DNA of 64,000 nt from Ktedonobacteraceae bacterium (lineage in GTDB: Bacteria > Chloroflexota > Ktedonobacteria > Ktedonobacterales > Ktedonobacteraceae): the NCBI GenBank assembly GCA_035653615.1, contig DASRBN010000019.1, positions 186,001 through 250,000 on the forward strand. The letters are read 5' to 3'. The notes under the pieces are model-generated. The model was not told where the DNA came from and ran no database searches. It saw nothing but the letters and a program-made list of their open reading frames with translations. Position 1 is the first letter of the stretch. Every line of letters starts with the position of its first letter. Both the position numbers and the translations under genes were made by a program. Below, piece after piece: positions 1 to 64,000 of the stretch.

Positions 1-161
1 CTCAGCGCCTGCGCGCCTTGAGGACCGCGCGGCAGTGGCGGCAGATTGTCATCAAAGTTGGTCCAGTCCCCGGTCACAATTGACGCGAGGGTAGCGAGGT
101 CATTTTTGCTCCAGGCCTCGAGGAATTGTTGGACAACGGCTTTGTTGGTTTCGGTTGACAT
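1..161 (-). CDS. SnoaL-like protein, 5' part only (gene runs off the window)
   Basis: The reverse strand from ATG at 161 reads MSTETNKAVVQQFLEAWSKN and stays open to base 1, so about 53 N-terminal residues are visible. The pattern of a helix with AVVQQFLEAWSKND followed by a short loop and a tryptophan is typical of SnoaL-like/ester-cyclase (NTF2-fold) proteins, which are small alpha+beta barrels acting as cyclases, isomerases or of unknown role. A GAAAGGAA ribosome-binding site lies about 9 bases upstream. It follows the glyoxalase gene on the same strand with a 49-base gap and is probably cotranscribed. The true function cannot be told from this fragment. Confidence 0.6.
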   Translation of the reverse strand, partial: MSTETNKAVVQQFLEAWSKNDLATLASIVTGDWTNFDDNLPPLPRGPQGAQAL

Positions 162-210
162 GGGATGTGTTCCTTTCTAATCTGTGTTGGTTGGATGTTG
201 TCGGACGATA

Positions 211-1146
211 TCATCTCTGCATTTTCGCGAGCGAGATCACCTCCTCGTTGCTTTGCGGCAGATCGGCCATGACAAGAATGGTATTGCCATCCGCGTCATG
301 CAGTACGAGCGCGTTCAAGTCTGCCCCGTGTCCCCGGTGTTTCCAGCGTTCCCAGGGAATACCTGCCGCCTCCAGTTGTGCTGCGATGCGCTCGACTGCC
401 GCCGCATCCCGCAGGCAGATGACGAAGAAGCGTAGCCCAACGACATTCTCGCGCGGGCGTGATGCCCCCAGACTGTTCCAGGTGTTCAGGCCAAGATGGT
501 GATGGTAGCCGTGCGCGGCAAGAAAACACGCTCCTGCGATGCCCGTGATTGTCTCGTCCAGACCGAACGCTTTGCGGTAGAAGGTCGCAGCATGGCCGAG
601 ATCGGCAACCTGCAAATGGATATGCCCGATACATGTGCGGGATGGTAAACCTCGCCAGGTATAGTCGTTCTCGTCCAGTTCCGACAGTAAGTTCTCCAGG
701 TCCAGCGGTTCGCTGCTATTTGAGCCATACAAGCGCCCGTTCTGCCAGGGCCAGGTGCTGCGCGGGCGATCGCGATAGATCTCGATGCCGTTGCCATCGG
801 GATCGTCGAGGTAAAGCGCCTCGCTCACGATGTGATCGGAGGCATCGCGCAGTGGATAAGCAACCTCGCGCAGGTGACGCAGGGAGCCTGCCAGGTCTGC
901 TCTGCCAGGTACCAGGATCGCGATGTGATACAGGCCCAGGGCGTTGATGGGCCTGGGGCCTGCATCTTTCTCCTGGATAAGCAGGAGCATAGCCGTGTCC
1001 ACGCCCAACAGGGCATTGTCATTGTCACGCTGCACCAGCCGAAAGCCAAGCGTCTCGCGGTAAAACGCGATGGAGCGTTCCAGGTGCGAGACACTCAGCG
1101 CGGCCAGGCCGAAGCGGATTTCGGGAGCGAATACATCAGTTTCCAT
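211..1146 (-). CDS. Two-domain glyoxalase/extradiol dioxygenase family protein (CatE-like)
   Basis: A 311-residue protein with two vicinal-oxygen-chelate (VOC) domains, about residues 10-130 and 165-300. Each begins with the typical strand-helix pattern (HLERSIAFYRETLGF; IHLQVADLGHAATFYRKAFG) and the first ends with DPDGNGIEIYRDRP. The length and domain order match the CatE/catechol-2,3-dioxygenase-like family, which cleaves catechols using a metal bound in the C-terminal domain. Candidate ligands are the His of GHIHLQV and a His in HHHLGLNTW; the last strand reads DGNTILVM, so no Glu is obvious there. Catechol cleavage is therefore only a family-based guess. AGGAAG precedes the ATG. It lies upstream of the SnoaL-like gene in the same direction. 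Confidence 0.75.
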   Translation of the reverse strand: METDVFAPEIRFGLAALSVSHLERSIAFYRETLGFRLVQRDNDNALLGVDTAMLLLIQEKDAGPRPINALGLYHIAILVPGRADLAGSLRHLREVAYPLRDASDHIVSEALYLDDPDGNGIEIYRDRPRSTWPWQNGRLYGSNSSEPLDLENLLSELDENDYTWRGLPSRTCIGHIHLQVADLGHAATFYRKAFGLDETITGIAGACFLAAHGYHHHLGLNTWNSLGASRPRENVVGLRFFVICLRDAAAVERIAAQLEAAGIPWERWKHRGHGADLNALVLHDADGNTILVMADLPQSNEEVISLAKMQR

Positions 1147-1245
1147 CTCTTGTATCTTCCTGAACAGTAGGCTAGAATATCTTTGAACTATCTGCGCCTA
1201 CTGTACCAGGGCATCGTGGCAAAGACGTGAAAAGAGCGTGAACAA

Positions 1246-4200
1246 ATGGGTCAATTGAGCCTCGCATTGCTTGGAACTCCGGAGGTGCTCCACTCTGGAC
1301 AACCGGTGAAATTCCGCACGCGTAAAGAACTGGCCCTGCTCATTTACCTGGCCGTAGAGGGCGGCCTGCATTCGCGCGAGAAGATCACGACGCTGTTCTG
1401 GCCCGAGAGCGATGTCGTCCAGGGACGTACTACGCTGCGCCGGGCGCTGGCCAACCTGCGCAGCGTGCTCCATGATATGGAGGAGTCCGGGGCATCGCAC
1501 CTGCATATCGAACGAGAGGTTCTGGGTCTCGATCTCACGTCGAATGTTGAACTTGACGTTCATACGCTTGCGGCGGCACTTGCCCTCGATGCCGGTGGGC
1601 GTGGTGATGAACGGCTTCAGGCGCGCAATACGACGGGGGCCGGTACATCGGCGGTGGGCGCGGTCAATCGGCCCCTACGGGAGGTTGCCGGGCTGTATCG
1701 CGGCCCTTTTCTGGAGGGCTTTTCGTTGAACGATGCCCCCGACTTTGATAACTGGCTGCTCTTGCAACGCGAAACCTGCCATCGCCGCATGAGCCTGCTC
1801 CTGGAACGGCTATCCGCTTCGCAATTGAGAGATAGGGCCGTCGCGGATGCCATCGAGACCGCTGCTCGTTGGATTGCGCATGATCCTCTCAATGAAAGCG
1901 CTCGCATGCGCTTGATGGAGGCGCACCTGGCCGCGAGTCATCGCAATGCCGCGCTACAGGCCTACGAAGCCTACCGGACCTATCTTTCCTCAGAGCTGGA
2001 TATGCGGCCTTCGGCAGAAATGGAAGCCCTCGCGGCAAGCATACAGAGCGGAGTGGTGCGCGGGCGAGAAGTTGAAGTGGGCCACGCTACCGGAGGTACG
2101 ACGACCAGGTCGAGAGGACAGCGCGGAAAGGCGTTTTCGCCGCAACAAAGCTCCGCTCAGCAGTGGGAGGAATCAACCTCTGGAGTCCTGGTAGGTCCAC
2201 TGGTTGGGCGTGTCCAGGAATATGCTCGCCTGATCGAAGCATATCGCGATGTCGAGCGGGGTCAAATGCGGGCGGTGATTTTGAGAGGTGAGGCGGGTAT
2301 GGGGAAGACGCGCCTGGCGAGCGAGTTTCTGGGGCGGGCTGCGGAAATGGGCGCGGATGTGCTGCAAGGACGGGCATTCGAGGCGGGCGGTCGCCTGCCC
2401 TACCAACCGCTCGTGGATGCCCTGCGGCTGCGTATCGAACGTGAGAACGCTCCCGATGACCTGTTGAGCGATCCCTGGCTGGCCGAACTCGCCCGCCTGC
2501 TGCCCGAACTGCGCGAGCGTTATCCCGACCTGCCCGAACCAACGGGCGATGAAAATATCGCCCGCCTGCGCCTCTTTGAAGCAATCACGCGCCTGCTACA
2601 GGCGTTGGCCGGATACGCGCCGGTCGTGCTCTTCCTCGATGATATTCACTGGATCGATGTCGCCTCGCTTGATTTGCTGCACTATGCCGGGCGGCGCTGG
2701 ATGGAACAGGGAACGCCCATCCTTTTGCTGCTGGGCCAGCGCCTGGAATCCGCCGGCGCCGGGAGCGACCTGGCGCGTTCGCTGGAGAGCCTGCAGCGAG
2801 ATCTCCAGGTAACCGGCCTGCGACTGAAGCCGCTTACGCGGGATAGCACGCTTGAACTGGTACGCGCTATCTGCACTTCTCGCGTGGAGGCTGCAGGGGA
2901 ATGGCTTTTTGGCGAAACTCAGGGGCAGCCTTTCTACATCATGGAAACGCTGAAGGCATTGCTTGATCATGGAGTGCTCTCGACACGACGCCAGGTGGAT
3001 GGAAGCTGGCGCATTGACTACGAAGGCCGGGCGGACGACCTTTCGAACCTGCATCACTTTCTGCCCCCGGGCGTGCGCGAAGTGATTCGCTCCCGCCTCG
3101 ATCAGTTGACGCCACCAGCTTTCACGCTGCTGGCAGCCGGAGCGGTGCTTGGCCACCACTTCACCTTTGAACGTTTATGCCAGGTGGCAGATCTGGGTGA
3201 GAACGAGGGCCTGCCGGCATTGGATGAATTGCTGGCCAGGCGCCTGCTCTACGAGGCCGGTACTGAAAGCGGAGACTATCTTAACGCTCCAACCGGTACC
3301 TATTTTTTCACGCACGATAAGATCCGCGACGTTGTCTACACCGAAGCGGGTGAAGCGCGACGGCGTATCTTTCATCGCCGCGCCCTGGACATGCTACAGA
3401 GAGTTGCGGCCCCCGCCGCGGAACTCGTGCATCACGCTCTCGCTGCCCGACAGCCAGTTCAGGCCTTCTCTTTCAGCATCGCGGCAGGCGAAAACGCTAT
3501 GCAACTCTTCGCGGTGCGTGATGCTATTGCGCACTATGAGCGGGCGCGGCAAATCGCCGCACAATGGCAGGCGACACCGGGGGAATCCCATGCTCCTACA
3601 GCGGAAGCGATGCGCATGCTCTATGATCAGTTAGGGCGGGCCTACGAATTTATCAACGAGCTTGAGGCCGCGCGTACCATCTACCAGGAGATGCTGGCGT
3701 TCGCGCACAAGCTAGATGCCCCAGGCATGGAGTGTATAGCGCTCAATCACCTGGCGACGGTGATAATTCACGAGTCCTATGATCTCGACCAGGCCATGCT
3801 GCTATTGCAACAGGCTCTGGATGCCGGTGAGAAAAGCAATGATACTACCGCGCTGGCAGAGACCGAGTGGAGCCTGGCACAACTGTATTTCTATCGCTTC
3901 GATGTACGCGCGACAGTCGAACACGGCCAGCGCGCTTTAACGCTGGCGCGACAGCTTGACTGGGCAGAACTCGTGGCGCGCTGCCTCAATGTCACCGCTT
4001 ACGGGATAAAAGATAGTGGGCAGTGGGAAGAGTGTATGCCCTATGCTCAGGAAGCGCTGGATATCTACCGGCGGCTGGGCAACCGGGCCATGGAGGTTGA
4101 TTGCCGCTGCCTGCTGGCCAGTGTCAAGATTCATACTGGCCAGCCAGCGGCGGCGCTGGCCATTGCGGAAGAAGCGCGCGCAATCGCATTGGAGGCCGAA

Positions 4201-5007
4201 AATCTATGGGGGCAAGCCAACACGCTCTACCATATGGCAACGGCGTATATGGAGATGGGGAAATACGGTGAGGCTCTGGCGCTAGCTCAACAATGTATGG
4301 ATATAGCGCGCACGCATGATATCACAACCTGGACCGGGAACAGCCAGATGCTTGCGGGCACCGTTTACCGGGCGATATTGGCCTTAGACGAGGCGCGTGC
4401 GGCTCACCTGGCATCTATGGCAGTTCATGAAACGGTTCAATCCTATCCGCTCACGCGCGTGGCCTCGGCAGAAGTCTGCGCGGATTGCGCCCTGTCCGGA
4501 TTGTGGGAAGAGGCTGCGGCATTCGCACGGCTGGCAATCGAGCCTGATATTCCCCTCTTCTTACTTGCCACTCGCTTGCATCGCTGCTATGAAACGCAGG
4601 CTCTGCTGCGTGCCGGCGAGGTCGAGCTGGCAGCAAATTACACGCGGCTCGTTGGAGAAAGTATTGGCAGCAATCGGCGCCATCGCATTCCATACCTGCG
4701 CTCCCTGGCATCGCTCGCCCGCTATCAGCACCGCTTGGACGGCGCGATTGCCTACCTGCAGGAGGCGGCGCAGCTGGCGCGGGAGATCGGCCTGCCGGGG
4801 GAATTGTGGCCAATGCTGGCAGAACTGGGAGACCTCTACCTGGAGCAGGGCGATACGGAACGCGCCGCGCAGGTTTTTGCGCGGGCGGCTGATATCGTGT
4901 ACCAGCTTGCGGATAGTATTGGCGATGATAGGCGGAAAGAAGTCTTTTTAAGTTCGCCGCTTGTAAGACGGCTGCCGGACCAGTACCGGGCTGGCGGGAA
5001 TGGATAA
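1246..5007 (+). CDS. Large BTAD-domain transcriptional activator with AAA ATPase and TPR repeats
   Basis: A 1253-residue STAND-type regulator. Residues 1-95 form an OmpR-like winged-helix start (FRTRKELALLIYLAVEGG; FWPES; RRALANLRSVL). A bacterial transcriptional activator (BTAD) domain follows to about 275. An AAA/NACHT-like ATPase has Walker A GEAGMGKTRLASEF near residue 347 and Walker B VVLFLDDIHWID near 459. From about 760 to 1230 there are TPR-like helical repeats (LGRAYEFINELEAARTIYQEML). Such proteins sense a ligand or partner through the TPRs and switch transcription on in an ATP-dependent way. It stands alone and is convergent with the next gene after only 30 bases, so its target is unknown. 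Residues about 132-146 are encoded by an interspersed palindromic repeat (see findings). Confidence 0.88.
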   Translation: MGQLSLALLGTPEVLHSGQPVKFRTRKELALLIYLAVEGGLHSREKITTLFWPESDVVQGRTTLRRALANLRSVLHDMEESGASHLHIEREVLGLDLTSNVELDVHTLAAALALDAGGRGDERLQARNTTGAGTSAVGAVNRPLREVAGLYRGPFLEGFSLNDAPDFDNWLLLQRETCHRRMSLLLERLSASQLRDRAVADAIETAARWIAHDPLNESARMRLMEAHLAASHRNAALQAYEAYRTYLSSELDMRPSAEMEALAASIQSGVVRGREVEVGHATGGTTTRSRGQRGKAFSPQQSSAQQWEESTSGVLVGPLVGRVQEYARLIEAYRDVERGQMRAVILRGEAGMGKTRLASEFLGRAAEMGADVLQGRAFEAGGRLPYQPLVDALRLRIERENAPDDLLSDPWLAELARLLPELRERYPDLPEPTGDENIARLRLFEAITRLLQALAGYAPVVLFLDDIHWIDVASLDLLHYAGRRWMEQGTPILLLLGQRLESAGAGSDLARSLESLQRDLQVTGLRLKPLTRDSTLELVRAICTSRVEAAGEWLFGETQGQPFYIMETLKALLDHGVLSTRRQVDGSWRIDYEGRADDLSNLHHFLPPGVREVIRSRLDQLTPPAFTLLAAGAVLGHHFTFERLCQVADLGENEGLPALDELLARRLLYEAGTESGDYLNAPTGTYFFTHDKIRDVVYTEAGEARRRIFHRRALDMLQRVAAPAAELVHHALAARQPVQAFSFSIAAGENAMQLFAVRDAIAHYERARQIAAQWQATPGESHAPTAEAMRMLYDQLGRAYEFINELEAARTIYQEMLAFAHKLDAPGMECIALNHLATVIIHESYDLDQAMLLLQQALDAGEKSNDTTALAETEWSLAQLYFYRFDVRATVEHGQRALTLARQLDWAELVARCLNVTAYGIKDSGQWEECMPYAQEALDIYRRLGNRAMEVDCRCLLASVKIHTGQPAAALAIAEEARAIALEAENLWGQANTLYHMATAYMEMGKYGEALALAQQCMDIARTHDITTWTGNSQMLAGTVYRAILALDEARAAHLASMAVHETVQSYPLTRVASAEVCADCALSGLWEEAAAFARLAIEPDIPLFLLATRLHRCYETQALLRAGEVELAANYTRLVGESIGSNRRHRIPYLRSLASLARYQHRLDGAIAYLQEAAQLAREIGLPGELWPMLAELGDLYLEQGDTERAAQVFARAADIVYQLADSIGDDRRKEVFLSSPLVRRLPDQYRAGGNG
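1640..1684 (+). repeat. GGCCGAT/ATCGGCC-family repeat core inside a coding sequence
   Basis: The segment containing ATCGGCGGTGGGCGCG and AATCGGCCCCTAC is almost identical to the intergenic repeat at 16304-16335 and, on the other strand, to 59335-59378. Here it is in frame within the BTAD region and encodes SAVGAVNRPLR. Its insertion adds no stop codon. Confidence 0.7.
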
Positions 5008-5037
5008 GAGGTAGAATAGCATCCTGTCACCAGTGAG

Positions 5038-8000
5038 TTATGCCGGGCAAATCAAATAGAATGGGCACGTTGGGCAGGCAAACGCGTCGGGCTTCGGCGG
5101 GAACTCGTGGCGTTCCAGGCCCTGGATGGCCTGTTCCAGTTCATTATAAAGGCTCTGCTCCTTTTTCTCTGTTAGCTTGACCTCGAACGTTTCGCCGGTA
5201 CTCATATTGTGGTAATGCAATTCGACGTTCTGGCCTGGATGGTGCTGGCGCGAGGCGTGCGCGTAGAGCAGCTCCCTGGTGCCCGGCGCCGGTTTTGTCT
5301 TGCCCTTGCCAAAACGCCGGCGGATGAACCTGACCGGTTTCTCGTCCTGCGCGGCCACCTCGACGCCATCTACCGGCACCTCTATCGTTTTGCCCGCGAT
5401 AGTCACGCTATAGCTTTGACGCAGTTGCTCTCGTGTGTCTCCATCGCTACCCTCAAGCAATTTGCGGCGCAGCAGTTCGGTCACCTCGCGTCCGTGCTGC
5501 TCGTAGATCGAGGCGAAAGGAAAGGTATGTCCATCGTGATCGTGCCAATGCTGTGCGAACAGTTCCTCGGCCTCCTGCCTGCTCAAGAGTTGTCCCTGCT
5601 GATCTCCTGCCTGCCTGTCCTCGTCCAGTCGCTTTTGCAGCGCATCCAGCGTTTCTCGCGTCGCCTGCCAGAAAAGCTGGTATGCTCCCCCCTCAAGGTG
5701 GAAGTGGTAAATGCTGCTATAGGCATAGCGGCGCGGGCAGGTAGCATAATTTTCAATCGCGGTAGCACTGAGCGTTTCCGGCTGCATGGCCGCGATAAAA
5801 CTTTCGCCGGGCTGCGAGGAGATAGCCAGTAGGGGCGGGGGTTGTGGTGGAGGTGGGGTGAGGGAGCTTGCCCCGCCCTGTGGCGTGGCATGGACAAGCG
5901 TGGGCAGCTCATCCTGCCAGATCAGGCGTGTGATACGTTCCTCTGGAAGGCCCCTGACGAGCGCGTCGATATACGGCGAGCGCTTGTAGGTCATTTTGCC
6001 GTAGCGTTCGCTGTAGCTCAGAATGAGATGGTCGCGGGCGCGCGTCGCTCCCACGTAGAAGAGGCAGGCCTCTCCGCTTTCGTGCGCGGCGTCGCCTTCG
6101 CTTCCGGGTGGAAGCATGCCACGCGGTGGTGGTGCGGTCTGCGCTCGTTTCTGCATGGGGAAACGGCGCGAGACCAGGAAAGGCAGGTACACGACCGGGA
6201 ATTCCAGGCCCTTGCTGGCATGCACGGTCATCACGCGAATAACGTCAGGGAGTGGTTCATTCCCGTTTTCAGCGCCTTCGCGCCGGTTTCCGCCATCCTG
6301 GCGCAGCGCAAGCAGCACGCTCAGGTAATCGAGGAAGCCTTTTGCCTGTTCCTTTAAAGGTGGCGGCTGGGGGATATCTTCGCCGCGCGCAAGGGCCTCC
6401 TGCGCGCGCAGTGTTTGCTGCTGCTGGTCATAGTAGCGAGCAAGTTGCAGCAGACCGTCATAATCCGCCAGCAGCGCGCCGCTCTGGGGATGGTTCGGGG
6501 TGGAGAGCAGGTCGCGCACCAGCGAGGTTTCGAGCAAGAGATAGTCGGCCAGCAGCGCCCAGACGCTGGTGTTATACCGCAGCGCCTTTAAAATCGCGGA
6601 CAGGCGTGCCAGCGATGAAGAGCCTTGCGCGCTCATGCTAGCCGGGGCCTCGCCGCGCAAAAGCAGGTCGATCAAGTCGCATTTTTGCGCGCGGGCCGCC
6701 AGCAGCAGGGACTCGATATCGTCCTGGCTCAAGGGGTGGTCGGGCTGGCGGGCCGCGCGCAAAATGCCCATACCGCTGCTATCGGCCAGTAACATCACAA
6801 TGGAAAGCAGGTTTTTGATGTGTTCCTGCTCCAGCATGCCGCCGCGCTCGCTCACAGGCAGTCCCGCCGTTACCAGCGCCTGCGTGACTTTGCGCGCCTG
6901 CGCCCTTGTGCGGCACAGCACGACGATATCGCGGAAGCTGTAGCCCCCGGCATGCTTGCGCCGGATATCGCCGACCAATCCGTTCAGTTCGTCGGCCTCG
7001 TTCGCGGCCACCGCCAGCGTGACATAAGTAGCGGGCAGATCTGAACGCGCCGCCTGCACGCTGCCCAACTCGCCAGCATCCGTTCCTGCTTCCAGCAGTT
7101 CGCGCCGGAAGGTCTGTGCCAGGCGAACGATATCCGGGCGCGAGCGATAATTGCGGCTGAGCGGCAGGATGACAGCATCCGGGTAATCGTCCTGAAAGTT
7201 GGCGATATTGGCCGGTGAAGCGCCGCGGAAGCCATAGATGGCCTGGTTCGCGTCTCCGACCACCCAGACATTTCCCTGTTCCCCCGCCAGCAGGCGCAAT
7301 AGTACGCCGCTGGCGCGATTGATATCCTGGAATTCGTCAACGAGGATATGCTGGTATTTTTGCCGCAACTCACTGCATACCCCGGGATGCTCCTGTAAAA
7401 GCTGTACTGCCAGCATGATCAGGCCGCCGAAATCGGTATCGCCTTGCCGCTCCAGGCGCTGCTGGTAGAGCGCGTAGATTTCAGCGATCTCGAGCGCCTT
7501 CTCAGCCGCCTGTGTCTCTTCCTCATTGCGCGCCTGCGCCAGCATATCCGCGGCCAGTTTTTTGTATTGTGCGGGCGTGACCAGTTCGTCTTTGGCGCGT
7601 GAGATGGCGCTCAGAATGGCAGGGAAATACATCGTTGGCGCGGCCAGGTTCTGGTAATGGCGCAGCGGCAGGTCCGCGGCCAACCGGCGTAGCAGAAAAT
7701 ACCCCTCAACATCATCGACAAAGGTGAAATCCTGCCGCAGTCCCACGAGATGACCATAGGTACGTAGCAGTTCGGCGCAAAATGCGTGAAATGTACTGAC
7801 GGTTGGTGGGATGCTGTCGACGTCCAGGATCGCTTGCAGGCGATCCTGCATCTCCCCTGCCGCCTTGCGCGAGAAGGTCAGGGCCAGGATGTGCCCTGGT
7901 TGGACGCCCATTTCGTGGATCAGGTAATCGGCGCGCCCGATCAGCGTGCTGGTTTTGCCGCTGCCCGGCCCGGCCACGATCAACGCTGGCGTTGGGGCCT

Positions 8001-8727
8001 CGATAGCGGCCCGCTGGAACTCGTCGTACTGTTTTTTGGGTGTATCAGGACGACCAGAAAGGTTTGTCGCAGGGCGTTCTGGTTGCTCCCGAAGCAACTC
8101 TGCCAGGCGATTAAGCATGGCTGCCTGTGAAACGTCGAAGATGGCGGGAAGCTGGTTGGCAGGGATATGCGATGACAGGTAGAGCGCGCGCACGCGTTCA
8201 AGCGGCATTAATAGTTCGGCGGCGAAGATGTTAGCGGCCAGCTCGCGCCGGCTGCGCGGGTCATATGCCACGCCTGCGCCGAGCAATTCTTCGGCCTGCT
8301 GCTGGAAGGTTGGCGCGATCACTTCCTCGCGTACATCATGTGATTGGCAGGTCTCTTCCTCCAGGTTTCCTGAATCAACGGGGTCGGCAGTAGTTGGGAG
8401 CGCAGCTAACCGGCGATAAGTTGGGTGGTCGTCCGTGTGGTGCAACACGGCGTGGCCCAGTTCGTGCGCCAGGGTGAAGCGCCGGAACGTTTCGGGCAGG
8501 CCGCGGCAGAGCCAGATCATTTTCTCACTCGCCTCGAAGAAGCCATACGTCCCCTGCGGATAGTCATCAGGATGAAATGTCGCGACCTCCAGTTCGAGCC
8601 AGGAGGCCAGTTCATCCACCGGCGTTCTATCGTTTTGCCAATCAGGGTGCGCCGCCCTGAAGTCTGAGAGCAGTTCGCGAGCCGCTTCTATCGCCTCCGC
8701 TGCCTCGGCCTGCATGCGTTCGTCCAT
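5038..8727 (-). CDS. ImmA/IrrE metallopeptidase - UvrD-like helicase - AddB-like C-terminal fusion
   Basis: A 1229-residue protein from ATG 8727 (a TTG start ten codons upstream is possible; GGGGAG lies just before the ATG). The N-terminus is a zinc metallopeptidase of ImmA/IrrE type: AHELGHAVLHH near residue 86 and ELAANIFAAELLMP near 165-178. The middle is a superfamily 1 helicase with Walker A GPGSGKTSTLIGR (about 251), ALTFSRKAAGEMQ, DEFQDIN (about 461), GDANQAIYGFRGA, NYRSRPDI, VHASKGLEFPVVYL and FYVGATRARD (about 889). The last 250 residues resemble the AddB/Cas4 nuclease: one Cys in ATCPRRYAY and a C-terminal CPTCPFYLIC (CxxCxxxxxC), the pattern of a 4Fe-4S staple. The expected DYK catalytic motif is absent; that region reads PVRFIRRRFGK, so nuclease activity is doubtful. 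A role in DNA repair, or in sensing damage or phage, is inferred from the parts. Confidence 0.85.
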   Translation of the reverse strand: MDERMQAEAAEAIEAARELLSDFRAAHPDWQNDRTPVDELASWLELEVATFHPDDYPQGTYGFFEASEKMIWLCRGLPETFRRFTLAHELGHAVLHHTDDHPTYRRLAALPTTADPVDSGNLEEETCQSHDVREEVIAPTFQQQAEELLGAGVAYDPRSRRELAANIFAAELLMPLERVRALYLSSHIPANQLPAIFDVSQAAMLNRLAELLREQPERPATNLSGRPDTPKKQYDEFQRAAIEAPTPALIVAGPGSGKTSTLIGRADYLIHEMGVQPGHILALTFSRKAAGEMQDRLQAILDVDSIPPTVSTFHAFCAELLRTYGHLVGLRQDFTFVDDVEGYFLLRRLAADLPLRHYQNLAAPTMYFPAILSAISRAKDELVTPAQYKKLAADMLAQARNEEETQAAEKALEIAEIYALYQQRLERQGDTDFGGLIMLAVQLLQEHPGVCSELRQKYQHILVDEFQDINRASGVLLRLLAGEQGNVWVVGDANQAIYGFRGASPANIANFQDDYPDAVILPLSRNYRSRPDIVRLAQTFRRELLEAGTDAGELGSVQAARSDLPATYVTLAVAANEADELNGLVGDIRRKHAGGYSFRDIVVLCRTRAQARKVTQALVTAGLPVSERGGMLEQEHIKNLLSIVMLLADSSGMGILRAARQPDHPLSQDDIESLLLAARAQKCDLIDLLLRGEAPASMSAQGSSSLARLSAILKALRYNTSVWALLADYLLLETSLVRDLLSTPNHPQSGALLADYDGLLQLARYYDQQQQTLRAQEALARGEDIPQPPPLKEQAKGFLDYLSVLLALRQDGGNRREGAENGNEPLPDVIRVMTVHASKGLEFPVVYLPFLVSRRFPMQKRAQTAPPPRGMLPPGSEGDAAHESGEACLFYVGATRARDHLILSYSERYGKMTYKRSPYIDALVRGLPEERITRLIWQDELPTLVHATPQGGASSLTPPPPQPPPLLAISSQPGESFIAAMQPETLSATAIENYATCPRRYAYSSIYHFHLEGGAYQLFWQATRETLDALQKRLDEDRQAGDQQGQLLSRQEAEELFAQHWHDHDGHTFPFASIYEQHGREVTELLRRKLLEGSDGDTREQLRQSYSVTIAGKTIEVPVDGVEVAAQDEKPVRFIRRRFGKGKTKPAPGTRELLYAHASRQHHPGQNVELHYHNMSTGETFEVKLTEKKEQSLYNELEQAIQGLERHEFPPKPDAFACPTCPFYLICPA
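5826..5880 (-). repeat. G-rich interspersed repeat inside the helicase gene
   Basis: CCAGTAGGGGCGGGGGTTGT followed by GGGAGCTTGCC is shared with 25381-25428 and, less exactly, with 33074-33115, both outside genes. On the minus strand this copy is in frame and encodes the proline-rich linker GGASSLTPPPPQPPPLLAI between the helicase and the C-terminal domain. Confidence 0.6.
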
Positions 8728-8806
8728 AATCTCCCCACGAAATAAGTTTCTCCACAATGCATTTTACCATGTTATGCTGGTGGTGAATATACTGGGATAT
8801 CTTTTT

Positions 8807-8900
8807 CCAGGGCTATTGAAAAGTCGAGTCAAGTGAGGTCAACTGTACAAGGCGCTCCGGCAAAATCAAGCTCGTTCTCGCGACTTTTCAATAGCCCTGG
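8807..8900. mobile_element. 92-94 bp element with 20-bp terminal inverted repeats (copy 1, MITE-like)
   Basis: The ends CCAGGGCTATTGAAAAGTCG and CGACTTTTCAATAGCCCTGG are perfect inverted repeats of 20 bases around a 54-base interior. A second copy of equal length lies at 13193-13284 with only four differences over the shared 92 bases. It contains no coding capacity and lies between the divergent ImmA-UvrD and LuxR genes. It could be a non-autonomous element or a structured regulatory hairpin. Confidence 0.7.
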
Positions 8901-9009
8901 TAATGCCAAGGTACCAGACTATATACAATGCTCCATGACAAAGGTTATAATAGAACATTGGTTCTTTTTTGTATAAACGGGTAGTTATTTGGAAAGGATC
9001 TCTACGGAG

Positions 9010-9672
9010 ATGCAACCTGAACAACCAAAACCAGAGCTAACATCTGATGCGGACATTGCAGACTGCGTACCTATCCTCCAACATCTCTTTCGTGTTGGGC
9101 AAACGTTGTGTGACCAGACCCAGGGCGTCGTTGATCGCCTCAGCCAGGAAGTCCTGGTGGCCACACATGCACGCGCGCTATTTATTTCGCGAGACCAGCA
9201 CGCTGCTGATGAAGCACCGGTACCTCCTGCAGCTGTGGCCGTCAGCTTCCCTATCCAGTTTCGCGACCAGATGTATGGGACGCCCGCTGTCGTGACTGAT
9301 CCAGGGGAGCCAACACGTCCTGCGCTCCCTCTTGCGCCGGCTCACCTGCTTGCTCAGGCCTGTGGCTGGCTCCTGTACACCTGTGAAGCCGGTGCCTTGC
9401 AGCAAAGTTTGCTCTCGGCGTCCAAACAGCAGGTACCCGCACCGCTAACCAGGCGCGAACACGACGTGTTAGTCCTGATCTGCCGTGGTTACAATCAGAA
9501 AGAGATTACCAGGAAGTTAAGTATCAGCCGGGCCACGCTTGCCAAACACCGGCAGCATATTTATGAGAAATTGGGCGTTCACAACGAACGCGATGCCGCT
9601 GTAGCTGCTTATCTCTCCGGTCTCTTTCCGCCTCTTGAAGATATCTCTGCTTCATCCACTACCGGTCCCTGA
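9010..9672 (+). CDS. LuxR-type (NarL/FixJ C-terminal) DNA-binding regulator
   Basis: A 220-residue protein from ATG 9010, preceded by GGAAAGGA; a TTG seven codons upstream is the other option. The C-terminal 65 residues form a LuxR helix-turn-helix: LTRREHDVLVLICRGYNQKE, then ITRKLSISRATLAKHRQHIY and EKLGVHNERDAAV. The N-terminal 140 residues have no phosphoacceptor receiver motif; they may be a degenerate GAF-like sensor (inferred from length and the strand pattern VAVSFPIQFRDQMYG). It stands alone downstream of the 92-bp repeat. A TATAAT at 8946-8951 could be its -10 box. Target genes are not evident; the next operon of secreted proteins is a candidate. Confidence 0.8.
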   Translation: MQPEQPKPELTSDADIADCVPILQHLFRVGQTLCDQTQGVVDRLSQEVLVATHARALFISRDQHAADEAPVPPAAVAVSFPIQFRDQMYGTPAVVTDPGEPTRPALPLAPAHLLAQACGWLLYTCEAGALQQSLLSASKQQVPAPLTRREHDVLVLICRGYNQKEITRKLSISRATLAKHRQHIYEKLGVHNERDAAVAAYLSGLFPPLEDISASSTTGP

Positions 9673-9680
9673 TCCTCTAC

Positions 9681-9731
9681 CTACGCTTAAGAGCGTACAT
9701 AGCTCAGCGAAGAATACGCTCTTGAGCGTAG
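9681..9731. terminator. Hairpin downstream of the LuxR gene
   Basis: CTACGCTTAAGAGCGTA (9681-9697) pairs with TACGCTCTTGAGCGTAG (9715-9731) with one mismatch over 17 bases. It is followed by AAAAAA rather than a T run, so it is a stable hairpin but not a classic intrinsic terminator on the plus strand. Confidence 0.45.
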
Positions 9732-9843
9732 AAAAAATGGTCTAAAAAGGCATGAGAAATGGCGGTGTTCAGGGTATGCTTGGAAGGCAAACCGATCGGT
9801 GTTTGCGCAGTCTTTCACGAAAAAGGAAAAGGAGCCTTTTAGT

Positions 9844-10713
9844 ATGAAAGGAAAAGCAGTCCCTGTCGTGCTCTGTTGCCTGCTCACCCTTGCTGTTATT
9901 ATGACGGTGCTTCCTCGATCAGCAGGGATGACGGCCAGAGCGAAGTCCAGAGTGCCAGACAGCAATCCGGTGACCTATTATGGCGGACCGGTCGCGCCTG
10001 GCACGATGAATGTCTACGCGATCTTCTGGTTTCCTGGAGATCAGGGTGCGATGAGTACCTATATGTCAGCTATCAAGCAGTACTATCGTGATGTGGGTGG
10101 CAATCGCCTGTACAACATGCTCACTGAGTATGCCGGGAACAATGGGACGCCTACCTCGGCAGCGTTGGCAGGCGTTTGGGAAGATACTGGTACCAGCTAC
10201 AACACGCAACTGACGCTTCAGGATTTCATCAATGAAGTCAAGCTGGCCATCGTCAACAACAATTGGCCTACCGGGGGCTATAACAACTACTTCCCGATCT
10301 ACCTGCTTCCAGGGGCCAATACGGTCGCAGGGATAGTGACGGGTCATGGATCCTTTGGGCCGCAAGATAATCCAACCATCTTTGGATATATCCTCTATTG
10401 TGAACAAGGAGGGATGTGCGGCGTTCCCACCCATCCCAATGATCCTAATAGCTATGCGACCGATGGGGCCATCAACGCTTCGGCACACGAGCAGTTTGAA
10501 GCAGCCACTGACGGAGGAGGGGATTTTGATCTGGGCTGGAGGGGAGAGGGGGAAATTGGTGATCTATGTGCCGGGAAATTTGGTCCCACGCCTTACCCCT
10601 ATGATGGGGGTCAGGCCAACCAGGAGTGGGTCAATTCACACGGTATCGATGACTACTATATCATCCAGGAAATGGAGAGCAATTCGCCTGCAGGCTGTAT
10701 CCTGGGAGTTTGA
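9844..10713 (+). CDS. Secreted exordium/zincin-like protein
   Basis: A 289-residue protein from ATG 9844 with AAGGAG nine bases upstream. Residues 1-37 form a signal peptide (basic start, then VVLCCLLTLAVIMTVLP). The mature part contains SAHEQFEAATD followed further on by GEIGDLC, the same two landmarks (SHE..EA.T..P and GxEIGDxC) found in plant EXORDIUM/phosphate-induced proteins and their bacterial relatives. HEQFE resembles a zinc-binding HExxE motif, but catalysis has not been shown for this family as far as I know. It precedes a secreted Vgb-like propeller by 34 bases and is likely in one operon with it. Location: outside the cell. Confidence 0.6.
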   Translation: MKGKAVPVVLCCLLTLAVIMTVLPRSAGMTARAKSRVPDSNPVTYYGGPVAPGTMNVYAIFWFPGDQGAMSTYMSAIKQYYRDVGGNRLYNMLTEYAGNNGTPTSAALAGVWEDTGTSYNTQLTLQDFINEVKLAIVNNNWPTGGYNNYFPIYLLPGANTVAGIVTGHGSFGPQDNPTIFGYILYCEQGGMCGVPTHPNDPNSYATDGAINASAHEQFEAATDGGGDFDLGWRGEGEIGDLCAGKFGPTPYPYDGGQANQEWVNSHGIDDYYIIQEMESNSPAGCILGV

Positions 10714-10747
10714 TTCGCTTCAAGGCAGAGATAGAAGGAGTCTCACT

Positions 10748-11875
10748 ATGAAATGTGCGATACGGCACAGACGGATGATCTTCGGATTGTTGCTCCTGGC
10801 ACCGTTGGTGCTGGGACTGAGCCTCTCACGACTGGTCATAAGCACTCAGACTGCTACAGCATTACGGCTCAGCCCAGGCATCTCTACGAGCAAGGCCTCA
10901 CCGCTGACGGCTGGCACCGTCACTGAGTATGCAATCCCCACTAAAGAGAGCCAGCCGGTTGGAATCACCACCGGCCCTGATGGCAACCTGTGGTTTACCG
11001 AAGGCCACGGAAACAAGATTGGAAAGGTTACCCCAGGCGGCGTCTTCACGGAATACACATTGCCCACCACGATGAGTGAACCGGAAGGCATCACCAGCGG
11101 ACCCGATGGCAACCTGTGGTTTACCGAGTTCAATTCGATTGATGGCAACCGCATTGGGAAGATTAGCACGACTGGCCAGATCACCGAGTATGCACTTCCT
11201 CATGATGACAGTGAACCCGAGAGCATCACCAGCGGCCCTGATAGCAATCTCTGGTTTACCGAGTTTGACGGCAACCGCATCGGCAAGATCACGACGACCG
11301 GCCAGCTCACGGAATACATGTTGCCCAATGCCAATAGCGAGCCAGAAGGTATCACCAGCGGCCCGTGTGGCGATGGCATGCAGGCGCAGTGTCTCTGGTT
11401 CACCGAGTATGCCATTATCTCAAACAATCGAGCGAATATTGGGCGTATCACCACCGATGGTACAATTACCGAATATCAGCTGCCCTCAGATCATGCCAGG
11501 GCAAATGATATTACCCTGGGTTCTGGTGGAGTCCTCTACTTCACCGAACAAATCAACGTGGGAGGCGATGTGCCGCCGTTTAGCACACAGGCCAAAATTG
11601 GTCAGATCACGACCAGTGGACAGGTGCAATTGAGTGAGTTAGCCTCGCTTGCCAACGGGGGCTGTCTTCCTAATAGCATTGTCAACGGGTCGGACGGTAA
11701 TCTGTGGTTTACCGAGTATTATCAGATCGGTACGATTACGCCAACAGGGACGGTTACCGAATACACCATCCCAAAGAGCGATAGCTTGCCTGATCACATC
11801 ACGGCTGGCCCGGACGGTAACCTGTGGTTCGCCGAATACTCAGGAAACAAGATTGGCAAAATTACGACGCAGTGA
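10748..11875 (+). CDS. Secreted seven-bladed Vgb-like beta-propeller
   Basis: A 375-residue protein from ATG 10748, AGAAGGAG seven bases upstream. An N-terminal hydrophobic segment (MIFGLLLLAPLVLGLSLS) is a signal peptide or anchor. The rest contains seven copies of a 41-53 residue repeat of the form ITEYxLP..S.P.GITxGPDGNLWFTE..GNxIGKITTTG, characteristic of virginiamycin B lyase (Vgb) and NHL-like propellers. True Vgb linearises streptogramin B in the cytosol; an exported protein is more likely to bind or cut something outside the cell, so antibiotic resistance should not be assumed. Blades 4 and 5 carry insertions. The next gene, convergent, encodes a paralogue. Confidence 0.8.
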   Translation: MKCAIRHRRMIFGLLLLAPLVLGLSLSRLVISTQTATALRLSPGISTSKASPLTAGTVTEYAIPTKESQPVGITTGPDGNLWFTEGHGNKIGKVTPGGVFTEYTLPTTMSEPEGITSGPDGNLWFTEFNSIDGNRIGKISTTGQITEYALPHDDSEPESITSGPDSNLWFTEFDGNRIGKITTTGQLTEYMLPNANSEPEGITSGPCGDGMQAQCLWFTEYAIISNNRANIGRITTDGTITEYQLPSDHARANDITLGSGGVLYFTEQINVGGDVPPFSTQAKIGQITTSGQVQLSELASLANGGCLPNSIVNGSDGNLWFTEYYQIGTITPTGTVTEYTIPKSDSLPDHITAGPDGNLWFAEYSGNKIGKITTQ

Positions 11876-11919
11876 TGATTTAGTTGTTCAAGGAAATAAT
11901 CTCTGAACAGAGAACGAAA

Positions 11920-11944
11920 GAGGAGATAGACGATCTATCTCCTC
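11920..11944. terminator. Hairpin between convergent propeller genes
   Basis: GAGGAGATAG and CTATCTCCTC form a perfect 10-bp stem around ACGAT. It lies 45 bases after the plus-strand gene stop and about 110 bases after the minus-strand stop, where a bidirectional terminator would be expected; there is no clear T run. Confidence 0.45.
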
Positions 11945-12051
11945 GCTCGTTTCCTCGGGTGGAATATCAGTATGCTCAAATCGTGAATCTCTTCCTTGAA
12001 GAAAGGTTCCTAAATTCTGCTTTTTCCTTTGTTCAGAGCGGATCACGCTCC

Positions 12052-13071
12052 TTAACTCCAGGTAATGGTGCCAATCGCATCATCTCCCGGTGCCACAAAC
12101 CAGAGATTCGTATCGGGTCCCACCGTAATCCCATCTGGTTGGGCTGTACCAGAGAAGGAATATTGCCTGAATTTCCCCTTGATAGTTACTCGTCCAATCG
12201 CACCCACCTGTTCGGTAAACCAGAGCCTGCCATCTGGGCCGGTGGTGATCCCCTGTGGATCGCTTGGACCAGGAATCGGATAGGTGGTAAATTGGCCCTG
12301 GAGCGTCATCTTACCAATGCAGCCATAGAAGCCCGTCGTCGTAAACCACAGGTTGCCATCGGGTCCGCTGGTGATGCCATAGGGATCGGCTACTCCCCCT
12401 TTGGTACACTTGCGCGAGGTGTAATGGATGGGATATTCGCTGATCTGCCCGCTCAGGGTGATCCTGCCCAGCCGACGCACACCATCGTATTCGGTGAACC
12501 AGAGATTGCCGTCGGGACCTACGGTAATGCCAAATGGTCCCCCACCATGTGGCAGCGAGTACTCGGTGATCTGCCCGCTGGTGGTGATTTTCCCGATCTT
12601 GTCGCCGGCGTACTCGGCAAACCACAGGTTGCCGTCAGGACCGGTCGTGATGTTAGCGGGAAAGGCATTGGGGGTGGGGATGAGATACTCGGTGATTTTG
12701 CCATTAGTGGTAATTTTGCCAATCTTATTGCCCCACCACTCGGTGAACCACAGATTGCCATCGGGACCGGCCGTGATGCCCACCGGGCGGCTATCTGGGG
12801 TGGGGATAGAGTACTCGGTATAGCTGCCATGGGTGGTCATTTTCCCAACCCGGTTGCCGGGATATTCCAGGAACCACAGGTTGCCATCGGGTCCACTGGC
12901 AATACTGCCCCACGGATTGTGGCCCGGGGGCAGCGGGTACTCGGTGATCTGCCCGGCAGTGTGAGGTAGAGAGCGCTGCTGGGCCTGGGCGAAAGGCACT
13001 CCAGTGAGGAGCAGCAAGGCGAACAGCAAGAGTACCAGGCTCAGGTGACGTGTGAGTTGGAAAGTGTTCAT
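12052..13071 (-). CDS. Secreted seven-bladed Vgb-like beta-propeller (paralogue)
   Basis: A 339-residue protein from ATG 13071 with AAAGGAG seven bases upstream; the longer reading seven codons further is less likely. Residues 1-30 form a signal peptide (LVLLLFALLLLTGVPFAQA). Seven repeats of about 42 residues follow, each with GITxGPDGNLWFTE and IGKITT. Blade 5 is longer and carries KCTKGG and YGC, two cysteines that could form a disulfide. It is convergent with the paralogue at 10748-11875. The fold is well supported; substrate and enzymatic activity are unknown. Confidence 0.8.
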   Translation of the reverse strand: MNTFQLTRHLSLVLLLFALLLLTGVPFAQAQQRSLPHTAGQITEYPLPPGHNPWGSIASGPDGNLWFLEYPGNRVGKMTTHGSYTEYSIPTPDSRPVGITAGPDGNLWFTEWWGNKIGKITTNGKITEYLIPTPNAFPANITTGPDGNLWFAEYAGDKIGKITTSGQITEYSLPHGGGPFGITVGPDGNLWFTEYDGVRRLGRITLSGQISEYPIHYTSRKCTKGGVADPYGITSGPDGNLWFTTTGFYGCIGKMTLQGQFTTYPIPGPSDPQGITTGPDGRLWFTEQVGAIGRVTIKGKFRQYSFSGTAQPDGITVGPDTNLWFVAPGDDAIGTITWS

Positions 13072-13192
13072 GGCCCATCTCCTTTGTTGCATGAAACACA
13101 GTCTGCCGGTATGTTCAACAATCTAACAATGCTGTACTGCTCTCAAGTGTAGCATGTGCAACCGGTGGGCACAAGCCTCCTCTGTTCGTTTC

Positions 13193-13284
13193 CAGGGCGA
13201 TTGAAAAGTCGAGTCAAGTGAGGTCAACTGTACAAGGCGCTCCGACAAAATCAAGCTCGGTCTCGCGACTTTTCAATCGCCCTG
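13193..13284. mobile_element. 92-bp element with 19-bp terminal inverted repeats (copy 2, MITE-like)
   Basis: CAGGGCGATTGAAAAGTCG and CGACTTTTCAATCGCCCTG are perfect inverted repeats bounding an interior nearly identical to that of copy 1 at 8808-8899. The T-A pair 8814/8893 of copy 1 is a G-C pair (13199/13278) here, so pairing is kept. It lies between the divergent propeller gene and the membrane protein gene. Confidence 0.7.
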
Positions 13285-13363
13285 ATCTTTATTATCTCGA
13301 CACGTAATAAGTCTGATATAATCTATATACAGGACTCTTCCCATTCAGAAACGGAGCAAACCC

Positions 13364-14044
13364 ATGGAATCAACGGAGATACTGGATCGAGTCAAAACCG
13401 GCGGTGATATGCCCCATGGTTGGATCGTTTTCCCGCTGTCGCGCAGGAAAGTCGCGATAGGCATCCTCGGCTGGATTTTCGGTGTTATCGTCGGGCTGGG
13501 TCTTTTCGCGGTCATCGCGTGGCTCACCATCCCGCATAATTACCAGCAGGGCGCAGCTGCTATCATTTTCACTACAATACTGCTCGGAATTATGCTGTAT
13601 GTTGGTCTGGGCAGCATCTGGGCGCTTATCATGGATGCGCGCCGCTTGAGCCAGGCCGATAAGCATGTGATCGTGATTACGCCCGAAGATTTTGTCAAGC
13701 AGGACGGCTCCAGGATTATTCATGTGCCGCTGATGTATGTGCGACACGTCACGGCACGAGGCGGTCGCCCACCACAGCCGGAGCGCACGACCACGAGCAA
13801 CCCGATTCGCGAGATGCCCGGCTTTGGCGAGCAACTGGGCAGCATGTTTTTTGGTCGCCGCAATGTTGCCACAGGAAGCGAGGGCGCCCGCCGCAAGCGC
13901 ATGCGCACTCCCACCACGCTGGCATTCGTTGACGATCGCAATCAAAGCGAAGTGATTGTCGTCACGGATGCGGCTTACGGCGATCCTTACATCATTGCCG
14001 CTCTTTTGAAGCAATACGCGGCCAGCGTGCAGCAATTAGCCTGA
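13364..14044 (+). CDS. Membrane protein with two N-terminal helices and a C-terminal PH-like domain
   Basis: 226 residues; GGAG lies upstream of the ATG. Two transmembrane helices are clear (VAIGILGWIFGVIVGLGLFA at about 30-55; AAAIIFTTILLGIMLYVGLG at about 64-85). The cytosolic remainder contains ITPEDFVKQDGSRIIHVPLM and later strands ending in a helix (DPYIIAALLKQYAASVQQL), which suggests a bacterial PH/YcxB-like domain, with a basic disordered insert (about 140-185) in the middle. Function unknown. Forty bases separate it from coaX, so they are probably cotranscribed. Confidence 0.65.
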   Translation: MESTEILDRVKTGGDMPHGWIVFPLSRRKVAIGILGWIFGVIVGLGLFAVIAWLTIPHNYQQGAAAIIFTTILLGIMLYVGLGSIWALIMDARRLSQADKHVIVITPEDFVKQDGSRIIHVPLMYVRHVTARGGRPPQPERTTTSNPIREMPGFGEQLGSMFFGRRNVATGSEGARRKRMRTPTTLAFVDDRNQSEVIVVTDAAYGDPYIIAALLKQYAASVQQLA

Positions 14045-14084
14045 GTTTCAATCCCTAAACGGGCCAGGAAAGGGTCTGACTCCT

Positions 14085-14867
14085 ATGTTACTTGCCATCG
14101 ATATCAGCAATACCAATATCAAGTTTGGCCTGTATAATAGCACGGCGCTGAAAAATCGCTGGGTCGTTTCCACGGCTCGCCAGCGCACGACCGACGAATA
14201 TGCCATGGTTTTGAATGACCTGGCGCGTTATGCCGGGTACTCTTTTGCCGATATCGATGACATCATTTTGTCCAGCGTCGTTCCCCCTTTGACGCCGGTC
14301 TTCCAGGAACTGGCCCTAATCTATTGCCAGAAGGAGGCAATCGTCCTCGATCATAGCGTAGACCTGGGCATGAAGCTGCTGGTCGATAATCCGTGGGAGA
14401 TTGGCTCAGATCGTATAGTCACCTCGCTGGCCGCGCACCACCTCTATGGTGGGCCGGCCATTATCATCGCGTTCAGCACGGCCACAACCTTTGATGTGAT
14501 CTCGCGCGAGGGAGATTTCCTGGGCGGATCGATTGCGCCCGGCCTGGTCATTTCAGCGGAGGCGTTGAGCAGCGCGGCCTCGCGCCTGTTTCGCGTCGAT
14601 TTGACGCCGCCGCGTGCCGCCCTGGGCAAGAATACCATTGAGAACATGCAGTCCGGCATTATTTACGGGCACGTGGGACTCGTGCAGGGCCTGATCAGCC
14701 GCCTGCGCAAAGAGATACCGGGCGTGACGGACGAAAACGAGGTCAAGGTCATTGCGCACGGTGGGCTGGCGCAGTTGATGTCCCCCATCATCCCCGAAAT
14801 CCAGTACGTGAATCAATACTTACCTCTCGAAGGGCTGCGGCTGGCTTATATGAAGCTCCGGGGCTAA
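14085..14867 (+). CDS. coaX: Type III pantothenate kinase
   Basis: 260 residues, the usual length. It phosphorylates pantothenate with ATP, the first step of coenzyme A synthesis, in the cytosol, and needs a monovalent cation. Visible motifs of this ASKHA-fold enzyme are the phosphate loop MLLAIDISNTNIKFGLY (DISNTN in place of the more common DVGNTN), GSDRIVTSLAAHHLYGGPAI, the second phosphate loop FSTATTFDVIS (usually GTATT), and GGSIAPGLVISAEAL. The substitutions Ser for Gly in both loops are conservative but worth noting. A spaced AGGAAAGGG precedes the ATG. Cotranscribed with the upstream membrane protein. Confidence 0.9.
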   Translation: MLLAIDISNTNIKFGLYNSTALKNRWVVSTARQRTTDEYAMVLNDLARYAGYSFADIDDIILSSVVPPLTPVFQELALIYCQKEAIVLDHSVDLGMKLLVDNPWEIGSDRIVTSLAAHHLYGGPAIIIAFSTATTFDVISREGDFLGGSIAPGLVISAEALSSAASRLFRVDLTPPRAALGKNTIENMQSGIIYGHVGLVQGLISRLRKEIPGVTDENEVKVIAHGGLAQLMSPIIPEIQYVNQYLPLEGLRLAYMKLRG

Positions 14868-15011
14868 TATTTCTCCACGCTTGCCTACACCCAAAAAGTG
14901 CCAGGGAGCGAACGGCTATAGCGTAACCCTTTCCCGTATATCTCTTCAGATGGAGCCTGATTGAGTTTAAGCATATTGTCGCTCAAGAAGGCCCAGGAAA
15001 AGGGGGAAACT

Positions 15012-15641
15012 ATGATTCCTAAACGCATCTTCCCGGTCCCGTCACGCCGCGCAAGGCTGGCCTGGTTTAGCCTGGTAGGGCTGGCTATCCTGACGCTCGT
15101 CGCCGCCTGTGGCGGTGGTAGCAGCAGCACGAACGGCAATCCAACGCCGACTCCAACAAGCACGTTTATTGCAAGCGTCCCTACTAATACTCCGACCAGC
15201 GCAGGTTTGACCCCTACATCATCTCCCACAGCATCATCTCAGTCCAGTCCAACGCCGGCTCCCACCAGGGCGCAGCCAACGCCGACGGCCACAACCCCGC
15301 CGCGCCCAACACCAACGCCCACCCCCAGGCCCAGACCATCTCCTACCCCAACCCCTAAGCCATCTCCTACTCCCACACCGCCGCCAAAGGTAACGGTCAC
15401 GATCATCACGCTGAAAAATGGCAACTTTGCCTTTAGCCCGGCAACAATCAGCGTTGTCCCTGGAACCATTGTGACCTGGGTCAATAGTACCCAGGCGCCA
15501 CATACCGTGACGGGCAGTTCTTTTGGCAGCGGCACCATTAACCCTGGTGGTACTTATAGTTTCAAGTTTACAGGAGCCGGCACCTTTGCCTACCACTGTA
15601 TGTTCCATCCCTACATGACGGCAAAGGTCATTGTGACGTAG
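15012..15641 (+). CDS. Cupredoxin lipoprotein with Pro/Thr-rich linker
   Basis: 209 residues from ATG 15012, AGGGGG just upstream. A lipoprotein signal peptide ends at LTLVAAC-GGG, so the protein is tethered to the outer face of the membrane. Residues 40-130 are a low-complexity Pro/Thr/Ser spacer (PTPTPTPRPRPSPTPT). The C-terminal 80 residues are a plastocyanin-like domain: FAFSPATISVVPGTIVTWVN, PHTVTG and YHCMFHPYM, giving the four type 1 copper ligands His, Cys, His and Met. Function: a small electron carrier outside the cell. The next gene encodes a second cupredoxin. Confidence 0.88.
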   Translation: MIPKRIFPVPSRRARLAWFSLVGLAILTLVAACGGGSSSTNGNPTPTPTSTFIASVPTNTPTSAGLTPTSSPTASSQSSPTPAPTRAQPTPTATTPPRPTPTPTPRPRPSPTPTPKPSPTPTPPPKVTVTIITLKNGNFAFSPATISVVPGTIVTWVNSTQAPHTVTGSSFGSGTINPGGTYSFKFTGAGTFAYHCMFHPYMTAKVIVT

Positions 15642-15743
15642 ATGAGCAGCGCGGTTATTCAGAAGTGTAACCTGTCGCGTACTTATTGTTGAGGTGCATC
15701 GATGGTGGTGTACCGGTATTTCCAAAGATTGGAGGCACATCCT

Positions 15744-16172
15744 ATGACGATGGCAACACAGCGATTGAAATTCGCTCTGGGTGGAATGGGGGTATTTCTA
15801 CTGGTTCTGACCCTTGTAATGTCGTTTGTAGTTTCTAGCACATCACAGGCATTCGCGGCAGGTAAAGGAGTCAGCCAGGCACACTCGGCAGTGGCCGCGC
15901 CCGATGCCAAAACCAAGAAAACCGTCAAGATCATTACCAAAAACGGCACCTTCACCTTCAGTCCCACGACGCTGAAGATCAAAGTTGGTACCACCGTGAC
16001 CTGGAAGAACCTGACGATGGTATCGCACACCTCCACGAGCGATACGGGAGTCTGGGACAGCGGGATCATTGCACCGGGAGGTAAGTTCAGCTTCAAGTTT
16101 ACTACGGCGGGTACGTTTACTTACCACTGCAACATCCATCCATTCATGAAGGCAACCATTATCGTGAGTTGA
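15744..16172 (+). CDS. Secreted plastocyanin-like cupredoxin
   Basis: 142 residues from ATG 15744 with GGAGG eight bases upstream. Residues 1-39 are a signal peptide or anchor (GMGVFLLVLTLVMSFVVSS). The domain FTFSPTTLKIKVGTTVTWKN, then SHTSTS and YHCNIHPFM, contains the complete type 1 copper site. It is the paralogue of the lipoprotein encoded 100 bases upstream but without lipobox or linker. Both probably carry electrons between membrane oxidoreductases or protect against copper; no partner enzyme is encoded nearby. A strong intrinsic terminator follows. Confidence 0.88.
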   Translation: MTMATQRLKFALGGMGVFLLVLTLVMSFVVSSTSQAFAAGKGVSQAHSAVAAPDAKTKKTVKIITKNGTFTFSPTTLKIKVGTTVTWKNLTMVSHTSTSDTGVWDSGIIAPGGKFSFKFTTAGTFTYHCNIHPFMKATIIVS

Positions 16173-16209
16173 CGAGAGCAGTGTAAGTGCAGGCCCTGCC
16201 TGTACCGAT

Positions 16210-16247
16210 TGGCCCTGGATACGATGAGCATCCAGGGCCAGTTTTTT
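16210..16247 (+). terminator. Intrinsic terminator after the cupredoxin genes
   Basis: TGGCCCTGGAT (16210-16220) pairs perfectly with ATCCAGGGCCA (16230-16240) around a 9-base loop and is followed by GTTTTTT. A classic Rho-independent terminator. Confidence 0.88.
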
Positions 16248-16255
16248 GGGGGGGT

Positions 16256-16405
16256 GATGATGCAGTTGAGCAAATTACTCTGATAATCCCGGAAGGCCGA
16301 TGAATCGGCGGTGGGCGCGATGAATCGGCCCCTACGAACGGCCCGTTGCGCCGATTTATCGGCCCCGGGTTCATTACCGAAATATTTTGTTCAAACCCAT
16401 GATCG
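16256..16405. repeat. Full-size GGCCGAT/ATCGGCC palindromic repeat
   Basis: Core: GGCCGATGAATCGGCGGTGG, ATGAATCGGCCCCTACG and CCGATTTATCGGCCCC. The two outer arms, GATGATGCAGTTGAGCAAAT on the left and, in reverse complement, ATCATGGGTTTGAACAAAAT on the right, resemble each other, so the whole unit is an imperfect palindrome of about 150 bp. Related copies: 22705-22905 and 58660-58742 between genes, and cores at 1640-1684 and 59335-59378 within genes. Confidence 0.65.
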
Positions 16406-16478
16406 GTCCCGCCCAGGATAGGTTCAATTAATTTATTAAAACGTAGTGCCGGCCTTTATTGCGGGGTTATTTTGAAAT

Positions 16479-18116
16479 CTACTCGCTTACCGGCAACTCG
16501 ATACTCGATGGATGTTCTGGATCGTGATAAATCTCCTGATCTGCGATCACCAGCTTCGTTGCCGTTGCCAGCGGCTCCCCGCTGCCTGTGTTCCTGGCAT
16601 AGCGTGGATGCGCGCCGCTTGATACTTGCAGGCGCAGGCGATGTCCCCGGCGGAAGCGGTGCGCAGTTGGCCACAGGTCGATACTCAGTTGCCAGCAACC
16701 ATCTGCAGTAACCGGCTGCTGGCCAGCCTCGACCCGCAGCAGCGCATCGCAGACGTTGAGCGATTTTCCTCGTGCATCGACATCGCACAGGCGGGCAAAG
16801 AAGTCCGTGTGTTGAAGGCTGGAACGAGCGAACAATTCGACCCGCACCGGTCCGATCACTTCCAGGTCGCTTGCCAGCGGTGCGCTGGTATAGGTCAGCA
16901 CATCCGGCCTCGCCTCCAACTCGCGGTTGCCGGTGGGCATGCTATTGCCCGCAAGTACCGGTCCGGATACTGCCGGAGTAGGGTCGGCGGGGTCGTAGCG
17001 ATAGTGGTCGGGCGGGGACGCGGGTGAAATTTCCGGGGCCAATCCTCCGCCCGGTTGAAGATGCCAGCGTTCGTGTCGCCTGCCTGCCGGTGGCCAGTCC
17101 GCGAGGTCGCGCCATTCATTGGCGCCGGTGACAAAGATGCGCACCGGAGATTTGCGCAACTGGCTGTGGTCGTTATACAGGTAGGCGCGGAACCATGCCA
17201 GCGATTCCCGCACTCCAGTGTCCATCAGCTCCATCGAGGCGTGCGCCCAGGGACCAATGGTGAGATACGGTCGCTGCCCGGCGGCGCGCAGAGCCGCGTA
17301 ATCGCGCAGCGTCCACGGCAGGAAGATATCATACCAGCCGCTCACCATATTGATCGGTACTTTCACATCCTTGACGGTATCGCTGAAGTCCTGCGATTTC
17401 CAATAGGGATCATCCGCCGGCCTTTGTTCAAGCCACGTCTGGAAGAACGGCGCATGCTCGCCATCGGCAAGTTTATCGAGATCGCGCAGTGGCAGGTGCA
17501 TAAAAAGCGGCTTCAGCTTGCGCCTGGCAGTAAGCTGACTCAGGAGCGCTCTCGCCGGGCGCTCCTGGTTGGCCATCATATGCGTCCAGGAGAGGGTTGT
17601 ATCGAGGGCATAGGAGCCGCCCATGTACGTCTGGCCGCGAAACTCGGACGTGCTGACCTGAATGGCCATAGCCTTCAACTCCGGTCCCGCTTCGCGCGCG
17701 ATGGCCCACTGCACCAGGCCCAGGTAGCTGGGGCCATTGGTCGCGAACGCGCCCGAAAACCACGGTTGCTGCTTCAACCATGCCACGGTTGCCAGTCCAT
17801 CGTCGTGTTCGTGGATGAATGGTTCAAATATCCCGCCCGAGCCAAAGGTGCCGCGCGTACTCTGAACCACCACCTGGTAGCCACGCTCGGCTACCAGCCG
17901 CCCAAAGAACATGCCGAAGAAACCGCGCCGCCCATAGCAGCAGCGCACCAGGATAATAGGCAGATTCTCTCTGCCGCGTGGCGCATAGCGGTCCGCCAGC
18001 AGCACCACGCCATCGGGCATCGGCACCTTCAAATCGCGTTCCACAATCAGATCGTATGTTTCAGCCGGGGGAAATTTGGCAAGCGTGCCAATTATGCGGG
18101 TGAGGAATGACATCAT
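16479..18116 (-). CDS. CocE/NonD (X-Pro dipeptidyl-peptidase S15) family hydrolase
   Basis: 545 residues from ATG 18116 (GGAG five bases upstream; the open frame extends 35 codons further without a good start). It is an alpha/beta hydrolase: MPDGVVLLADRYAP, then the nucleophile elbow NGPSYLGLVQWA containing the catalytic Ser, GWYDIFLP with the likely Asp, and TIGPWAH with the likely His, followed by the C-terminal jelly-roll domain (HTDFFARLCDVDARGKSLNV; LWPTAHRFRRGHRLRLQVSS). The family cleaves esters or acyl-peptide bonds, for example cocaine esterase or acylases. No signal peptide is seen, so it is cytosolic. Single gene. The substrate cannot be predicted. Confidence 0.85.
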   Translation of the reverse strand: MMSFLTRIIGTLAKFPPAETYDLIVERDLKVPMPDGVVLLADRYAPRGRENLPIILVRCCYGRRGFFGMFFGRLVAERGYQVVVQSTRGTFGSGGIFEPFIHEHDDGLATVAWLKQQPWFSGAFATNGPSYLGLVQWAIAREAGPELKAMAIQVSTSEFRGQTYMGGSYALDTTLSWTHMMANQERPARALLSQLTARRKLKPLFMHLPLRDLDKLADGEHAPFFQTWLEQRPADDPYWKSQDFSDTVKDVKVPINMVSGWYDIFLPWTLRDYAALRAAGQRPYLTIGPWAHASMELMDTGVRESLAWFRAYLYNDHSQLRKSPVRIFVTGANEWRDLADWPPAGRRHERWHLQPGGGLAPEISPASPPDHYRYDPADPTPAVSGPVLAGNSMPTGNRELEARPDVLTYTSAPLASDLEVIGPVRVELFARSSLQHTDFFARLCDVDARGKSLNVCDALLRVEAGQQPVTADGCWQLSIDLWPTAHRFRRGHRLRLQVSSGAHPRYARNTGSGEPLATATKLVIADQEIYHDPEHPSSIELPVSE

Positions 18117-18305
18117 ATTTCTCCAACAGCGAAAATAAGCGGTCATGCTTTTTTCAATACTATAGCACAGGAGGGACTTACATGACATAATGAAGAATTT
18201 TAAGGAGAAAGGGCCTTGCACTCAATGGGCTCACCTTGACGCTTGTTTGGGTAGCATCTTCGTACCCTTGTGGCCGCCTTTTCCCATCACACAGTGTAAT
18301 TCATC

Positions 18306-19082
18306 CTATTCCCCAAATACCCTCGGCGCGTGATGCTTGAAATCGTTGGCCCGCACCCATTCCATCACGCGGGCGACTACCTCGCGTGGCACGCCGGATT
18401 TGCCCTCTATCTCGTCAAGGGGGACGTGTTCATCAAAGTAGTAATAGAGGACTTTGTCGGCGTCGTCGTAGGTGAAGCCATATTCCTTCTCGTCGGTCTG
18501 GTTGCTCCATAGGCCGGCGGAGGGAGCTTTGGTGAGGATGCTCTGGGGAAGCTGGAGATATTCGCCCATCTGCCGCACCTGCGTTTTGTAGAGCTGGCGG
18601 ATGGGTTCGATGTCGGACGCCTCGTCGCCGAAGCGCGTGAAATAGCCAAGGTAGTATTCGGTTTTGTTTTCGGTGCCAAGCACGAGGCCGGTGTATTTTT
18701 TCGCCAGGTCGTAGAGGTAGATCATGCGCATGCGCGCCATGATATTGCCGCGTCGCGCGTCGTTGATGTCCGGTATTTGCTGTACGATGGTATCCACGGC
18801 GGGTTGTATGTCGATGATTTTCGTATTTTCATTGGGGATGCGCAGTTGCGCGGTGAGTTGCCGGGCGTCCCTGGTCGCCTCTTCGCTCAATGCTCCATAG
18901 GGCAACATGACGGCGATGATGTTTTCCGGTCCGACGGCATGCACGCCCAATGCGCATGATACGGCTGAGTCGATGCCACCTGAGAGGGCGATGACGAGTT
19001 TGTGCTGGCCGCTTGTACGCAGTTCGTCGCGGATAAAGCTGCTGATCTGGCGATCTGTTTGCGCGCAATCGATGTTTAACAT
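18306..19082 (-). CDS. nadE: NAD+ synthase (ammonia-dependent type)
   Basis: 258 residues without a glutaminase domain, so ammonia is the likely nitrogen donor. It converts deamido-NAD to NAD with ATP, the last step of NAD synthesis, in the cytosol. Motifs: the ATP pyrophosphatase P-loop ALSGGIDSAVSCALG (about residues 33-47), LGTENKTEYYLGYFTRFGD, and TKAPSAGLWSNQTDEKEYG. The start matches the family N-terminus (MLNIDCAQTDRQISSFIRDE). It is transcribed alone and divergently from the sigma factor gene at 19250. Confidence 0.92.
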   Translation of the reverse strand: MLNIDCAQTDRQISSFIRDELRTSGQHKLVIALSGGIDSAVSCALGVHAVGPENIIAVMLPYGALSEEATRDARQLTAQLRIPNENTKIIDIQPAVDTIVQQIPDINDARRGNIMARMRMIYLYDLAKKYTGLVLGTENKTEYYLGYFTRFGDEASDIEPIRQLYKTQVRQMGEYLQLPQSILTKAPSAGLWSNQTDEKEYGFTYDDADKVLYYYFDEHVPLDEIEGKSGVPREVVARVMEWVRANDFKHHAPRVFGE

Positions 19083-19249
19083 GGGTTTGTTTTTTCCTGC
19101 TACCTTCGATTTCTACATAAAATACGGATTCCTATGTTAGTATGGATACAGAGAAAATCTGATCCGAAATTTTGTCACAAAGTTCTGCTTTCAGCGATAT
19201 CTTTAGTGAAATTCCTTGTCGCGCAAGGAGACAGGGAGAGGGAGCTAGC

Positions 19250-19786
19250 ATGCAACAGCAGAAACGCAGCCAGGGCGAGCAGGAGAACAGCACGGAAACG
19301 TCGCTGTTTGACCTCTATGGGCCGACCATCTTCGCGTATATGCGCCTGCATGTTAGCTCGCGTGAAGATGCTGAGGACCTGACTGCGGAGGTCTTCGCGG
19401 CGGCATGGGAGCATGATAACCTGCCAGGTTTACAGAGAAAGGAGCAGCTGGCATGGCTGCGGCGGGTCGCGCATAATAAGCTCGTCGATAGCTATCGACG
19501 ACAGGCTCGTCGTCCTGTTGTCAGCTTAGAAACGGTGGCGGACTCTATTTACGAGGATGAGTCGCGGGCACCAGAATGGGTGGCCGAACGACATGAAGAA
19601 TTAGATCAACTGCGCAGGGCCATTGAACAATTATCTCCCGTGCAGCAGCAGGTCTTGCAACTACGCTACAGTTCCGGGTTGCCTTTTGCTGACATCGCAA
19701 TCCTGCTCGATAAACGAGAAGACGCCGTGCGGCAGATGCTTTCACGCGCCATCGCCCACTTAGGCGTTCTCTACAAACGGCAGTAG
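19250..19786 (+). CDS. ECF-type RNA polymerase sigma factor
   Basis: 178 residues from ATG 19250, with GGGAG five bases upstream. Region 2: LFDLYGPTIFAYMRLHVSSR, EDAEDLTAEVFAAAW, and EQLAWLRRVAHNKLVDSYRR. Region 4: QLSPVQQQVLQLRYSSGLPF followed by ADIAILLDKREDAVRQMLSRA. It directs RNA polymerase to a dedicated promoter set. The downstream gene, 15 bases away, encodes a single-pass membrane protein that is the likely anti-sigma partner, by position rather than by a recognised domain. Confidence 0.9.
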   Translation: MQQQKRSQGEQENSTETSLFDLYGPTIFAYMRLHVSSREDAEDLTAEVFAAAWEHDNLPGLQRKEQLAWLRRVAHNKLVDSYRRQARRPVVSLETVADSIYEDESRAPEWVAERHEELDQLRRAIEQLSPVQQQVLQLRYSSGLPFADIAILLDKREDAVRQMLSRAIAHLGVLYKRQ

Positions 19787-19801
19787 AAGGGAGAAAAAAG
19801 C

Positions 19802-20962
19802 ATGGGAATGCACAATGATTTCACTCCCGAGGAGTTAAGCAGGCAAAACGAACAGCTTATGTGGGACCTGCATCGTCTTTACGATACACACGGCGAGGAT
19901 ATCCAATCACTCGCTCGTATACGAACGCGTCTGCAAAAAAACAATATAAAACCTTTGTATGAAAATCAATCAGCATTTACTCCCGCACCGCCTATGGTGC
20001 GCGGGGGAGAAAAGGAAAACACGATGAAACTTATCGGCTTCAGATCTTCTTCTAATGGTAAGGTATGGCAGCAGCGCCTTGGCGCGCTCGCCGCCGTTGT
20101 GATCGCGGCCATACTTGTTGGTTCGCTGCTCTTCGTTTTGAGTCATTCGCGCCAACCGGCTAGTGGTGGTCAGCCAAATCACGGTCAAACAACGCCCATA
20201 GTGCAGCCGTCGCCAACAAGCAGGCCGGCCAATACGCCCACGGCTACCAATACGCCCACGCCTACAAAGACACCGGTCACGTTCCAGGTGACCGGGATCG
20301 ATATGGCGGTTCAACCGTCCTCGATTGCGGGATTGGCCTGTGGCAGCAATCTCACCGTAACGTATACGGCCACGTTCCACGTTCCGGCCAATAGTCCCGG
20401 CGGCACGGTAGATTTTACCTACACCGTCGATAATGGACGGGGCAGTACGCCGGCCAGTATACAATTCGCGCCGGGGCAGACCACAAAAACGTATACCTTT
20501 ACCTCGTCAGGCGCGCTCTCGCCCGATAATACCTTTCCCGGCAACGGCGGAGTGATGACGACCAGTCCCAATAGCATTACGTCGAAACTGATCAAGCCAA
20601 CGGGCACCTGCACGCAGCAGACCTCGTTTCAGGTGACCGGTGTCGATTTAGTGGTGAGTCCATCCTCAATCGCGGGGATAGCCTGCAATACGCAGGTCAC
20701 GTTCACCTATACGGCCACGTTCCATGCCGCTGCCGGCAGCGGTGGCGGCACCGTGCAGTTCATGTGGACGGCGAACAATGGCCGCTCCAGCACGAACGCG
20801 AGCGTTACCTTCGCGCCGGGGCAGACCACAAAAACGTACACCTTTAGCGTTTCAGGCACATTGCCGCCCGACCATACCTTCCCCGGTGTGGCCGAGGTTA
20901 TCACGACCAGTCCAAATTCGGTGAATTCGCCGCAGGTGAAACCCTCCGGGCAGTGCCAGTAA
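19802..20962 (+). CDS. Single-pass membrane protein with two extracellular Ig-like repeats; putative anti-sigma partner
   Basis: 386 residues. Residues 1-92 are cytosolic and partly helical (ELSRQNEQLMWDLHRLYDTH); 93-114 form one transmembrane helix (LGALAAVVIAAILVGSLLFV); 120-160 are a Pro/Thr spacer; then two tandem repeats, 161-270 and 276-385, each beginning FQVTG(I/V)D and ending TTSPNS. Each repeat contains two cysteines (C180 and C270 in the first), suggesting one disulfide per Ig-like domain. The repeats share an identical DNA stretch (GGGGCAGACCACAAAAACGT), which points to recent duplication. The gene follows an ECF sigma factor by 15 bases. I see no zinc-finger anti-sigma motif, so that role is inferred from the topology and operon. 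Confidence 0.7.
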   Translation: MGMHNDFTPEELSRQNEQLMWDLHRLYDTHGEDIQSLARIRTRLQKNNIKPLYENQSAFTPAPPMVRGGEKENTMKLIGFRSSSNGKVWQQRLGALAAVVIAAILVGSLLFVLSHSRQPASGGQPNHGQTTPIVQPSPTSRPANTPTATNTPTPTKTPVTFQVTGIDMAVQPSSIAGLACGSNLTVTYTATFHVPANSPGGTVDFTYTVDNGRGSTPASIQFAPGQTTKTYTFTSSGALSPDNTFPGNGGVMTTSPNSITSKLIKPTGTCTQQTSFQVTGVDLVVSPSSIAGIACNTQVTFTYTATFHAAAGSGGGTVQFMWTANNGRSSTNASVTFAPGQTTKTYTFSVSGTLPPDHTFPGVAEVITTSPNSVNSPQVKPSGQCQ

Positions 20963-20997
20963 GGATGCTGACCGCACCGCATTGATTGTTTGTACAA

Positions 20998-21030
20998 CCA
21001 TCGCTGCCGCGAGCCAAACGGCAGCGATGG
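20998..21030 (+). terminator. Hairpin after the sigma factor operon
   Basis: CCATCGCTGCCG (20998-21009) pairs perfectly with CGGCAGCGATGG (21019-21030) around a 9-base loop. No T run follows (CCCAGGCCC), so termination may need Rho, or the hairpin may protect the 3' end. Confidence 0.55.
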
Positions 21031-21141
21031 CCCAGGCCCTAAAAGAGTAATACTGCTGGCTGGTTACAGGTTTTCCATACAAGAGGTTCATGGTAAGAAT
21101 AGCCAGGTGGATTTTGTATGCAATGAAAGGAGAACGAATAC

Positions 21142-21525
21142 ATGTCAGGTAACCACAGTAACCGGCCAGCCTTTCTCTCGGTTTCCCCTCGTTTTGTCGT
21201 CAATAATCTGGAGCAGGCGCTGGCCTTCTACGAACAACTGGGATTTCAGACTACCTATCGCGACGAAGGCTTTGTCATTGTCGAACGGGACGCAGTTGCT
21301 CTGCACCTGAATTACTCCTCAGATGTTCCCAAAAGCCATTCGGTGTGTTGGATTAGCGTTACCCGCATCGATGAGTTGTACCAGCAATACCTGCCAACAA
21401 ACGCCGTTTGTTCTATGCTAGAGGCTAAACCATGGGGTCTCAAAGAGTTTTTCATCAGAGACCCCTATGGCAATCTCATCCTCTTTGCCGAACGCATCCC
21501 CGAAGTGGATGCTCATTCCGATTGA
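21142..21525 (+). CDS. Glyoxalase/bleomycin-resistance family protein
   Basis: 127 residues, one VOC-fold domain: FVVNNLEQALAFYEQLGFQT, VIVERDAVALHLNY, and EFFIRDPYGNLILFAERI. The size and pattern fit bleomycin-binding proteins, which sequester the drug as dimers, or small glyoxalases. Two candidate metal residues, His in ALHL and Glu in FAERI, are present. AAAGGAG lies upstream. Only 12 bases separate it from the next gene, so the two are probably cotranscribed, though with no obvious common task. Substrate unknown. Confidence 0.75.
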   Translation: MSGNHSNRPAFLSVSPRFVVNNLEQALAFYEQLGFQTTYRDEGFVIVERDAVALHLNYSSDVPKSHSVCWISVTRIDELYQQYLPTNAVCSMLEAKPWGLKEFFIRDPYGNLILFAERIPEVDAHSD

Positions 21526-21537
21526 AAGGAATCTATT

Positions 21538-22686
21538 ATGAAACTCAGCAGTTTCTTAAAGCCAATGATGATGCTTTGTTTCCTCCCAATGCTATTCATC
21601 AGTGCCAGCGTTACTGGTGTTGCCAGTGCCGCCCCGTTGGCTTGCAGCTGGAAGATTGTGAGCAGTCCCAACCCCGGCTTTCCCGATGGTCTTGGTAGCG
21701 TGGCCGCGGTTTCGGCCACTGATGCCTGGGCTGTTGGCAGCTCTGGTAGACAGAGTGGCAGCGGCCAGCCGATCATTGAGCAATGGAATGGGACGCAGTG
21801 GAGCGCCGTTAGCAGTCCCAGCACCGGCACGCTTTATAGCACGCTTACTAGCGTAGCAGTGGTCTCGGCCAACGATATATGGGCAGTAGGTTGGGAAGGC
21901 GTTAATGGTATCGCTGAAACGCTAACCGAGCATTGGGATGGCACGCAATGGAATATCGTCAGCAGCCCTGATCCTGGCTCGGCAGGCAACGAGTTTTTCA
22001 GCGTGGCAGTGGTCTCGACCAATGATGTGTGGGCCGTCGGAAACAGTCAATCCACGACGACAATCGGTGGGGTGGAGCAGACGCTGGTCGAGCATTGGAA
22101 CGGGACGCAGTGGAGCGTGGTTAGCAGCCCCAACCCTGTTCCGCAAGTCAGCGCTCTTACCGGCGTGGCCGCTGTCTCATCCAGTGATGTCCTGGCCGTC
22201 GGATTCTATGTAGGTAGCAACGGCATCTGGGATACGCTGACCGAACAGTGGAATGGGACGCAGTGGAGCGTAGTCAGCAGCCCCAGCCCCGGCACGCAGA
22301 TTAACTACCTGGCCAGCGTCGCGGCGACCTCGGCCAATGACGCCTGGGCCGTCGGATACGCCGACAGCCAGACGCTGACCGAGCACTGGAACGGCACGCA
22401 ATGGAGCGTTGTGTCAAGCTCCGGCCCTGGCCCTGTCAGCAACAGCCTGCTTGGAGTGGCAGAAATCTCGACCAGTAATGTCTGGGCCGTGGGATACTAC
22501 CAGACCAGCGATTTTGTCGCCCATACGCTCACCGAGCATTGGAACGGCAAACAATGGCATGTCGTAAAAAGCCCCAGCCCCGGCACGAATAGCGCACAGT
22601 TCGAAGGAGTAGCCGCGACCTCGCCTACAGACGTGTGGGCCGTAGGTCACTCGGATAGTACGACGCTGGTCGAGCATTATTGTTAG
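21538..22686 (+). CDS. Secreted seven-repeat beta-propeller protein
   Basis: 382 residues with GAAAGGAA upstream. Residues 1-32 form a signal peptide. The mature chain consists of seven repeats of about 50 residues following WSVVSSPxPGT..LxSVAxxSxNDVWAVG.....TLTEHWNGTQ. Seven units suggest a closed seven-bladed propeller. The mature protein contains just two cysteines, in ACSWKI at its first strand and as the very last residue (VEHYC), which could lock the ring by a disulfide. No enzyme motif is visible. A binding or scaffold role outside the cell is inferred. Confidence 0.7.
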   Translation: MKLSSFLKPMMMLCFLPMLFISASVTGVASAAPLACSWKIVSSPNPGFPDGLGSVAAVSATDAWAVGSSGRQSGSGQPIIEQWNGTQWSAVSSPSTGTLYSTLTSVAVVSANDIWAVGWEGVNGIAETLTEHWDGTQWNIVSSPDPGSAGNEFFSVAVVSTNDVWAVGNSQSTTTIGGVEQTLVEHWNGTQWSVVSSPNPVPQVSALTGVAAVSSSDVLAVGFYVGSNGIWDTLTEQWNGTQWSVVSSPSPGTQINYLASVAATSANDAWAVGYADSQTLTEHWNGTQWSVVSSSGPGPVSNSLLGVAEISTSNVWAVGYYQTSDFVAHTLTEHWNGKQWHVVKSPSPGTNSAQFEGVAATSPTDVWAVGHSDSTTLVEHYC

Positions 22687-22704
22687 GATAAGCGCGCCGC
22701 GGGC

Positions 22705-22905
22705 CGATAATGGAGTTTGATAAACTACTCCAGCAATGAACGGAGGCCGATAAATCGGCGGTGTGTACGGTGAACCGGCCCCTACGGCTCCGCCGCGGGG
22801 GCCGGTTCACCATGTTATAACCAGCTTCGCCGCAGGGCCGGTTGGCGGTGTGATACCCGGCCTCGCGGCGGGGCCGTAGGCCCCGATTTATCGGCCCCAG
22901 GTCCA
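22705..22905. repeat. GGCCGAT/ATCGGCC-family repeat, expanded copy
   Basis: Contains GGAGGCCGATAAATCGGCGG, GAACCGGCCCCTACGG, GGGGCCGGTTCACCATG and GGCCCCGATTTATCGGCCCC. The left flank GAGTTTGATAAACTACTCC matches the arm of the copy at 16256. It fills the gap between convergent genes. Confidence 0.65.
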
Positions 22906-22909
22906 TTCA

Positions 22910-23998
22910 TCACAGCTGTTCAATCCATGCGTGTGATGGATTGGTGGCGATCAAGGCCCAGCGCAGCCAGGCACGGCGTTCGGGTTCCAGCAGCGTGCAG
23001 ATCTTTGCGAAATCGGACTGGTCTTTGCCGCGGTCTTTTCCGGTGGTGTTCTTGCTTTTAAATAACAGCACCAGTTCGGGGGCGAGAAAGGGGATTCCGC
23101 CGTCAGATCGGAGTGCGGCCCGGCTCATGTGCCGTATGATGAACGGTTCCCGGCGAAAGCGCCAGACTTCCCCGTCCAGGTTGGTCAGCAGGAAGTCCAT
23201 GAATGCTCCATTGCGGTGGGCATGTACCTGGTGGCGCGGCAGCTCCAGGCGCATATGCACCGGCCAGGGATGCAGCCGCTCTTCAAATGGCGTCACCAGC
23301 TTCCAGCCGCGCTCCAGCAAATATTGTTGCAGGGCAAGCTGGTCCGCGCGAGATATGACCACGTCGACATCCTGGTGGACGCGCGTCACTTGCCCAAGGA
23401 ACAGGTCGAGCGCCCAGCCGCCACAGATGTACCAGGAATGAGGATAATCGCGCATCTCATCGGCCACGCGCTGCAGGGGCGAGAAGCCCTCGCGCTCGAT
23501 CCATAACTGGTGTGCATCATCGAGCATCTGATCGAACCAATGTCTCTTTGTCTCGTGGTAGTCGCCTGACTCGATGTCACCAACCCATGCCTGCTTGCGA
23601 GCCGACAGAGTTTGCCGAGCCGCCTCATCATGACGCAGGTACTCGCTCACAAGAATATAATCCGTCCATAACGGGCTTCCAGGCTCGATCAGGTAAAGAC
23701 GAAACATCCCGCTCGCGTGCCGGAAGCGCTGTTCGGGAGCGCTTGCGAAGCCGGGATCGAGTTCGTAGCCCAGAGATGCCAGGGCTTCCCGCGCGGATGC
23801 TTCGAGAGGGAACGGCCACACGGCAAGGGCAATGTCTACGCATGGTTGTCTGAAGAGGCCAGGTATGCTGGTTGCTCCAACGTGTTCGATTTGCTCGATG
23901 ATTCCGCCATCAGGGATTGTGCCGAGCGCCGCGATCAGTCGTTCGCGCTCGCTGGCATAGTGATCTTTCCAGTGATTGCCGCCCGGTGTTTGTTCCAT
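22910..23998 (-). CDS. GrpB-domain protein fused to an aminoglycoside-nucleotidyltransferase-like domain
   Basis: 362 residues. Residues 1-170 are a GrpB/UPF0157 domain: IEQIEHVGATSIPGLFRQPC, VDIALAV, and GMFRLYLIEPGSPLWTDYIL, a nucleotidyltransferase fold of unknown function. Residues 180-362 contain ICGGWALDLFLGQVTRVHQD followed by VDVVI, the GGWAxD..G...R.H.DxD pattern of nucleotidyltransferases related to AadB/LinB-type resistance enzymes, with PELVLLFKSKNT downstream. AGGAG lies upstream of the ATG. It may modify a small molecule or RNA; resistance is possible but unproven. Two transferase folds in one chain are unusual. Monocistronic. Confidence 0.75.
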   Translation of the reverse strand: MEQTPGGNHWKDHYASERERLIAALGTIPDGGIIEQIEHVGATSIPGLFRQPCVDIALAVWPFPLEASAREALASLGYELDPGFASAPEQRFRHASGMFRLYLIEPGSPLWTDYILVSEYLRHDEAARQTLSARKQAWVGDIESGDYHETKRHWFDQMLDDAHQLWIEREGFSPLQRVADEMRDYPHSWYICGGWALDLFLGQVTRVHQDVDVVISRADQLALQQYLLERGWKLVTPFEERLHPWPVHMRLELPRHQVHAHRNGAFMDFLLTNLDGEVWRFRREPFIIRHMSRAALRSDGGIPFLAPELVLLFKSKNTTGKDRGKDQSDFAKICTLLEPERRAWLRWALIATNPSHAWIEQL

Positions 23999-24018
23999 GT
24001 CCCGTTCTGCTCCTTGTA

Positions 24019-24187
24019 AGGGGCTGTCCCTGCTGAAATTGAATCAATCAAAGTCGGCCATGTCATTCTGAGTATGGGGCTGTCCCTGCTGAAATTGAAT
24101 CAATCAAAGTCGACCATGTCATTTTGAGCGAAGCGAAGAATCTCGCGCGCCACAAGAGGATTCTTCGCTTCACTCAGAATGACATGG
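24019..24187. repeat. Tandem 56-bp direct repeat followed by a TCATTCTGAG-type hairpin
   Basis: GGGGCTGTCCCTGCTGAAAT plus about 36 following bases occurs twice, at 24020 and 24077, differing by one base in the middle (GTCGG/GTCGA). The second unit runs into an imperfect hairpin, ATGTCATTTTGAGCGAAGCG against CGCTTCACTCAGAATGACAT, at 24115-24187, which is one copy of the repeat family present at 33161, 38637, 53527, 53656 and 55532. Confidence 0.7.
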
Positions 24188-24292
24188 TTGATCATCGTTG
24201 TCAAAATTCATCGATTAGGGAATGTATACGGCAGGGATGATCCAGTATAGCACATTACCCTAAAAGGTGGTAAATGGCGTTGCTCAAAGGGC

Positions 24293-25087
24293 TCATGGCT
24301 GGTTTGGGTGGCCGCCTGGGGCAGTGGTTTGGGTGCCGAGGTCGTCGGAGCGCCCGGCGGCAAGCCGGGACCACTGGGCGGTCGGGCGGCCGTCCAGCCG
24401 GAACTGGCCACCTTTGGAATCCCACCGCTGCGGCCAGCCAGCGGGCGAGTCTTCCCAGGTCTCCTGCCGGCCATACACAGTCATGTCTAACAGTCCGTAG
24501 GTAGGAGCCATCACTTCATTGCCGCGGCCGGTGGTCCAGTAGGTCTCGAAGACCCGGTCACCGTCTCGGAGATAGCAGACCAGGATGCCGAAGTGCCGGT
24601 CCGCGACCAGCTGGTCCACGGACTCCTGTGGCACCGAGTACCAGGGAACATCCCAGCCCATGAAGTCGCGGTAACGGATGCTCTCCTCGTATGGGCCTTC
24701 GCAGAACGTCGCGTAGGTAACGTCACGGGAATGCAGGTAGGATAGCTCGCGAACCTGGCTGTTGGAGAAGGTGCAGCCCTCGCACTGGGCGCTGGCGGGT
24801 TGACCGGTGTGCCACATGTGAAAATAGACGATCAGAAGCTTGCGGCCCTCGAAGACCTCCAGCAACGTGACTGGTCCATGCGGGCCAACCAGCTGGATGG
24901 TGGGGTCCATCTCCACTACCGGCAGGCGTCTGCGAGCCGCCGCGATCGCGTCCCCTTCGCGGGTGTGCGCCTTTTCCCGAACTCGCAGCTTGTCCAGTTC
25001 CGCCTGCCAGGTGGCCCGGTCAACCACCGCGGGCAGCGCAGAAGTGTCGAGGCCCTTGGGGAAATGGTGCTGATCATATGGGTTCAT
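24293..25087 (-). CDS. DUF899 thioredoxin-like protein
   Basis: 264 residues from ATG 25087; GGAACC lies upstream and the longer open frame lacks support. DUF899 proteins are predicted cytosolic dithiol-disulfide oxidoreductases. Landmarks: LVGPHGPVTLLEVFEGRKLL, YFHMWHTG, CEGCTFSNSQVRELSYL with the conserved CxGC pair, and GPYEESIRYRDFMGWDVPWY. The C-terminal 25 residues (SRLAAGRSDDLGTQTTAPGG) look unrelated to the domain. Codon use is more G/C rich at third positions than in neighbours, so horizontal origin is possible. Monocistronic; physiological substrate unknown. Confidence 0.8.
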   Translation of the reverse strand: MNPYDQHHFPKGLDTSALPAVVDRATWQAELDKLRVREKAHTREGDAIAAARRRLPVVEMDPTIQLVGPHGPVTLLEVFEGRKLLIVYFHMWHTGQPASAQCEGCTFSNSQVRELSYLHSRDVTYATFCEGPYEESIRYRDFMGWDVPWYSVPQESVDQLVADRHFGILVCYLRDGDRVFETYWTTGRGNEVMAPTYGLLDMTVYGRQETWEDSPAGWPQRWDSKGGQFRLDGRPTAQWSRLAAGRSDDLGTQTTAPGGHPNQP

Positions 25088-25442
25088 AGGTGGTTCCTTT
25101 CTTTTCTCTCTCCCTCTTGCATTCGAGATGACTGATGGAGAGCGTAGATTTTCTTGCAATTTGCACGTGTATCTATTCTATGAGCCGAGAAAGAAAATGG
25201 CAATTCGGATGTTGTCTCAATCTCTCGCTCATGCCTCCCGGTTACTTCGTCTCAAGCCTGCTTTCCGGCGTATTGAGTACCGGCACTATCATCGTCCTGG
25301 CAGGAATCGTCATGATACGCAGTGCTTTCTGGCTGCTGGCGCAGGCAATGAAGCTAAAGCAATCGCAGATTTTTGCGAGGCCAGTAGGGGCGGGGGTTGT
25401 AGCGGATGCGGGGAAGAGGGAGCTTGCCAAAAAAACTATATG
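25088..25442. other. Gap with a possible small membrane-protein remnant and a repeat copy
   Basis: On the plus strand from ATG 25135 an open frame includes YFVSSLLSGVLSTGTIIVLA and a following hydrophobic stretch, then runs through a G-rich repeat (25381-25428) and overlaps the 3' end of the GH39 gene antisense. It has no good ribosome-binding site and its tail has no protein-like features, so I do not call it a gene. Otherwise the gap holds the promoter region of the DUF899 gene. Confidence 0.35.
25381..25428. repeat. G-rich interspersed repeat
   Basis: CCAGTAGGGGCGGGGGTTGT then GGGAGCTTGCC, shared with 5826-5880 (inside the helicase gene) and 33074-33115. It lies 15 bases beyond the stop of the GH39 gene. 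Confidence 0.6.
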
Positions 25443-27347
25443 TCATCCAGGCGTCAACCGCAGCCTCAATACTCCTGGCATCGGCAGCTCGAGATCGAAA
25501 TGGGCAATGCTGCCGGTTGGTTTCACATCGGGCAATGATTGCTCGTCGAGTTTATCGGCGGCATGTAATTGTTTCCATTGCGCGGCTGTGGGCCAGTCGC
25601 GCTCTGATTGCCAGTGAGCAGCGATGTTGGAGTGGCGGGCGTCGACGCGTGCCAGCGAACAGTGATAGGGGCGGTCTTCAAGCTGTTCGATGCTGATGCG
25701 CAGGCGGCGATTGAGCAGGGGACTGCCCTGGACTTTGGACTGGTCGAGCGTGCCGTTCCAGGCCAGGATGTCTATGGAGCCATCCGCTTTGCGAGTGGCC
25801 CAGGCATCTACCAGCGACCCGGCACCATCTCCTTGCAGGTCAAGCCGCACGAGGTCCGTGCCCATGTCTTGCAGCAGGGCCAGCGCCCAGAAACGCGGCT
25901 TGCGCAGGTTGCCGATGGTGAGCAGCCCGAAGCCGCCGTGCAGCAGCTTGGATGGCCGTCCCAACTCCTCGAAGTGATCGCTGATGACCCAGTAAGAAAG
26001 GGCATCGCCTCGTCCCTGGATGCTTTTCATGCCATGTAGTACAAATGGCGCGCCGAACGCCTCGTCGTCGACGGCGGCAAAGTGCGTTGGTGATACGCCC
26101 CATTCCGTCCACCAGATCTTGACGTTCTCGCATCCATAGGCTTTGAGCGCCTGCCGTATGTCCAGTGGCAGGTTGCCGTAGGTGTGAGTCGAGACGAAAT
26201 CTAGCGGAAGCTGCTTGCCGCGCACGAAGTCCAGCAGGGCGGAGATCCATTCCGCCGCCGCGCTTGATGGGCCACCCACGAGTAGACGCTCATCGACCGA
26301 CTTGATAGCGCGGGCGCTTAGCTCATAGAGCCGGAAATATTCTTCCTGGGTGCCGCTCCAGAACACTTTCAGGTTGGGCTCATTCCAGACCTCGAAACCC
26401 CATTGGGTCACTTCCTCGATGCCGTAGCGTTCCACGAGATGCGCGGCGAGTCGATGAATCAATGCTTCCCAGCGCTTCCAATCGCGCGGCGGCGAGATGA
26501 TGCCGCGATAGGCAAAGACGGTGGCGTCAGGATCAGAGGCCAGGTCGCGCGGCATGAAAGAAAGCTCTACCACCGGGCGCAGCCCTATTTCCAGCAGGTC
26601 ATCATAGATGCGGTCGATGTTCGTGAAATCGTACCGCGGCTCTCCATTAACCTCATGGTAGACAGGATGTTCGATATCTTCCTGTGTGAGACCATCCGCG
26701 AGAGCAACACCGGCAAGGCGCGCGGGCGTTGTCAGGATGGCATGGGCACGGATGTGAGTAGCGCCCAGTTCCGCGCGCGCAATGCGCAGCGCCTGCGCGA
26801 ACTCCGCGCCGATATTGTTGCTGCCCGGCCCTTCACCATAGAAGAGTTGTGAGAGATGCTCCGAGCCGAGCATTTGCCACACTCGATGAATATGGCCCGC
26901 CGCCGTCCGGGCTTTGACATTCAGGTTCAGCAGCGCCGGACTGCTCGTTCCCGCTTGTGCCTCGACAGGCCCTGTGAGCTTGCCCGGCTTTCCCTTGACA
27001 TCTGAAAGCGAGGCCACGGCATACCAGTAGCGCCTGCCGGGTGTGCCTGTCGTATCGGCATACACCGGCCCGGGTACGGGAATAACATCGCCTCCGCCGT
27101 GATCGATGGGCGCGAAAGGCCCGGACGGCGATTCGCTGCGCTGCACGAGGTATCCAACTGCCCCGGGCACGGGTTGCCAGCGCAAGGTCACCTGGCCTGC
27201 CCCCGCTTCGGCAGTGAGGCCGCCCGGCGGTGGCAACTCGACTGTGGCATATTGCCCCTGTGACACTGCCCCGCCGGAAGAGCGCTGGCCGATGTGTTCT
27301 TCCCATTCAGCGCGCGCGCCGGTATGCTGCTGCGAAGACGTATCCAT
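25443..27347 (-). CDS. GH39-like glycoside hydrolase with N-terminal fibronectin III domain
   Basis: 634 residues. Residues 36-130 are a fibronectin type III domain (GGLTAEAGAGQVTLRWQPVP, GYLVQRSESPSGPF). The catalytic barrel follows, with the probable acid/base Glu in FEVWNEPNLKVFW (about 319) and nucleophile Glu in WWTEWGVSP (about 411), as in GH39 beta-xylosidases and alpha-iduronidases. Further barrel segments are VGGPSSAAAEWI and FVSTHTYGN. There is no signal peptide, so it acts in the cytosol on imported oligosaccharides. It is the last gene of the ABC importer operon, nine bases after the second permease, which supports a xylo-oligosaccharide or related substrate (inference). Confidence 0.82.
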   Translation of the reverse strand: MDTSSQQHTGARAEWEEHIGQRSSGGAVSQGQYATVELPPPGGLTAEAGAGQVTLRWQPVPGAVGYLVQRSESPSGPFAPIDHGGGDVIPVPGPVYADTTGTPGRRYWYAVASLSDVKGKPGKLTGPVEAQAGTSSPALLNLNVKARTAAGHIHRVWQMLGSEHLSQLFYGEGPGSNNIGAEFAQALRIARAELGATHIRAHAILTTPARLAGVALADGLTQEDIEHPVYHEVNGEPRYDFTNIDRIYDDLLEIGLRPVVELSFMPRDLASDPDATVFAYRGIISPPRDWKRWEALIHRLAAHLVERYGIEEVTQWGFEVWNEPNLKVFWSGTQEEYFRLYELSARAIKSVDERLLVGGPSSAAAEWISALLDFVRGKQLPLDFVSTHTYGNLPLDIRQALKAYGCENVKIWWTEWGVSPTHFAAVDDEAFGAPFVLHGMKSIQGRGDALSYWVISDHFEELGRPSKLLHGGFGLLTIGNLRKPRFWALALLQDMGTDLVRLDLQGDGAGSLVDAWATRKADGSIDILAWNGTLDQSKVQGSPLLNRRLRISIEQLEDRPYHCSLARVDARHSNIAAHWQSERDWPTAAQWKQLHAADKLDEQSLPDVKPTGSIAHFDLELPMPGVLRLRLTPG

Positions 27348-27356
27348 GAGGTATCG

Positions 27357-28259
27357 TTACCCTTTCAGGCCCGTTAAGGCAATGCCCTGCGTGAAGTAGC
27401 GCTGGAGCGCCAGGAAGACCGCGATAATCGGCAGCACGACTACTACTGCACCTGCCAGCAGCAGCCCGTTATCGGATGAGTGCTGACCAACCGCAAATGT
27501 CGCCAGCGCCACCGGCAGGTTATATTTTTGATCGCTGGTAAGCACGATCAAGGGCCAGAAGAAGTCGTTCCACGAACTCAAGAACGTCAGGATGGTCACG
27601 GTGGCAAGGGCCGGCTTCGAGAGCGGCATCGCTATGCGCCAGAACAGGAAGAACTCGCTGGCGCCATCGACGCGCCCCGCTTCAAGCAGTTCATCCGGGA
27701 TGCCGAGCATGAACTGGCGCATCAAAAACACGTTGAATGCCGCCGCGGCCTCGGGCAGGATCACCGCCGGAAGCGTATTGACCAGGTGTATCTTGCTCAT
27801 CAGCACGAACAAGGATACATAGGTGACGGCGGCAGGCACCATCATCGTTGACAGCACCAGCAGGAAGAGCGCATTTTTCCCGCCGAACTTCAGCTTGGCC
27901 AGCGCGTAGCCGAGCATAGAGCAGAAGAGCAGGTTCAATACCGTAATGCTGACTGCCAGGATGATCGAATTCAGAAAGTACAGCGGGAAATTGAAATTGT
28001 TGAAAAGCCGGTAAAAGTTATTCAGCGTTGGCGCCTGGGGAATCCAGTCCGGCGGCACAAGAGCCAGCTCAGCAGGATTCTTGAGCGAACTGAGAATCAT
28101 CCAGACGAAAGGGATGATCATCACGATCAACCCCAGGGTAAGCAGGGCGTAGATCCACCAGTTCCGTTTGAGGGCATCGATGCGCGCCTGTTTCTTCTGC
28201 TCCTCCGTTGCATCTGCCGGTACCGCGAAGGCCGGGGTGGTAGTCTGGGTGTCCAACAT
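27357..28259 (-). CDS. ABC sugar permease, MalG/carbohydrate type
   Basis: 300 residues, six transmembrane helices. The cytoplasmic EAA loop reads LEAGRVDGASEFFLFWRIAM followed by PLSKPAL, the contact site for the ATPase. The N-terminus (about 30 residues) is polar. It pairs with the permease encoded 23 bases upstream to form the channel of a CUT1-type importer. No nucleotide-binding subunit is encoded in the operon, so a shared ATPase (MsmK type) from elsewhere is expected. Confidence 0.9.
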   Translation of the reverse strand: MLDTQTTTPAFAVPADATEEQKKQARIDALKRNWWIYALLTLGLIVMIIPFVWMILSSLKNPAELALVPPDWIPQAPTLNNFYRLFNNFNFPLYFLNSIILAVSITVLNLLFCSMLGYALAKLKFGGKNALFLLVLSTMMVPAAVTYVSLFVLMSKIHLVNTLPAVILPEAAAAFNVFLMRQFMLGIPDELLEAGRVDGASEFFLFWRIAMPLSKPALATVTILTFLSSWNDFFWPLIVLTSDQKYNLPVALATFAVGQHSSDNGLLLAGAVVVVLPIIAVFLALQRYFTQGIALTGLKG

Positions 28260-28282
28260 AATCTCTACCTCCTATTGCTCAC

Positions 28283-29236
28283 TCATGTCTGAGGCCGCAG
28301 AATGCGGAACTGAACCAGCGAGACGATGGCAATCGCTACGAACAGCACATAGGCGATGGCGCTCGCGTACCCTTGATTGAAGTAATTGAAGCCCTGTTGG
28401 TACAGGTACATCGAGACGGTGAGCGTGCGGTTGAGCGGGCCACCGCCGGTCATCACAAATGGCTCCGCGAAGACTTGCAGGAAAGCGATACTGGTGGTAA
28501 CCACCACGAAGAGCATCGTGGGCTGCAGCAGCGGCAGCGTGATGTAACGAAAGCGCGCGAAAGAACCCGCGCCGTCGATGTGAGCCGCCTCGTAGAGCGT
28601 CTTATCGATGCCTTGCAGCCCGGCGAGGAAGATGATCATCGCGCCCCCCAGGTTATGCCAGACGGCCATGAAGATGATCGAGGGCATCGCCAGGTTCGGG
28701 TCGCCGAGCCAGTTTATGCCCGGCAAACCAACCGCGTGCAGCACATTGTTGATAAGGCCCACGTCGGGGTCATAGAGATAGCGCCAGACGACGGCAATGG
28801 CAACGATACTGGTGACGACCGGCAGGTAATAGCCGACGCGGAAAATTGCCCGAAACGCCCCCACACCTCGATTCAGCCCGACGGCAATCAACAAAGCGAG
28901 AACGACATCGAGCGGTATGCCGATGACCACGAACTCGAGCGTGTTCAGTACGGCAGCGATAAAATCTGGGTCATGGGCAAGCTGCACGTAGTTGCGGAAG
29001 CCAATGAAATTCAGGTTGAACGGATTCGCTACGTTAGCGATGCCGAAGTCAGTGAAGCTCAGGATCAGCGAGGCGATGATGGGCGCGGCCATGAAGACCA
29101 CGAAGATAATGATCCACGGCGATGCAAAGAGCCAGGGTACCAGGCGACCACCGAGCCTCACCCGCGACCTGCGCGGCGCTTTGTGCGCCGCGCGAGCCGC
29201 CGGGGTGACGGTAGATGTTCGAGTTGTAGTACTCAT
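28283..29236 (-). CDS. ABC sugar permease, MalF/UgpA type
   Basis: 317 residues with six helices; the first is LFASPWIIIFVVFMAAPIIA. The EAA loop reads YEAAHIDGAGSFARFRYITL followed by PLLQP. The start lies three bases after the stop of the binding-protein gene, so translation is probably coupled. It is the first permease partner of the CUT1 importer. Confidence 0.9.
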   Translation of the reverse strand: MSTTTRTSTVTPAARAAHKAPRRSRVRLGGRLVPWLFASPWIIIFVVFMAAPIIASLILSFTDFGIANVANPFNLNFIGFRNYVQLAHDPDFIAAVLNTLEFVVIGIPLDVVLALLIAVGLNRGVGAFRAIFRVGYYLPVVTSIVAIAVVWRYLYDPDVGLINNVLHAVGLPGINWLGDPNLAMPSIIFMAVWHNLGGAMIIFLAGLQGIDKTLYEAAHIDGAGSFARFRYITLPLLQPTMLFVVVTTSIAFLQVFAEPFVMTGGGPLNRTLTVSMYLYQQGFNYFNQGYASAIAYVLFVAIAIVSLVQFRILRPQT

Positions 29237-29239
29237 TCA

Positions 29240-30475
29240 TCAGCTCCCGGTGCCTATGGATTGCGCTTTCTGTTGCATCGTCTGCGCGCCCTGCTGCGGG
29301 GTCATCTTCCCAAACATCACCTGCTGCATCTGGTCATCGATCATGTTAGCGATCTGCTCCCAGTTGACGATAGTGGGAGGGCCCTTGGTGTCGCTTAATT
29401 GATCGTGGAAGATGGTCAGGTACTTGTTTGTAGCAAGCGTACCGCTACTCCAGGCCGCCTTCACCGCGGGCAGGTCCGAAACGGTTTCATACCACTTTTG
29501 CTGCACAGCCGGCTGCGTAACATATTGCACGAACTTCCAGGCGGCAGCGCGATTGGGACTGTTCTTGAAGACGACCATATCGGCTCCCCCGGCGAACGAG
29601 GTGTTCGTGATATCCTTAGGCAGTGTGGTGATCGCCCATTTGCCGTTCATTGCCGCTCCGCCCTCTTGCTGGATCAGGCTGATCTCCCATGGGCCTGAAA
29701 TGAACATCGGTGTCGATCCACTGACAAAGCCCTGCGCAACATCGAAGTTTGGCGGCTCCGTCATGGGCGTGAGGCCCTGTTTGAAAAATTGCTGGTAGTA
29801 GGCGAGGGCCTGTACTACCGGAGAGGTATTAAAGGTGAACTGGTTGTTGTTGTAGACTCGCCCACCGGCCTGCCAGACAAGAGGCAGCCATTCTTCCCAG
29901 TCGTTGGATTGCAACGAAATGCCGTACTTCGCTCCGCCTTTCTGCTGCATGGCTTTGGCATCCGCCAGCAGTTGCTGCCAGGTCTGAGGTGGGCTGGTGA
30001 TACCGGCCTTCTGGGCGATATCGGTACGATAGAACAGCACGCGAGTATCGACGTACCATGGGACGCCATAAGACTGGCCGTTATAAACGGTGGTATTCCA
30101 GGCGCTCTGGAAAAAATCGCTCGGGTTAAAACTGCTGGGAGTGGTATCCAGCGCGCCGGTCTTGGCAAATTCTGCCATCCAGGTCGTGCCCATCTGGGCG
30201 ATATCGGGCGTCTGGTTCCCTTCGACCGCGGTCAGCAGCTTGCTATGCGCATCACTCCAGGGAATAGACTGCACCGTAATGTGGATATTGGGATTCTGCT
30301 TCATGAAATCGTTCGCGAGTACCTTCAGATTATCGCCCTCTGTTCCCATGGCCCATATTGTTAGATTGCCGGAATTAGCGTTACCGCTTCCACCTCCGCC
30401 TCCACCGCAGGCGGCCAGGACCATCACAAGCAGCGTCAGTGGTGCAAGAATGGCGAGGAGCTTATGTTTCCTCAT
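29240..30475 (-). CDS. ABC sugar-binding lipoprotein
   Basis: 411 residues. A lipoprotein signal (LAPLTLLVMVLAAC-GGG) anchors it outside the membrane. The type 1 extracellular solute-binding pattern is clear: NLTIWAMGTEGDNLKVLAND, QSIPWSDAHSKLLTAVEGNQ, TPDIAQMGTTWMAEF, PWYVDTRVLFYRTD and FISGPWEISLIQQ. It delivers sugars to the two permeases encoded directly downstream. It is the first gene of the operon 30475 to 25443; an inverted repeat at 30528-30557 in its upstream region could bind a sugar-responsive repressor. The specific ligand is not readable; the GH39 enzyme points to plant cell wall oligosaccharides. Confidence 0.9.
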   Translation of the reverse strand: MRKHKLLAILAPLTLLVMVLAACGGGGGGSGNANSGNLTIWAMGTEGDNLKVLANDFMKQNPNIHITVQSIPWSDAHSKLLTAVEGNQTPDIAQMGTTWMAEFAKTGALDTTPSSFNPSDFFQSAWNTTVYNGQSYGVPWYVDTRVLFYRTDIAQKAGITSPPQTWQQLLADAKAMQQKGGAKYGISLQSNDWEEWLPLVWQAGGRVYNNNQFTFNTSPVVQALAYYQQFFKQGLTPMTEPPNFDVAQGFVSGSTPMFISGPWEISLIQQEGGAAMNGKWAITTLPKDITNTSFAGGADMVVFKNSPNRAAAWKFVQYVTQPAVQQKWYETVSDLPAVKAAWSSGTLATNKYLTIFHDQLSDTKGPPTIVNWEQIANMIDDQMQQVMFGKMTPQQGAQTMQQKAQSIGTGS

Positions 30476-30527
30476 GCCGTATCTCCTTTCTTCTCAAGAA
30501 ACCCAGGATTCTGAATCATCTATATTC

Positions 30528-30557
30528 ATTCTTTTATCGAGAGGATGATAAAAGAAT
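30528..30557. promoter_or_regulatory. Inverted repeat upstream of the sugar importer operon
   Basis: ATTCTTTTATC (30528-30538) and GATAAAAGAAT (30547-30557) are perfect inverted repeats with an 8-base spacer, 53 bases from the first ATG. A candidate operator for a regulator encoded elsewhere, or a leader hairpin. Confidence 0.4.
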
Positions 30558-30768
30558 AGGTTACTTTGCCCAACAATGAGTAGGAGTTATCTATCTAAAG
30601 GTGACCACGCCCGCAAATTCAATTGCTAGACTGAAATCACATCCATTATATATTAGCAATCTCTTCTATATTGAAACCTGCGATATTTAAGACACGTATA
30701 ATATAGTTCGAAGGAATACATTTGCCCCGCTGAGACGGTGAGACGCAAGGGTTTGCAGTTTCTCCTTT

Positions 30769-30795
30769 TTCCCTGTATACTTGGTATACAGGGAA
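30769..30795. promoter_or_regulatory. Perfect inverted repeat upstream of the six-helix transporter gene
   Basis: TTCCCTGTATAC and GTATACAGGGAA around TTG. The arrangement fits a dimeric regulator site such as a TetR or GntR operator. It lies about 90 bases upstream of the ATG at 30884. The rest of the 30476-30883 gap is AT-rich promoter sequence, with TATAAT at 30697-30702. Confidence 0.4.
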
Positions 30796-30883
30796 TATAT
30801 CGCACCACGAGCTAATTCATGCTTCCTATTCCCTCGGCATTTACATGGACTTGTCGTATAGAACTTTTTGAGGAGGATTTGAC

Positions 30884-31492
30884 ATGACACAGTTTGTTTT
30901 TCCCCCGTCGGCATTTCTTCCACTCGCGATTGGCTTCTTTGGCCTCGGCACCGGCTACTTCGTCTGGGGAGGCCACGCGGTATTCGGCTACCCCAAGGAA
31001 TCATTGGATGTGAGCCGGTCGATGGGTATGTGGGCATTCTGGATGCCGGGCTTCATGCAGTTTATCACCGGCATTACTCTCCTGGTCGGATTGACCTGGT
31101 TCAATGTCTTTGCCAAGCCGGGAGGCGCGGCGACTTCACCCCTCTATATGGCCGCGCTGGCTTTCACGGCATATGGTATCCACTGGTTTGCCATGGCGCA
31201 CCGGCGTTTCATCGGTGCCAGCGCATTGCCCGACGCCTGGATGGCAATTGCATTCTTTTTGATCTCCGTACTGGGCGTGATTGTTTTCGCAATCGCGGGC
31301 GATGTTCCGGTCGTGATCGTCTTTATCGGTCTGTCTTTGATCTACCTGACGGAAGCTCCCACGCGCTTTGGCTTCTTCCCCATGGGAGCGCGCCTGGTCG
31401 GTATCTGGCAGTTGCTTACCGGCATCTGGCTGATGTACCTGACATTTGCCGTAACATTGAACTTTTCCAACGGCCTGCACCTCTGGGTATAG
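30884..31492 (+). CDS. Six-helix membrane protein, possibly acetate transporter (GPR1/FUN34/YaaH) family
   Basis: 202 residues, GAGGAGG upstream of the ATG. Six hydrophobic helices. The pattern LPLAIGFFGLGTGYFVWGG, GMWAFWMPGFMQFITGITLL, AFTAYGIHWFAMAHRRF and LVGIWQLLTGIWLMYLTF follows the layout of the acetate/succinate transporter family (small residues in each helix, AFTSYGxFW-like motif), but the signature NPAPLGL is missing. Assignment is therefore tentative. It is monocistronic with a good intrinsic terminator downstream. Confidence 0.55.
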   Translation: MTQFVFPPSAFLPLAIGFFGLGTGYFVWGGHAVFGYPKESLDVSRSMGMWAFWMPGFMQFITGITLLVGLTWFNVFAKPGGAATSPLYMAALAFTAYGIHWFAMAHRRFIGASALPDAWMAIAFFLISVLGVIVFAIAGDVPVVIVFIGLSLIYLTEAPTRFGFFPMGARLVGIWQLLTGIWLMYLTFAVTLNFSNGLHLWV

Positions 31493-31510
31493 GCTGAAGC
31501 AGGCGCTGGT

Positions 31511-31564
31511 AGGGCGTATCTTCCTATTCTTTCCAGATCAGGAAGGTACGCCTTTTATTTTAAA
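31511..31564 (+). terminator. Intrinsic terminator after the six-helix membrane protein
   Basis: AGGGCGTATCTTCCT (31511-31525) pairs with AGGAAGGTACGCCT (31540-31553), with a G-T and one bulge, and is followed by TTTATTTTAAAAT. Confidence 0.7.
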
Positions 31565-31648
31565 ATGGGCAGGTCGGCTAGCGTCTCTTTTTTCCACTGT
31601 CGCAGGTGATGAAAGTCCGTTTTGTGAGAAAATATGAGGATACATTCC

Positions 31649-32110
31649 ATGTTCACCCTACGTCGTTACACCCCCGCCGATCAAGAAGCTATCGAGTACC
31701 TGCATGTCTATGCTCTTGAGCAGACCGGTGCCTATCTGGGACGCGGCCCCTGGGACGATGATATCTATACCATTGAGGAAACGTATCTTAACAACCAGGG
31801 AGAATTTTTGATCGGCGAATGGGATGGGGTCTTCGTGGCTATGGGAGCCTTTCGCCACACGGGTCCGCGGCGTGCCGAAATCAAACGTATGCGTGTCCAC
31901 CCTGACTACCAGGGTCGCGGGCTTGGCCAAATCATCCTCAACGAACTCGAAGCCCGCGCCCGCGCCATGGGCTACAAAACCTTGCACCTGGATACATCGA
32001 TCCTGCAAATTCCCGCCCGTAAGCTCTACGAAAAAAACGGCTATCGCGAGGTTGGCAGGGATAACTATGGCGGTCTGGAAGTCATTTTGTATGAGAAAGA
32101 ACTGGGTTAA
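31649..32110 (+). CDS. GNAT family N-acetyltransferase
   Basis: 153 residues from ATG 31649; ATG 31634, five codons earlier, is also possible. The GNAT fold is shown by FTLRRYTPADQEAIEYLH, AEIKRMRVHPDYQGRGLGQI (with the acetyl-CoA pyrophosphate loop QGRGLG) and ARKLYEKNGYREVGR. The family moves the acetyl group from acetyl-CoA to an amine on a small molecule or protein. Substrate unknown; monocistronic. Confidence 0.82.
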   Translation: MFTLRRYTPADQEAIEYLHVYALEQTGAYLGRGPWDDDIYTIEETYLNNQGEFLIGEWDGVFVAMGAFRHTGPRRAEIKRMRVHPDYQGRGLGQIILNELEARARAMGYKTLHLDTSILQIPARKLYEKNGYREVGRDNYGGLEVILYEKELG

Positions 32111-32225
32111 GCTCTATCCCCTGCTTTCCTGCAATTCCCTTTCCATTTCTCCCACCTGCGCTACGCCGGTCGCTGAAACATTACCCTGAGAGACTGACTA
32201 CTGCTGCTACAATGTCCGCATCCTC

Positions 32226-32843
32226 TTAGTTAGGGATAATGCTGCCGATACCGTTCGAGTTGAACTCGGTAAACCAGACATTGCCGTCAGGGCCGCTCGT
32301 AATCCCCTCAGGCGTGCTTCCAGGTGTGGCCTGGTATTCACCGGCGAACTGGCCGCTGGGCAGCATGCGCCCGATGCGACTGGTGCCTGACTCGGTAAAC
32401 CACAAGACATCATCAGGGCCGGTCGTGATCTCTTCGGGAAAACTATTGGGAGTCGGCAGAGGATATTCAGTGATTTGCCCGCTGCTGGTGATGCGCCCAA
32501 TCTGGTTGGCAGACGTCTCGACAAACCAGAGCGCGCCATCGGGGCCGCGCGTAATGCCCTGCGGGCTGCTACCGGGAGTGGGGGTAGGAAACTCAGTGAT
32601 TTGACCGCTGGATGTGATACGCGCGATCTTGCTCGTTTCACTCTCGGTGAACCACTGGTTGCCGTCGAACCCCACGGTAATGTCGCCGGGAAAACTATTG
32701 GTGCTGGGGATCGTATATTCGGTAATGGAACCAGGATTGGAGGCAGCCAGCACCCTACCGCCATTCAGGCTCAAAATACCTGCCAGCATAAACACGACGA
32801 ACCCCAATTTGAAACACACATTCCAGAGACGGGGAGTTTGCAT
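32226..32843 (-). CDS. Short secreted Vgb-like protein with four repeats
   Basis: 205 residues. Residues 1-34 form a signal peptide (LGFVVFMLAGILSLNGGRVLA). Just four repeats of 41-42 residues follow, each with ITEYxxPTPxSxPxxITxGPDG.LWFTE and IGRITSSG. Family members close a ring of seven blades, like the two others in this window; a four-blade chain would have to dimerise or be a decayed copy. No frameshifted continuation is visible downstream: the frame ends with GSIIPN and a clean stop. Confidence 0.72.
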   Translation of the reverse strand: MQTPRLWNVCFKLGFVVFMLAGILSLNGGRVLAASNPGSITEYTIPSTNSFPGDITVGFDGNQWFTESETSKIARITSSGQITEFPTPTPGSSPQGITRGPDGALWFVETSANQIGRITSSGQITEYPLPTPNSFPEEITTGPDDVLWFTESGTSRIGRMLPSGQFAGEYQATPGSTPEGITSGPDGNVWFTEFNSNGIGSIIPN

Positions 32844-33160
32844 TGTAATGCTCCTTTTCTAACTGAAACAGTTTTTTATATTCATAAGTTTTAATCACCG
32901 CTTCGTTATCCATCGAAGCGTTGTAGAAAGTATGCTTGATTTTGCCCCTGGAAATAAGATCATGTACTGGTCTTTTAGTAGTCTCATCACCCGGCGATAC
33001 TGTGACTACTTTGCATGGATGACGTGCTGATTTTTGCGGTAGAGATGAGGAATAAGGAGAACAATAGGGAAATCAGTAGGGGTGGGGGGCGGGGATAGGG
33101 AGCTTGCTCCGTCCTGGGGCCAGGATATCAGGTAGAGTTTTTACGAGGCCGCCAGGGACG

Positions 33161-33231
33161 TGTCATTCTAAGCGCAAGAAACCGAAGCTCTGAGGAACGA
33201 AGGACTTCGGTTTCTTGCGCTCAGAACGACA
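33161..33231. repeat. TCATTCTGAG-type hairpin variant
   Basis: TGTCATTCTAAGCGCAAGAA, continuing ACCGAAG, faces CTTCGGTTTCTTGCGCTCAG, continuing AACGACA: 27-base arms with two mismatches. The outer ends match the family at 38637, 53527 and 55532, but the inner part differs (CAAGAAACCGAAG instead of CAGCGAAGAATC). Confidence 0.65.
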
Positions 33232-33326
33232 TGCCTGAGAATCAATGACAGTTCCTGGGGCACTACCAGGCAGCGCCGATACTTGTAAAAAAATCATACC
33301 CCGGACGTGTACGTAAGGAAAGGAAG

Positions 33327-33388
33327 AAAGGGCCGGCACTGTGCCGGGTTCCTGGTTGTCCACCTATCCCGTTACAGGCCGGCCCTTT
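33327..33388. repeat. Hairpin downstream of the membrane protein gene
   Basis: AAAGGGCCGGC (33327-33337) and GCCGGCCCTTT (33378-33388) are perfect inverted repeats around a 40-base loop. It lies 38 bases beyond the minus-strand stop at 33427 and may end that transcript. Confidence 0.5.
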
Positions 33389-33426
33389 CCTCTCACTCTC
33401 CCCAAATTTTTGTTTTTCCAGGCCCT

Positions 33427-34131
33427 TTAAGCCATCTCAACCCTTGCCTGCGCTGCTCCCACCTCGTCACTGGCGGCAGCAGGGAGCCGCCTGACCTGGT
33501 GGATATAGGCGACAATGATAAGGATTTCTTCCGCCAGGTTGTACAGGAAGTGCAGGTCGGGACGCGTGATTGGCAGACCGCCGGCGATAGCGCCTCCCTG
33601 CGCCAGCAGACCTGGCGAGCCAACAACGCCGGTTGTGATGTAGTAATGAATGATCGCCACGTGCTCGATGGCGTGCCAGGTGGCCAGGATGATGAGCGGC
33701 CACAGCCAGGGGTTTGTCTTGCGATAGAGGAAAAACAGGATGTAGACACAAACGAGTACCCAGCAGGCATCGAAGAGGAAATGCACCCACTCCAGGTCAA
33801 GCTGGCCGATCAGTCCATGCGCCTGCGTACCGCTCAGACCCATGATGTGAATCTGGACCATTTGCGCGATATGTTCTATGAAATGGACGCTCTGGGAAAT
33901 CAGCAGGACGAAAAAGAAGGCGATCCAGCGATCGCGCCGGTAAAGCGATCTCGTAATAATGGTAAAGACGGGCAGCCAGGCCAGCAGGATAAGGATCATG
34001 ATTAACCACACCTGCCAGCCGAGCGCGTGGAGGACGATCAATACAAATGAGGTGAGCGAGGCTAAGATGACGGCAATCAAGGGAACGTCGGAGTGCAGGG
34101 AAACAATTTGCCTGGCCAGGCGAGTGCTCAT
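33427..34131 (-). CDS. Membrane protein with histidine-rich helices, function unknown
   Basis: 234 residues with five or six transmembrane helices. Two of them contain spaced His/Glu patterns, SVHFIEHIAQMVQIH and ATWHAIEHVAIIHYYI, which look able to hold a metal or heme within the membrane; this is inference only. The C-terminal helix HFLYNLAEEILIIVAYIHQV is followed by a charged tail. AAAGGTGGA lies upstream of the ATG. I do not recognise the family. Monocistronic. Confidence 0.6.
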   Translation of the reverse strand: MSTRLARQIVSLHSDVPLIAVILASLTSFVLIVLHALGWQVWLIMILILLAWLPVFTIITRSLYRRDRWIAFFFVLLISQSVHFIEHIAQMVQIHIMGLSGTQAHGLIGQLDLEWVHFLFDACWVLVCVYILFFLYRKTNPWLWPLIILATWHAIEHVAIIHYYITTGVVGSPGLLAQGGAIAGGLPITRPDLHFLYNLAEEILIIVAYIHQVRRLPAAASDEVGAAQARVEMA

Positions 34132-34309
34132 GGGTTGTCCACCTTTTCTGAAACTTCACATGGTCGAAGCTAAAAGGAACAACAAGCAGGCGAAACAGCA
34201 CTTTACGGAAGAGCAGATCCCCCAGAAGTGCTATTCCCAGGCCTTCTGTATGGCACATAAAGGCTTACGAATTATTGTAGCATATTTCGCGTAATTGGGA
34301 TTCTGGCCA

Positions 34310-34684
34310 TCAGCAATCGGCACTTGCGGGCGAAAGAACTTGTGCGGATTTTTTTACACGCGCGGCTTCCTGAACGTCCGTGACTTCTCGTTTTCCAAAG
34401 ACATATGGCATATCTTGCCAGGCGCCGCGATGAGAGGTACAAACCAGGAACTGATCCTGCGTTTTGCTGGCAAAGATGGCCAGCACGCGCTCCTGAAGGG
34501 TATGCGCAATACGAGGATCGAGATATTGCCCGACCTCAATATGGCACTTGCCGGCAAACACCGTATCTACTGAGAGAGCCTGAATGTTTTTGGAGCTCAG
34601 AGGCTGGAGATAAATTTCGGTCACATATGACCGGATACGCTCCTGCGCGTACGCGGCCGGTTTCCCCTTATGCTTGTCTGCCAT
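34310..34684 (-). CDS. Hypothetical protein, 124 residues
   Basis: Starts MADKHKGKPAAYAQERIRSY with GGGGGT nine bases upstream; the open frame continues upstream but with low-complexity hydrophobic sequence. A mixed alpha/beta composition: VTEIYLQPLSSKNIQALSVD, IEVGQYLDPRIAHTLQERVL and DQFLVCTSHRG. No signal peptide or helix. I do not recognise it. Its G+C is lower than that of its neighbours. Confidence concerns it being a gene. Confidence 0.5.
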   Translation of the reverse strand: MADKHKGKPAAYAQERIRSYVTEIYLQPLSSKNIQALSVDTVFAGKCHIEVGQYLDPRIAHTLQERVLAIFASKTQDQFLVCTSHRGAWQDMPYVFGKREVTDVQEAARVKKSAQVLSPASADC

Positions 34685-35202
34685 AGATATGTAACCCCCA
34701 CTCCTGAAAAAAAACTTTTTACAAATATAGCACACTTTCTGGAAAATGTCCATGTAATTGGTCACCCGGCTAAGTAGCCGCTTTGTCCCTATCAAACATC
34801 CCTTGTAACACAAGAAATGGCGCGTCAAGCAGAACAAACGCATTATGAAAGGAAGAGCGCAACCACGGTAAGAGTATGGTATTTTTATACTTTTACTCAT
34901 ATTTCCATCACAGCAGTATAGGTAACCCTTACTGGCCGTTTGCCCATCCAGGCCATATTAAAGGAAGAGATGGAATTTTTAACGGGTGTGAGTCTCATTC
35001 AACGCAACTATGCTTCTATGGTTACATTATTAAGTAACTTGACAAGGAAGCATGCAGCGTGCCATAAAAAGGACGGGAAAGAACGTCTTTACTAATGAGA
35101 GTCTGTTTGTGCTATACAGACATCCAATTCCTGAGCAGCAACGAAGATAATAAAAATGGCTTATTTTTGGCAGAAAGATATGAGTGGAGGCAATACTTTT
35201 TT
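34685..35202. other. 518-bp AT-rich gap
   Basis: Between the divergent hypothetical gene and the phosphatase gene. TTGACA at 35039-35044 with CATAAA 18 bases downstream is a weak promoter candidate for the phosphatase. I see no RNA gene and no further reading frame with support. Confidence 0.35.
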
Positions 35203-35922
35203 ATGACGCATTTGTATTTAATTCGTCATGGTGAGGCTCTGGGAGCCGTACATGATATCATTGGAAACACGGCGCTCTCACCGCTGGGCATCCAGCAGGC
35301 GGAACACCTGCGCGACCGCCTGGCCGCGACCGGCGAAATTCGCGCCGACGTTCTGATCTCCAGCACATTGAAGCGCGCGCGTCAAACTGCCGAGATTATC
35401 GCACCTGCGCTGGGCCTACCGATCGTCTTTGATGACGAGGTGCAAGAGCTGCACGATGGTGTTGGCGATGGTATGAGTGAGAAAGAGTATCGCGCGAAAT
35501 ATGGCATCGTCAACTTTCGCGAGACGCCTTTTCGCCCGGTGGCTCCCGGCGGTGAAAACTGGGGCCAGTTTGTGCTGCGCGTCAGTACGGCGCTTGACCG
35601 CATACTACGCGAGTACGCAGATAAAACTATCGTCATTGTTTGCCACGGCGGGGTCATCGGTATCTCATTCCTGTATTTCTTCGGCATCAACACCGTCCAC
35701 TATCCACAAACCGGCTTTGACACCTACAACACCTCTATCACCCACTGGCACAGGAGCATACGCCCTGATAGGCCGCCCCGCTGGCGCTTAATTCACTACA
35801 ACGATGACATGCACCTGCGCGATATCGCGTCGCGCGTCCGCATCCCCTGGCGCGATCTCGCCGCTCAACCTGCCGAAGGGGCGGAGCAACCGGAGGCGCC
35901 ATTTGAGGAGAATAATCTATAA
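35203..35922 (+). CDS. Histidine phosphatase (phosphoglycerate mutase-like) family protein
   Basis: 239 residues from ATG 35203 (GGAGG twelve bases upstream). The catalytic phospho-histidine motif LYLIRHGEALG opens the protein; ISSTLKRARQTAEIIAPALG contains the conserved Arg; EVQELHDGVGDGMSEKEYR supplies the Glu; and VCHGGVIG the second His. Such enzymes remove phosphate from sugars, alpha-ribazole phosphate or proteins. The C-terminal 30 residues (AAQPAEGAEQPEAPFEENN) are acidic and disordered. Forty bases before the DinB gene, so both may share a transcript. Confidence 0.85.
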   Translation: MTHLYLIRHGEALGAVHDIIGNTALSPLGIQQAEHLRDRLAATGEIRADVLISSTLKRARQTAEIIAPALGLPIVFDDEVQELHDGVGDGMSEKEYRAKYGIVNFRETPFRPVAPGGENWGQFVLRVSTALDRILREYADKTIVIVCHGGVIGISFLYFFGINTVHYPQTGFDTYNTSITHWHRSIRPDRPPRWRLIHYNDDMHLRDIASRVRIPWRDLAAQPAEGAEQPEAPFEENNL

Positions 35923-35957
35923 GAGAGACTCGCATACACAAAGGAGGCTACCTAACC

Positions 35958-36488
35958 ATGGACATCATCGAATTTTTCCGGCACGAGCAGAAACGCCTGC
36001 ATGACTGGATGCGCGAGGCCGTCAGCGATCTGACGCCCGAAGAGTGGAATGCCACAATAGCGGGGCGCGGCAACAGCATCGCGTTCTTGATGTGGCATAG
36101 CGTGCGCACCGAGGACAATATTCTGAACTTTATTTTACAGGGACGCCCGACCATCTGGGCCGAGGGCAACTGGCACGAGCGATTGGGCCTGCCGCCGCGC
36201 GTGCAGGGAACCGGTATGCCAACCGAGGAGGCGCGTGCTTTCCATATCGCCGATCCCGCCCTTTTCATGCAGTATGCTGAGCAGGTCTGGCGTGCGTACG
36301 AGGACTACCTGGCAGGCATTACCGATGGCGGGGCGGAGCTGTCCGCGCGCGTGGTGACGGTGAAACCGCTGGGTACGATGCCCGCCATTCTGACGATTGG
36401 CCAGGTCTCTATTTCGCACCTGTTTACGCATTATGGGGAGATTTCGCTGCTGCGCGGGGCGTTGGGCAAGCAGGGGATGACAATTTAG
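35958..36488 (+). CDS. DinB-family protein
   Basis: 176 residues with AAGGAGG ten bases upstream. A four-helix-bundle DinB/YfiT-like protein: FFRHEQKRLHDWMREAVSDL, NSIAFLMWHSVRTEDNILNF and SISHLFTHYGEISLLRGALG. The three His residues expected for the metal site (H in MWHS; two in HLFTH) are present. Relatives act as thiol S-transferases with bacillithiol or mycothiol, or have no known role. Name history aside, there is no link to DNA polymerase IV. Likely cotranscribed with the phosphatase. Confidence 0.8.
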   Translation: MDIIEFFRHEQKRLHDWMREAVSDLTPEEWNATIAGRGNSIAFLMWHSVRTEDNILNFILQGRPTIWAEGNWHERLGLPPRVQGTGMPTEEARAFHIADPALFMQYAEQVWRAYEDYLAGITDGGAELSARVVTVKPLGTMPAILTIGQVSISHLFTHYGEISLLRGALGKQGMTI

Positions 36489-36493
36489 AGCGC

Positions 36494-36522
36494 TGTTCAA
36501 CCAGGCGCAATTGGTATATAAT
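36494..36522 (+). promoter_or_regulatory. Candidate promoter of the sigma/Rieske operon
   Basis: TGTTCA (36494-36499) and TATAAT (36517-36522) are separated by 17 bases. The -10 box is perfect and the -35 box weak. Transcription from here would give a leader of about 175 bases before the GTG start at 36705. Confidence 0.4.
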
Positions 36523-36528
36523 GTGCTT

Positions 36529-36704
36529 CGGACTTAACTGATTGCATCATACAATCAAGCGGGCGGTGTAACCCTGCGGCGTAGTAATGTTTGTACGAAA
36601 AAACATCTTCCTATGAGCGAGAGGTCCGGGCGCCGGGATCATCAGCTATCCTACCGGGCGAAGCAAAAAAGCTATGAATGACAGGCTTTAGCAGGGAGTA
36701 CACC
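36529..36704 (+). promoter_or_regulatory. Structured leader upstream of the ECF sigma gene
   Basis: Between the candidate promoter and the start codon the sequence includes GCGGGCGGTGTAACCCTGCG and a strong stem, GCCGGGAT (loop CATCAGCT) ATCC-TA-CCGGGC at about 36632-36665. This is compatible with an attenuator or riboswitch, but it matches no class I can name. Confidence 0.35.
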
Positions 36705-37298
36705 GTGGGTTCGCTGCGCGGAAAACAATCGGGAACGGACCTCGCGGCGGTAAGGAATGCCGTCGATGGGCAGAGTTTTCGGGGAGCCGGTGTGCAGGAA
36801 TTTCAGACGTTCTACCAGGAGAACCTCGGTCTGATCTATCGCTACGTCTACAGTAAAGTGGGCAATCGCGAAGAGGCCGAGGACCTGACGTCACAGATAT
36901 TTATAAAAGCAGTGCGGGGAGTCGATACGGAACGTGGGGCGCTCAGCGTCCAGAAGTGGTTGTTTCAGGTAGCGCGTACAACCATTGCCGATTACTGGCG
37001 AACGCATTATCGTATTTCGACAAGCTCACTCGATGAATTGCTGGAAGCGGGTTGGGAAGGACCGGCTGAAGAGGGCGCTATGCCCAATAACAGCCATCCG
37101 GCGGAGCGCGTGCAGCGTATTCTGCGCGCTCTGCCCGAACATTATCGCGAAGTTTTGACATGCCGCTTCTTGCTCAATCTCTCAATCCGGGATACGGCAG
37201 TTCGCATGGGCCTGACGGAAGCGAACGTCAAGGTCTTACAATTCCGTGCTTTGAAGCGCGCGGCCGATCTGGAAGACATGGTTACGGAGGCCATGTGA
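36705..37298 (+). CDS. ECF-type RNA polymerase sigma factor
   Basis: 197 residues from GTG 36705, which has AGGGAG six bases upstream; ATG 36678 would add nine residues but lacks a binding site. Region 2: FYQENLGLIYRYVYSKVGNR, EEAEDLTSQIFIKAVRG and VQKWLFQVARTTIADYWRTH. Region 4: LPEHYREVLTCRFLLNLSIR then DTAVRMGLTEANVKVLQFRA. It would direct transcription of a stress or redox regulon. The next gene, 50 bases away, encodes a Rieske protein with a long cytosolic N-terminus, proposed to be its anti-sigma factor. Confidence 0.9.
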   Translation: MGSLRGKQSGTDLAAVRNAVDGQSFRGAGVQEFQTFYQENLGLIYRYVYSKVGNREEAEDLTSQIFIKAVRGVDTERGALSVQKWLFQVARTTIADYWRTHYRISTSSLDELLEAGWEGPAEEGAMPNNSHPAERVQRILRALPEHYREVLTCRFLLNLSIRDTAVRMGLTEANVKVLQFRALKRAADLEDMVTEAM

Positions 37299-37348
37299 TA
37301 CGATATGATACTATAGTATAGTAGTAGTGCAAGGAGCCGGCAATAGGG

Positions 37349-38203
37349 GTGTCTAAGGTAGATATCGCGACACCCTCTTCTAGCGGAGAACAGGACATTA
37401 TGGCAGGCGAAGACCAGGAACGCTTTGAGGACTATCTGGAATTGGAGCACTTCATCGAGGAGCTTCAAGCGGGACATGTTGCCCATCCGCCGGAGACGCT
37501 GACGCCCGCTAAAGCCAGGATATACCGTATGGCCGCGCTGTTTCGCTCAGCCTCTCTCGATGAAGCCGAACCACGCCCCGAATTCGCGGCAGAATTGAAG
37601 GGCCGCCTCGAGCAGGAAATCCAGCAGCCCGCGAAGCCGCAGCATTTCCCTTTCCTTGCTAAGAAGTCGCAAAAGCCGCCCCGCGTCTCCCGGCGTGCCC
37701 TGCTCGGCGGCGGTGCCGCTGCCGCTGCTTCAATGGTGGTAGGAGTCGGCCTTGGCGCGGTACTTGAACACCCATCGCAACCACAGACCACCACGAAGCA
37801 GCAACAATGGGCAGCGTCCCTTGTGCCCGAGGGAGAAGGAGTCTGGGTCACGGTGGCGAAACTGGCCGAGCTTGGCGATTCGGCGATTCGCTTTACCACC
37901 GATTCCATCATAGGCTACCTCATTCGCAGCGATGGGGACCAGGGTGAGAAAGCTGGAGCGATCATCGCGTTTTCGGCGGCCTGCACGGACATGGGCTGTA
38001 TCGTCAACTGGCAGGCGAAGGACCGCAAGTATGTCTGCCCCTGTCACGGTGGCCTCTTTACCGAATATGGCAAGCCGGATGCTGCATCCCCGTTACCTTA
38101 CCTGGCGTCGTTGCCGCGGCTGGATACGCGAGTCACGCAGCAGGGCAAGGACGAGGTGATCCAGGTCAGGGTTCCGGCTCCGGCCAGTACGGGAGCAAAA
38201 TGA
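37349..38203 (+). CDS. Membrane-anchored Rieske protein with anti-sigma-like N-terminal region
   Basis: 284 residues from GTG 37349; ATG 37400 (MAGEDQERFED) is an alternative. Residues 18-105 are cytosolic and helical: EDYLELEHFIEELQAGH, LTPAKARIYRMAALFRSASL and PRPEFAAELKGRLEQEI, a pattern I associate with anti-sigma factors of this phylum (inference; no zinc finger). A twin-arginine segment, SRRALLGGG, and a helix anchor it. The C-terminal domain is Rieske-like: CTDMGC and CPCHGGLFTEYGK. The first motif should be CxHxGC; the ligand His is Asp here (codon GAC), so the cluster may be altered or absent. Operon with the sigma factor and the next gene. Confidence 0.8.
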   Translation: MSKVDIATPSSSGEQDIMAGEDQERFEDYLELEHFIEELQAGHVAHPPETLTPAKARIYRMAALFRSASLDEAEPRPEFAAELKGRLEQEIQQPAKPQHFPFLAKKSQKPPRVSRRALLGGGAAAAASMVVGVGLGAVLEHPSQPQTTTKQQQWAASLVPEGEGVWVTVAKLAELGDSAIRFTTDSIIGYLIRSDGDQGEKAGAIIAFSAACTDMGCIVNWQAKDRKYVCPCHGGLFTEYGKPDAASPLPYLASLPRLDTRVTQQGKDEVIQVRVPAPASTGAK

Positions 38204-38631
38204 AGCGGGGTTTGCTGGCAATCGCTGCCGGAGTCGCCTTTCTTATCCTGATGACGGGGCTGGGAACCATCATCACCAATATTGTTCCTCAACGTACCAC
38301 CGCGCAGGTGCAGACTGCGCAGGCCGGGCCTTATTCCGTTACCTTGCAGGTCAATCCCAATCCACCACCGGTTACTCACCCCACCTCTCTTTCGATTCAA
38401 GTGTTGCTGAGCGCCACGCACCGGCCCGTCTCCAATGCGCGCGTTACCCTGGCAAGCGACATGGAAACGATGGATATGGGAACGGATCGCGCGGATGCGC
38501 GTCCCTCAGGCAACGGCATGTATCTGGCCCGAGTCCAGTTTTCTATGAGCGGTCCCTGGGCGATACAGGTTGCTATTTCCGCGCCTGGGGAGCCAGGGGC
38601 CATCGCGATGTTCGAGGTATCAGCACAGTAG
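38200..38631 (+). CDS. YtkA/FixH-like exported protein
   Basis: 143 residues; its ATG overlaps the stop of the Rieske gene (ATGA), so translation is coupled. One N-terminal anchor (LLAIAAGVAFLILMTGLGTI), then an Ig-like domain of the YtkA family: YSVTLQVNPNPPPV, SNARVTLASDMETMDMGT and NGMYLARVQFSMSGPWAIQV. YtkA-like domains accompany copper or cytochrome oxidase proteins. The Met-rich segment METMDMG could bind copper (inference). It probably sits beside the Rieske domain on the outer face of the membrane. Confidence 0.75.
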   Translation: MKRGLLAIAAGVAFLILMTGLGTIITNIVPQRTTAQVQTAQAGPYSVTLQVNPNPPPVTHPTSLSIQVLLSATHRPVSNARVTLASDMETMDMGTDRADARPSGNGMYLARVQFSMSGPWAIQVAISAPGEPGAIAMFEVSAQ

Positions 38632-38636
38632 AAGTG

Positions 38637-38790
38637 AGGGATTCTTCGCTGCGCTCAGAATGACATGCCTCGGAGATACCTGGCTGTGTCCGGGGCCATG
38701 TCATTCTGAGCGCAGCGAAGAATCCCTCAGAATGACATGCCCGGGATACAGCCAGGTGTCTCCGGGGCCATGTCATTCTGAGTGAAGAAG
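38637..38790. repeat. TCATTCTGAGCGCAGCGAAGAATC hairpin and partial copies
   Basis: GGGATTCTTCGCTGCGCTCA plus GAATGACATG (38638-38667) pairs with CATGTCATTCTGAGCGCAGC plus GAAGAATCCC (38697-38726). A second partial copy follows (CAGAATGACATGCC at 38728 and ATGTCATTCTGAGTGAAGAA at 38770). Same family as 24115, 53527, 53656 and 55532. The remainder of the gap to 38940 has promoter-like AT-rich sequence only. Confidence 0.85.
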
Positions 38791-38940
38791 CCGCAAGCCC
38801 TGAGCGGAGCGAATGGGGAAGAATCTCTGCCCACCATCAGGAGAATCGCCGCAATAAAGATTCATCCTCATCCCATCCAACTATGCTATACTTAAGTATC
38901 ATCACAATCATACATAGTGATACATACGAAGGAACCATCC

Positions 38941-40203
38941 ATGTGCATATATCGCGGACAAGATGCCGCAGAGGGCAATGATATACGTTTATCGGCCTCA
39001 TCGCCACGTGATTTCGTCAAAACCCGTTATCGATCCCGGCGGGCATTGTCGCCCGTTTTCCTGGCGTTTCTTTTGTTGTTGCTTGCGGCCTGTGGAAGTT
39101 CTGGTACGCAACCGGTTCAGAAGCATGTAGCGGCGCCTTCATCAACGCGGGCTGCGCAGAGCCAGGGGCAGCAGTTGCTCGGCCAGGCAGCGCAAAAGCT
39201 GAATACAGCGAAGACGGTGCATGGCATTTTTGATATGGCGATCAGCGGACAGGTCTACAATGGGACCGTCAATACCGAGGTGTGGAATGCGACGCCGGAC
39301 AAGAGCCGCACGCTTGTACGGCAATCCACCATCACACGTTTCTCCGCGGGCTCGCTGATTGTTTCCAACGGAAAACAGGTCTGGCAGTACGATCCGGCGC
39401 AAAAGGTTGTCTATACCGGCCCGGTATCTCCTGGTAATGGCGCAGGTACACCAACTGCGACTCCTTCTGGCGACTCAAATGGGAGCGGCGATCAGATTCT
39501 CTCGTTTTTGAACCTGGTGCAATCGGTGTTTACGCGCAGCAATGCGACGCTGGTCTCTTCCTCTGTCAACGTGAATGGCGTGGAAACATACAGGGTGCAT
39601 GTCACGCCGCAAAGCGCGGCCGCGACCCCGGGGTCGCGAAACTTCAACTACGATGGCGATGTCTACCTGGACAAGTCGACCATGCTGCCGGTGCGCATCA
39701 GTTTGACGATTTCGGATGTCGGCCTGGTGACGCTGAACGTGCCTACGCTCACACTGAACCCGGCGCTGCCGGACAGCCTCTTTACGTTCTCGCCTCCGGC
39801 AGGTGTCAAAGTGCTTCCTTTGCAGCAGCAGAACAGTTCGTCGGGCACCGGCATGATTACGCTGGCGCAGGCAGAGCAGCAGGCGGGCTATCATCTTTTA
39901 AGCATTCCTGCCTCGCAGTCCGGCTACCAGTTGCAGGGTGTCGACGCGCTTGGTGCGCCCGGTAACCAGATTTACGCGCTCAATTACACCATGGGCAGCA
40001 CGACTTTTACCATTTCGGAAGGCAAATCTTTAGCCAACCTGCCTGTTTCCGGCCAGCAGGTCGACCTGCGCGGAACAACGGCGACGCTCTCGACATCCAA
40101 CGGCACCAGCACGCTCACCTGGACGGAGCAGGGTATCGGCATTCAAATAGCAGGAGCCTTGAGCAGCAATCAGATAGAGGCTATCGCGAAGTTGCTTGCC
40201 TGA
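38941..40203 (+). CDS. LolA-like lipoprotein
   Basis: 420 residues from ATG 38941 with AAGGA eight bases upstream. After a 35-residue polar start, the lipoprotein signal VFLAFLLLLLAAC-GSSG anchors it outside. The first half has the LolA/LppX shape: QGQQLLGQAAQKLNTAKTVH, LIVSNGKQVWQYDPAQKVVY and YLDKSTMLPVRISLTISD. The second half resembles DUF4367 (GYQLQGVDALGAPGNQIYAL, TTFTISEG). Proteins of this type bind lipids or appear next to sigma factors as sensors. Monocistronic; a 78-bp palindrome lies just after its stop. Confidence 0.72.
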   Translation: MCIYRGQDAAEGNDIRLSASSPRDFVKTRYRSRRALSPVFLAFLLLLLAACGSSGTQPVQKHVAAPSSTRAAQSQGQQLLGQAAQKLNTAKTVHGIFDMAISGQVYNGTVNTEVWNATPDKSRTLVRQSTITRFSAGSLIVSNGKQVWQYDPAQKVVYTGPVSPGNGAGTPTATPSGDSNGSGDQILSFLNLVQSVFTRSNATLVSSSVNVNGVETYRVHVTPQSAAATPGSRNFNYDGDVYLDKSTMLPVRISLTISDVGLVTLNVPTLTLNPALPDSLFTFSPPAGVKVLPLQQQNSSSGTGMITLAQAEQQAGYHLLSIPASQSGYQLQGVDALGAPGNQIYALNYTMGSTTFTISEGKSLANLPVSGQQVDLRGTTATLSTSNGTSTLTWTEQGIGIQIAGALSSNQIEAIAKLLA

Positions 40204-40214
40204 TATATATGACC

Positions 40215-40292
40215 AGGGCGACCACAAGGGTGCATCCCTACCCTGTACGAAGCGCTTCGTACAGGGTAGGGATGCACCCTTGTGGTCGCCCT
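40215..40292. repeat. Perfect 78-bp palindrome
   Basis: AGGGCGACCACAAGGGTGCA through TACGAAGC, then GCTTCGTA back through TGCACCCTTGTGGTCGCCCT: two 39-base arms with no spacer. It lies between the convergent lipoprotein and SPW protein genes and can serve both as terminator hairpin. Confidence 0.9.
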
Positions 40293-40325
40293 CTCTCCCT
40301 TGCTGTTCCCCCAAATTTGATCGGG

Positions 40326-40709
40326 TCAGACACCGACCGGAGCGCCGGGCCGTTGGGCGACTGCGATAGCCCAGGCGGATAATATAATTACCAGCGCGCC
40401 GATGATCCAGGCGCTCCAGGCCATCCCCGTATGGGCCACGTAACCAAGCACCCATGGCGAGATGAATACCCATATGCCAATCAGAAAGTTAATCACCGGG
40501 GGGATGATGCCTTTGGGGAATGCCATCGCCCATAATGCTACCAGCACGGTCAGAGCGCCAAAAATCCAGGCGTTCCACGAACTCCTGGCGATTTCCCAGG
40601 TAACTGTGTACCACGGCGCAATGAAAAGGATGATCCCAAGTATCAGGTTGCACCAGCTTTGCCAGCGCGTCCATGAGCCGCCTGTATACCACGCATTCCT
40701 GTTCATCAT
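40326..40709 (-). CDS. SPW-repeat membrane protein
   Basis: 127 residues with four helices. The family name comes from the Ser-Pro-Trp motif, seen here as FISPWVLGYVAH and as FIAPWYTVTWE in the first repeat; each half begins with a Trp-rich helix (WQSWCNLILGIILF; INFLIGIWVF). AGGAG lies ten bases upstream of the double ATG. Function unknown; these proteins are abundant in actinobacteria and Chloroflexota. Convergent with the LolA-like gene across the 78-bp palindrome. Confidence 0.82.
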   Translation of the reverse strand: MMNRNAWYTGGSWTRWQSWCNLILGIILFIAPWYTVTWEIARSSWNAWIFGALTVLVALWAMAFPKGIIPPVINFLIGIWVFISPWVLGYVAHTGMAWSAWIIGALVIILSAWAIAVAQRPGAPVGV

Positions 40710-41071
40710 AACTGTACGTTCTCCTATTCTAGAGGCTACCTTGCGGCAGCTTCTTAACTACATTTCCGCCAAAAACATCCTTGCCATGTGAAGACCACAT
40801 GCATAATAAGCAACCTGCCAGCAGTGAGAATGTGATCGAAAAGTTCAAGGCTGCTTTCATTCATCCGCTCTTTGCTAAGAGTCACATCGATGTAACCTTG
40901 CTTTCAGTGTAAGATTTTAGGGTTAAGGAGCGGTAAACAGGGCATTAGATATATATGAGAACAAATTAGGAATGAATTAGATGGCAGGTCAGGAATGTTA
41001 TTGACGGGTTTGCCTTTCACCGCCTCTTTGTGATATACGAGAAGGAAACGAGAGAAAGTGAGACACAATGC
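40710..41071. other. 362-bp gap between divergent genes
   Basis: Intergenic promoter region for the SPW protein (minus) and the beta-glucosidase (plus). TTGACG at 41001-41006 is a possible -35 element, but no well spaced -10 box follows. No gene or repeat was recognised here. Confidence 0.3.
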
Positions 41072-42463
41072 ATGACTCAATTTCCTGAAGACTTCTGCTG
41101 GGGCGTCGCCACGGCAGCCTACCAGATCGAGGGCGCGGCACATGAAGATGGGCGAGGCGAATCGATCTGGGATCGTTTTTGCGAGAACTCCAGCGCCACT
41201 TCTCCAATTACGGATACTTCCAGGGAGCCGCCTCCGGGGAAAGTACTCAACAACGACAGCGGGTTGGTTGCCGTTGATCACTATCATCGCTACCTGGAAG
41301 ATGTGCGCATCATGCAAGACCTGGGCATCAATGCCTATCGCTTCTCGATTGCGTGGCCGCGCATCCTTCCCACCGGCAGGGGGCAGGTCAACGCCGCCGG
41401 CCTGGATTTTTATGACCGGTTGGTAGACAGCCTGCTGGCCGCGAATATCGAGCCTTTCGTAACGCTCTATCATTGGGATTTGCCGCAGGCGCTGCAGGAT
41501 GAAGTGGGTGGTTGGGCGAGCAGGGAAACGGCGCCGGCCTTCGCGGACTACGCTGATATTGTATCGCGCCGCCTGGGAGACCGGGTGCATCACTGGATTA
41601 CGCTCAACGAACCGTCGGTCAGTGCCTTTATGGGCCATGAATCGGGCGAGCATGCTCCGGGGCTGCGCAATCCACGTATCGCCTGGCAGACCACTCATAA
41701 CCTCTTACTGGCGCATGGATTGGCGATTCCCGCCCTGCGCGCTAACGGCGATGCGGGAACACGCGTGGGCATAACGCTCGTGGTTACGCCGGTTTTTTCG
41801 GCGACTAAGGCGGAAGAAGACCGGCGAGTCGCGCAATTCCTGGATGGAAAACTGAACCGCTGGTTCCTCGATCCTCTTTTTCTCGGGCACTACCCCCCCG
41901 ACGTGCAAATTCTACTGGGCAACATGGCGCCAAAGATGGAAGACGGAGACCTGCAGATCATTGCGCGCCCGGTCGATTTCCTGGGAGTCAATTACTATTT
42001 CCGCATGATCGTTCGCCATGTGCCAGGACAGAGTCCACTGAGCCTTGAATTGGTACAACCCCAGAGTTCCGAATATACCGCCATGGGCTGGGAAGTTTAT
42101 CCTCCCGGTCTCTCTGCCGTCTTGACACGCCTGTACCAGGAATATGCGATTCCCCGGTTCTACATTACGGAGAGCGGCGCGGCGTTCGACGATACAATCA
42201 GCGCCGATGGGCGGGTACACGATCCACAGCGTATAGAGTACCTGCAAGATCACTTTCAACAGGCACGAGCTGCCATCGCGGATGGCGTTCCGCTGGCCGG
42301 ATATTTTATCTGGACGCTGATGGACAATTTCGAGTGGGCGTTTGGCTTTGCCAGGCGCTTCGGCATCGCCTATACCGATTATCCCACGCTGCGGCGCATT
42401 ATCAAGGATAGCGGCTACTGGTATCGCGACGTGATTGCCTCAAAAGGAGAGCAATTATACTGA
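41072..42463 (+). CDS. GH1 family beta-glucosidase
   Basis: 463 residues from ATG 41072, the start that matches the family (FPEDFCWGVATAAYQIEGA). It hydrolyses beta-glucosides or related disaccharides by a retaining mechanism in the cytosol. The acid/base Glu is in WITLNEPSVSAF, the nucleophile Glu in FYITESGAAFDD (usually ITENG), and the aglycone site in YFIWTLMDNFEWAFGFARRF. Length is normal. No signal peptide. Monocistronic, with a 46-bp palindrome across its last codons and stop. It could use sugars brought in by the ABC importer at 27-30 kb. Confidence 0.93.
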   Translation: MTQFPEDFCWGVATAAYQIEGAAHEDGRGESIWDRFCENSSATSPITDTSREPPPGKVLNNDSGLVAVDHYHRYLEDVRIMQDLGINAYRFSIAWPRILPTGRGQVNAAGLDFYDRLVDSLLAANIEPFVTLYHWDLPQALQDEVGGWASRETAPAFADYADIVSRRLGDRVHHWITLNEPSVSAFMGHESGEHAPGLRNPRIAWQTTHNLLLAHGLAIPALRANGDAGTRVGITLVVTPVFSATKAEEDRRVAQFLDGKLNRWFLDPLFLGHYPPDVQILLGNMAPKMEDGDLQIIARPVDFLGVNYYFRMIVRHVPGQSPLSLELVQPQSSEYTAMGWEVYPPGLSAVLTRLYQEYAIPRFYITESGAAFDDTISADGRVHDPQRIEYLQDHFQQARAAIADGVPLAGYFIWTLMDNFEWAFGFARRFGIAYTDYPTLRRIIKDSGYWYRDVIASKGEQLY

Positions 42464-42500
42464 TCAAAATGCGACGCGCGTCGCATTTTGATCAGTATAA
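42455..42500. terminator. 46-bp perfect palindrome spanning two convergent stop codons
   Basis: TTATACTGATCAAAATGCGA-CGC and GCG-TCGCATTTTGATCAGTATAA, 23-base arms without spacer. It encodes LY-stop at the end of both the beta-glucosidase and, on the other strand, the Nudix protein, and acts as a plausible bidirectional terminator. Confidence 0.85.
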
Positions 42501-42995
42501 CTGCTTTTTCCAATCTTCCAATATCTGTATATCAAAGGCAAAAGCCAGGTCGGGTATTTCGTCGAGCGCGAAGAGAGCCAGTTCGCTGATCTCTTCTGGC
42601 TGTGGTGCCATCTCACTGATGTCGTCGTTGATGATGCTGGCGGCATAGGCAACCAGGATGTGAGGATTGCCTCTCTCGCTATAGAGGCCGAGCAGGGCAT
42701 CAAGCCGCACGTCCAGGTTTGTCTCCTCTTTGACCTCGCGTATTGCCGCGTCCTCGACCTTTTCGCCGCGGTCGACGTAGCCACCGAAGAACGTCCATTT
42801 GCCGCGAGCCGGTTCCATGTTGCGCCTGCCCAGCAGGATTTTTCCGCCGTGCTGCACGACAACCACCGTGACCAGCTTCGGCTCCAGAAAGAGGATGAAG
42901 CCGCAGGCAGGACAGGCCGGTCGCGACACGTGGGAGACGGTTTTTTCGAGCAGCGGCGTGGCGCAGGCCGGGCAATACTTGAACTGCGAGGCCAT
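42492..42995 (-). CDS. Nudix hydrolase with zinc ribbon
   Basis: 167 residues. An N-terminal zinc ribbon (CPACATPLL and CPACGFILF) precedes the Nudix domain with the box GGYVDRGEKVEDAAIREVKE-ET. This layout resembles NudC-like NAD(H)/RNA-cap pyrophosphatases, but it is shorter and lacks the SQPWPFPxS specificity array, so the nucleotide substrate is open. It lies five bases after hemH on the same transcript. Its last residues (KKQLY) come from the palindrome shared with the GH1 gene. Confidence 0.85.
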   Translation of the reverse strand: MASQFKYCPACATPLLEKTVSHVSRPACPACGFILFLEPKLVTVVVVQHGGKILLGRRNMEPARGKWTFFGGYVDRGEKVEDAAIREVKEETNLDVRLDALLGLYSERGNPHILVAYAASIINDDISEMAPQPEEISELALFALDEIPDLAFAFDIQILEDWKKQLY

Positions 42996-43000
42996 AAGAA

Positions 43001-43933
43001 TTACATAGTCTCCTCTACTACCGCGGCCAGGGCGCGAATGAACAACGGCGAGGTGTTCAGCGATTCGATACGCGCGAATTCGATGCCGTGTTCTTCAGCC
43101 TGGGCGCGCGCTCCGATCTCAATATCATAGAGGATTTCCAGGTGGTCGGCCAGGAATTGCACCGGCGCGATCAGCACGTGCGTGTAACCGGCGGCGCGCA
43201 GCTCCGGCATTACATCGGCAAAGTCCGGTTTGAGCCATTCTTCCGGCGTGTGACCGGCGCTCTGGTAGCAGAACATCCAGCGTTCGGGCGGCAGACCTAC
43301 CATCTCCGCAACGCGCGTCGCCGTCTCCTTAAGATGGTTAATATAATCCGGCTCGTTCTCAACCACCCGTTTGGGCATGCTGTGGGCCGTCAGCAGCACC
43401 GGCACGCGCTCGCGCACACCCGGCGGGAAGCGGTCGAGCGCCTGCCGCACGCGTTCGGCCAGAGCCTGTAAGAATAAGGGCTGCAGGTGCCAATCTCCTG
43501 CTATCTTCAGTTGCAGATCATCGCGGTGCAGGTTCGCGACGGCATCCTGTAATGTGCGCACATAGCCGCTCATGATAATGGGCGAATATTGCGGGGACAT
43601 GATGATGCCCACCAGCTCCTGCGCGCCGGCAGCCACTTCGGGCACCACCTCTGCGATGAACGGCGGCGCGAAGCGCATACCGGCGTCGACATGGAAGCGC
43701 GGGCCGTTGGGATGCTGGCGGTTCAATTCCTCCTGGAGCGCTGCCGCCTGCTCGCGCGTGATGCGCAGCAGCGGCGAACCTCCAATCAGATCATAGCGGC
43801 GGCGGAATTCCGCGATCAACGCTTCATCGGGAGCGCGTCCACCGCGCACGTTTTGCAGGTAGACGGGAATATCGTCAAGCGTCGCCGGAGAACCATAGGT
43901 CATCAGGATAACCCCGACACGAGAAATGCTCAT
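43001..43933 (-). CDS. hemH: Ferrochelatase family enzyme
   Basis: 310 residues, the usual bacterial length. It inserts Fe2+ into a porphyrin: protoporphyrin IX (giving heme) or, in the coproporphyrin-dependent route, coproporphyrin III. Motifs: GVILMTYGSPATLDDIPVYL at the start, GGSPLLRITREQA, VLLTAHSMPKRV with the metal-binding His, and FCYQSAGHTPEEWLKPD with the second conserved region. Fifteen bases downstream of hemE and five upstream of the Nudix gene, one operon. The peptide does not let me decide which porphyrin it takes. Confidence 0.9.
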   Translation of the reverse strand: MSISRVGVILMTYGSPATLDDIPVYLQNVRGGRAPDEALIAEFRRRYDLIGGSPLLRITREQAAALQEELNRQHPNGPRFHVDAGMRFAPPFIAEVVPEVAAGAQELVGIIMSPQYSPIIMSGYVRTLQDAVANLHRDDLQLKIAGDWHLQPLFLQALAERVRQALDRFPPGVRERVPVLLTAHSMPKRVVENEPDYINHLKETATRVAEMVGLPPERWMFCYQSAGHTPEEWLKPDFADVMPELRAAGYTHVLIAPVQFLADHLEILYDIEIGARAQAEEHGIEFARIESLNTSPLFIRALAAVVEETM

Positions 43934-43948
43934 TGTTCTTGATCCTTC

Positions 43949-45019
43949 TTAGCGCTGTGTGGCCTGGTGAACGGCGTCGACCAGCCTGCGCAGCATCTCT
44001 GGTGGTGTAGGAGCCAGCACGCCATGACCAAGGTTGAAGATGTGCCCGGGCCGGTTGGCGGCGCGCCTCAGTACATCGTGCATGCCCTGCTCGATCACAT
44101 GCCAGGGGGTCAGCAGCAGCGTGGGATCGAGATTGCCCTGAATGCCACGGTCATAGCCGATGCGCTGCCAGGCATCGTCAAGATCGACACGCCAATCGAC
44201 GCTGATAACATCTCCCCCGGCCTCGGCCATTAACTCCAGCAGGCTGGCCGCGCCGGTGCCAAAGTGAATAGAGGGCGTGCCCGTTTGTTGTACAGACTCG
44301 AAGATGCGTTTTGAATAGGGCTGCACGAAGCGGCGATAAACGCTGGGGCTAAGTGAGCCAACCCAGCTATCAAATAGTTGCACCACGTCGACGCCCGCGC
44401 CGATCTGCGCGAGCAGATAGCGAGAGACGACCTCGGTCAATTTATTCATCAAAGCGTGCCAGACCTCCGGCTGCCCGTACATCAACGATTTAGCGAGGGC
44501 ATAATCGCGCGATGGGCGCCCCTCGATCATGTAGCAGGCGAGCGTGAATGGAGCGCCGGAGAAGCCGATCACGGCCTGTTTGCCCGCTAATTCGTGCTTC
44601 ACAAGCCGGATGGCCTCCATCACAAACGGCGTGGATTCCTCGGCATCAATGACGCGCAGGGCCTCCACATCCTGCATGCTGCGCACCGGATTATGGATGA
44701 TCGGCCCGATCTCCGGCTCAATCTCAAAAGAGATGCCCATGCGCTCTAGCGGCAACATGATATCGGCGTAAAGCACGGCGGCATCGACGCCAAATTCATG
44801 CACCGGCATCAACGTGACCTGGGCGCACAGTTCGGGCGTTTTGGCCATGGTGAGGATATCGTAGCGTTTGCGCAGTTCGCGGTACTCCGCGAGGCAGCGC
44901 CCCGCCTGGCGCATGAACCATATGGGCGTGGCGTCTGGCTGCCGGTGATGGCAGGCATCTAGAAAACGCGCTACTCCGCTGTGTTGCGATACAACAGATG
45001 ATAGTGTATTTGATTGCAT
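43949..45019 (-). CDS. hemE: Uroporphyrinogen decarboxylase
   Basis: 356 residues. It removes four carboxyl groups from uroporphyrinogen III to give coproporphyrinogen III, in the cytosol. The signature PIWFMRQAGRCLAEYRELRK (normally PVWxMRQAGRYLPEYR) carries the substrate-binding Arg residues; the catalytic Asp is in VLYADIMLPLERMG. Also GFSGAPFTLACYMIEG, VQLFDSWVGSLSP and FNLGHGVLAPTPPE. AAGGA lies seven bases upstream. First gene of the hemE-hemH-Nudix operon. Confidence 0.95.
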   Translation of the reverse strand: MQSNTLSSVVSQHSGVARFLDACHHRQPDATPIWFMRQAGRCLAEYRELRKRYDILTMAKTPELCAQVTLMPVHEFGVDAAVLYADIMLPLERMGISFEIEPEIGPIIHNPVRSMQDVEALRVIDAEESTPFVMEAIRLVKHELAGKQAVIGFSGAPFTLACYMIEGRPSRDYALAKSLMYGQPEVWHALMNKLTEVVSRYLLAQIGAGVDVVQLFDSWVGSLSPSVYRRFVQPYSKRIFESVQQTGTPSIHFGTGAASLLELMAEAGGDVISVDWRVDLDDAWQRIGYDRGIQGNLDPTLLLTPWHVIEQGMHDVLRRAANRPGHIFNLGHGVLAPTPPEMLRRLVDAVHQATQR

Positions 45020-45203
45020 TCTGTTTCCTTTTTCAATCTGGTTTCACCGATAATCGGAAGCGAAAAGCGATGGGACAAAGCGACCTTTTCGCCTTTATAT
45101 AATAGCGCGGCCTTCTTTTTATGGCAACAAAAATCTATGTAAATCTTCATGAGGTGGGAAGAATTTCTCAATTTCTTAGATTTCGCGGAAAATGCTATGC
45201 TGG

Positions 45204-47222
45204 TTATGAACCGGCATGGTATACCGAGAGATTGGCGAAGCTGGCCTCACCACTGGTATCCGGGCTGAGCGTGCCGGCGACGAAACCCATCTGGCCCGAA
45301 GTGTAGGTGGTATCGTGTGCCTCGCCCACAAAGGTTCCGTTGATGAAGAGTTTGAAGTCACTGCCGCTGGCAATGATGAGCAGGGTATTTTTTTGCCCGC
45401 CCGGCGCGATGGCATTACTCGCTGTATTCTTGATGAGATAGACGTATTGAGCGCCGGCGCCCGCGTCATGGCGGCGGAAGAAGAACTCACCCTTATTATT
45501 GATTTCGAAATCGTAGAACTGATCGGCATTGGCGCGGAAAATCAATCCTGCATCGCTGCCGGAAAGCAAGGAAACATTTACCTGTATGGCTACATTGTCG
45601 AAGGTCTGTCCATTGAGTTCGCATGGCTGCAGGTAATTTGCCGACGTGACAACCACATGATATGTACCCTGACGGAAGATGCAGTTGGTGCCATCATTGG
45701 GCCAGTTGTCGCTAGAATTGCCGCTCAAATTATCTTTCAGCAGCGGAACGGTACTCGTAATCGCTGTCGCTGTGGCATCAGCTGCCTGCTGTGTAGCCTG
45801 AAGATCAGGGGTGGATGCTGGTTGAGTAGCGGCGGTGGTTGAAGTAGCAGCAGTTCCAGGCGTGGTGACAATCGCTGTTGCGGATTGGGGCGTTGTGCCC
45901 AGCAATGTACCCGATTGCGAGGCAGGTGTGTGGTTAACGATGGCAAAGACGACCAGCGCAATGATGAACAACAACACGCAGACTCCCATCAGCCCGGTAA
46001 TCAAGAAACCGTTCCTTGGGCTGCGTCTGCGGCGTCGACGTGCCACTGCCGGACGCTGTATGGGGTAAGCGGGAGTCGATGGGGAGCGCTCTGGTGTTGA
46101 TACAGGTTCAGAAAATCGTCCGCGGTTCGATCTACCTCGCGCGGTCACTACAGGTGGGTTTGTGCGGGATCTCAATTCGCCGCGCCCGCCCCTTCTGAAG
46201 GAGCGCCGGTTGCCAGAACTTCTTCTCTCAACCTGGGGAATCGCGGTAGGCTCTGCGACCGGGTCAGAGGGCAAGACAATCTGTGCTTCCTGTACCGGCA
46301 GGAAAGGAGGTGTCTCAGCAAGTATTGGAGGCGTTTCTGAATATACGGGCGGCATAGGCTCTTCCAGGTCGTTCATCTCGTAAAAAGGAGGCTGTTCTGC
46401 GATGGAAGTGGAGGTCGCGAGCGCCTCTGTGTAAGCCTCGGCCAGTTCCGTTGCCGTCTGGTAGCGATAGGTAGGGTCCTTATCCAACGCGCGCAGGATG
46501 ACTTGCTCGACAGCGGGAGGGATGGCAGGATTGATATAAGAGGGAGGAACCGGCTCTTCGTGCAGCTGTTTCATGTAGACTGCCATGGGCGTTGGGCCAT
46601 CGAATGGCAGCTGGCCGGTCGCCATTTGATAGAGCAGCACGCCCAGCGCGTAGATATCGCTGCTGGAGGTGGCAGGGCCTTCCGCCAGTTCAGGGGCCAT
46701 ATACTCAGGGGTTCCCAGGAGCGTTCCCAATTGTGTCAGATCGTTGGCCCCACTTACTGACTTTGCCAGTCCAAAATCGGCCAGGTATGCGTAGTGATCA
46801 TCGCGCAGCAGGATATTCGAGGGTTTGATGTCGCGGTGTACGATGCCGTTGTCATGAGCGCATTGCAGGGCAGCGGCGATCTGTTGCAGCAATTCAGCGG
46901 TCTCTTCCAGCGTCAAATCGCCGCGCTCCAATCGTTCGCGCAAGGTATCATGATCGATGTAGGGCATTACCAGGTAATGCCACGGCCCTTGCTCCCCGGA
47001 ATCAAAAGCGGGCAAGATATGCTCATGGGTCAACTTTCCGATGGCCCTGGCCTCGCGTTTGAAACGCTCGATATATTCCGAATGGCTGCTGCTTACCACC
47101 TTAATCGCCACATTGCGATCCAGGTCTTCATCGTAGGCAAGATAGACCTCAGACATTCCGCCCTGGCCTAATTTTTGCTTCAGGCGATAGCGACCTAAAG
47201 TGGTTCCCTCTAATCCGGGCAT
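45204..47222 (-). CDS. Membrane Ser/Thr protein kinase with extracellular LamG/DUF1080-like domain
   Basis: 672 residues from ATG 47222 (the open frame reaches 22 codons further into a repeat). The kinase domain (about 10-275) is complete: GQGGMSEVYLAYD, VAIKVV with the ATP-binding Lys, HRDIKPSNILL with the catalytic Asp, ADFGLAK and PEYMAPE. A disordered Arg/Pro-rich juxtamembrane segment (about 330-425) precedes one transmembrane helix (FLITGLMGVCVLLFIIALVV). Outside, after a Thr-rich spacer, a jelly-roll domain of about 180 residues (GLIFRANADQFYDFEINNKG; KNTLLIIASGSDFKLFINGT) resembles concanavalin-like or DUF1080 sugar-binding domains. It probably signals an external carbohydrate. A paralogous kinase gene lies immediately upstream. 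Confidence 0.9.
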   Translation of the reverse strand: MPGLEGTTLGRYRLKQKLGQGGMSEVYLAYDEDLDRNVAIKVVSSSHSEYIERFKREARAIGKLTHEHILPAFDSGEQGPWHYLVMPYIDHDTLRERLERGDLTLEETAELLQQIAAALQCAHDNGIVHRDIKPSNILLRDDHYAYLADFGLAKSVSGANDLTQLGTLLGTPEYMAPELAEGPATSSSDIYALGVLLYQMATGQLPFDGPTPMAVYMKQLHEEPVPPSYINPAIPPAVEQVILRALDKDPTYRYQTATELAEAYTEALATSTSIAEQPPFYEMNDLEEPMPPVYSETPPILAETPPFLPVQEAQIVLPSDPVAEPTAIPQVERRSSGNRRSFRRGGRGELRSRTNPPVVTARGRSNRGRFSEPVSTPERSPSTPAYPIQRPAVARRRRRRSPRNGFLITGLMGVCVLLFIIALVVFAIVNHTPASQSGTLLGTTPQSATAIVTTPGTAATSTTAATQPASTPDLQATQQAADATATAITSTVPLLKDNLSGNSSDNWPNDGTNCIFRQGTYHVVVTSANYLQPCELNGQTFDNVAIQVNVSLLSGSDAGLIFRANADQFYDFEINNKGEFFFRRHDAGAGAQYVYLIKNTASNAIAPGGQKNTLLIIASGSDFKLFINGTFVGEAHDTTYTSGQMGFVAGTLSPDTSGEASFANLSVYHAGS

Positions 47223-47269
47223 AGTTTTATCATTTCTGCCATTGAACCTGCTACGCCGACTGCTACTAG

Positions 47270-47315
47270 CAGGCGAGGACAGGCACAAGGCGCTGTCTCT
47301 ACAGGGCTCCAGGCA
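47270..47315. repeat. GGACAGGCACAAGGCGCTGTC repeat fragment
   Basis: GGACAGGCACAAGGCGCTGT-CTCTACAGG belongs to the family with full palindromic copy at 48780-48850 and others at 49388-49460 and 58437-58580. It lies upstream of the first kinase gene. Confidence 0.6.
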
Positions 47316-47370
47316 GTATAATCACCCCTGGAGACCGATGTCAACCTCTACATTCTACAGCCACGTCCAT

Positions 47371-48684
47371 CTAATGGTCAGCGTGTCCGTGTTTATGTCC
47401 ATGTCCGTGCCCATGACCGGGGCCTTTCGGATGGTGCTGCTCAGGTGGTTCAGGTGGCTGCCCTGGAGCACCCGTAGGACCATGGGCGGTGGGCGTTGAA
47501 GTCTTCACCGGCGCCGGTGTCGGTGTGGGAGACGCAGTAGGCGAAAATGGACGCACCGGTTGCAGGGCGGCAGCTCCAAAACCATCACTCGCGCCTGCCA
47601 CGATTGGCGCCGTTATTCCATTCCGTCCCAGCATGATACCCAGCGTTAACGGTGTCACCAGCAGCATTAGCACGGCCATACAAGCAATACATCCCATGCG
47701 CACTTTACCTGGCCTGTGTTCCCTGGATGCTCTGCGGAGCCGCTCCAGTCCTTCCGGCATCTTGAACGCTACCGGCGGGTATATCTCGCTAGTTTTCCTT
47801 ACCTCAACGTGTACCGGGGCAAGATTTTCCGCTACTGCATCGAGGCCATCATCTGTGGGAACCTCTCCCAATGTCAACGCCCGTTGATAGGCCCGCGCCA
47901 TTTCTCGCGCCGTTTGAAAGCGACGCCGTGGGTCTTTCTCTAGCGCACGTAAAATGACCTGTTCCACCGCATACGGAATAGCAGGGTTGAGCTGCGAAGG
48001 TGGTGCAGGTGGCAGGTGCAGGTGTTTCCAGCAAATAGAAAGCGGCGTACTGCCCCGGAAAGGCAGCTGTCCCGTAAGTGCCTGGTAGAGTACGATGCCA
48101 AGGGCATAGATATCGCTGCTGGCGCTTTCGGGTTTCTCCGTCAACTCGGGCGCCATATATTCGGGGGTTCCCACCAGGCAGCCGGTTTGTGTGATATCGC
48201 TACCCTCTTCAATTGCCTTTGCCAGGCCAAAATCGGCCAGGTAGAACGACTCTCCATACTCACCGTCAAGCAGGATGTTCGAGGGTTTAATGTCGCGATG
48301 CACAATGCCATGCTCGTGCGCGAACTGCAAGGCACCTGCTACCTGCTCGAGCATCTGACCGGCTTCTTCAGGCGTCAGGAGCCTGCCCGCTAAGCGCTCG
48401 CGTAATGTTCCCTGGCTCATATATGGCATCACCAGGTAATACCATCCGTCGCATTCACCGTGATTCCAGGTAGGTAAAATATGTGGATGCGCCAGGGCGC
48501 TCAGCACTCGCACCTCGCGCTTCAGGCGCTTAAAGCAATCGGAATCGTCTCCTGGAACTAATTTGATAGCCACCTCGCGCTGCATTTCGAGATCAAAAGC
48601 CAGGTAGACTTCGGACATTCCCCCACGGCGCAGGAGATATTGCAGTTGATAGCGATTCAGTATTGTCACCTGCGGTTGTAGCAT
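47371..48684 (-). CDS. Membrane Ser/Thr protein kinase with histidine-rich extracellular tail
   Basis: 437 residues from ATG 48684 (GGGG ten bases upstream). Kinase residues 10-275: VAIKLV, HRDIKPSNILL, ADFGLAK and PEYMAPE are intact. The glycine loop reads LRRGGMSEVYLAFD, having lost the first Gly of GxGxxG that the paralogue keeps. One transmembrane helix (CMAVLMLLVTPLTLGIML) is followed by an outside segment of about 80 residues that ends in Pro-rich sequence and a run GHGHGHGHKHGHADH. Such His-rich tails bind Zn, Ni or Co, so metal sensing is a reasonable hypothesis. Paralogous to the kinase encoded downstream, with a 149-base gap. Confidence 0.9.
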   Translation of the reverse strand: MLQPQVTILNRYQLQYLLRRGGMSEVYLAFDLEMQREVAIKLVPGDDSDCFKRLKREVRVLSALAHPHILPTWNHGECDGWYYLVMPYMSQGTLRERLAGRLLTPEEAGQMLEQVAGALQFAHEHGIVHRDIKPSNILLDGEYGESFYLADFGLAKAIEEGSDITQTGCLVGTPEYMAPELTEKPESASSDIYALGIVLYQALTGQLPFRGSTPLSICWKHLHLPPAPPSQLNPAIPYAVEQVILRALEKDPRRRFQTAREMARAYQRALTLGEVPTDDGLDAVAENLAPVHVEVRKTSEIYPPVAFKMPEGLERLRRASREHRPGKVRMGCIACMAVLMLLVTPLTLGIMLGRNGITAPIVAGASDGFGAAALQPVRPFSPTASPTPTPAPVKTSTPTAHGPTGAPGQPPEPPEQHHPKGPGHGHGHGHKHGHADH

Positions 48685-48779
48685 ACTCTTGGACCCCTGA
48701 TAATAGGACGTACCATACCTTACAGAGTTAACACGTTCTCTTGCAAGGAATGGTGTCATACAAATTATTTAACGTATTG

Positions 48780-48850
48780 CTGTAGAGACAGCGGCTGGTG
48801 CCTGTCCTCGTTGGCGGTACCAGGACAGGCACCAGCCGCTGTCTCTACAG
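48780..48850. repeat. Palindromic repeat (full copy)
   Basis: CTGTAGAGACAGCGGCTGGT-GCCTGTCCT (48780-48808) and AGGACAGGCACCAGCCGCTG-TCTCTACAG (48822-48850) are perfect 29-base inverted arms around a 13-base loop. It lies between the second kinase gene and the divergent SUI1-like gene. Confidence 0.85.
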
Positions 48851-48947
48851 CATGTCCCGGTGCGGTTGTAAGCATTCATCATCGGCCCCGTGTGATACAA
48901 TTGCTGCTATCTATGGACGCAACCTCAATCCTGGAAGGGAAAAATAT

Positions 48948-49310
48948 ATGCCGGATCGCCTTGTCTACTCCACCGATGGAGGAAGAGTTGATACCTGTCC
49001 CACCTGTGGATTGCCATATAAACGCTGCCGGTGTGATCAAACGACGCCAGTGGCCTCTTTAAAGAAAAGCGATGGCATTGTGCGCGTAATGCGGGATCGC
49101 AAAGGACGCGGTGGCAAAACTGTGACGGTCATTACAGGTGTACCTGCCAGCGGCGAAGCTCTGGCAGCCCTGGCACAACAACTGAAAAAACTCTGCGGCT
49201 CCGGTGGAACGGTTAAAGATGGAAATATCGAAATCCAGGGCGATCATTGTGATAAAGTGATCGCGAAAATGACCGCTCTGGGATATAAGGTCAAACGTGC
49301 CGGGGGATGA
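48948..49310 (+). CDS. SUI1/YciH-type translation initiation factor-like protein with zinc ribbon
   Basis: 120 residues from ATG 48948 with GGAAGG nine bases upstream. An N-terminal zinc ribbon, CPTCGLPYKRCRCD, is followed by an eIF1/SUI1 domain: IVRVMRDRKGRGGKTVTVIT, LAALAQQLKKLCGSGGTVKD and IEIQGDHCDKVIAKMTALGY. Bacterial YciH binds the 30S subunit and checks initiation fidelity or modulates translation under stress (known for the family). Arg/Lys in RKGRGGK probably contact rRNA. Monocistronic. Confidence 0.88.
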   Translation: MPDRLVYSTDGGRVDTCPTCGLPYKRCRCDQTTPVASLKKSDGIVRVMRDRKGRGGKTVTVITGVPASGEALAALAQQLKKLCGSGGTVKDGNIEIQGDHCDKVIAKMTALGYKVKRAGG

Positions 49311-49387
49311 AATCTCTCCTCTCCATTTCCGCTTTCTTATTGTCAAGTTGGAATAGCCACGTAATCGGGTAATCCTGGTTAATCTTC

Positions 49388-49460
49388 CGTAGGGACAGCG
49401 TCTGGTGCCTGCCCTCGTCGGGGGTTCCAGGACAGGCAAAGGCGCTGTCCCCAGGGGAAT
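49388..49460. repeat. Palindromic repeat, diverged copy
   Basis: CGTAGGGACAGCGTCTGGTG then GGACAGGCAAAGGCGCTGTC-CCCAGGGG: same family as 48780-48850, with mismatched arms. It occupies the gap ahead of the gene at 49487. Confidence 0.7.
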
Positions 49461-49486
49461 TCCCTCAGTATCGAGAGGATAGAGAG

Positions 49487-49930
49487 ATGAACATTCATGA
49501 ACAACTTGAAAAAATATTGGCGGATTTAGGAGTTGAGATGGATTACGCAGAGCGCGAGCACCCAGAACACCCGGACGAACACTCCGTTCCAGAAGTCTCG
49601 ATTTTTCAATCTTCACGCGATCATTACGGCGTGTTCTATCGCCTGGACATCATTGACCACGTGCCGCAATTGCGTATTATGGTGCCGATTGAAAATGGCC
49701 TGCTGAAAGTGGAGATTTATCTGGTACGATTCAGCGCGCAGACGCCATTCCATAGCTGGTTTTCCGGCATTGGCGCCTATCATGGCAGTTCCGCCTACGA
49801 ACAGGGGCGCGAGGCGGCGCTCCAGCATCTCCTGTACGCGGCTGCCGAGGTGATGAAGCAGCTTTTCTGGTCAGGTGATCTAGAAAGTATGTGCTTCCCA
49901 AAGGAAATCGATGTGCAGCGGCTGCTCTAA
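49487..49930 (+). CDS. Hypothetical protein, 147 residues
   Basis: Starts MNIHEQLEKILADLGVEMDY with GAGAGGATAGAGAG upstream. The strand pattern VPEVSIFQSSRDHYGVFYRL, LRIMVPIENGLLKVEIYLVR and a final helix REAALQHLLYAAAEVMKQLF suggests an alpha/beta fold similar to YbjN-like or type III secretion chaperone-like proteins, but I do not recognise a family. His-rich segment REHPEHPDEH near residue 24. Cytosolic. Followed by a strong hairpin. Confidence 0.65.
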   Translation: MNIHEQLEKILADLGVEMDYAEREHPEHPDEHSVPEVSIFQSSRDHYGVFYRLDIIDHVPQLRIMVPIENGLLKVEIYLVRFSAQTPFHSWFSGIGAYHGSSAYEQGREAALQHLLYAAAEVMKQLFWSGDLESMCFPKEIDVQRLL

Positions 49931-49943
49931 AGCGTAATCCGGT

Positions 49944-50015
49944 TAGGATAATTGCATGAACAAGGCCAGGACATGCCCTCGGGCATGTCCTGGCCTTGTT
50001 CATGCAATTATCCTA
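49944..50015. terminator. 35-bp stem hairpin covering the msrA stop
   Basis: TAGGATAATTGCATGAACAA through GACATGCCC (49944-49978) pairs perfectly with GGGCATGTCC through CAATTATCCTA (49981-50015) around a 2-base gap. It lies between convergent genes and includes the minus-strand TAG stop of msrA (50013-50015). Confidence 0.85.
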
Positions 50016-50564
50016 GCTGATATACTCCTCTTTGACCTCTTTGCGGTACTCCTTCATTAGCTTGCGTACCTTGGGGTCGATTACGTACTGGCAATAGGGC
50101 TGGTAGCCGTTCCGGTCGTAATACTCGCGGTGGTAGTCTTCAGCAGGGTAGAAGTTGGTGAATGGGCTGATCTCCGTCACAACCGGCCTTTTATACGCGC
50201 CCGATTTTTCTAACGCTTCCTTCGATGCCAGCGCAACCTGTTTTTGCTCCTCGTTCGCGTAGAAGATGGCCGAGCGATATTGCGTACCGATATCGTTGCC
50301 CTGCCGGTTCAGTGTTGTGGGATCGTGGAGGTGCCAGAAGATTTCCAGCAGCGTTTCAAGAGAAATGATGGATGGATCATACGTCACTTGAATGGCTTCC
50401 GCTGCCCCTGTTCTCCCCGAACATACTTCCTCATACGATGGGTTTTTCACCTGCGATGCCGCATATCCAGGAATCACGGATGTGACCCCCTTGAGCCGCT
50501 CAAAGACTGCTTCGGTACACCAGAAGCATCCCCCGGCCAGCGTGATCGTATCTAACTGGGACAT
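50013..50564 (-). CDS. msrA: Peptide methionine sulfoxide reductase A
   Basis: 183 residues. It repairs methionine-S-sulfoxide in proteins using thioredoxin. The active site GCFWCTEAVFERLKGV holds the catalytic Cys; also GYAAS (GYAGG in most), VCSGRTGAAEAIQVTYDPSI, FWHLHDPTTLNRQGNDIGTQ and YRSAIFY. Near the C-terminus FYPAEDYHREYYDRN is conserved. Only the MsrA domain is present, without MsrB. Monocistronic. Confidence 0.95.
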   Translation of the reverse strand: MSQLDTITLAGGCFWCTEAVFERLKGVTSVIPGYAASQVKNPSYEEVCSGRTGAAEAIQVTYDPSIISLETLLEIFWHLHDPTTLNRQGNDIGTQYRSAIFYANEEQKQVALASKEALEKSGAYKRPVVTEISPFTNFYPAEDYHREYYDRNGYQPYCQYVIDPKVRKLMKEYRKEVKEEYIS

Positions 50565-50649
50565 CTATAACCTCAACTTTCTTGTTGTATGCCTGTCCTG
50601 GTAACTGTATGATGAAACAAGATGACACCGCAAATTATTCTTTACCAGT

Positions 50650-51909
50650 TCATTCCAGTTCAACTGGAGAATACATAGGCAGTTCTGAGGAAACAACGTT
50701 CTGAATAACTTGTTCCTCAGGCTGCGCAAGAATAATCTGCTTACGCTCGGATGTGCGTATCAGCCTGACGCCAATAACAACATAGAAGACGCACAATATT
50801 CCGAAGATAAACAGGGGCAGGCGGAAGTTGAAGGCGTAGAGAGGAGCGGACGCGGCTGCGCCAATAAAAGCGCCTATTGAGCTAGATGTGGCGTACATAC
50901 CCTGCACCCTGGTGCGAAAGTTGCTCCCCGACGACGCTGCAACATGCGAGTCGAGGGAGGGCTGTATGAAAGCATACACCGCGCCATGCACGCCATATAG
51001 CACTACAACGGTCAGCGCGATACTGGCTGAGGCATAGGCGAGATAGATCGGTATCTGCGCAAGCCCGAAAATGAGGATCAACCACGAACGAGGCCAGCGG
51101 TCGGCAACGCGACCACCAAGCGGCGCCAGCAGCGCGTTGGGCACAGACCACGCCATAAACGCGAAGCCGATGACGGCGACGGATGCTCCCAGGTGATCGT
51201 GCATCCACAATGGAAAAAGCGTGATCTCGAAACCCATGTAGAGGAAGTTGCCGAAAGCAATCAGGTACGCGCCTATGAGAGCAGGCGTGAATAACATCTT
51301 GTATGAGGTGGTCGTCGTTATCCTCTCAACGATTTTCTTCTGTTGCCGCTGCGTATGAATTAAAGTCAGCAGCAGCACGATGGCGATGAGACGAAAAATA
51401 ATGGCGACGACAAAGGTGCTCGTGTAGCCCGTCACGGCCAGGATGCCCCCGATGCCGGGACCCAGTAGAAAGCCGATGTTGAAGAAAGCCCCAAATAGTC
51501 CAAATGCCTCGCCTTGCTGCTCTACTGATACCGTCTCAGTAATCATCGCGCGGGCGCATGGTAGCATACCAGCAGCTGCGATGCCCTCGAAAAATCGCAG
51601 TACGATGAACATCACCGGGTCCGTCACATACAGGTAGAGGCCGGTTAGCATAGCTTGCGCCAGCAGGCTCAATATAAGAATCTGCTTGCGTTCCCAGCGA
51701 TCACCCAGCCAGCCGATAGGGTACTGAAACGCAAAGGTCGAGATCAGGTAGACCGACCCCATCAGGCTGATGAGGGCGAGCGATGCTCCACGTGACTCAG
51801 TATAAAGAACGCGCACGGTTCCTACCATGCCGCTGCCGGTATAGGCCGCGAACACTGTCAGCGAAACGGCCAGCAGCGTGCGATTGCGCAGCGCTTTGAA
51901 CATATCCAT
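50650..51909 (-). CDS. MFS transporter
   Basis: 419 residues with twelve predicted helices. The loop 2-3 signature reads PIGWLGDRWERKQILILSLL and its counterpart in the second half PLGGRVADRWPRSWLI, both typical for drug/H+ antiporters of the major facilitator superfamily. Its ATG follows the stop of the preceding small gene directly (TAAATG), so translation is coupled. It is the last gene of an operon that begins with an ArsR-type regulator; an exporter for the regulator's inducer is inferred. Confidence 0.88.
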   Translation of the reverse strand: MDMFKALRNRTLLAVSLTVFAAYTGSGMVGTVRVLYTESRGASLALISLMGSVYLISTFAFQYPIGWLGDRWERKQILILSLLAQAMLTGLYLYVTDPVMFIVLRFFEGIAAAGMLPCARAMITETVSVEQQGEAFGLFGAFFNIGFLLGPGIGGILAVTGYTSTFVVAIIFRLIAIVLLLTLIHTQRQQKKIVERITTTTSYKMLFTPALIGAYLIAFGNFLYMGFEITLFPLWMHDHLGASVAVIGFAFMAWSVPNALLAPLGGRVADRWPRSWLILIFGLAQIPIYLAYASASIALTVVVLYGVHGAVYAFIQPSLDSHVAASSGSNFRTRVQGMYATSSSIGAFIGAAASAPLYAFNFRLPLFIFGILCVFYVVIGVRLIRTSERKQIILAQPEEQVIQNVVSSELPMYSPVELE

Positions 51910-52272
51910 TTAGATCCGCCCTGACACTATACTGAGGAGAATAACCAGCAGGCAAAGCAGGCTTCCTAAGATGAGTATGGGCAGGCTTATCCCAATAGCC
52001 ATGCCGAAGAGCGGCATCAAGATGCATAGCAGGAAGAGCGATAGGGTCAGGCGGCGACCAAACGCGGCAGATCTTATTTGCGTTCTGAAGCCAGGATGTC
52101 CATGCAAAGCGCCTGACCTGGCGAAAAGAGGAAATAAGAATCCTTTATCTTCCCTGGGGTCGTTCCAATATCCAGACCCGTATGTGAGAGCGAGAGGAGC
52201 ATGATGTATGACATCACGTTCCAGGCTTTCGCGTTGCTGCCTCGCCAAATCCTGTAGTAATAATGGAGACAT
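51910..52272 (-). CDS. Small membrane protein in the MFS operon
   Basis: 120 residues. The first 70 are soluble (LARQQRESLERDVIHHAPLA) and the last 45 contain two adjacent helices (LTLSLFLLCILMPLFGMAIG; LPILILGSLLCLLVILLSIV). I do not recognise a family. It lies between regulator and transporter, 42 bases after the former and abutting the latter, so it may assist the transporter or its regulator. Confidence 0.65.
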   Translation of the reverse strand: MSPLLLQDLARQQRESLERDVIHHAPLALTYGSGYWNDPREDKGFLFPLFARSGALHGHPGFRTQIRSAAFGRRLTLSLFLLCILMPLFGMAIGISLPILILGSLLCLLVILLSIVSGRI

Positions 52273-52314
52273 CGCTCACCGGTCCCTTTCTAGCAATAGG
52301 TAAGAATTATCTCA

Positions 52315-53385
52315 TTACCGGCCTTTCAGGTAAGCATCTAGCAGGTCACCGACTTCGGATAACATGTTGTGACGCAGGCTGTACTGCGATTCGTTGGGGC
52401 GTGCCAGCACCAGCCCTGCCGTGCGCAATGTCGCAAGGTGATGATGCATGGTGGTTTTGGCAACACCGAACTCATCGGCCATTTCCTGCAACGAATAGCT
52501 GCGCGTCATCAACATTTTGAGGATGCGCAGCCGCCGCTCGTCGGCCAGCGCCTTGTATATTCTGACCAGCCGGGCCGGAGGGATGGCGCTGTCCTTTGTC
52601 ATGCTCTCATCGGCAACCGGGTAGCAAAAGATTTTCATATCCTGGTATTCCGAAAACATATTCCAGGGGCGTTCGATATAGCTGGGAACGAGCAGCACGC
52701 GCCGCAGCCACGGCTCAGGCACGAATTCCAGCCCGTTGGTAGCGGTTTCTACCAGGCGCTCCAAGGGCACCGTGGCCTGCAAAGCCTGCTTTGCCTCTGC
52801 ATCGCGTTGAAGGATTGGCAGCACCTGTGTTTCCATCTCGCAAAAGACCCGTTCGTACCATTGCGCGAAGATATCGAGAAACGCGTTTTTCATCGTTTCC
52901 GGCTCGATAGAAAAGATATAACGCAGCGTTTCCTGCCAGTTCGTATCTTCACGAAACGAGGTCTGAAGAAATTGCCGCTGTGCCTCAGTATCGCCCTCAG
53001 CTGCTTGCAGGATGACATCCAGCGGTGTGGTTCGACGCGAGCGCCGCTGGTAATAGCCGATCATGTGCAGGCGCAGTTCCAGGGCATCGGTGGCTCTCAC
53101 ATGCTCAATGAATGTGGGAACATCCTTTGGCGGTGCGCACTCATATGCCAGGCCCAGCAGGTTGATCCAGCCCCGGTCGCTACAGCAACCTAAACGCTCA
53201 ATGGCGCTCACTAACTGCGGAGAAACTTTAGCCCGCGCAGTCTCAAACCACTCGTTTCCTATCTCATAGGGATACTGTTCGCGATCATCGTTCCAGATCA
53301 TCATGCTGATCAGGAATTCATAGGCCAGGCCAAAGTCTATTTCTATGCTGGGAGTCCATTTTCCCGGAATGTCACGAACGGCCAT
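52315..53385 (-). CDS. ArsR-family transcriptional regulator with large N-terminal domain
   Basis: 356 residues with GAGGT six bases upstream. The C-terminal 85 residues are a winged helix-turn-helix: LVRIYKALADERRLRILKML, SLQEMADEFGVAKTTMHHHL then ATLRTAGLVLAR. The N-terminal 260 residues are an alpha-helical domain without recognised motifs (FLISMMIWNDDREQYPYEIG); similar ArsR proteins of Chloroflexota carry such an unknown sensor domain. No Cys pair for metals is evident in the HTH part. It probably represses its own operon with the MFS exporter; a direct-repeat operator lies just upstream (53406-53451). Confidence 0.85.
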   Translation of the reverse strand: MAVRDIPGKWTPSIEIDFGLAYEFLISMMIWNDDREQYPYEIGNEWFETARAKVSPQLVSAIERLGCCSDRGWINLLGLAYECAPPKDVPTFIEHVRATDALELRLHMIGYYQRRSRRTTPLDVILQAAEGDTEAQRQFLQTSFREDTNWQETLRYIFSIEPETMKNAFLDIFAQWYERVFCEMETQVLPILQRDAEAKQALQATVPLERLVETATNGLEFVPEPWLRRVLLVPSYIERPWNMFSEYQDMKIFCYPVADESMTKDSAIPPARLVRIYKALADERRLRILKMLMTRSYSLQEMADEFGVAKTTMHHHLATLRTAGLVLARPNESQYSLRHNMLSEVGDLLDAYLKGR

Positions 53386-53405
53386 CTGTTTACCTCAAGC
53401 ATGTG

Positions 53406-53451
53406 TTCGATATTTTTCGTGCGAACAACGTGTTCGTTCGATATTTTTCGT
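53406..53451. promoter_or_regulatory. Direct-repeat operator upstream of the ArsR/MFS operon
   Basis: TTCGATATTTTTCGT occurs at 53406-53420 and again at 53437-53451, 31 bases apart (three helical turns). Between them CGAAC-AACGT-GTTCG (53422-53436) is an inverted repeat. The location, 20 bases from the regulator ATG, fits autoregulation. Confidence 0.6.
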
Positions 53452-53526
53452 ATAAGGGAAGTGTAACTGAAGGATGGGTGCTTGTCAAGGAAAGTGTCCC
53501 TGGTGATTACCCATGAGTGTGCGAGA

Positions 53527-53610
53527 GATTCTTCGCTGCGCTCAGCATGACAGGCCCCGGAGACAGCCAGGTGTCTCCGGGGCCTGTCATGCTGAGCGCA
53601 GCGAAGAATC
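53527..53610. repeat. TCATTCTGAG-type palindromic repeat
   Basis: GATTCTTCGCTGCGCTCAGC through GGAGACA and TGTCTCC back through GCTGAGCGCAGCGAAGAATC: perfect 39-base arms and a 6-base loop. A partial copy follows at 53656-53680 (ATGTCATTCTGAGAGAAGCG). Confidence 0.9.
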
Positions 53611-53690
53611 CGCGGTACAATGGCTTCCGTCATTGCGCGGGTGCGTCGCCCAGCATGTCATTCTGAGAGAAGCGAAGAATCTGTGCTGTA

Positions 53691-54416
53691 GTGGGGCATG
53701 TCCCGTACAAACCGGCCTGGGAGAACAACGGCAATTTCTTCTTTCAGTCGCTGGGCCAGGGAAAGGCCATCCTGAATGGCGACTTTGGTGGCTTGCTTCC
53801 TTCGGAGATCGACCCGTTCATCGACAAGCTCCTCGCGGGAGGTCTTGTCTTCCAGGCCCTTCACCAGCACTTCTACGACCTTACTCCCCAGGTATACTTC
53901 ATTCATTTTCGCGGAATTGGCGACCCGCTCCAACTCGCGAAGGCAGCGATTGTGGCGGTGAAAGTCACCGGCACTCCTTTGCCTCAGACTGCTCCCTCCC
54001 ACCCCAAAACGCCATTGCCTGCTGATGAATTGGGCCAAATCCTTGGCGGTTCGCCTACTATAGGCGCGTCAGGGGTGGTCACTATCATGGTTCCGCGCCG
54101 GGATACGATTGTTCTGGGTGGCGTCCAGATCAATCCTTTCCTGAATATAGCCACGACGATCTCTTTTTTACCGCTCGGCAAAGGCCAGCAGGCGGTTGCG
54201 GCCCCCGACTTTTCCATGATCGCCTCCGAGGTTCAGAACGTGGTGGGAGTCATGCGCAAGCAGGGATGGGAGATCGGCTGCCTCTACAATCAGGAGACTG
54301 ACGAGCACCCACAGCTCTATTTCTCACACAACGCGAAGATTGGCGATGCCGTCACGCTGGCCCATGAGATTCGTAAGGGCCTCGATCAGACAAATTCGAA
54401 GGGTTCTCCTTCCTGA
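53691..54416 (+). pseudogene. DUF1259 (LppY/LpqO-like) protein, 5' end probably lost
   Basis: 241 residues from GTG 53691. Two DUF1259 halves are visible: QGKAILNGDFGGLLPSEIDP with ALHQHFYDLTPQVYFIHFRG, and ADELGQILGGSPTIGASGVV with FSMIASEVQNVVGVMRKQGW. Family members are longer exported proteins; here the first half lacks its N-terminal strands and there is no signal peptide. The frame opens just after a palindromic repeat copy (53656-53680) that contributes an in-frame TGA at 53664, and no ribosome-binding site precedes the GTG. I read this as a gene truncated by repeat insertion, although a rescued shorter protein cannot be excluded. Confidence 0.6.
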
Positions 54417-54667
54417 GTGCGTACCTGAATACGGCGCCTGTCGCACTCGTAGTTCAGTATAGATACGATGCCGCTGATAGCCGTTTCCACCGGACGATTC
54501 AGCGGCATCGGGGCCTTCATTTCTTGTGTTAAGCAGTGGTGTGTCTTCTTGTGAGCGAGTTGGGAATAAAGCCATAGCAAATTTCGCTGCTCATCTGTTA
54601 TACTGCGATTGAAAAATGGATAAGCTACTTTTGATCGCAATAGAGATCAGCGAAGGAGGCAAGCCAC

Positions 54668-55525
54668 ATGCCAGCTATGCGTTCAAAGATGACCCGATCA
54701 GCAGGTTTTCTGCCCGCACTTGTACTCGTTGTAGTGCTTTTCTTTTCCTATAGTCTTCCTGTAAATGCCGCTCCTGCTAGCTCTACAGTGAAGACATCGC
54801 TGCCGCCGCCCGTTCCATGCCCTGGATGCTGGCAACCGGCTTTGAATACGAGCTGGCAGTGGCAACTATCGGGCAAGGTCGATCAGTCGTTCAATGTCGT
54901 CATGTACGATATCGATATGTTTGATAATCCGGCCAGCGTCGTGCAGTCGCTGCATGCTGCCGGGCGCATCGTGATCTGCTATATTGATGCTGGCACCTGG
55001 GAGAAGTGGCGGCCCGATGCGAAAGAGTTTCCCAAATCGGTGCTGGGCAGGCATAACGGCTGGCCGGGCGAGCGCTGGCTGGATATTCGCCAGCTTTCTA
55101 TTCTGGAGCCAATCATGCAAGCCCGCATGCAGCTTTGCCAGTCCAAGGGCTTCGATGGCGTCGAGTTTGATAATGTCGATGGCTACAGCAACAAGACCGG
55201 CTTTCCTCTGACCTACCAGGATCAGCTCAATTATAACGTCTGGCTTGCCAATTCCGCGCACTCGCTGGGCCTATCGGTCGCGCTGAAAAATGATGTGGAT
55301 CAGGTCAACGACCTGCTGCCCTACTTTGACTGGTCGCTCGATGAGCAGTGCTTCCAGTACAAAGAATGCGACAAGCTCTTGCCGTTCATCAAGGCCAACA
55401 AAGCAGTAATGGAAGTCGAATACAAGTTGAATCCGTCGCAGTTTTGCCCAGAAGCGAATGCCATGAACTTCAATTCGATGAAGAAACACCTCAATCTGGG
55501 ACCGTATCGTGTGGCGTGTCGCTGA
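54668..55525 (+). CDS. Secreted GH114-like endo-alpha-1,4-polygalactosaminidase family protein
   Basis: 285 residues with AGGAGG nine bases upstream. Residues 1-34 are a signal peptide (FLPALVLVVVLFFSYSLPVNA). The TIM-barrel pattern of the Glyco_hydro_114/TM1410 superfamily is clear: WQWQLSGKVDQSFNVVMYDI, AGRIVICYIDAGTWEKWRPD, GFDGVEFDNVDGYSNKTGF and LSVALKNDVDQVNDLLPYFD. The acidic residues in YIDAG and EFDNVD are the probable catalytic pair. Relatives cleave galactosaminogalactan of fungal cell walls and biofilms. Four Cys in CPGC and QCFQYKEC suggest disulfides. Confidence 0.85.
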   Translation: MPAMRSKMTRSAGFLPALVLVVVLFFSYSLPVNAAPASSTVKTSLPPPVPCPGCWQPALNTSWQWQLSGKVDQSFNVVMYDIDMFDNPASVVQSLHAAGRIVICYIDAGTWEKWRPDAKEFPKSVLGRHNGWPGERWLDIRQLSILEPIMQARMQLCQSKGFDGVEFDNVDGYSNKTGFPLTYQDQLNYNVWLANSAHSLGLSVALKNDVDQVNDLLPYFDWSLDEQCFQYKECDKLLPFIKANKAVMEVEYKLNPSQFCPEANAMNFNSMKKHLNLGPYRVACR

Positions 55526-55531
55526 ACTGGT

Positions 55532-55611
55532 GCCAGAGATTCTTCGCTGCGCTCAGAATGACAGGCCTGCGCGCAGGCCTGTCATTCTGAGCGCAGCGAA
55601 GAATCTCTGGC
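55532..55611. repeat. Perfect 80-bp palindromic repeat (TCATTCTGAG family)
   Basis: GCCAGAGATTCTTCGCTGCG through GGCCTGCG and CGCAGGCC back through CGCAGCGAAGAATCTCTGGC, two 40-base arms without spacer. On the minus strand it encodes the last ten codons and the stop (TGA at 55582) of the comB-like gene. Confidence 0.92.
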
Positions 55612-56352
55612 AGGCTTATGAGGAATCACCAGGTCTACTCGTTTCGCCTCAACATATGTAATCCCATGCCATTCCTGCCGGGTTCCGGCCATAGCAAAAT
55701 GGAAGCGATCCGCGTTCAGCACCTTTTCGATATCTTCAAAAGGGAAATCTTGCTCATTTCCCTGTTCCCACTGCGGAAAACGCCCCTGGCGCAAACGCGC
55801 GATTCTGTCCGCCAGCAGTTGTGGGGCATCCTCGCGACCAGTAATCAGCGCTTCCAGGTAATCGGCGCAGAAATCATCCTCAGTTTCAGGAAATGTCTCG
55901 TCCGGTCTCCCTGTGGGCAGCAGGGTGATAGGTTCGCCCGTCTCAGCCGCCAGCATGGAAGCGTAGTGAGCGGTGGCCGTGGCGTTGACCAGCGAACAGA
56001 TCAGCAGGTAGCGTGAATGGGCAGCGTTGACCGCCCCCTGCGTTCCCGCTCCGGTACGCTGGATGAGCAGGCGACCCGCGACCGGAGCCTTTGCCATCAG
56101 CGCGGGTGAATTATTGAAATCAAAGCCCGGAATCAATCGCCCGCCGATCTCCCCTGCCAGCAGAGCTTCCGGCTCTCTCCCACGCAATGCAAATGCCTCG
56201 TCCGTGGTGCGCACAAGCCAGATGCGGCTCGCTCCACCCGCGAACGCATAGGCGGCTACTGTGAAAGCGCGAATCACATCGATAACGATGGTAACACCGT
56301 GTGCCTCTCCTGCACGAAGAAAGCCCGCGCGCAAGATGTGGATATGCTTCAC
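55582..56352 (-). CDS. comB: 2-phosphosulfolactate phosphatase family protein
   Basis: 256 residues. ComB removes phosphate from 2-phosphosulfolactate on the route to coenzyme M in methanogens; bacterial homologues are frequent and their role is largely unknown. Motifs: VTIVIDVIRAFTVAAYAFAG, LLAGEIGGRLIPGFDFNNSP, LIQRTGAGTQGAV (SxGT/RTGAGT loop) and EDDFCADYLEAL. The C-terminal ARDSSLRSE and the stop codon come from a palindromic repeat, so the native end has been replaced. It starts two bases after the rho stop; the two are cotranscribed. Confidence 0.82.
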   Translation of the reverse strand: MKHIHILRAGFLRAGEAHGVTIVIDVIRAFTVAAYAFAGGASRIWLVRTTDEAFALRGREPEALLAGEIGGRLIPGFDFNNSPALMAKAPVAGRLLIQRTGAGTQGAVNAAHSRYLLICSLVNATATAHYASMLAAETGEPITLLPTGRPDETFPETEDDFCADYLEALITGREDAPQLLADRIARLRQGRFPQWEQGNEQDFPFEDIEKVLNADRFHFAMAGTRQEWHGITYVEAKRVDLVIPHKPARDSSLRSE

Positions 56353-56354
56353 GC

Positions 56355-57614
56355 TTACAGGATGCTCTTGTTGAGTGTGGCCAGGAACTCCATGTTGTTG
56401 CTTGTCTTCGACATATGTTGTAGCAGCGCCTCCATTGCCTCCATACCGCGTTGATCGGCCAGCGTTGAGAACATGCGGCGCATGACGACCACTGCGCGCA
56501 GCGTTTTGTCGTCGAGCAGCAATTCTTCGCGGCGCGTGCTGGAAAGCGAGATGTCGATGGCGGGGAAGACACGGCGCTCGGCCAGCTTGCGGTTGAGCAG
56601 CAGTTCCATGTTGCCGGTGCCTTTAAATTCTTCGTAGATCACATCATCCATGCGGCTGCCCGTATCCACTAGCGCGGTCGCGATGATCGTCAGGCTGCCG
56701 CCCTCTTCGATCTTACGCGCGGCGCCAAAAAAGCGCTTGGGTGGGAAGAGCGCGCTTGGATCAAGACCGCCGGAGAGCGTGCGACCGCTGGGCTGCACGG
56801 CCAGGTTATAGGCGCGGCTCAGGCGCGTAATGCTATCGAGGAGTACGACTACGTCGCGCCCGCCTTCGACCAGGCGTTTGGCGCGCTCCAGCACCATCTC
56901 GGCAACACGTGTATGCGCCTCGGTTGGCTCGTCGAATGTGGAACTGATGACCTCGGCCTTGACCGAGCGTTTCATGTCGGTGACTTCTTCTGGACGCTCG
57001 CCGATGAGCGCGATCATGAGATGGACATCGTTGTAGTTTTCGGTAATGGAGTTGGCGATGGATTTGAGGAGCATCGTCTTGCCGGCTTTGGGGGGAGAAA
57101 CGATCAAACCGCGTTGTCCGCGCCCGATAGGAGCGACGAGATTGATGATACGCCCGGAGATGTTCGAGGGACCCGTCTCGAGATTGAACATTTCGCGTGG
57201 AAAGATCGGCGTTAAGACATCAAAATGCGGGCGGCGCTTGGCAATTTCGGGATCGACTCCATTGATAGCCTCGACGCGCAAGAGACCGTAGTATTTTTCG
57301 TTGTCCTTGGGCGGTCGAACCTGGCCGGAGACCATGTCACCTGTGCGCAGGCCGAAGCGGCGAATTTGTGATTGTGAGACGTAGACATCCATGTTGCCGG
57401 GTAGGAAGCGTTCCTGTCGCAGGAAGCCAAATCCATCTTCAACGATTTCCAGAACCCCCGCGCTGAAAATGTTGCCTTGTTGTTCGGTATGGGCCTGGAG
57501 AAGTCGGAAGACGAGGTCTTGTTTTTTGAGGGTGGTGTAACCGGAGAGTTCGAGGTCGCGAGCGATGTCGCGCAGCTCCGTTATGGTTTTGGTTTCTAGT
57601 TCGGCAATATTCAC
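56355..57614 (-). CDS. rho: Transcription termination factor Rho
   Basis: 419 residues from GTG 57614. Rho is a hexameric RNA-dependent ATPase/helicase that ends transcription. N-terminal SAP-like helix ([20 protein letters not shown]), cold-shock RNA-binding domain ([40 protein letters not shown]), Walker [20 protein letters not shown], Walker [16 protein letters not shown], the Q loop and R loop ([20 protein letters not shown]). The long insertion domain of actinobacterial Rho is absent. First gene of the rho-comB pair; the 350-base upstream gap probably holds its regulated leader. Confidence 0.95.
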
Positions 57615-57964
57615 GTTGTTCTAGGGCGGGGCGAATCCACAACCGTGGGAAGTATGGAAAGTGACACGCCCTTTCTCCTTTCTTTGATGAACCTGGAATT
57701 TAATGGAAAATACGCGGCTGTTTACAACAACACTACATTACAGAAAGACCTGCGGAACTTTGGAATGGCGCGATACATACCTCAGGAGCTAGCAGGAATA
57801 TATCATACGTAAAGGCAGATGTCAAGAGCTTTTCCTGTATTCCGGCCATCTGGAAATAATACGAATGATCGTGTACGTGGGTTACCAGCAGCGCGTGGTA
57901 GTTAGAAGCGTCGCACCCAGGCGCGAGAGATTGAAACGCGCCTCGCATCGCTCCTCTGAGGCCC
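57615..57964. other. 350-bp gap upstream of rho
   Basis: Holds the rho leader/promoter and the 3' flank of the zinc-peptidase gene. AGGCGCG and CGCGCCT form a hairpin at about 57920-57945, just downstream of the minus-strand gene at 57965, a probable terminator. The AT-rich part 57700-57850 is the likely rho promoter region. No gene was recognised. Confidence 0.4.
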
Positions 57965-58477
57965 TTATGCCCCACCCGTCATCAACCCGGGGGATTCCTT
58001 CCGGCCAGACCCACGTTCAATATCATAGAACGCGAACCAGTATTTGTCAATCCATTCATCACATTGATGGGCCAATTCTCCTAAGCCGCGCTTTTCAAGT
58101 TCGCGATTCACAATGTTATTGGCATGCGGGTGCTTATGGATACGCGGCAAAGGCGAGCCAAACCCGTGCGCATAATGCGTCAGTTCGTGCGCGATGGTTG
58201 TAATCAGCACATATTCTGGTACCTGCCGGTTGCGCAGCAAAGCATTGATGCCAATAAATGATATCGTGTTATCGAGGGAAAGCCGGATCAGGCCGAGCCG
58301 CCGTTTCCAGGGATGGCAATAGGCGATCTTCACAATATTCGCTCGCGGTACATCAAAGAAATAGTGATACCAGATTTGCTCGAGATACAAATCGAGATTT
58401 CTTTCGCATTCTGGCAGGCGTTCCGGCTCAGGGATTGTAGGGACAGCACCTTGTGCCTGTCCTGATTCTACTAGCAT
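57965..58477 (-). CDS. SprT-like/zinc metallopeptidase-like protein
   Basis: 170 residues from ATG 58477 (AGGAG eleven bases upstream). The core LITTIAHELTHYAHGFGSPL carries HExxH with a further His six residues on, as in gluzincin and SprT-like proteins. Preceding part: LYLEQIWYHYFFDVPRANIV then HPWKRRLGLIRLSLDNTISF. The first 15 residues (MLVESGQAQGAVPTIP) are partly encoded by an interspersed repeat, and the longer open frame upstream consists of repeats, so the original N-terminus may have been replaced. Cytosolic; function unknown. Confidence 0.65.
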   Translation of the reverse strand: MLVESGQAQGAVPTIPEPERLPECERNLDLYLEQIWYHYFFDVPRANIVKIAYCHPWKRRLGLIRLSLDNTISFIGINALLRNRQVPEYVLITTIAHELTHYAHGFGSPLPRIHKHPHANNIVNRELEKRGLGELAHQCDEWIDKYWFAFYDIERGSGRKESPGLMTGGA

Positions 58478-58580
58478 GGATTTCTGGACTCCTGGCAAAA
58501 AAATGTAGGGACAGTGCTTTGTGCCTGTCCTCGTCACCTGTGCAGGTTTTAAGGAAAGAACGCCCGTCCCTACAGGGTAA
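58437..58580. repeat. Two direct copies of the GGGACAG..CCTGTCC repeat
   Basis: TGTAGGGACAGCACCTTGTG-CCTGTCCT (58437-58464) and TGTAGGGACAGTGCTTTGTG-CCTGTCCT (58503-58530), followed by GTCCCTACAGG (inverted end). Same family as 47270, 48780 and 49388. The first copy forms codons of the zinc-peptidase N-terminus. Confidence 0.75.
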
Positions 58581-58659
58581 ACCCTTGTAGTTGCTCCGGT
58601 TCCTGACTGGCAGTCGTCAAGTTCCTTGTGAGTCCAGTATACAGAGGGGCATAAAATAA

Positions 58660-58742
58660 GGGGTAGGGGCCGGTTCACCGTACACATCGCCGATTGATCG
58701 GCCCCATGCCTATTACCAGTGTATTTCGTCAAACTGCATCAT
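58660..58742. repeat. GGCCGAT/ATCGGCC-family repeat, half copy
   Basis: GGGGCCGGTTCACCGTACAC, GCCGATTGATCGGCCCC, and the outer arm ATTTCGTCAAACTGCATCAT, which is the reverse complement of the left arm of the copy at 16256. It lies beyond the 3' end of the amidohydrolase gene. Confidence 0.65.
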
Positions 58743-58771
58743 CGCGCCCTGGGGTGAGGACGCCCCTCATG

Positions 58772-60439
58772 TTAGATCTCCCCATACACGATCCTGCCCC
58801 CCAGAATCGTCGCCTGCACTCCATTCTCGGCCATTTTCTGCTGTGGCACGCTCAAAATATCCTCGTGCAAAACGACTGCATCGCCCAGTTTGCCAGGGGT
58901 TAGCGACCCCTTGTGATCCTCCTGCCCGGCAGCATAGGCCGCGCCCATCGTGTAATCCCAGAGCGCCTGTGCCACCGGCAAGGCCTGATCGGGCAGCCAG
59001 GGCGGACGCTGTGGCGTAGCGGTGTCGTTGCGCATGGTGGCGGCATAGAGGATGCGAATTGGATCAAATGTCTCGACAGGTGCGTCGGAGCCGAGCGCGA
59101 GCGGGATGCCCATCTGCTGCATGGTGTGGTAGGCGTAGGCGTGGCGAGAGCGCCTGCCCCAGTAGCGTTCGGCGATATCGCGGTCCGCGACGGCATGGAA
59201 TGGCTGCACTGAGGCCACTACGCCGAGCCGCTTCATACGCTCAAGGTCCTCGGACGTAATTAATTGCACGTGTTCCAACCGGTAGCGCAAGCGCCTCGTC
59301 CTACCCCCGGACGACGAACCAATCCCCGGTCCCTGTAGGGGCCGATTGATCGCGCCCAGCGCCGATTGATCGGCCAACAATCGTTGCGCGTATTCGATGG
59401 AATTCAGCGCCACATGGGCCGCGCGATCACCGATGGCGTGAATGGCAATGCTAATGCCCATTTCGGCGGCGGCGCTGACCGTCTCTTTCATCTCTGCTTC
59501 CGGCAATGTCAGGATACCTTTGTTGTTGGGATTGCCCTCGAAGCCTTCGAGCATGGCCGCGGTCTGCGAGCCAAGCGTGCCATCGGCAAAGATTTTGATA
59601 CCGGCAAAGCGCAGCAAATCATCGCCAAAGCCTGCCCGTAATCCTATTTCGCGCAGCTCCGGCAGCATGTGACGGGGCAAGAACATGTCCACGCGCACGC
59701 CCAGTTGTCCCTCGTCGCGCAGTTGCTGGAACAGGGTGAAGGATTCTCTAGCCTCGATATCGTGAATGCTGGTTATGCCGGAACGCTGCAAGTCTTTGAT
59801 GATATTTTGCGTCAGGTGTCGAGTCAGAATGGGATCGCGTTTGTCGATAACGCGGTAGACGAGCGAGGTTGCCTCTTCTTCCTCTAGAACGCCGGTGGGT
59901 TCGCCATTGCTATCGCGCAGGATTGCTCCATTGGCCGGATCGGGTGTTGCCCTGGTGATGCCGGCTCGCTGCAAGGCCAGGGAGTTGACCCATAGCAGAT
60001 GCCCATCTTTGCTCCATAGGGCGATGGGATGGGCAGGCGCGACGGCATCGAGCGAGGCGCGGCTGGGAAACTGCTGGCCGGGCCAGAGATTTTTATCCCA
60101 GCGCCCGCCCTGTATCCACTGGCCGGGTGGAGTTTGCTCTGCGCGCTGTTGCACCAGTCTTGCCACCTCTGCCTCGCTGCTCGTTCCACTGGCGTCGATG
60201 TAGTGCCTGCGATAGGCTGCCTCGATGAGGTGAATGTGGGCGTCGGTAAAGCCGGGCAGGACTATTTTGCCGCGCAGGTCTATCATTTCGCTGTCTCTGA
60301 CCGCCATGCGGCGTATTTCGTCGTTGTCGCCAACGGCCAGGATGCGCCCGCTGGCGCTATCGATAGCCATGGCCTGCGCCCCCGGCTGCGCCGCATCCAT
60401 CGTATAGATCGTACCGTTCAAATAAAGTATCGTCGTCAT
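58772..60439 (-). CDS. Amidohydrolase, YtcJ-like (Amidohydro_3)
   Basis: 555 residues. A metal-dependent amidohydrolase barrel: IVLPGFTDAHIHLIEAAYRR with the HxH motif, RVDMFLPRHMLPELREIGLR, AIHAIGDRAAHVALNSIEYA, YRLEHVQLITSEDLERMKRL and ALGSDAPVETFDPIRILYAA with the conserved Asp. It probably hydrolyses N-acyl or exo-amide bonds; substrate not known. Residues about 354-369 (SALGAINRPLQGPG) are encoded by an interspersed repeat and sit just before YRLEHVQ, within the barrel. It ends the operon that starts with the RsmC-like methyltransferase, 19 bases after the EamA gene. Confidence 0.88.
   Translation of the reverse strand: MTTILYLNGTIYTMDAAQPGAQAMAIDSASGRILAVGDNDEIRRMAVRDSEMIDLRGKIVLPGFTDAHIHLIEAAYRRHYIDASGTSSEAEVARLVQQRAEQTPPGQWIQGGRWDKNLWPGQQFPSRASLDAVAPAHPIALWSKDGHLLWVNSLALQRAGITRATPDPANGAILRDSNGEPTGVLEEEEATSLVYRVIDKRDPILTRHLTQNIIKDLQRSGITSIHDIEARESFTLFQQLRDEGQLGVRVDMFLPRHMLPELREIGLRAGFGDDLLRFAGIKIFADGTLGSQTAAMLEGFEGNPNNKGILTLPEAEMKETVSAAAEMGISIAIHAIGDRAAHVALNSIEYAQRLLADQSALGAINRPLQGPGIGSSSGGRTRRLRYRLEHVQLITSEDLERMKRLGVVASVQPFHAVADRDIAERYWGRRSRHAYAYHTMQQMGIPLALGSDAPVETFDPIRILYAATMRNDTATPQRPPWLPDQALPVAQALWDYTMGAAYAAGQEDHKGSLTPGKLGDAVVLHEDILSVPQQKMAENGVQATILGGRIVYGEI
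59335..59378 (-). repeat. GGCCGAT/ATCGGCC-family repeat core inside the amidohydrolase gene
   Basis: On the minus strand ATCAATCGGCGCTGGGCGCG then ATCAATCGGCCCCTACAGG nearly equals 1646-1682 and 16304-16335. It is read in the same frame as in the BTAD gene and gives SALGAINRPLQ. Confidence 0.7.
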
Positions 60440-60458
60440 TCTAATATCCCCAGTTGCA

Positions 60459-61379
60459 CTATCTCGAAATCAAATAGACGCTGGCGATGATCAATATTCC
60501 ACCCGCGATTGTTGTGGGAAGCAGCTGATCGTGCAGCAGAAGAATTGCCAGGACGGTACCGAGCAGCGGCTGGATAAACAGCGTCGACGCGGCGGCGGAG
60601 CCATCGACGGTTGCCAGCCCCTTAAACCAGGCTAAATAGGCAATCACCGTGGACATCAGCGCCAGCCAGCCTATTCCCAGCCAGGCCGCGAGGCCTAACG
60701 GGTGCCAGCCGTTGAGCAGGATATCGCTGCCGGCAATCGGAATCCAGAAAATAGTGCTGCCCACGATGGTCGCGGCGGTGATCAATAAGGGTGAGTGCTT
60801 CACCAGCAGCGCCTTCCCACGTACAGTATAAAATGCCTCGAAGATCAATGCCAGCACAACCATCAAGTCACCCACCATGCGCAAAATACCCCCACCCGAG
60901 GGAATGTTCGGTAACGGGCTGCGCTCGACGATCAGGTAGACGCCGGCAAAGCCAAGTAGCAGCGCGATAACCGCGAGCGGCTTGAAGCGCTCGCGTAGCA
61001 ATAGCCACGAGAAGATCGCCGTATACAACGATTCGCTGGTAATGAGCAGCGCGACATCTGAAGCTGTGGATAATGATAATCCGCCATACTCAAAAGTTTT
61101 ATTGATGACCAATCCGATGAAAGCAAGTAGCGCCAGTTGCGGCAAATCTCTGCGGGTTAGCCGCAAATCTTTGCGCATGGCGATGAGGAACGGCAGCAGG
61201 ACAATAGCGGCGATTATCATCCTGAGCGCGTTCATGACCAGAACCGAGGCATCGCGCAGGGCATATTTAGCAGCAACATAGCTGCACGCCCAGAGAATGT
61301 TGGCCAGGATGAGCAGGAGCCAGGCAAGGGTGGCGCGAGGGCGTGATTTATTCTGCGTCTTCGTCCTCGCCCGCCTCAA
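60459..61379 (-). CDS. EamA/DMT family transporter
   Basis: 306 residues, ten helices in two EamA repeats: LAWLLLILANILWACSYVAA with LRMIIAAIVLLPFLIAMRKD, and ITAATIVGSTIFWIPIAGSD with LMSTVIAYLAWFKGL. Members of the drug/metabolite transporter superfamily export amino acids, nucleosides or other metabolites. Its start overlaps the end of the Rpn-like gene by 32 bases, so translation may be coupled. Substrate unknown. Confidence 0.88.
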   Translation of the reverse strand: MRRARTKTQNKSRPRATLAWLLLILANILWACSYVAAKYALRDASVLVMNALRMIIAAIVLLPFLIAMRKDLRLTRRDLPQLALLAFIGLVINKTFEYGGLSLSTASDVALLITSESLYTAIFSWLLLRERFKPLAVIALLLGFAGVYLIVERSPLPNIPSGGGILRMVGDLMVVLALIFEAFYTVRGKALLVKHSPLLITAATIVGSTIFWIPIAGSDILLNGWHPLGLAAWLGIGWLALMSTVIAYLAWFKGLATVDGSAAASTLFIQPLLGTVLAILLLHDQLLPTTIAGGILIIASVYLISR

Positions 61380-61923
61380 GAAGGTAGAGTTTTGCCTCCT
61401 CTGCTGTTTGTGCCGCAGTAAGTTTTACGATCAGGTGTCGCAAGAGTATAGGTTTATCAATGGCTTCGGCCTGCTTGCGGGCCAGACGAAGCAATTTTGG
61501 AAAGCGTTCCTGAACTATGTCCAGCAGTGTCTCGCGAATGCCCTGCAGCTGGCCCTGTTGTAAACCCTGCTGTAGGCCTTGTTGCAAGCCTTGTTGCAAG
61601 CCCTCCTCGCGAGCTTCCTTTGTCATTTCTTGATAGATAGGTGTTTCACGTAATACGTTATGCATTCTAAACCTCTCTCTCAGCCATTGCTGGTCTGCTA
61701 TATTTCCCTTGCCGAACGCTAACGATACTAATGTAAACGCGGCAGGCAATGTTTCTTCCCTACCTGCCTCCTTAAGATTATTGAAAATCTCATCTGCCAC
61801 TTCACGAGTCGCGCCGCCCATTGTCAGGATCATAAATGGCTGGATGCCTGGCAATCCTAGCTGCCTGAAATCATCCGGTGTCATCTTAGCTAATTCTATC
61901 ACAATGAAATGAAATTCAAGCAT
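61348..61923 (-). CDS. Rpn/PD-(D/E)XK transposase-like protein lacking its nuclease half
   Basis: 191 residues. It matches the C-terminal half of Rpn-like (YhgA/DUF4351-type) proteins: FHFIVIELAKMTPDDFRQLG, LPGIQPFMILTMGGATREVA, and FPKLLRLARKQAEAIDKPIL. Between them are four tandem LQQG units (residues about 107-126), a repeat tract characteristic of these proteins. The N-terminal PD-(D/E)XK nuclease with its D..ExQ motif is absent and no upstream frame continues it, because the RsmC-like gene ends seven bases before. Probably a remnant or a regulator-like fragment. Confidence 0.65.
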   Translation of the reverse strand: MLEFHFIVIELAKMTPDDFRQLGLPGIQPFMILTMGGATREVADEIFNNLKEAGREETLPAAFTLVSLAFGKGNIADQQWLRERFRMHNVLRETPIYQEMTKEAREEGLQQGLQQGLQQGLQQGQLQGIRETLLDIVQERFPKLLRLARKQAEAIDKPILLRHLIVKLTAAQTAEEAKLYLLEAGEDEDAE

Positions 61924-61929
61924 TGGCTT

Positions 61930-62952
61930 TCAAATCAGTCCGCGTAGCACTTTATATTTCGTATCTCCACCAACTTCCTCAACCATCTTGAAATTGGCCC
62001 GCATCACAGGCTCGTATTTCAGAAAGCGGTTCGCGACGAGGTAGAAACGCCCGCGAGGGCGCAGCACCTGCGCGGCTTCGCGAATGAAGCGTTGCGCCGT
62101 TTCGGTGGTCTGGACGCCGCCCAGGTGGAATGGCGGGTTCGTCGCAACCAGGTCGAAGCGTTGCGAGCGAACTGCCTGGATGCCGTCGCTGGGTAGAACC
62201 TGCACGTTGGTCAGACCGCTCTGCTCCACCCTGTGTCTCGCCACATCTACCGCGGCCAGGCTTGTGTCGACCATCGTCACCTGCCCCTTCCTGGCTAAAT
62301 GCGCGATATGCATGCCGATGTACCCGGCCCCGCAGCCGATATCCAGGGCCACATCGGTCGCATGCACCTCTAAGGCCTCTAACAATAGACGTGTCCCCTC
62401 ATCTAAATCGCCGTCCGCGAAAGGAGTAAGCATTGGCTTCACCACCTGGACCTCGCCACGGACCAGAGTTTCATCTTTGCGCGAGCAGACCACGCGCCGC
62501 CCCTTGCTGATCATCACCGTCTCAACATTGCCAAAGGATTCCTGCATGCGTTTTGTCACTGAAAGGATGCCGCGGTCCTTAGCCCCTGTGACATACAGAT
62601 GTCCCCCCGGCTTCAGCGCGTACCTGGCTAGCTGCAAGCCATAGTGTATCCAGGCATTGCCCGGCTGGTAAAGGATGTTCATCACTGCTATATCGATGGT
62701 TGCCGGTGCTGCATGCACGGTGTATTCGTGAAAGGGGATGTGTTCGTATGCGCCAGGCGCATTACGCTCTCGGGACTGTTCAAAGCGCGACAGGGCAGCT
62801 AGATTATCTTCGGCAAGTATAAGTCTGCCTCTCGGAATTTGCTGGGCCGCCATTGTTACGAATTCATCTTCCGCCGAGTTCAGAATCAGTACGTGATCGT
62901 CAATAGCCAGCTGGACAGTTTCACATAATAAACAGGAATGAAATGCCGCCAT
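61930..62952 (-). CDS. RsmC/RlmG-like class I methyltransferase
   Basis: 340 residues. Two Rossmann-like halves as in RsmC, which makes m2G1207 in 16S rRNA. The N-terminal half lacks a SAM loop (VLILNSAEDEFVTMAA). The C-terminal half has the SAM motif DVALDIGCGAGYIGMHIAHL, the acidic VTMVDTSLAAVDVARHRVEQ, and the catalytic NPPF in DLVATNPPFHLGG. FHLGGVQTTETAQRFIREAA is typical of the RsmC/RlmG branch. The exact target rRNA base is not decided by this. First gene of a four-gene operon. Confidence 0.85.
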   Translation of the reverse strand: MAAFHSCLLCETVQLAIDDHVLILNSAEDEFVTMAAQQIPRGRLILAEDNLAALSRFEQSRERNAPGAYEHIPFHEYTVHAAPATIDIAVMNILYQPGNAWIHYGLQLARYALKPGGHLYVTGAKDRGILSVTKRMQESFGNVETVMISKGRRVVCSRKDETLVRGEVQVVKPMLTPFADGDLDEGTRLLLEALEVHATDVALDIGCGAGYIGMHIAHLARKGQVTMVDTSLAAVDVARHRVEQSGLTNVQVLPSDGIQAVRSQRFDLVATNPPFHLGGVQTTETAQRFIREAAQVLRPRGRFYLVANRFLKYEPVMRANFKMVEEVGGDTKYKVLRGLI

Positions 62953-63117
62953 ACTAATTGTTTGCCTCTACATACAGGTACAGAAGTTCTTTGATATGCA
63001 CTCAGTATGCCTCATATATCCCGCTTCATCAAGAGGTAAAGCGTGTCAAGCCCTGAAACATTCTCGTATAATGGTTATACAACGATAGAACATCATAGGC
63101 TGGAATGGAGTACAGGC

Positions 63118-63783
63118 ATGGCTCTTTACGTCGATAGCGCGTTTCTCCAGGATATCACGAACGTGGTTCAGGCGGTACCCCTGGCGGGCGTAACCACCAA
63201 CCCGACTATTTTGTTGCAGGCGCGCGAGCGCGGCCAGGAATTAAGTCCCCAGCGCGTCCTCAACGAATTGCTGCATCTAATGGATGGCGCGATCTTTATA
63301 CAGCCGGGCGCGACTACAGACGAGGATATGTATCAGGAGGCCCTGACATATATCCAGGCTAACCCAGGTCGTGTCATTCCCAAGATTCCGATGACTTTTA
63401 CTGGTATGCGCGTGGCGCAGCGTTTGAAGCGCCAGCAGCATCGTATAGCGTTTACGGCCGTCACATCGGTTGCGCAGGCGTATAGCGCGGCCATGGCCGG
63501 AGCCGATTACGTTATACCATATTATGGGCGTATGGAACGTTCGGGCATTGACGCAAGCGAGCGCATCTCTGAAATAGCCGGTGTGCTGCACAACGCCGGT
63601 CTTCCCACGCGCATTCTGGTTGCCAGCATCAAATCGGGAGATGATGCCGCTCGCGCTCTACTTGCCGGGGCGGATGATTTAACCATCGCACCTCAAGTGC
63701 TGCTAAACATGATCACAGATCCCCTGACCGAAGAGGCCATCGAGCGATTTTCCCAGGATTGGCAAAAAATGAATAAACTGTAA
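63118..63783 (+). CDS. Transaldolase / fructose-6-phosphate aldolase family
   Basis: 221 residues from ATG 63118 with GGAG nine bases upstream, the start fitting the family (MALYVDSAFLQDITNVVQAV). Barrel motifs: GVTTNPTILLQA, VIPKIPMTFTGMRVAQRLKR with the Schiff-base Lys, FTAVTSVAQAYSAAMAGADY then VIPYYGRMER, and ILVASIKSGDDAARALLAGA. The length suits the small FSA/TalC class, which cleaves fructose 6-phosphate or transfers dihydroxyacetone units in the pentose phosphate pathway. Monocistronic and divergent from the methyltransferase. Confidence 0.9.
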   Translation: MALYVDSAFLQDITNVVQAVPLAGVTTNPTILLQARERGQELSPQRVLNELLHLMDGAIFIQPGATTDEDMYQEALTYIQANPGRVIPKIPMTFTGMRVAQRLKRQQHRIAFTAVTSVAQAYSAAMAGADYVIPYYGRMERSGIDASERISEIAGVLHNAGLPTRILVASIKSGDDAARALLAGADDLTIAPQVLLNMITDPLTEEAIERFSQDWQKMNKL

Positions 63784-63908
63784 TGTTTTTAAATTGATCA
63801 GTTGATCGAAATATGAAAAATTTGTCATACTTCACTTATCCCTTTTCATAGGTTCGTCAGGTTGACATGGTATAGTATGTCCTGTAACAAGCGAATGGGG
63901 ATTTTCAA

Positions 63909-64000
63909 GTGACAACAGACAAAAGGCGGGGAGAAGCTCAGGATAGTATGCCAGGGGAAGATAGTTTAGGGAGGGGATTTTTAGGCATCCTGGGAGTAGT
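63909..64000 (+). CDS. Start of an unidentified gene, cut by the window edge
   Basis: From GTG 63909 (GGGG ten bases upstream) the frame reads VTTDKRRGEAQDSMPGEDSL and then GRGFLGILGVV, open to base 64000. A polar N-terminus followed by a possible hydrophobic start suggests a membrane protein. TTGACA at 63872-63877 could be a -35 box. Too short for any assignment. Confidence 0.4.
   Translation, partial: MTTDKRRGEAQDSMPGEDSLGRGFLGILGV

Follow-up and report, generated by a model that had tools for sequence, protein, structure and literature searches.

The window, a stretch of 64,000 nucleotides from Ktedonobacteraceae bacterium (GCA_035653615.1, contig DASRBN010000019.1, positions 186,001 to 250,000), carries on its reverse strand a gene for a protein in which an M78 protease, a UvrD helicase and a nuclease-like domain are joined (Table 1). 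The original prediction of a single-chain fusion holds: one open reading frame, starting with ATG and ending exactly at the given limits with the stop codon counted in, encodes all three parts, and each is matched in Pfam above its own cut-off (Peptidase_M78 54, UvrD-helicase 231, UvrD_C 100 and PDDEXK_1 32 bits). A ribosome-binding site, GGGGAG, lies at 8736-8731, and an alignment of upstream regions revealed GGTATAAT-like sequences in front of the gene in most orthologues. In relatives, the fusion gene adjoins a membrane protein gene and coaX, from which it is parted here by inserted genes. The conserved membrane protein, which is divergent from the fusion, matches no recognised family, and the housekeeping neighbours coaX, plsC, cmk and rluB, named by eye from sequence, were dismissed as uninformative about function.

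Table 1. Features of the fusion gene and its surroundings in the window
Feature	Position	Strand	Basis
M78 protease-UvrD helicase-PD-(D/E)XK-like Fe-S fusion, 1229 aa	5038..8727	-	ORF, Pfam, homologues
M78 (ImmA/IrrE) protease domain, residues 36-215, HTH-like helices at C-terminus	8083..8622	-	PF06114, folds
HELGH, residues 88-92	8452..8466	-	H88, E89, H92 invariant in 60 sequences
Glu162 in RELAANIFAAELL, predicted as third zinc ligand	8242..8244	-	Invariant in 60 sequences
UvrD/PcrA-type SF1A helicase, residues 236-907	6007..8022	-	PF00580, PF13361, TIGR01073, UvrD/PcrA/AdnB folds
PD-(D/E)XK-like domain, AdnA/AddB-like, residues 985-1228	5044..5775	-	PF12705, AdnA alignment
Degenerate nuclease site: Asp1120 kept, Arg1136 for catalytic Asp, Arg1138 for Lys	5314..5370	-	Alignment
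Cys997, first predicted Fe-S ligand	5737..5739	-	Invariant in 60 sequences
Cys1218, Cys1221, Cys1227 (CPTCPFYLIC), predicted Fe-S ligands	5047..5076	-	Invariant in 60 sequences
GGTAAAAT, -10-like sequence of housekeeping-type promoter	8761..8768	-	Upstream-region alignment
Conserved former neighbours: membrane protein (13364-14044), coaX (14085-14867)	13364..14867	+	Divergent from fusion

The N-terminal domain has the HEXXH motif and downstream glutamate of an M78 peptidase and exceeds the PF06114 cut-off, and the four residues H88, E89, H92 and E162 show no variation among 60 homologues. A profile comparison matched it to IrrE (3dte). Its AlphaFold model (pLDDT 85) has the IrrE/CapP fold, the nearest solved structures being CapP, IrrE and ssDNA-bound PprI (Foldseek matches 7t5t, 3dti and 8sln, with a probability of 1.00 and E values of only 1e-3 to 5e-3). 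The spacing of the active site motifs had been noted as longer than in ImmA, and indeed 70 residues separate H92 from E162; in IrrE the distance is about 25-30. Homologues differ in the length of the additional loop, for which the confidence of the prediction is low.

The central part is a complete UvrD helicase, as originally claimed, with K258, D464, E465, R528 and R896 unchanged in the 60 homologues; its 319 of 911 bits against the pcrA-like model TIGR01073 lie under the equivalog cut-off. A weak UvrD match in a 1,121-aa frame of the same genome belongs to a Dna2-like SF1B enzyme. Of the predicted iron-sulfur nuclease-like domain, the cysteines (C997, C1218, C1221 and C1227) are retained in 60/60 homologues and point to an Fe-S cluster, while the catalytic residues are lost. 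Reading the site from the alignment to the Asp934-x-Lys of AdnA and from column counts, we found the catalytic lysine missing in 57/60 homologues. The PD-(D/E)XK nuclease is probably dead, because the second acid (AdnA Asp934) is gone in all 60; an active nuclease was rejected on the same alignment with AdnA.

Homologues combining PF06114 and UvrD domains come from many independent assemblies, including 26 of 28 sampled genomes of the same family, and are mostly full length, ruling out the assembly error that could have explained the fusion. Ktedonobacterales and further families of Chloroflexota carry the gene on their chromosomes; in proteobacteria it is plasmid-borne. Almost all genomes of the window's family have it, its copies there forming one clade, and on Chloroflexota chromosomes it is usually single-copy and adjoins housekeeping genes. 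Many copies are annotated only as 'ATP-dependent helicase' or 'UvrD-helicase domain-containing protein'. No phage records with the N-terminal part were found, and when named genomes were scanned using the alignment of the protease, the matches listed were mostly unfused M78 proteins. Neither an M78-UvrD fusion nor a sigma-XRE-helicase operon appeared in the literature searched; an earlier account in Gong 2025 or Ye 2026 is possible.

Outside Ktedonobacterales, the fusion has a constant partner. A gene for an XRE-type HTH protein immediately precedes it at 13/13 Chloroflexota loci outside Ktedonobacterales (12 loci plus G047) and at 15/15 plasmid loci, where the two genes usually overlap or lie a few bases apart. 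Outside Ktedonobacterales, the XRE gene is itself usually preceded by a sigma-factor gene. A second Ktedonobacterales paralogue of the fusion has the XRE gene immediately upstream at four of five sampled loci and beside one truncated copy (L056, L058, L060, L070 and L068); alongside the copy at L057 no XRE gene was detected, and a sigma-XRE pair lies elsewhere in that genome (L149). Among 400 Chloroflexota genomes, 55 have both the fusion and the XRE family, none the fusion only, six the XRE family only (five incomplete MAGs and one weak match) and 339 neither; outside Ktedonobacterales the two occur in an identical set of 13 genomes. The window's genome has two sigma-HTH pairs, both away from the fusion; their XRE genes span 9732-10409 of locus L145 and 6065-6643 of locus L163. 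The operon-linked pair is more closely related to the first of the two. With sigma factor and presumed substrate encoded by separate genes, unlinked here, the 'self-contained' switch of the original prediction is not supported. The alignment of upstream regions revealed no promoter common to the fusion and the sigma genes in the window's family.

The second sigma-XRE pair of the window's genome is preceded by a promoter-like element, TTCCG..AGAAT, that resembles one upstream of recA. Defined post hoc from a few sigma-gene upstream regions, the element (TTTCCGYTTT-N11-14-AAGAAK) had 29 matches in 29 genomes compared with 4 for a reversed control, and the genes downstream include recA (5), a sigma gene (3) and rpsF-ssb (3), the latter in three genomes. 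In three genomes, that of the window among them, the sigma-XRE operon has the element in front of it too. When up to two mismatches are allowed, every sampled genome of the family (18/18), the window's own included, has it upstream of recA, and no match of this quality falls inside recA. Not all families have it there: in the related genomes G029, G031, G033, G035, G036 and G038 it is missing or weak before recA, and at Chloroflexia-like loci none was found by eye. On plasmids, a related element, TWCCG-N14-20-CGATY, set by eye after an automatic comparison of two promoter regions that was clear only for L188, lies between the fusion and the next genes, mostly Bil/Bub (bacterial ubiquitin-like) operons, in 10/12 cases. 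The element common to recA, rpsF-ssb and the sigma gene suggests a regulon of DNA-damage genes, whose reader may be the XRE-linked sigma factor. The window's genome also encodes LexA.

Several known systems share parts of this arrangement. AdnAB and AddAB also place a UvrD-type motor before a PD-(D/E)XK domain with Fe-S cysteines, whereas the fusion lacks the nuclease residues, has an N-terminal protease and has no second subunit that we could find. ImmA-ImmR likewise pairs an M78 protease with an XRE-type repressor; it regulates mobile elements with a small protease and, unlike the fusion, without helicase or sigma factor. The IrrE/PprI-DdrO system of Deinococcus has an M78 protease among the nearest folds, and IrrE/PprI, once activated by ssDNA, cleaves an XRE repressor of recA and further repair genes (PMC10904395). 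In contrast, the fusion joins its protease to an SF1A helicase and to a probably dead PD-(D/E)XK domain with Fe-S cysteines, contains no recognised GAF-like domain, and has an HTH partner that comes with a sigma factor. CapH-CapP, a controller of CBASS and Bub operons, provides the best fold match (7t5t) and shares the HTH partner gene, the place beside Bub operons and the DNA-damage logic; CapP, however, is a chain of 291 amino acids without helicase, and CapH a short HTH protein without sigma factor. CapP is activated by ssDNA and cuts CapH, and the named regulators of Bub operons (CapW, CapHP and CapKS) do not include the sigma-XRE-fusion cassette (PMC13373217). The most likely mechanism is a new variant of the IrrE-DdrO/CapHP kind, with the HTH partner encoded alongside or co-occurring.

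We propose, with a probability of roughly two in three (0.66), that the fusion belongs to a three-part DNA-damage switch as its sensor and trigger, probably in an undescribed response. The UvrD motor and the dead, Fe-S-stapled PD-(D/E)XK domain would engage ssDNA or DNA ends and thereby activate the fused protease, as ssDNA activates PprI (PMC10904395). The protease would then cleave the XRE-type partner, which may act either as a DNA repressor or as a holder of the sigma factor, and so free the ECF-like sigma factor encoded with it. In Ktedonobacterales this factor would transcribe its own operon together with recA and rpsF-ssb; on plasmids it would transcribe the adjoining Bil/Bub operon, the probable target of the cassette. 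The originally suggested coupling of damaged-DNA sensing to repressor proteolysis gains support from a co-occurring XRE-type gene, from a sigma factor in the same operon in most other lineages and from the promoter-like element common to recA and ssb, with cleavage itself presumed; as to 'foreign DNA', the suggestion suits the plasmid relatives beside Bil/Bub operons rather than the chromosomal gene of the window. As a counterpoint, the fusion is unlinked to the sigma-XRE genes in the window's family and has a housekeeping-looking promoter.

With LexA present in the genome, the element and recA could belong to it or to another damage regulator, and the fusion-XRE-sigma set could control something else; the absence of the element before recA in several related genomes would agree with this. 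This reading is unlikely: LexA boxes are usually palindromic, whereas the element is not; it also occurs before the sigma-XRE operon, and one of TTCCG type stands before the plasmid operons downstream of the fusion. Somewhat less likely still is a role in the repair of DNA-protein crosslinks, in which the helicase would reach a stuck protein and the metalloprotease degrade it, much like SPRTN, an animal protease that degrades proteins crosslinked to DNA, while XRE and sigma factor only regulate expression. For such a task a zinc protease carried by a translocating motor is well suited; also in favour are the chromosomal, usually single-copy gene among housekeeping genes and the lack of a dedicated substrate gene next to the fusion in the window's family. 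However, the characterised M78 members IrrE/PprI and CapP cut specific HTH partners, every sampled genome with the fusion also has the HTH family, and the partner, where linked, is encoded immediately upstream.

That the protein is a recombination helicase-nuclease subunit similar to AdnAB/AddAB, with a structural or regulatory M78 domain, appears very unlikely. Its helicase-nuclease part folds like AdnB/AddA and the alignment with AdnA includes the Cys motif, but the second nuclease acid is gone throughout, the UvrD matches of the genome include no second UvrD-PD-(D/E)XK protein, and the invariant protease residues imply that the M78 domain is more than structural. We give slightly less credence yet to an anti-phage or plasmid-stability module with the protease-helicase itself as the defence effector. 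Plasmid relatives do adjoin multiubiquitin/ThiF and BilABCD operons, and PADLOC assigns the fusion a GajB-like helicase score, whereas the Chloroflexota gene is chromosomal, is nearly universal in the window's family and forms one clade, no Bil/Bub neighbours were seen at Chloroflexota loci, and on plasmids the fusion holds a regulator position like that of CapW, CapHP and CapKS (PMC13373217). Gabija membership was rejected: no gajA OLD nuclease gene lies beside the window copy, and the score reflects only the common UvrD fold.

In known protease damage switches such as IrrE-DdrO and CapHP, the protease is small and itself binds ssDNA. The proposed three-part switch would sense damage through a DNA motor that shares a chain with the protease and would respond through a sigma factor, so that processing and signalling of damage would coincide in a single step. 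With many copies annotated only as helicases, it is easy to miss both the protease and the logic of the three genes. The fullest version of the proposal, on which we consider the odds about even, is a LexA-independent damage response in which a motor-driven sensor protease (M78-UvrD-dead nuclease) destroys the XRE partner of a dedicated sigma factor and so releases that factor. The response would control recA and ssb on the chromosomes of Ktedonobacterales and, packaged as a plasmid cassette, ubiquitin-like anti-phage operons. If right, a regulator would have been found for a share of the Bil/Bub anti-phage operons, and the switch would explain how recA may be controlled in Ktedonobacterales.

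The 1,229-aa fusion of an M78 protease, a UvrD helicase and a PD-(D/E)XK-like Fe-S domain is encoded by a complete and genuine open reading frame in the window sequence, and Pfam cut-offs are exceeded for Peptidase_M78, for the two UvrD domains and for PDDEXK_1. An assembly error is ruled out because the same architecture recurs from end to end, at 30–58% identity, in other genera and in other families. The gene is present as a single copy in 26 of 28 relatives sampled within the window's family, the two others being incomplete MAGs, and in the tree these copies group as a single clade. Families f3 and f4, which are related, also possess a diverged second paralogue; six other families of Chloroflexota (f5, f10, f15, f29, f53, f57) have one copy. 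Full-length relatives occur in about 86 plasmid records, most of them from Pseudomonadota. Orthologues have as neighbours a membrane-protein gene, coaX, plsC and cmk, all identified by eye from their sequences; an insertion has pushed the membrane-protein gene and coaX away in the window. The inverted repeat just upstream of the fusion gene is possibly a small transposon relic or an attenuator.

Features of the window and of other loci (L) and contigs (C) of its genome
Feature	Location	Remarks
SARP-like BTAD/AAA_16/TPR regulator	window 1246-5007	1,253 aa; convergent with fusion, gap 30 bp
Fusion	window 5038-8727 (-)	
Cys127 codon	window 8347-8349	low-confidence protease loop
Perfect 20-bp inverted repeat	window 8881-8900 and 8807-8826	CCAGGGCTATTGAAAAGTCG; arms 54 bp apart
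Insertion between fusion and its usual divergent neighbours	window 10346-13092	includes two opposed genes for streptogramin-lyase-like repeat proteins (ITEYxxPxxxSxPxGITxGPDGNLWFTE) and others
Membrane-protein gene and coaX	window 13364-14867	
First sigma-XRE pair	L145:8833-10409, C25	
Cytochrome b/Rieske-type and glycogen-synthase-like genes	L145:1120-7635	beside first pair; setting conserved in family
Second, more distant sigma-XRE pair	L163, C28	
Protein reading as Cas4-like PD-(D/E)XK plus Dna2/Upf1-type SF1B helicase	L182:2915-6208	1,097 aa

The AlphaFold model of residues 30-1229 (pLDDT 85, pTM 0.85) matches UvrD/PcrA first and AdnB across about 780 columns. Modelled in isolation, the protease domain (pLDDT 85) matches CapP, IrrE and ssDNA-bound PprI; E-values of about 1e-3 to 5e-3 are modest, with M78 proteins ranked first, and a profile search run independently concurs (IrrE 2e-10, CapP 6e-10). 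When 60 homologues (Chloroflexota, Pseudomonadota, Abditibacteriota) were aligned, every one of them kept the HEXXH residues and third-ligand Glu162 of the protease, the Walker-A Lys, motif II DE, Arg528 and Arg896 of the helicase, and the four cysteines of the C-terminal domain. The loop from HELGH to Glu162 is long, variable and modelled with low confidence. Cys127 is invariant in 34 mostly Ktedonobacterales sequences, not in other lineages; a cysteine switch or redox control is conceivable. Asp934 of AdnA, the residue mutated in the solved D934A structures, aligns with Arg1136 of the fusion, and the Lys two residues on with Arg1138. The former position lacks an acid throughout (0/60), and just 3/60 have Lys at the latter. 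On this evidence the nuclease is very probably inactive, with the predicted Fe-S staple retained, which suggests that this domain serves to bind DNA, not to cut it.

Most second-paralogue copies and 13/13 copies in other Chloroflexota families lie downstream of an XRE-type HTH gene (200-240 aa; clearest case HTH_31, E 8e-9), which itself usually follows a gene for an ECF-like sigma factor (Sigma70_r4_2, tested cases E 1e-8 to 1e-10); in the examples examined the three genes overlap or lie a few bases apart. The HTH gene is present in 15/15 plasmid loci examined too, and a profile recognises a sigma gene in 12 of them. The window's family has its sigma-XRE pair unlinked to the fusion. When fusion and HTH profiles were run over the same 400 Chloroflexota genomes and tallied by hand, 55 held both, none the fusion alone, six the HTH gene alone (a weak match in one, incomplete MAGs in the other five) and 339 neither. 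Beyond Ktedonobacterales, fusion and HTH gene occur in an identical set of 13 genomes from six families, several of which also include genomes with neither. Gains and losses of the two genes coincide, with genome counts that are not phylogenetically independent.

On plasmids, a ubiquitin-like operon adjoins the cassette in 12 of 15 loci: multiubiquitin-ThiF (Bub type) in L186, L194, L196, L197, L198 and L200, BilABCD-like in L188, L191, L192, L193 and L199 (PADLOC Bil matches 1e-44 to 1e-155 in L188, L192, L193 and L199) and a divergent ThiF in L189. Bub operons otherwise go with CapW, CapHP or CapKS, all DNA-damage-responsive (PMC13373217), and the fusion cassette holds the same kind of position. 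SbcCD/Mre11-like exonuclease and ATPase genes also flank the cassettes of L186, L188, L191, L193 and L199, with additional WYL and WGR genes at L188 and L191.

The fusion gene's own promoter has a housekeeping-type -10, which would suit a sensor that is present at all times. In plasmids, TWCCG-N14-20-CGATY occurs between the fusion gene and what follows it in 10/12 (background 0.011 per 100 bp) and ahead of the sigma gene in three. In Ktedonobacterales, the second sigma-XRE operon has TTTCCGYTTT-N11-14-AAGAAK ahead of it in the window's genome and two others; a scan across 29 genomes counted 29 copies, and 4 when the pattern was reversed. Among the genes that directly follow the element are recA (five genomes), the sigma gene (three), rpsF-ssb (three) and a DinB_2-like gene (two); all of these but the sigma gene were identified by eye from their sequences. 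When the regions upstream of recA were inspected directly, the element was present at ≤2 mismatches in 18/18 window-family genomes (TTTCCGCTTTTTCGACCCTGTTAGAGAAT in the window's; controls: in-gene 0, reverse-strand 1), using a consensus loosened and a region widened after an earlier result was seen; the stricter consensus and shorter region gave 14/18 within 2 mismatches. The element is non-palindromic and its spacing nearly fixed, traits that fit a sigma-factor promoter better than an operator.

ssDNA activates PprI, which then cleaves DdrO (PMC10904395), and CapP, which then cleaves CapH (PMC13373217). Analogy with these two suggests that the helicase/Fe-S module would bind ssDNA or DNA ends, perhaps with ATP-driven translocation, and place the fused protease to cut the XRE partner, which would release the sigma factor. 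The sequence of the partner is compatible with repression through DNA binding, with an anti-sigma role or with both. The original finding of the fusion holds; the fusion would not be a one-protein switch, as first proposed, but the sensor of a three-component system, which appears to be undescribed in the literature searched. With cleavage assigned by analogy, this system would belong with the M78 protease-HTH damage switches, as a variant.
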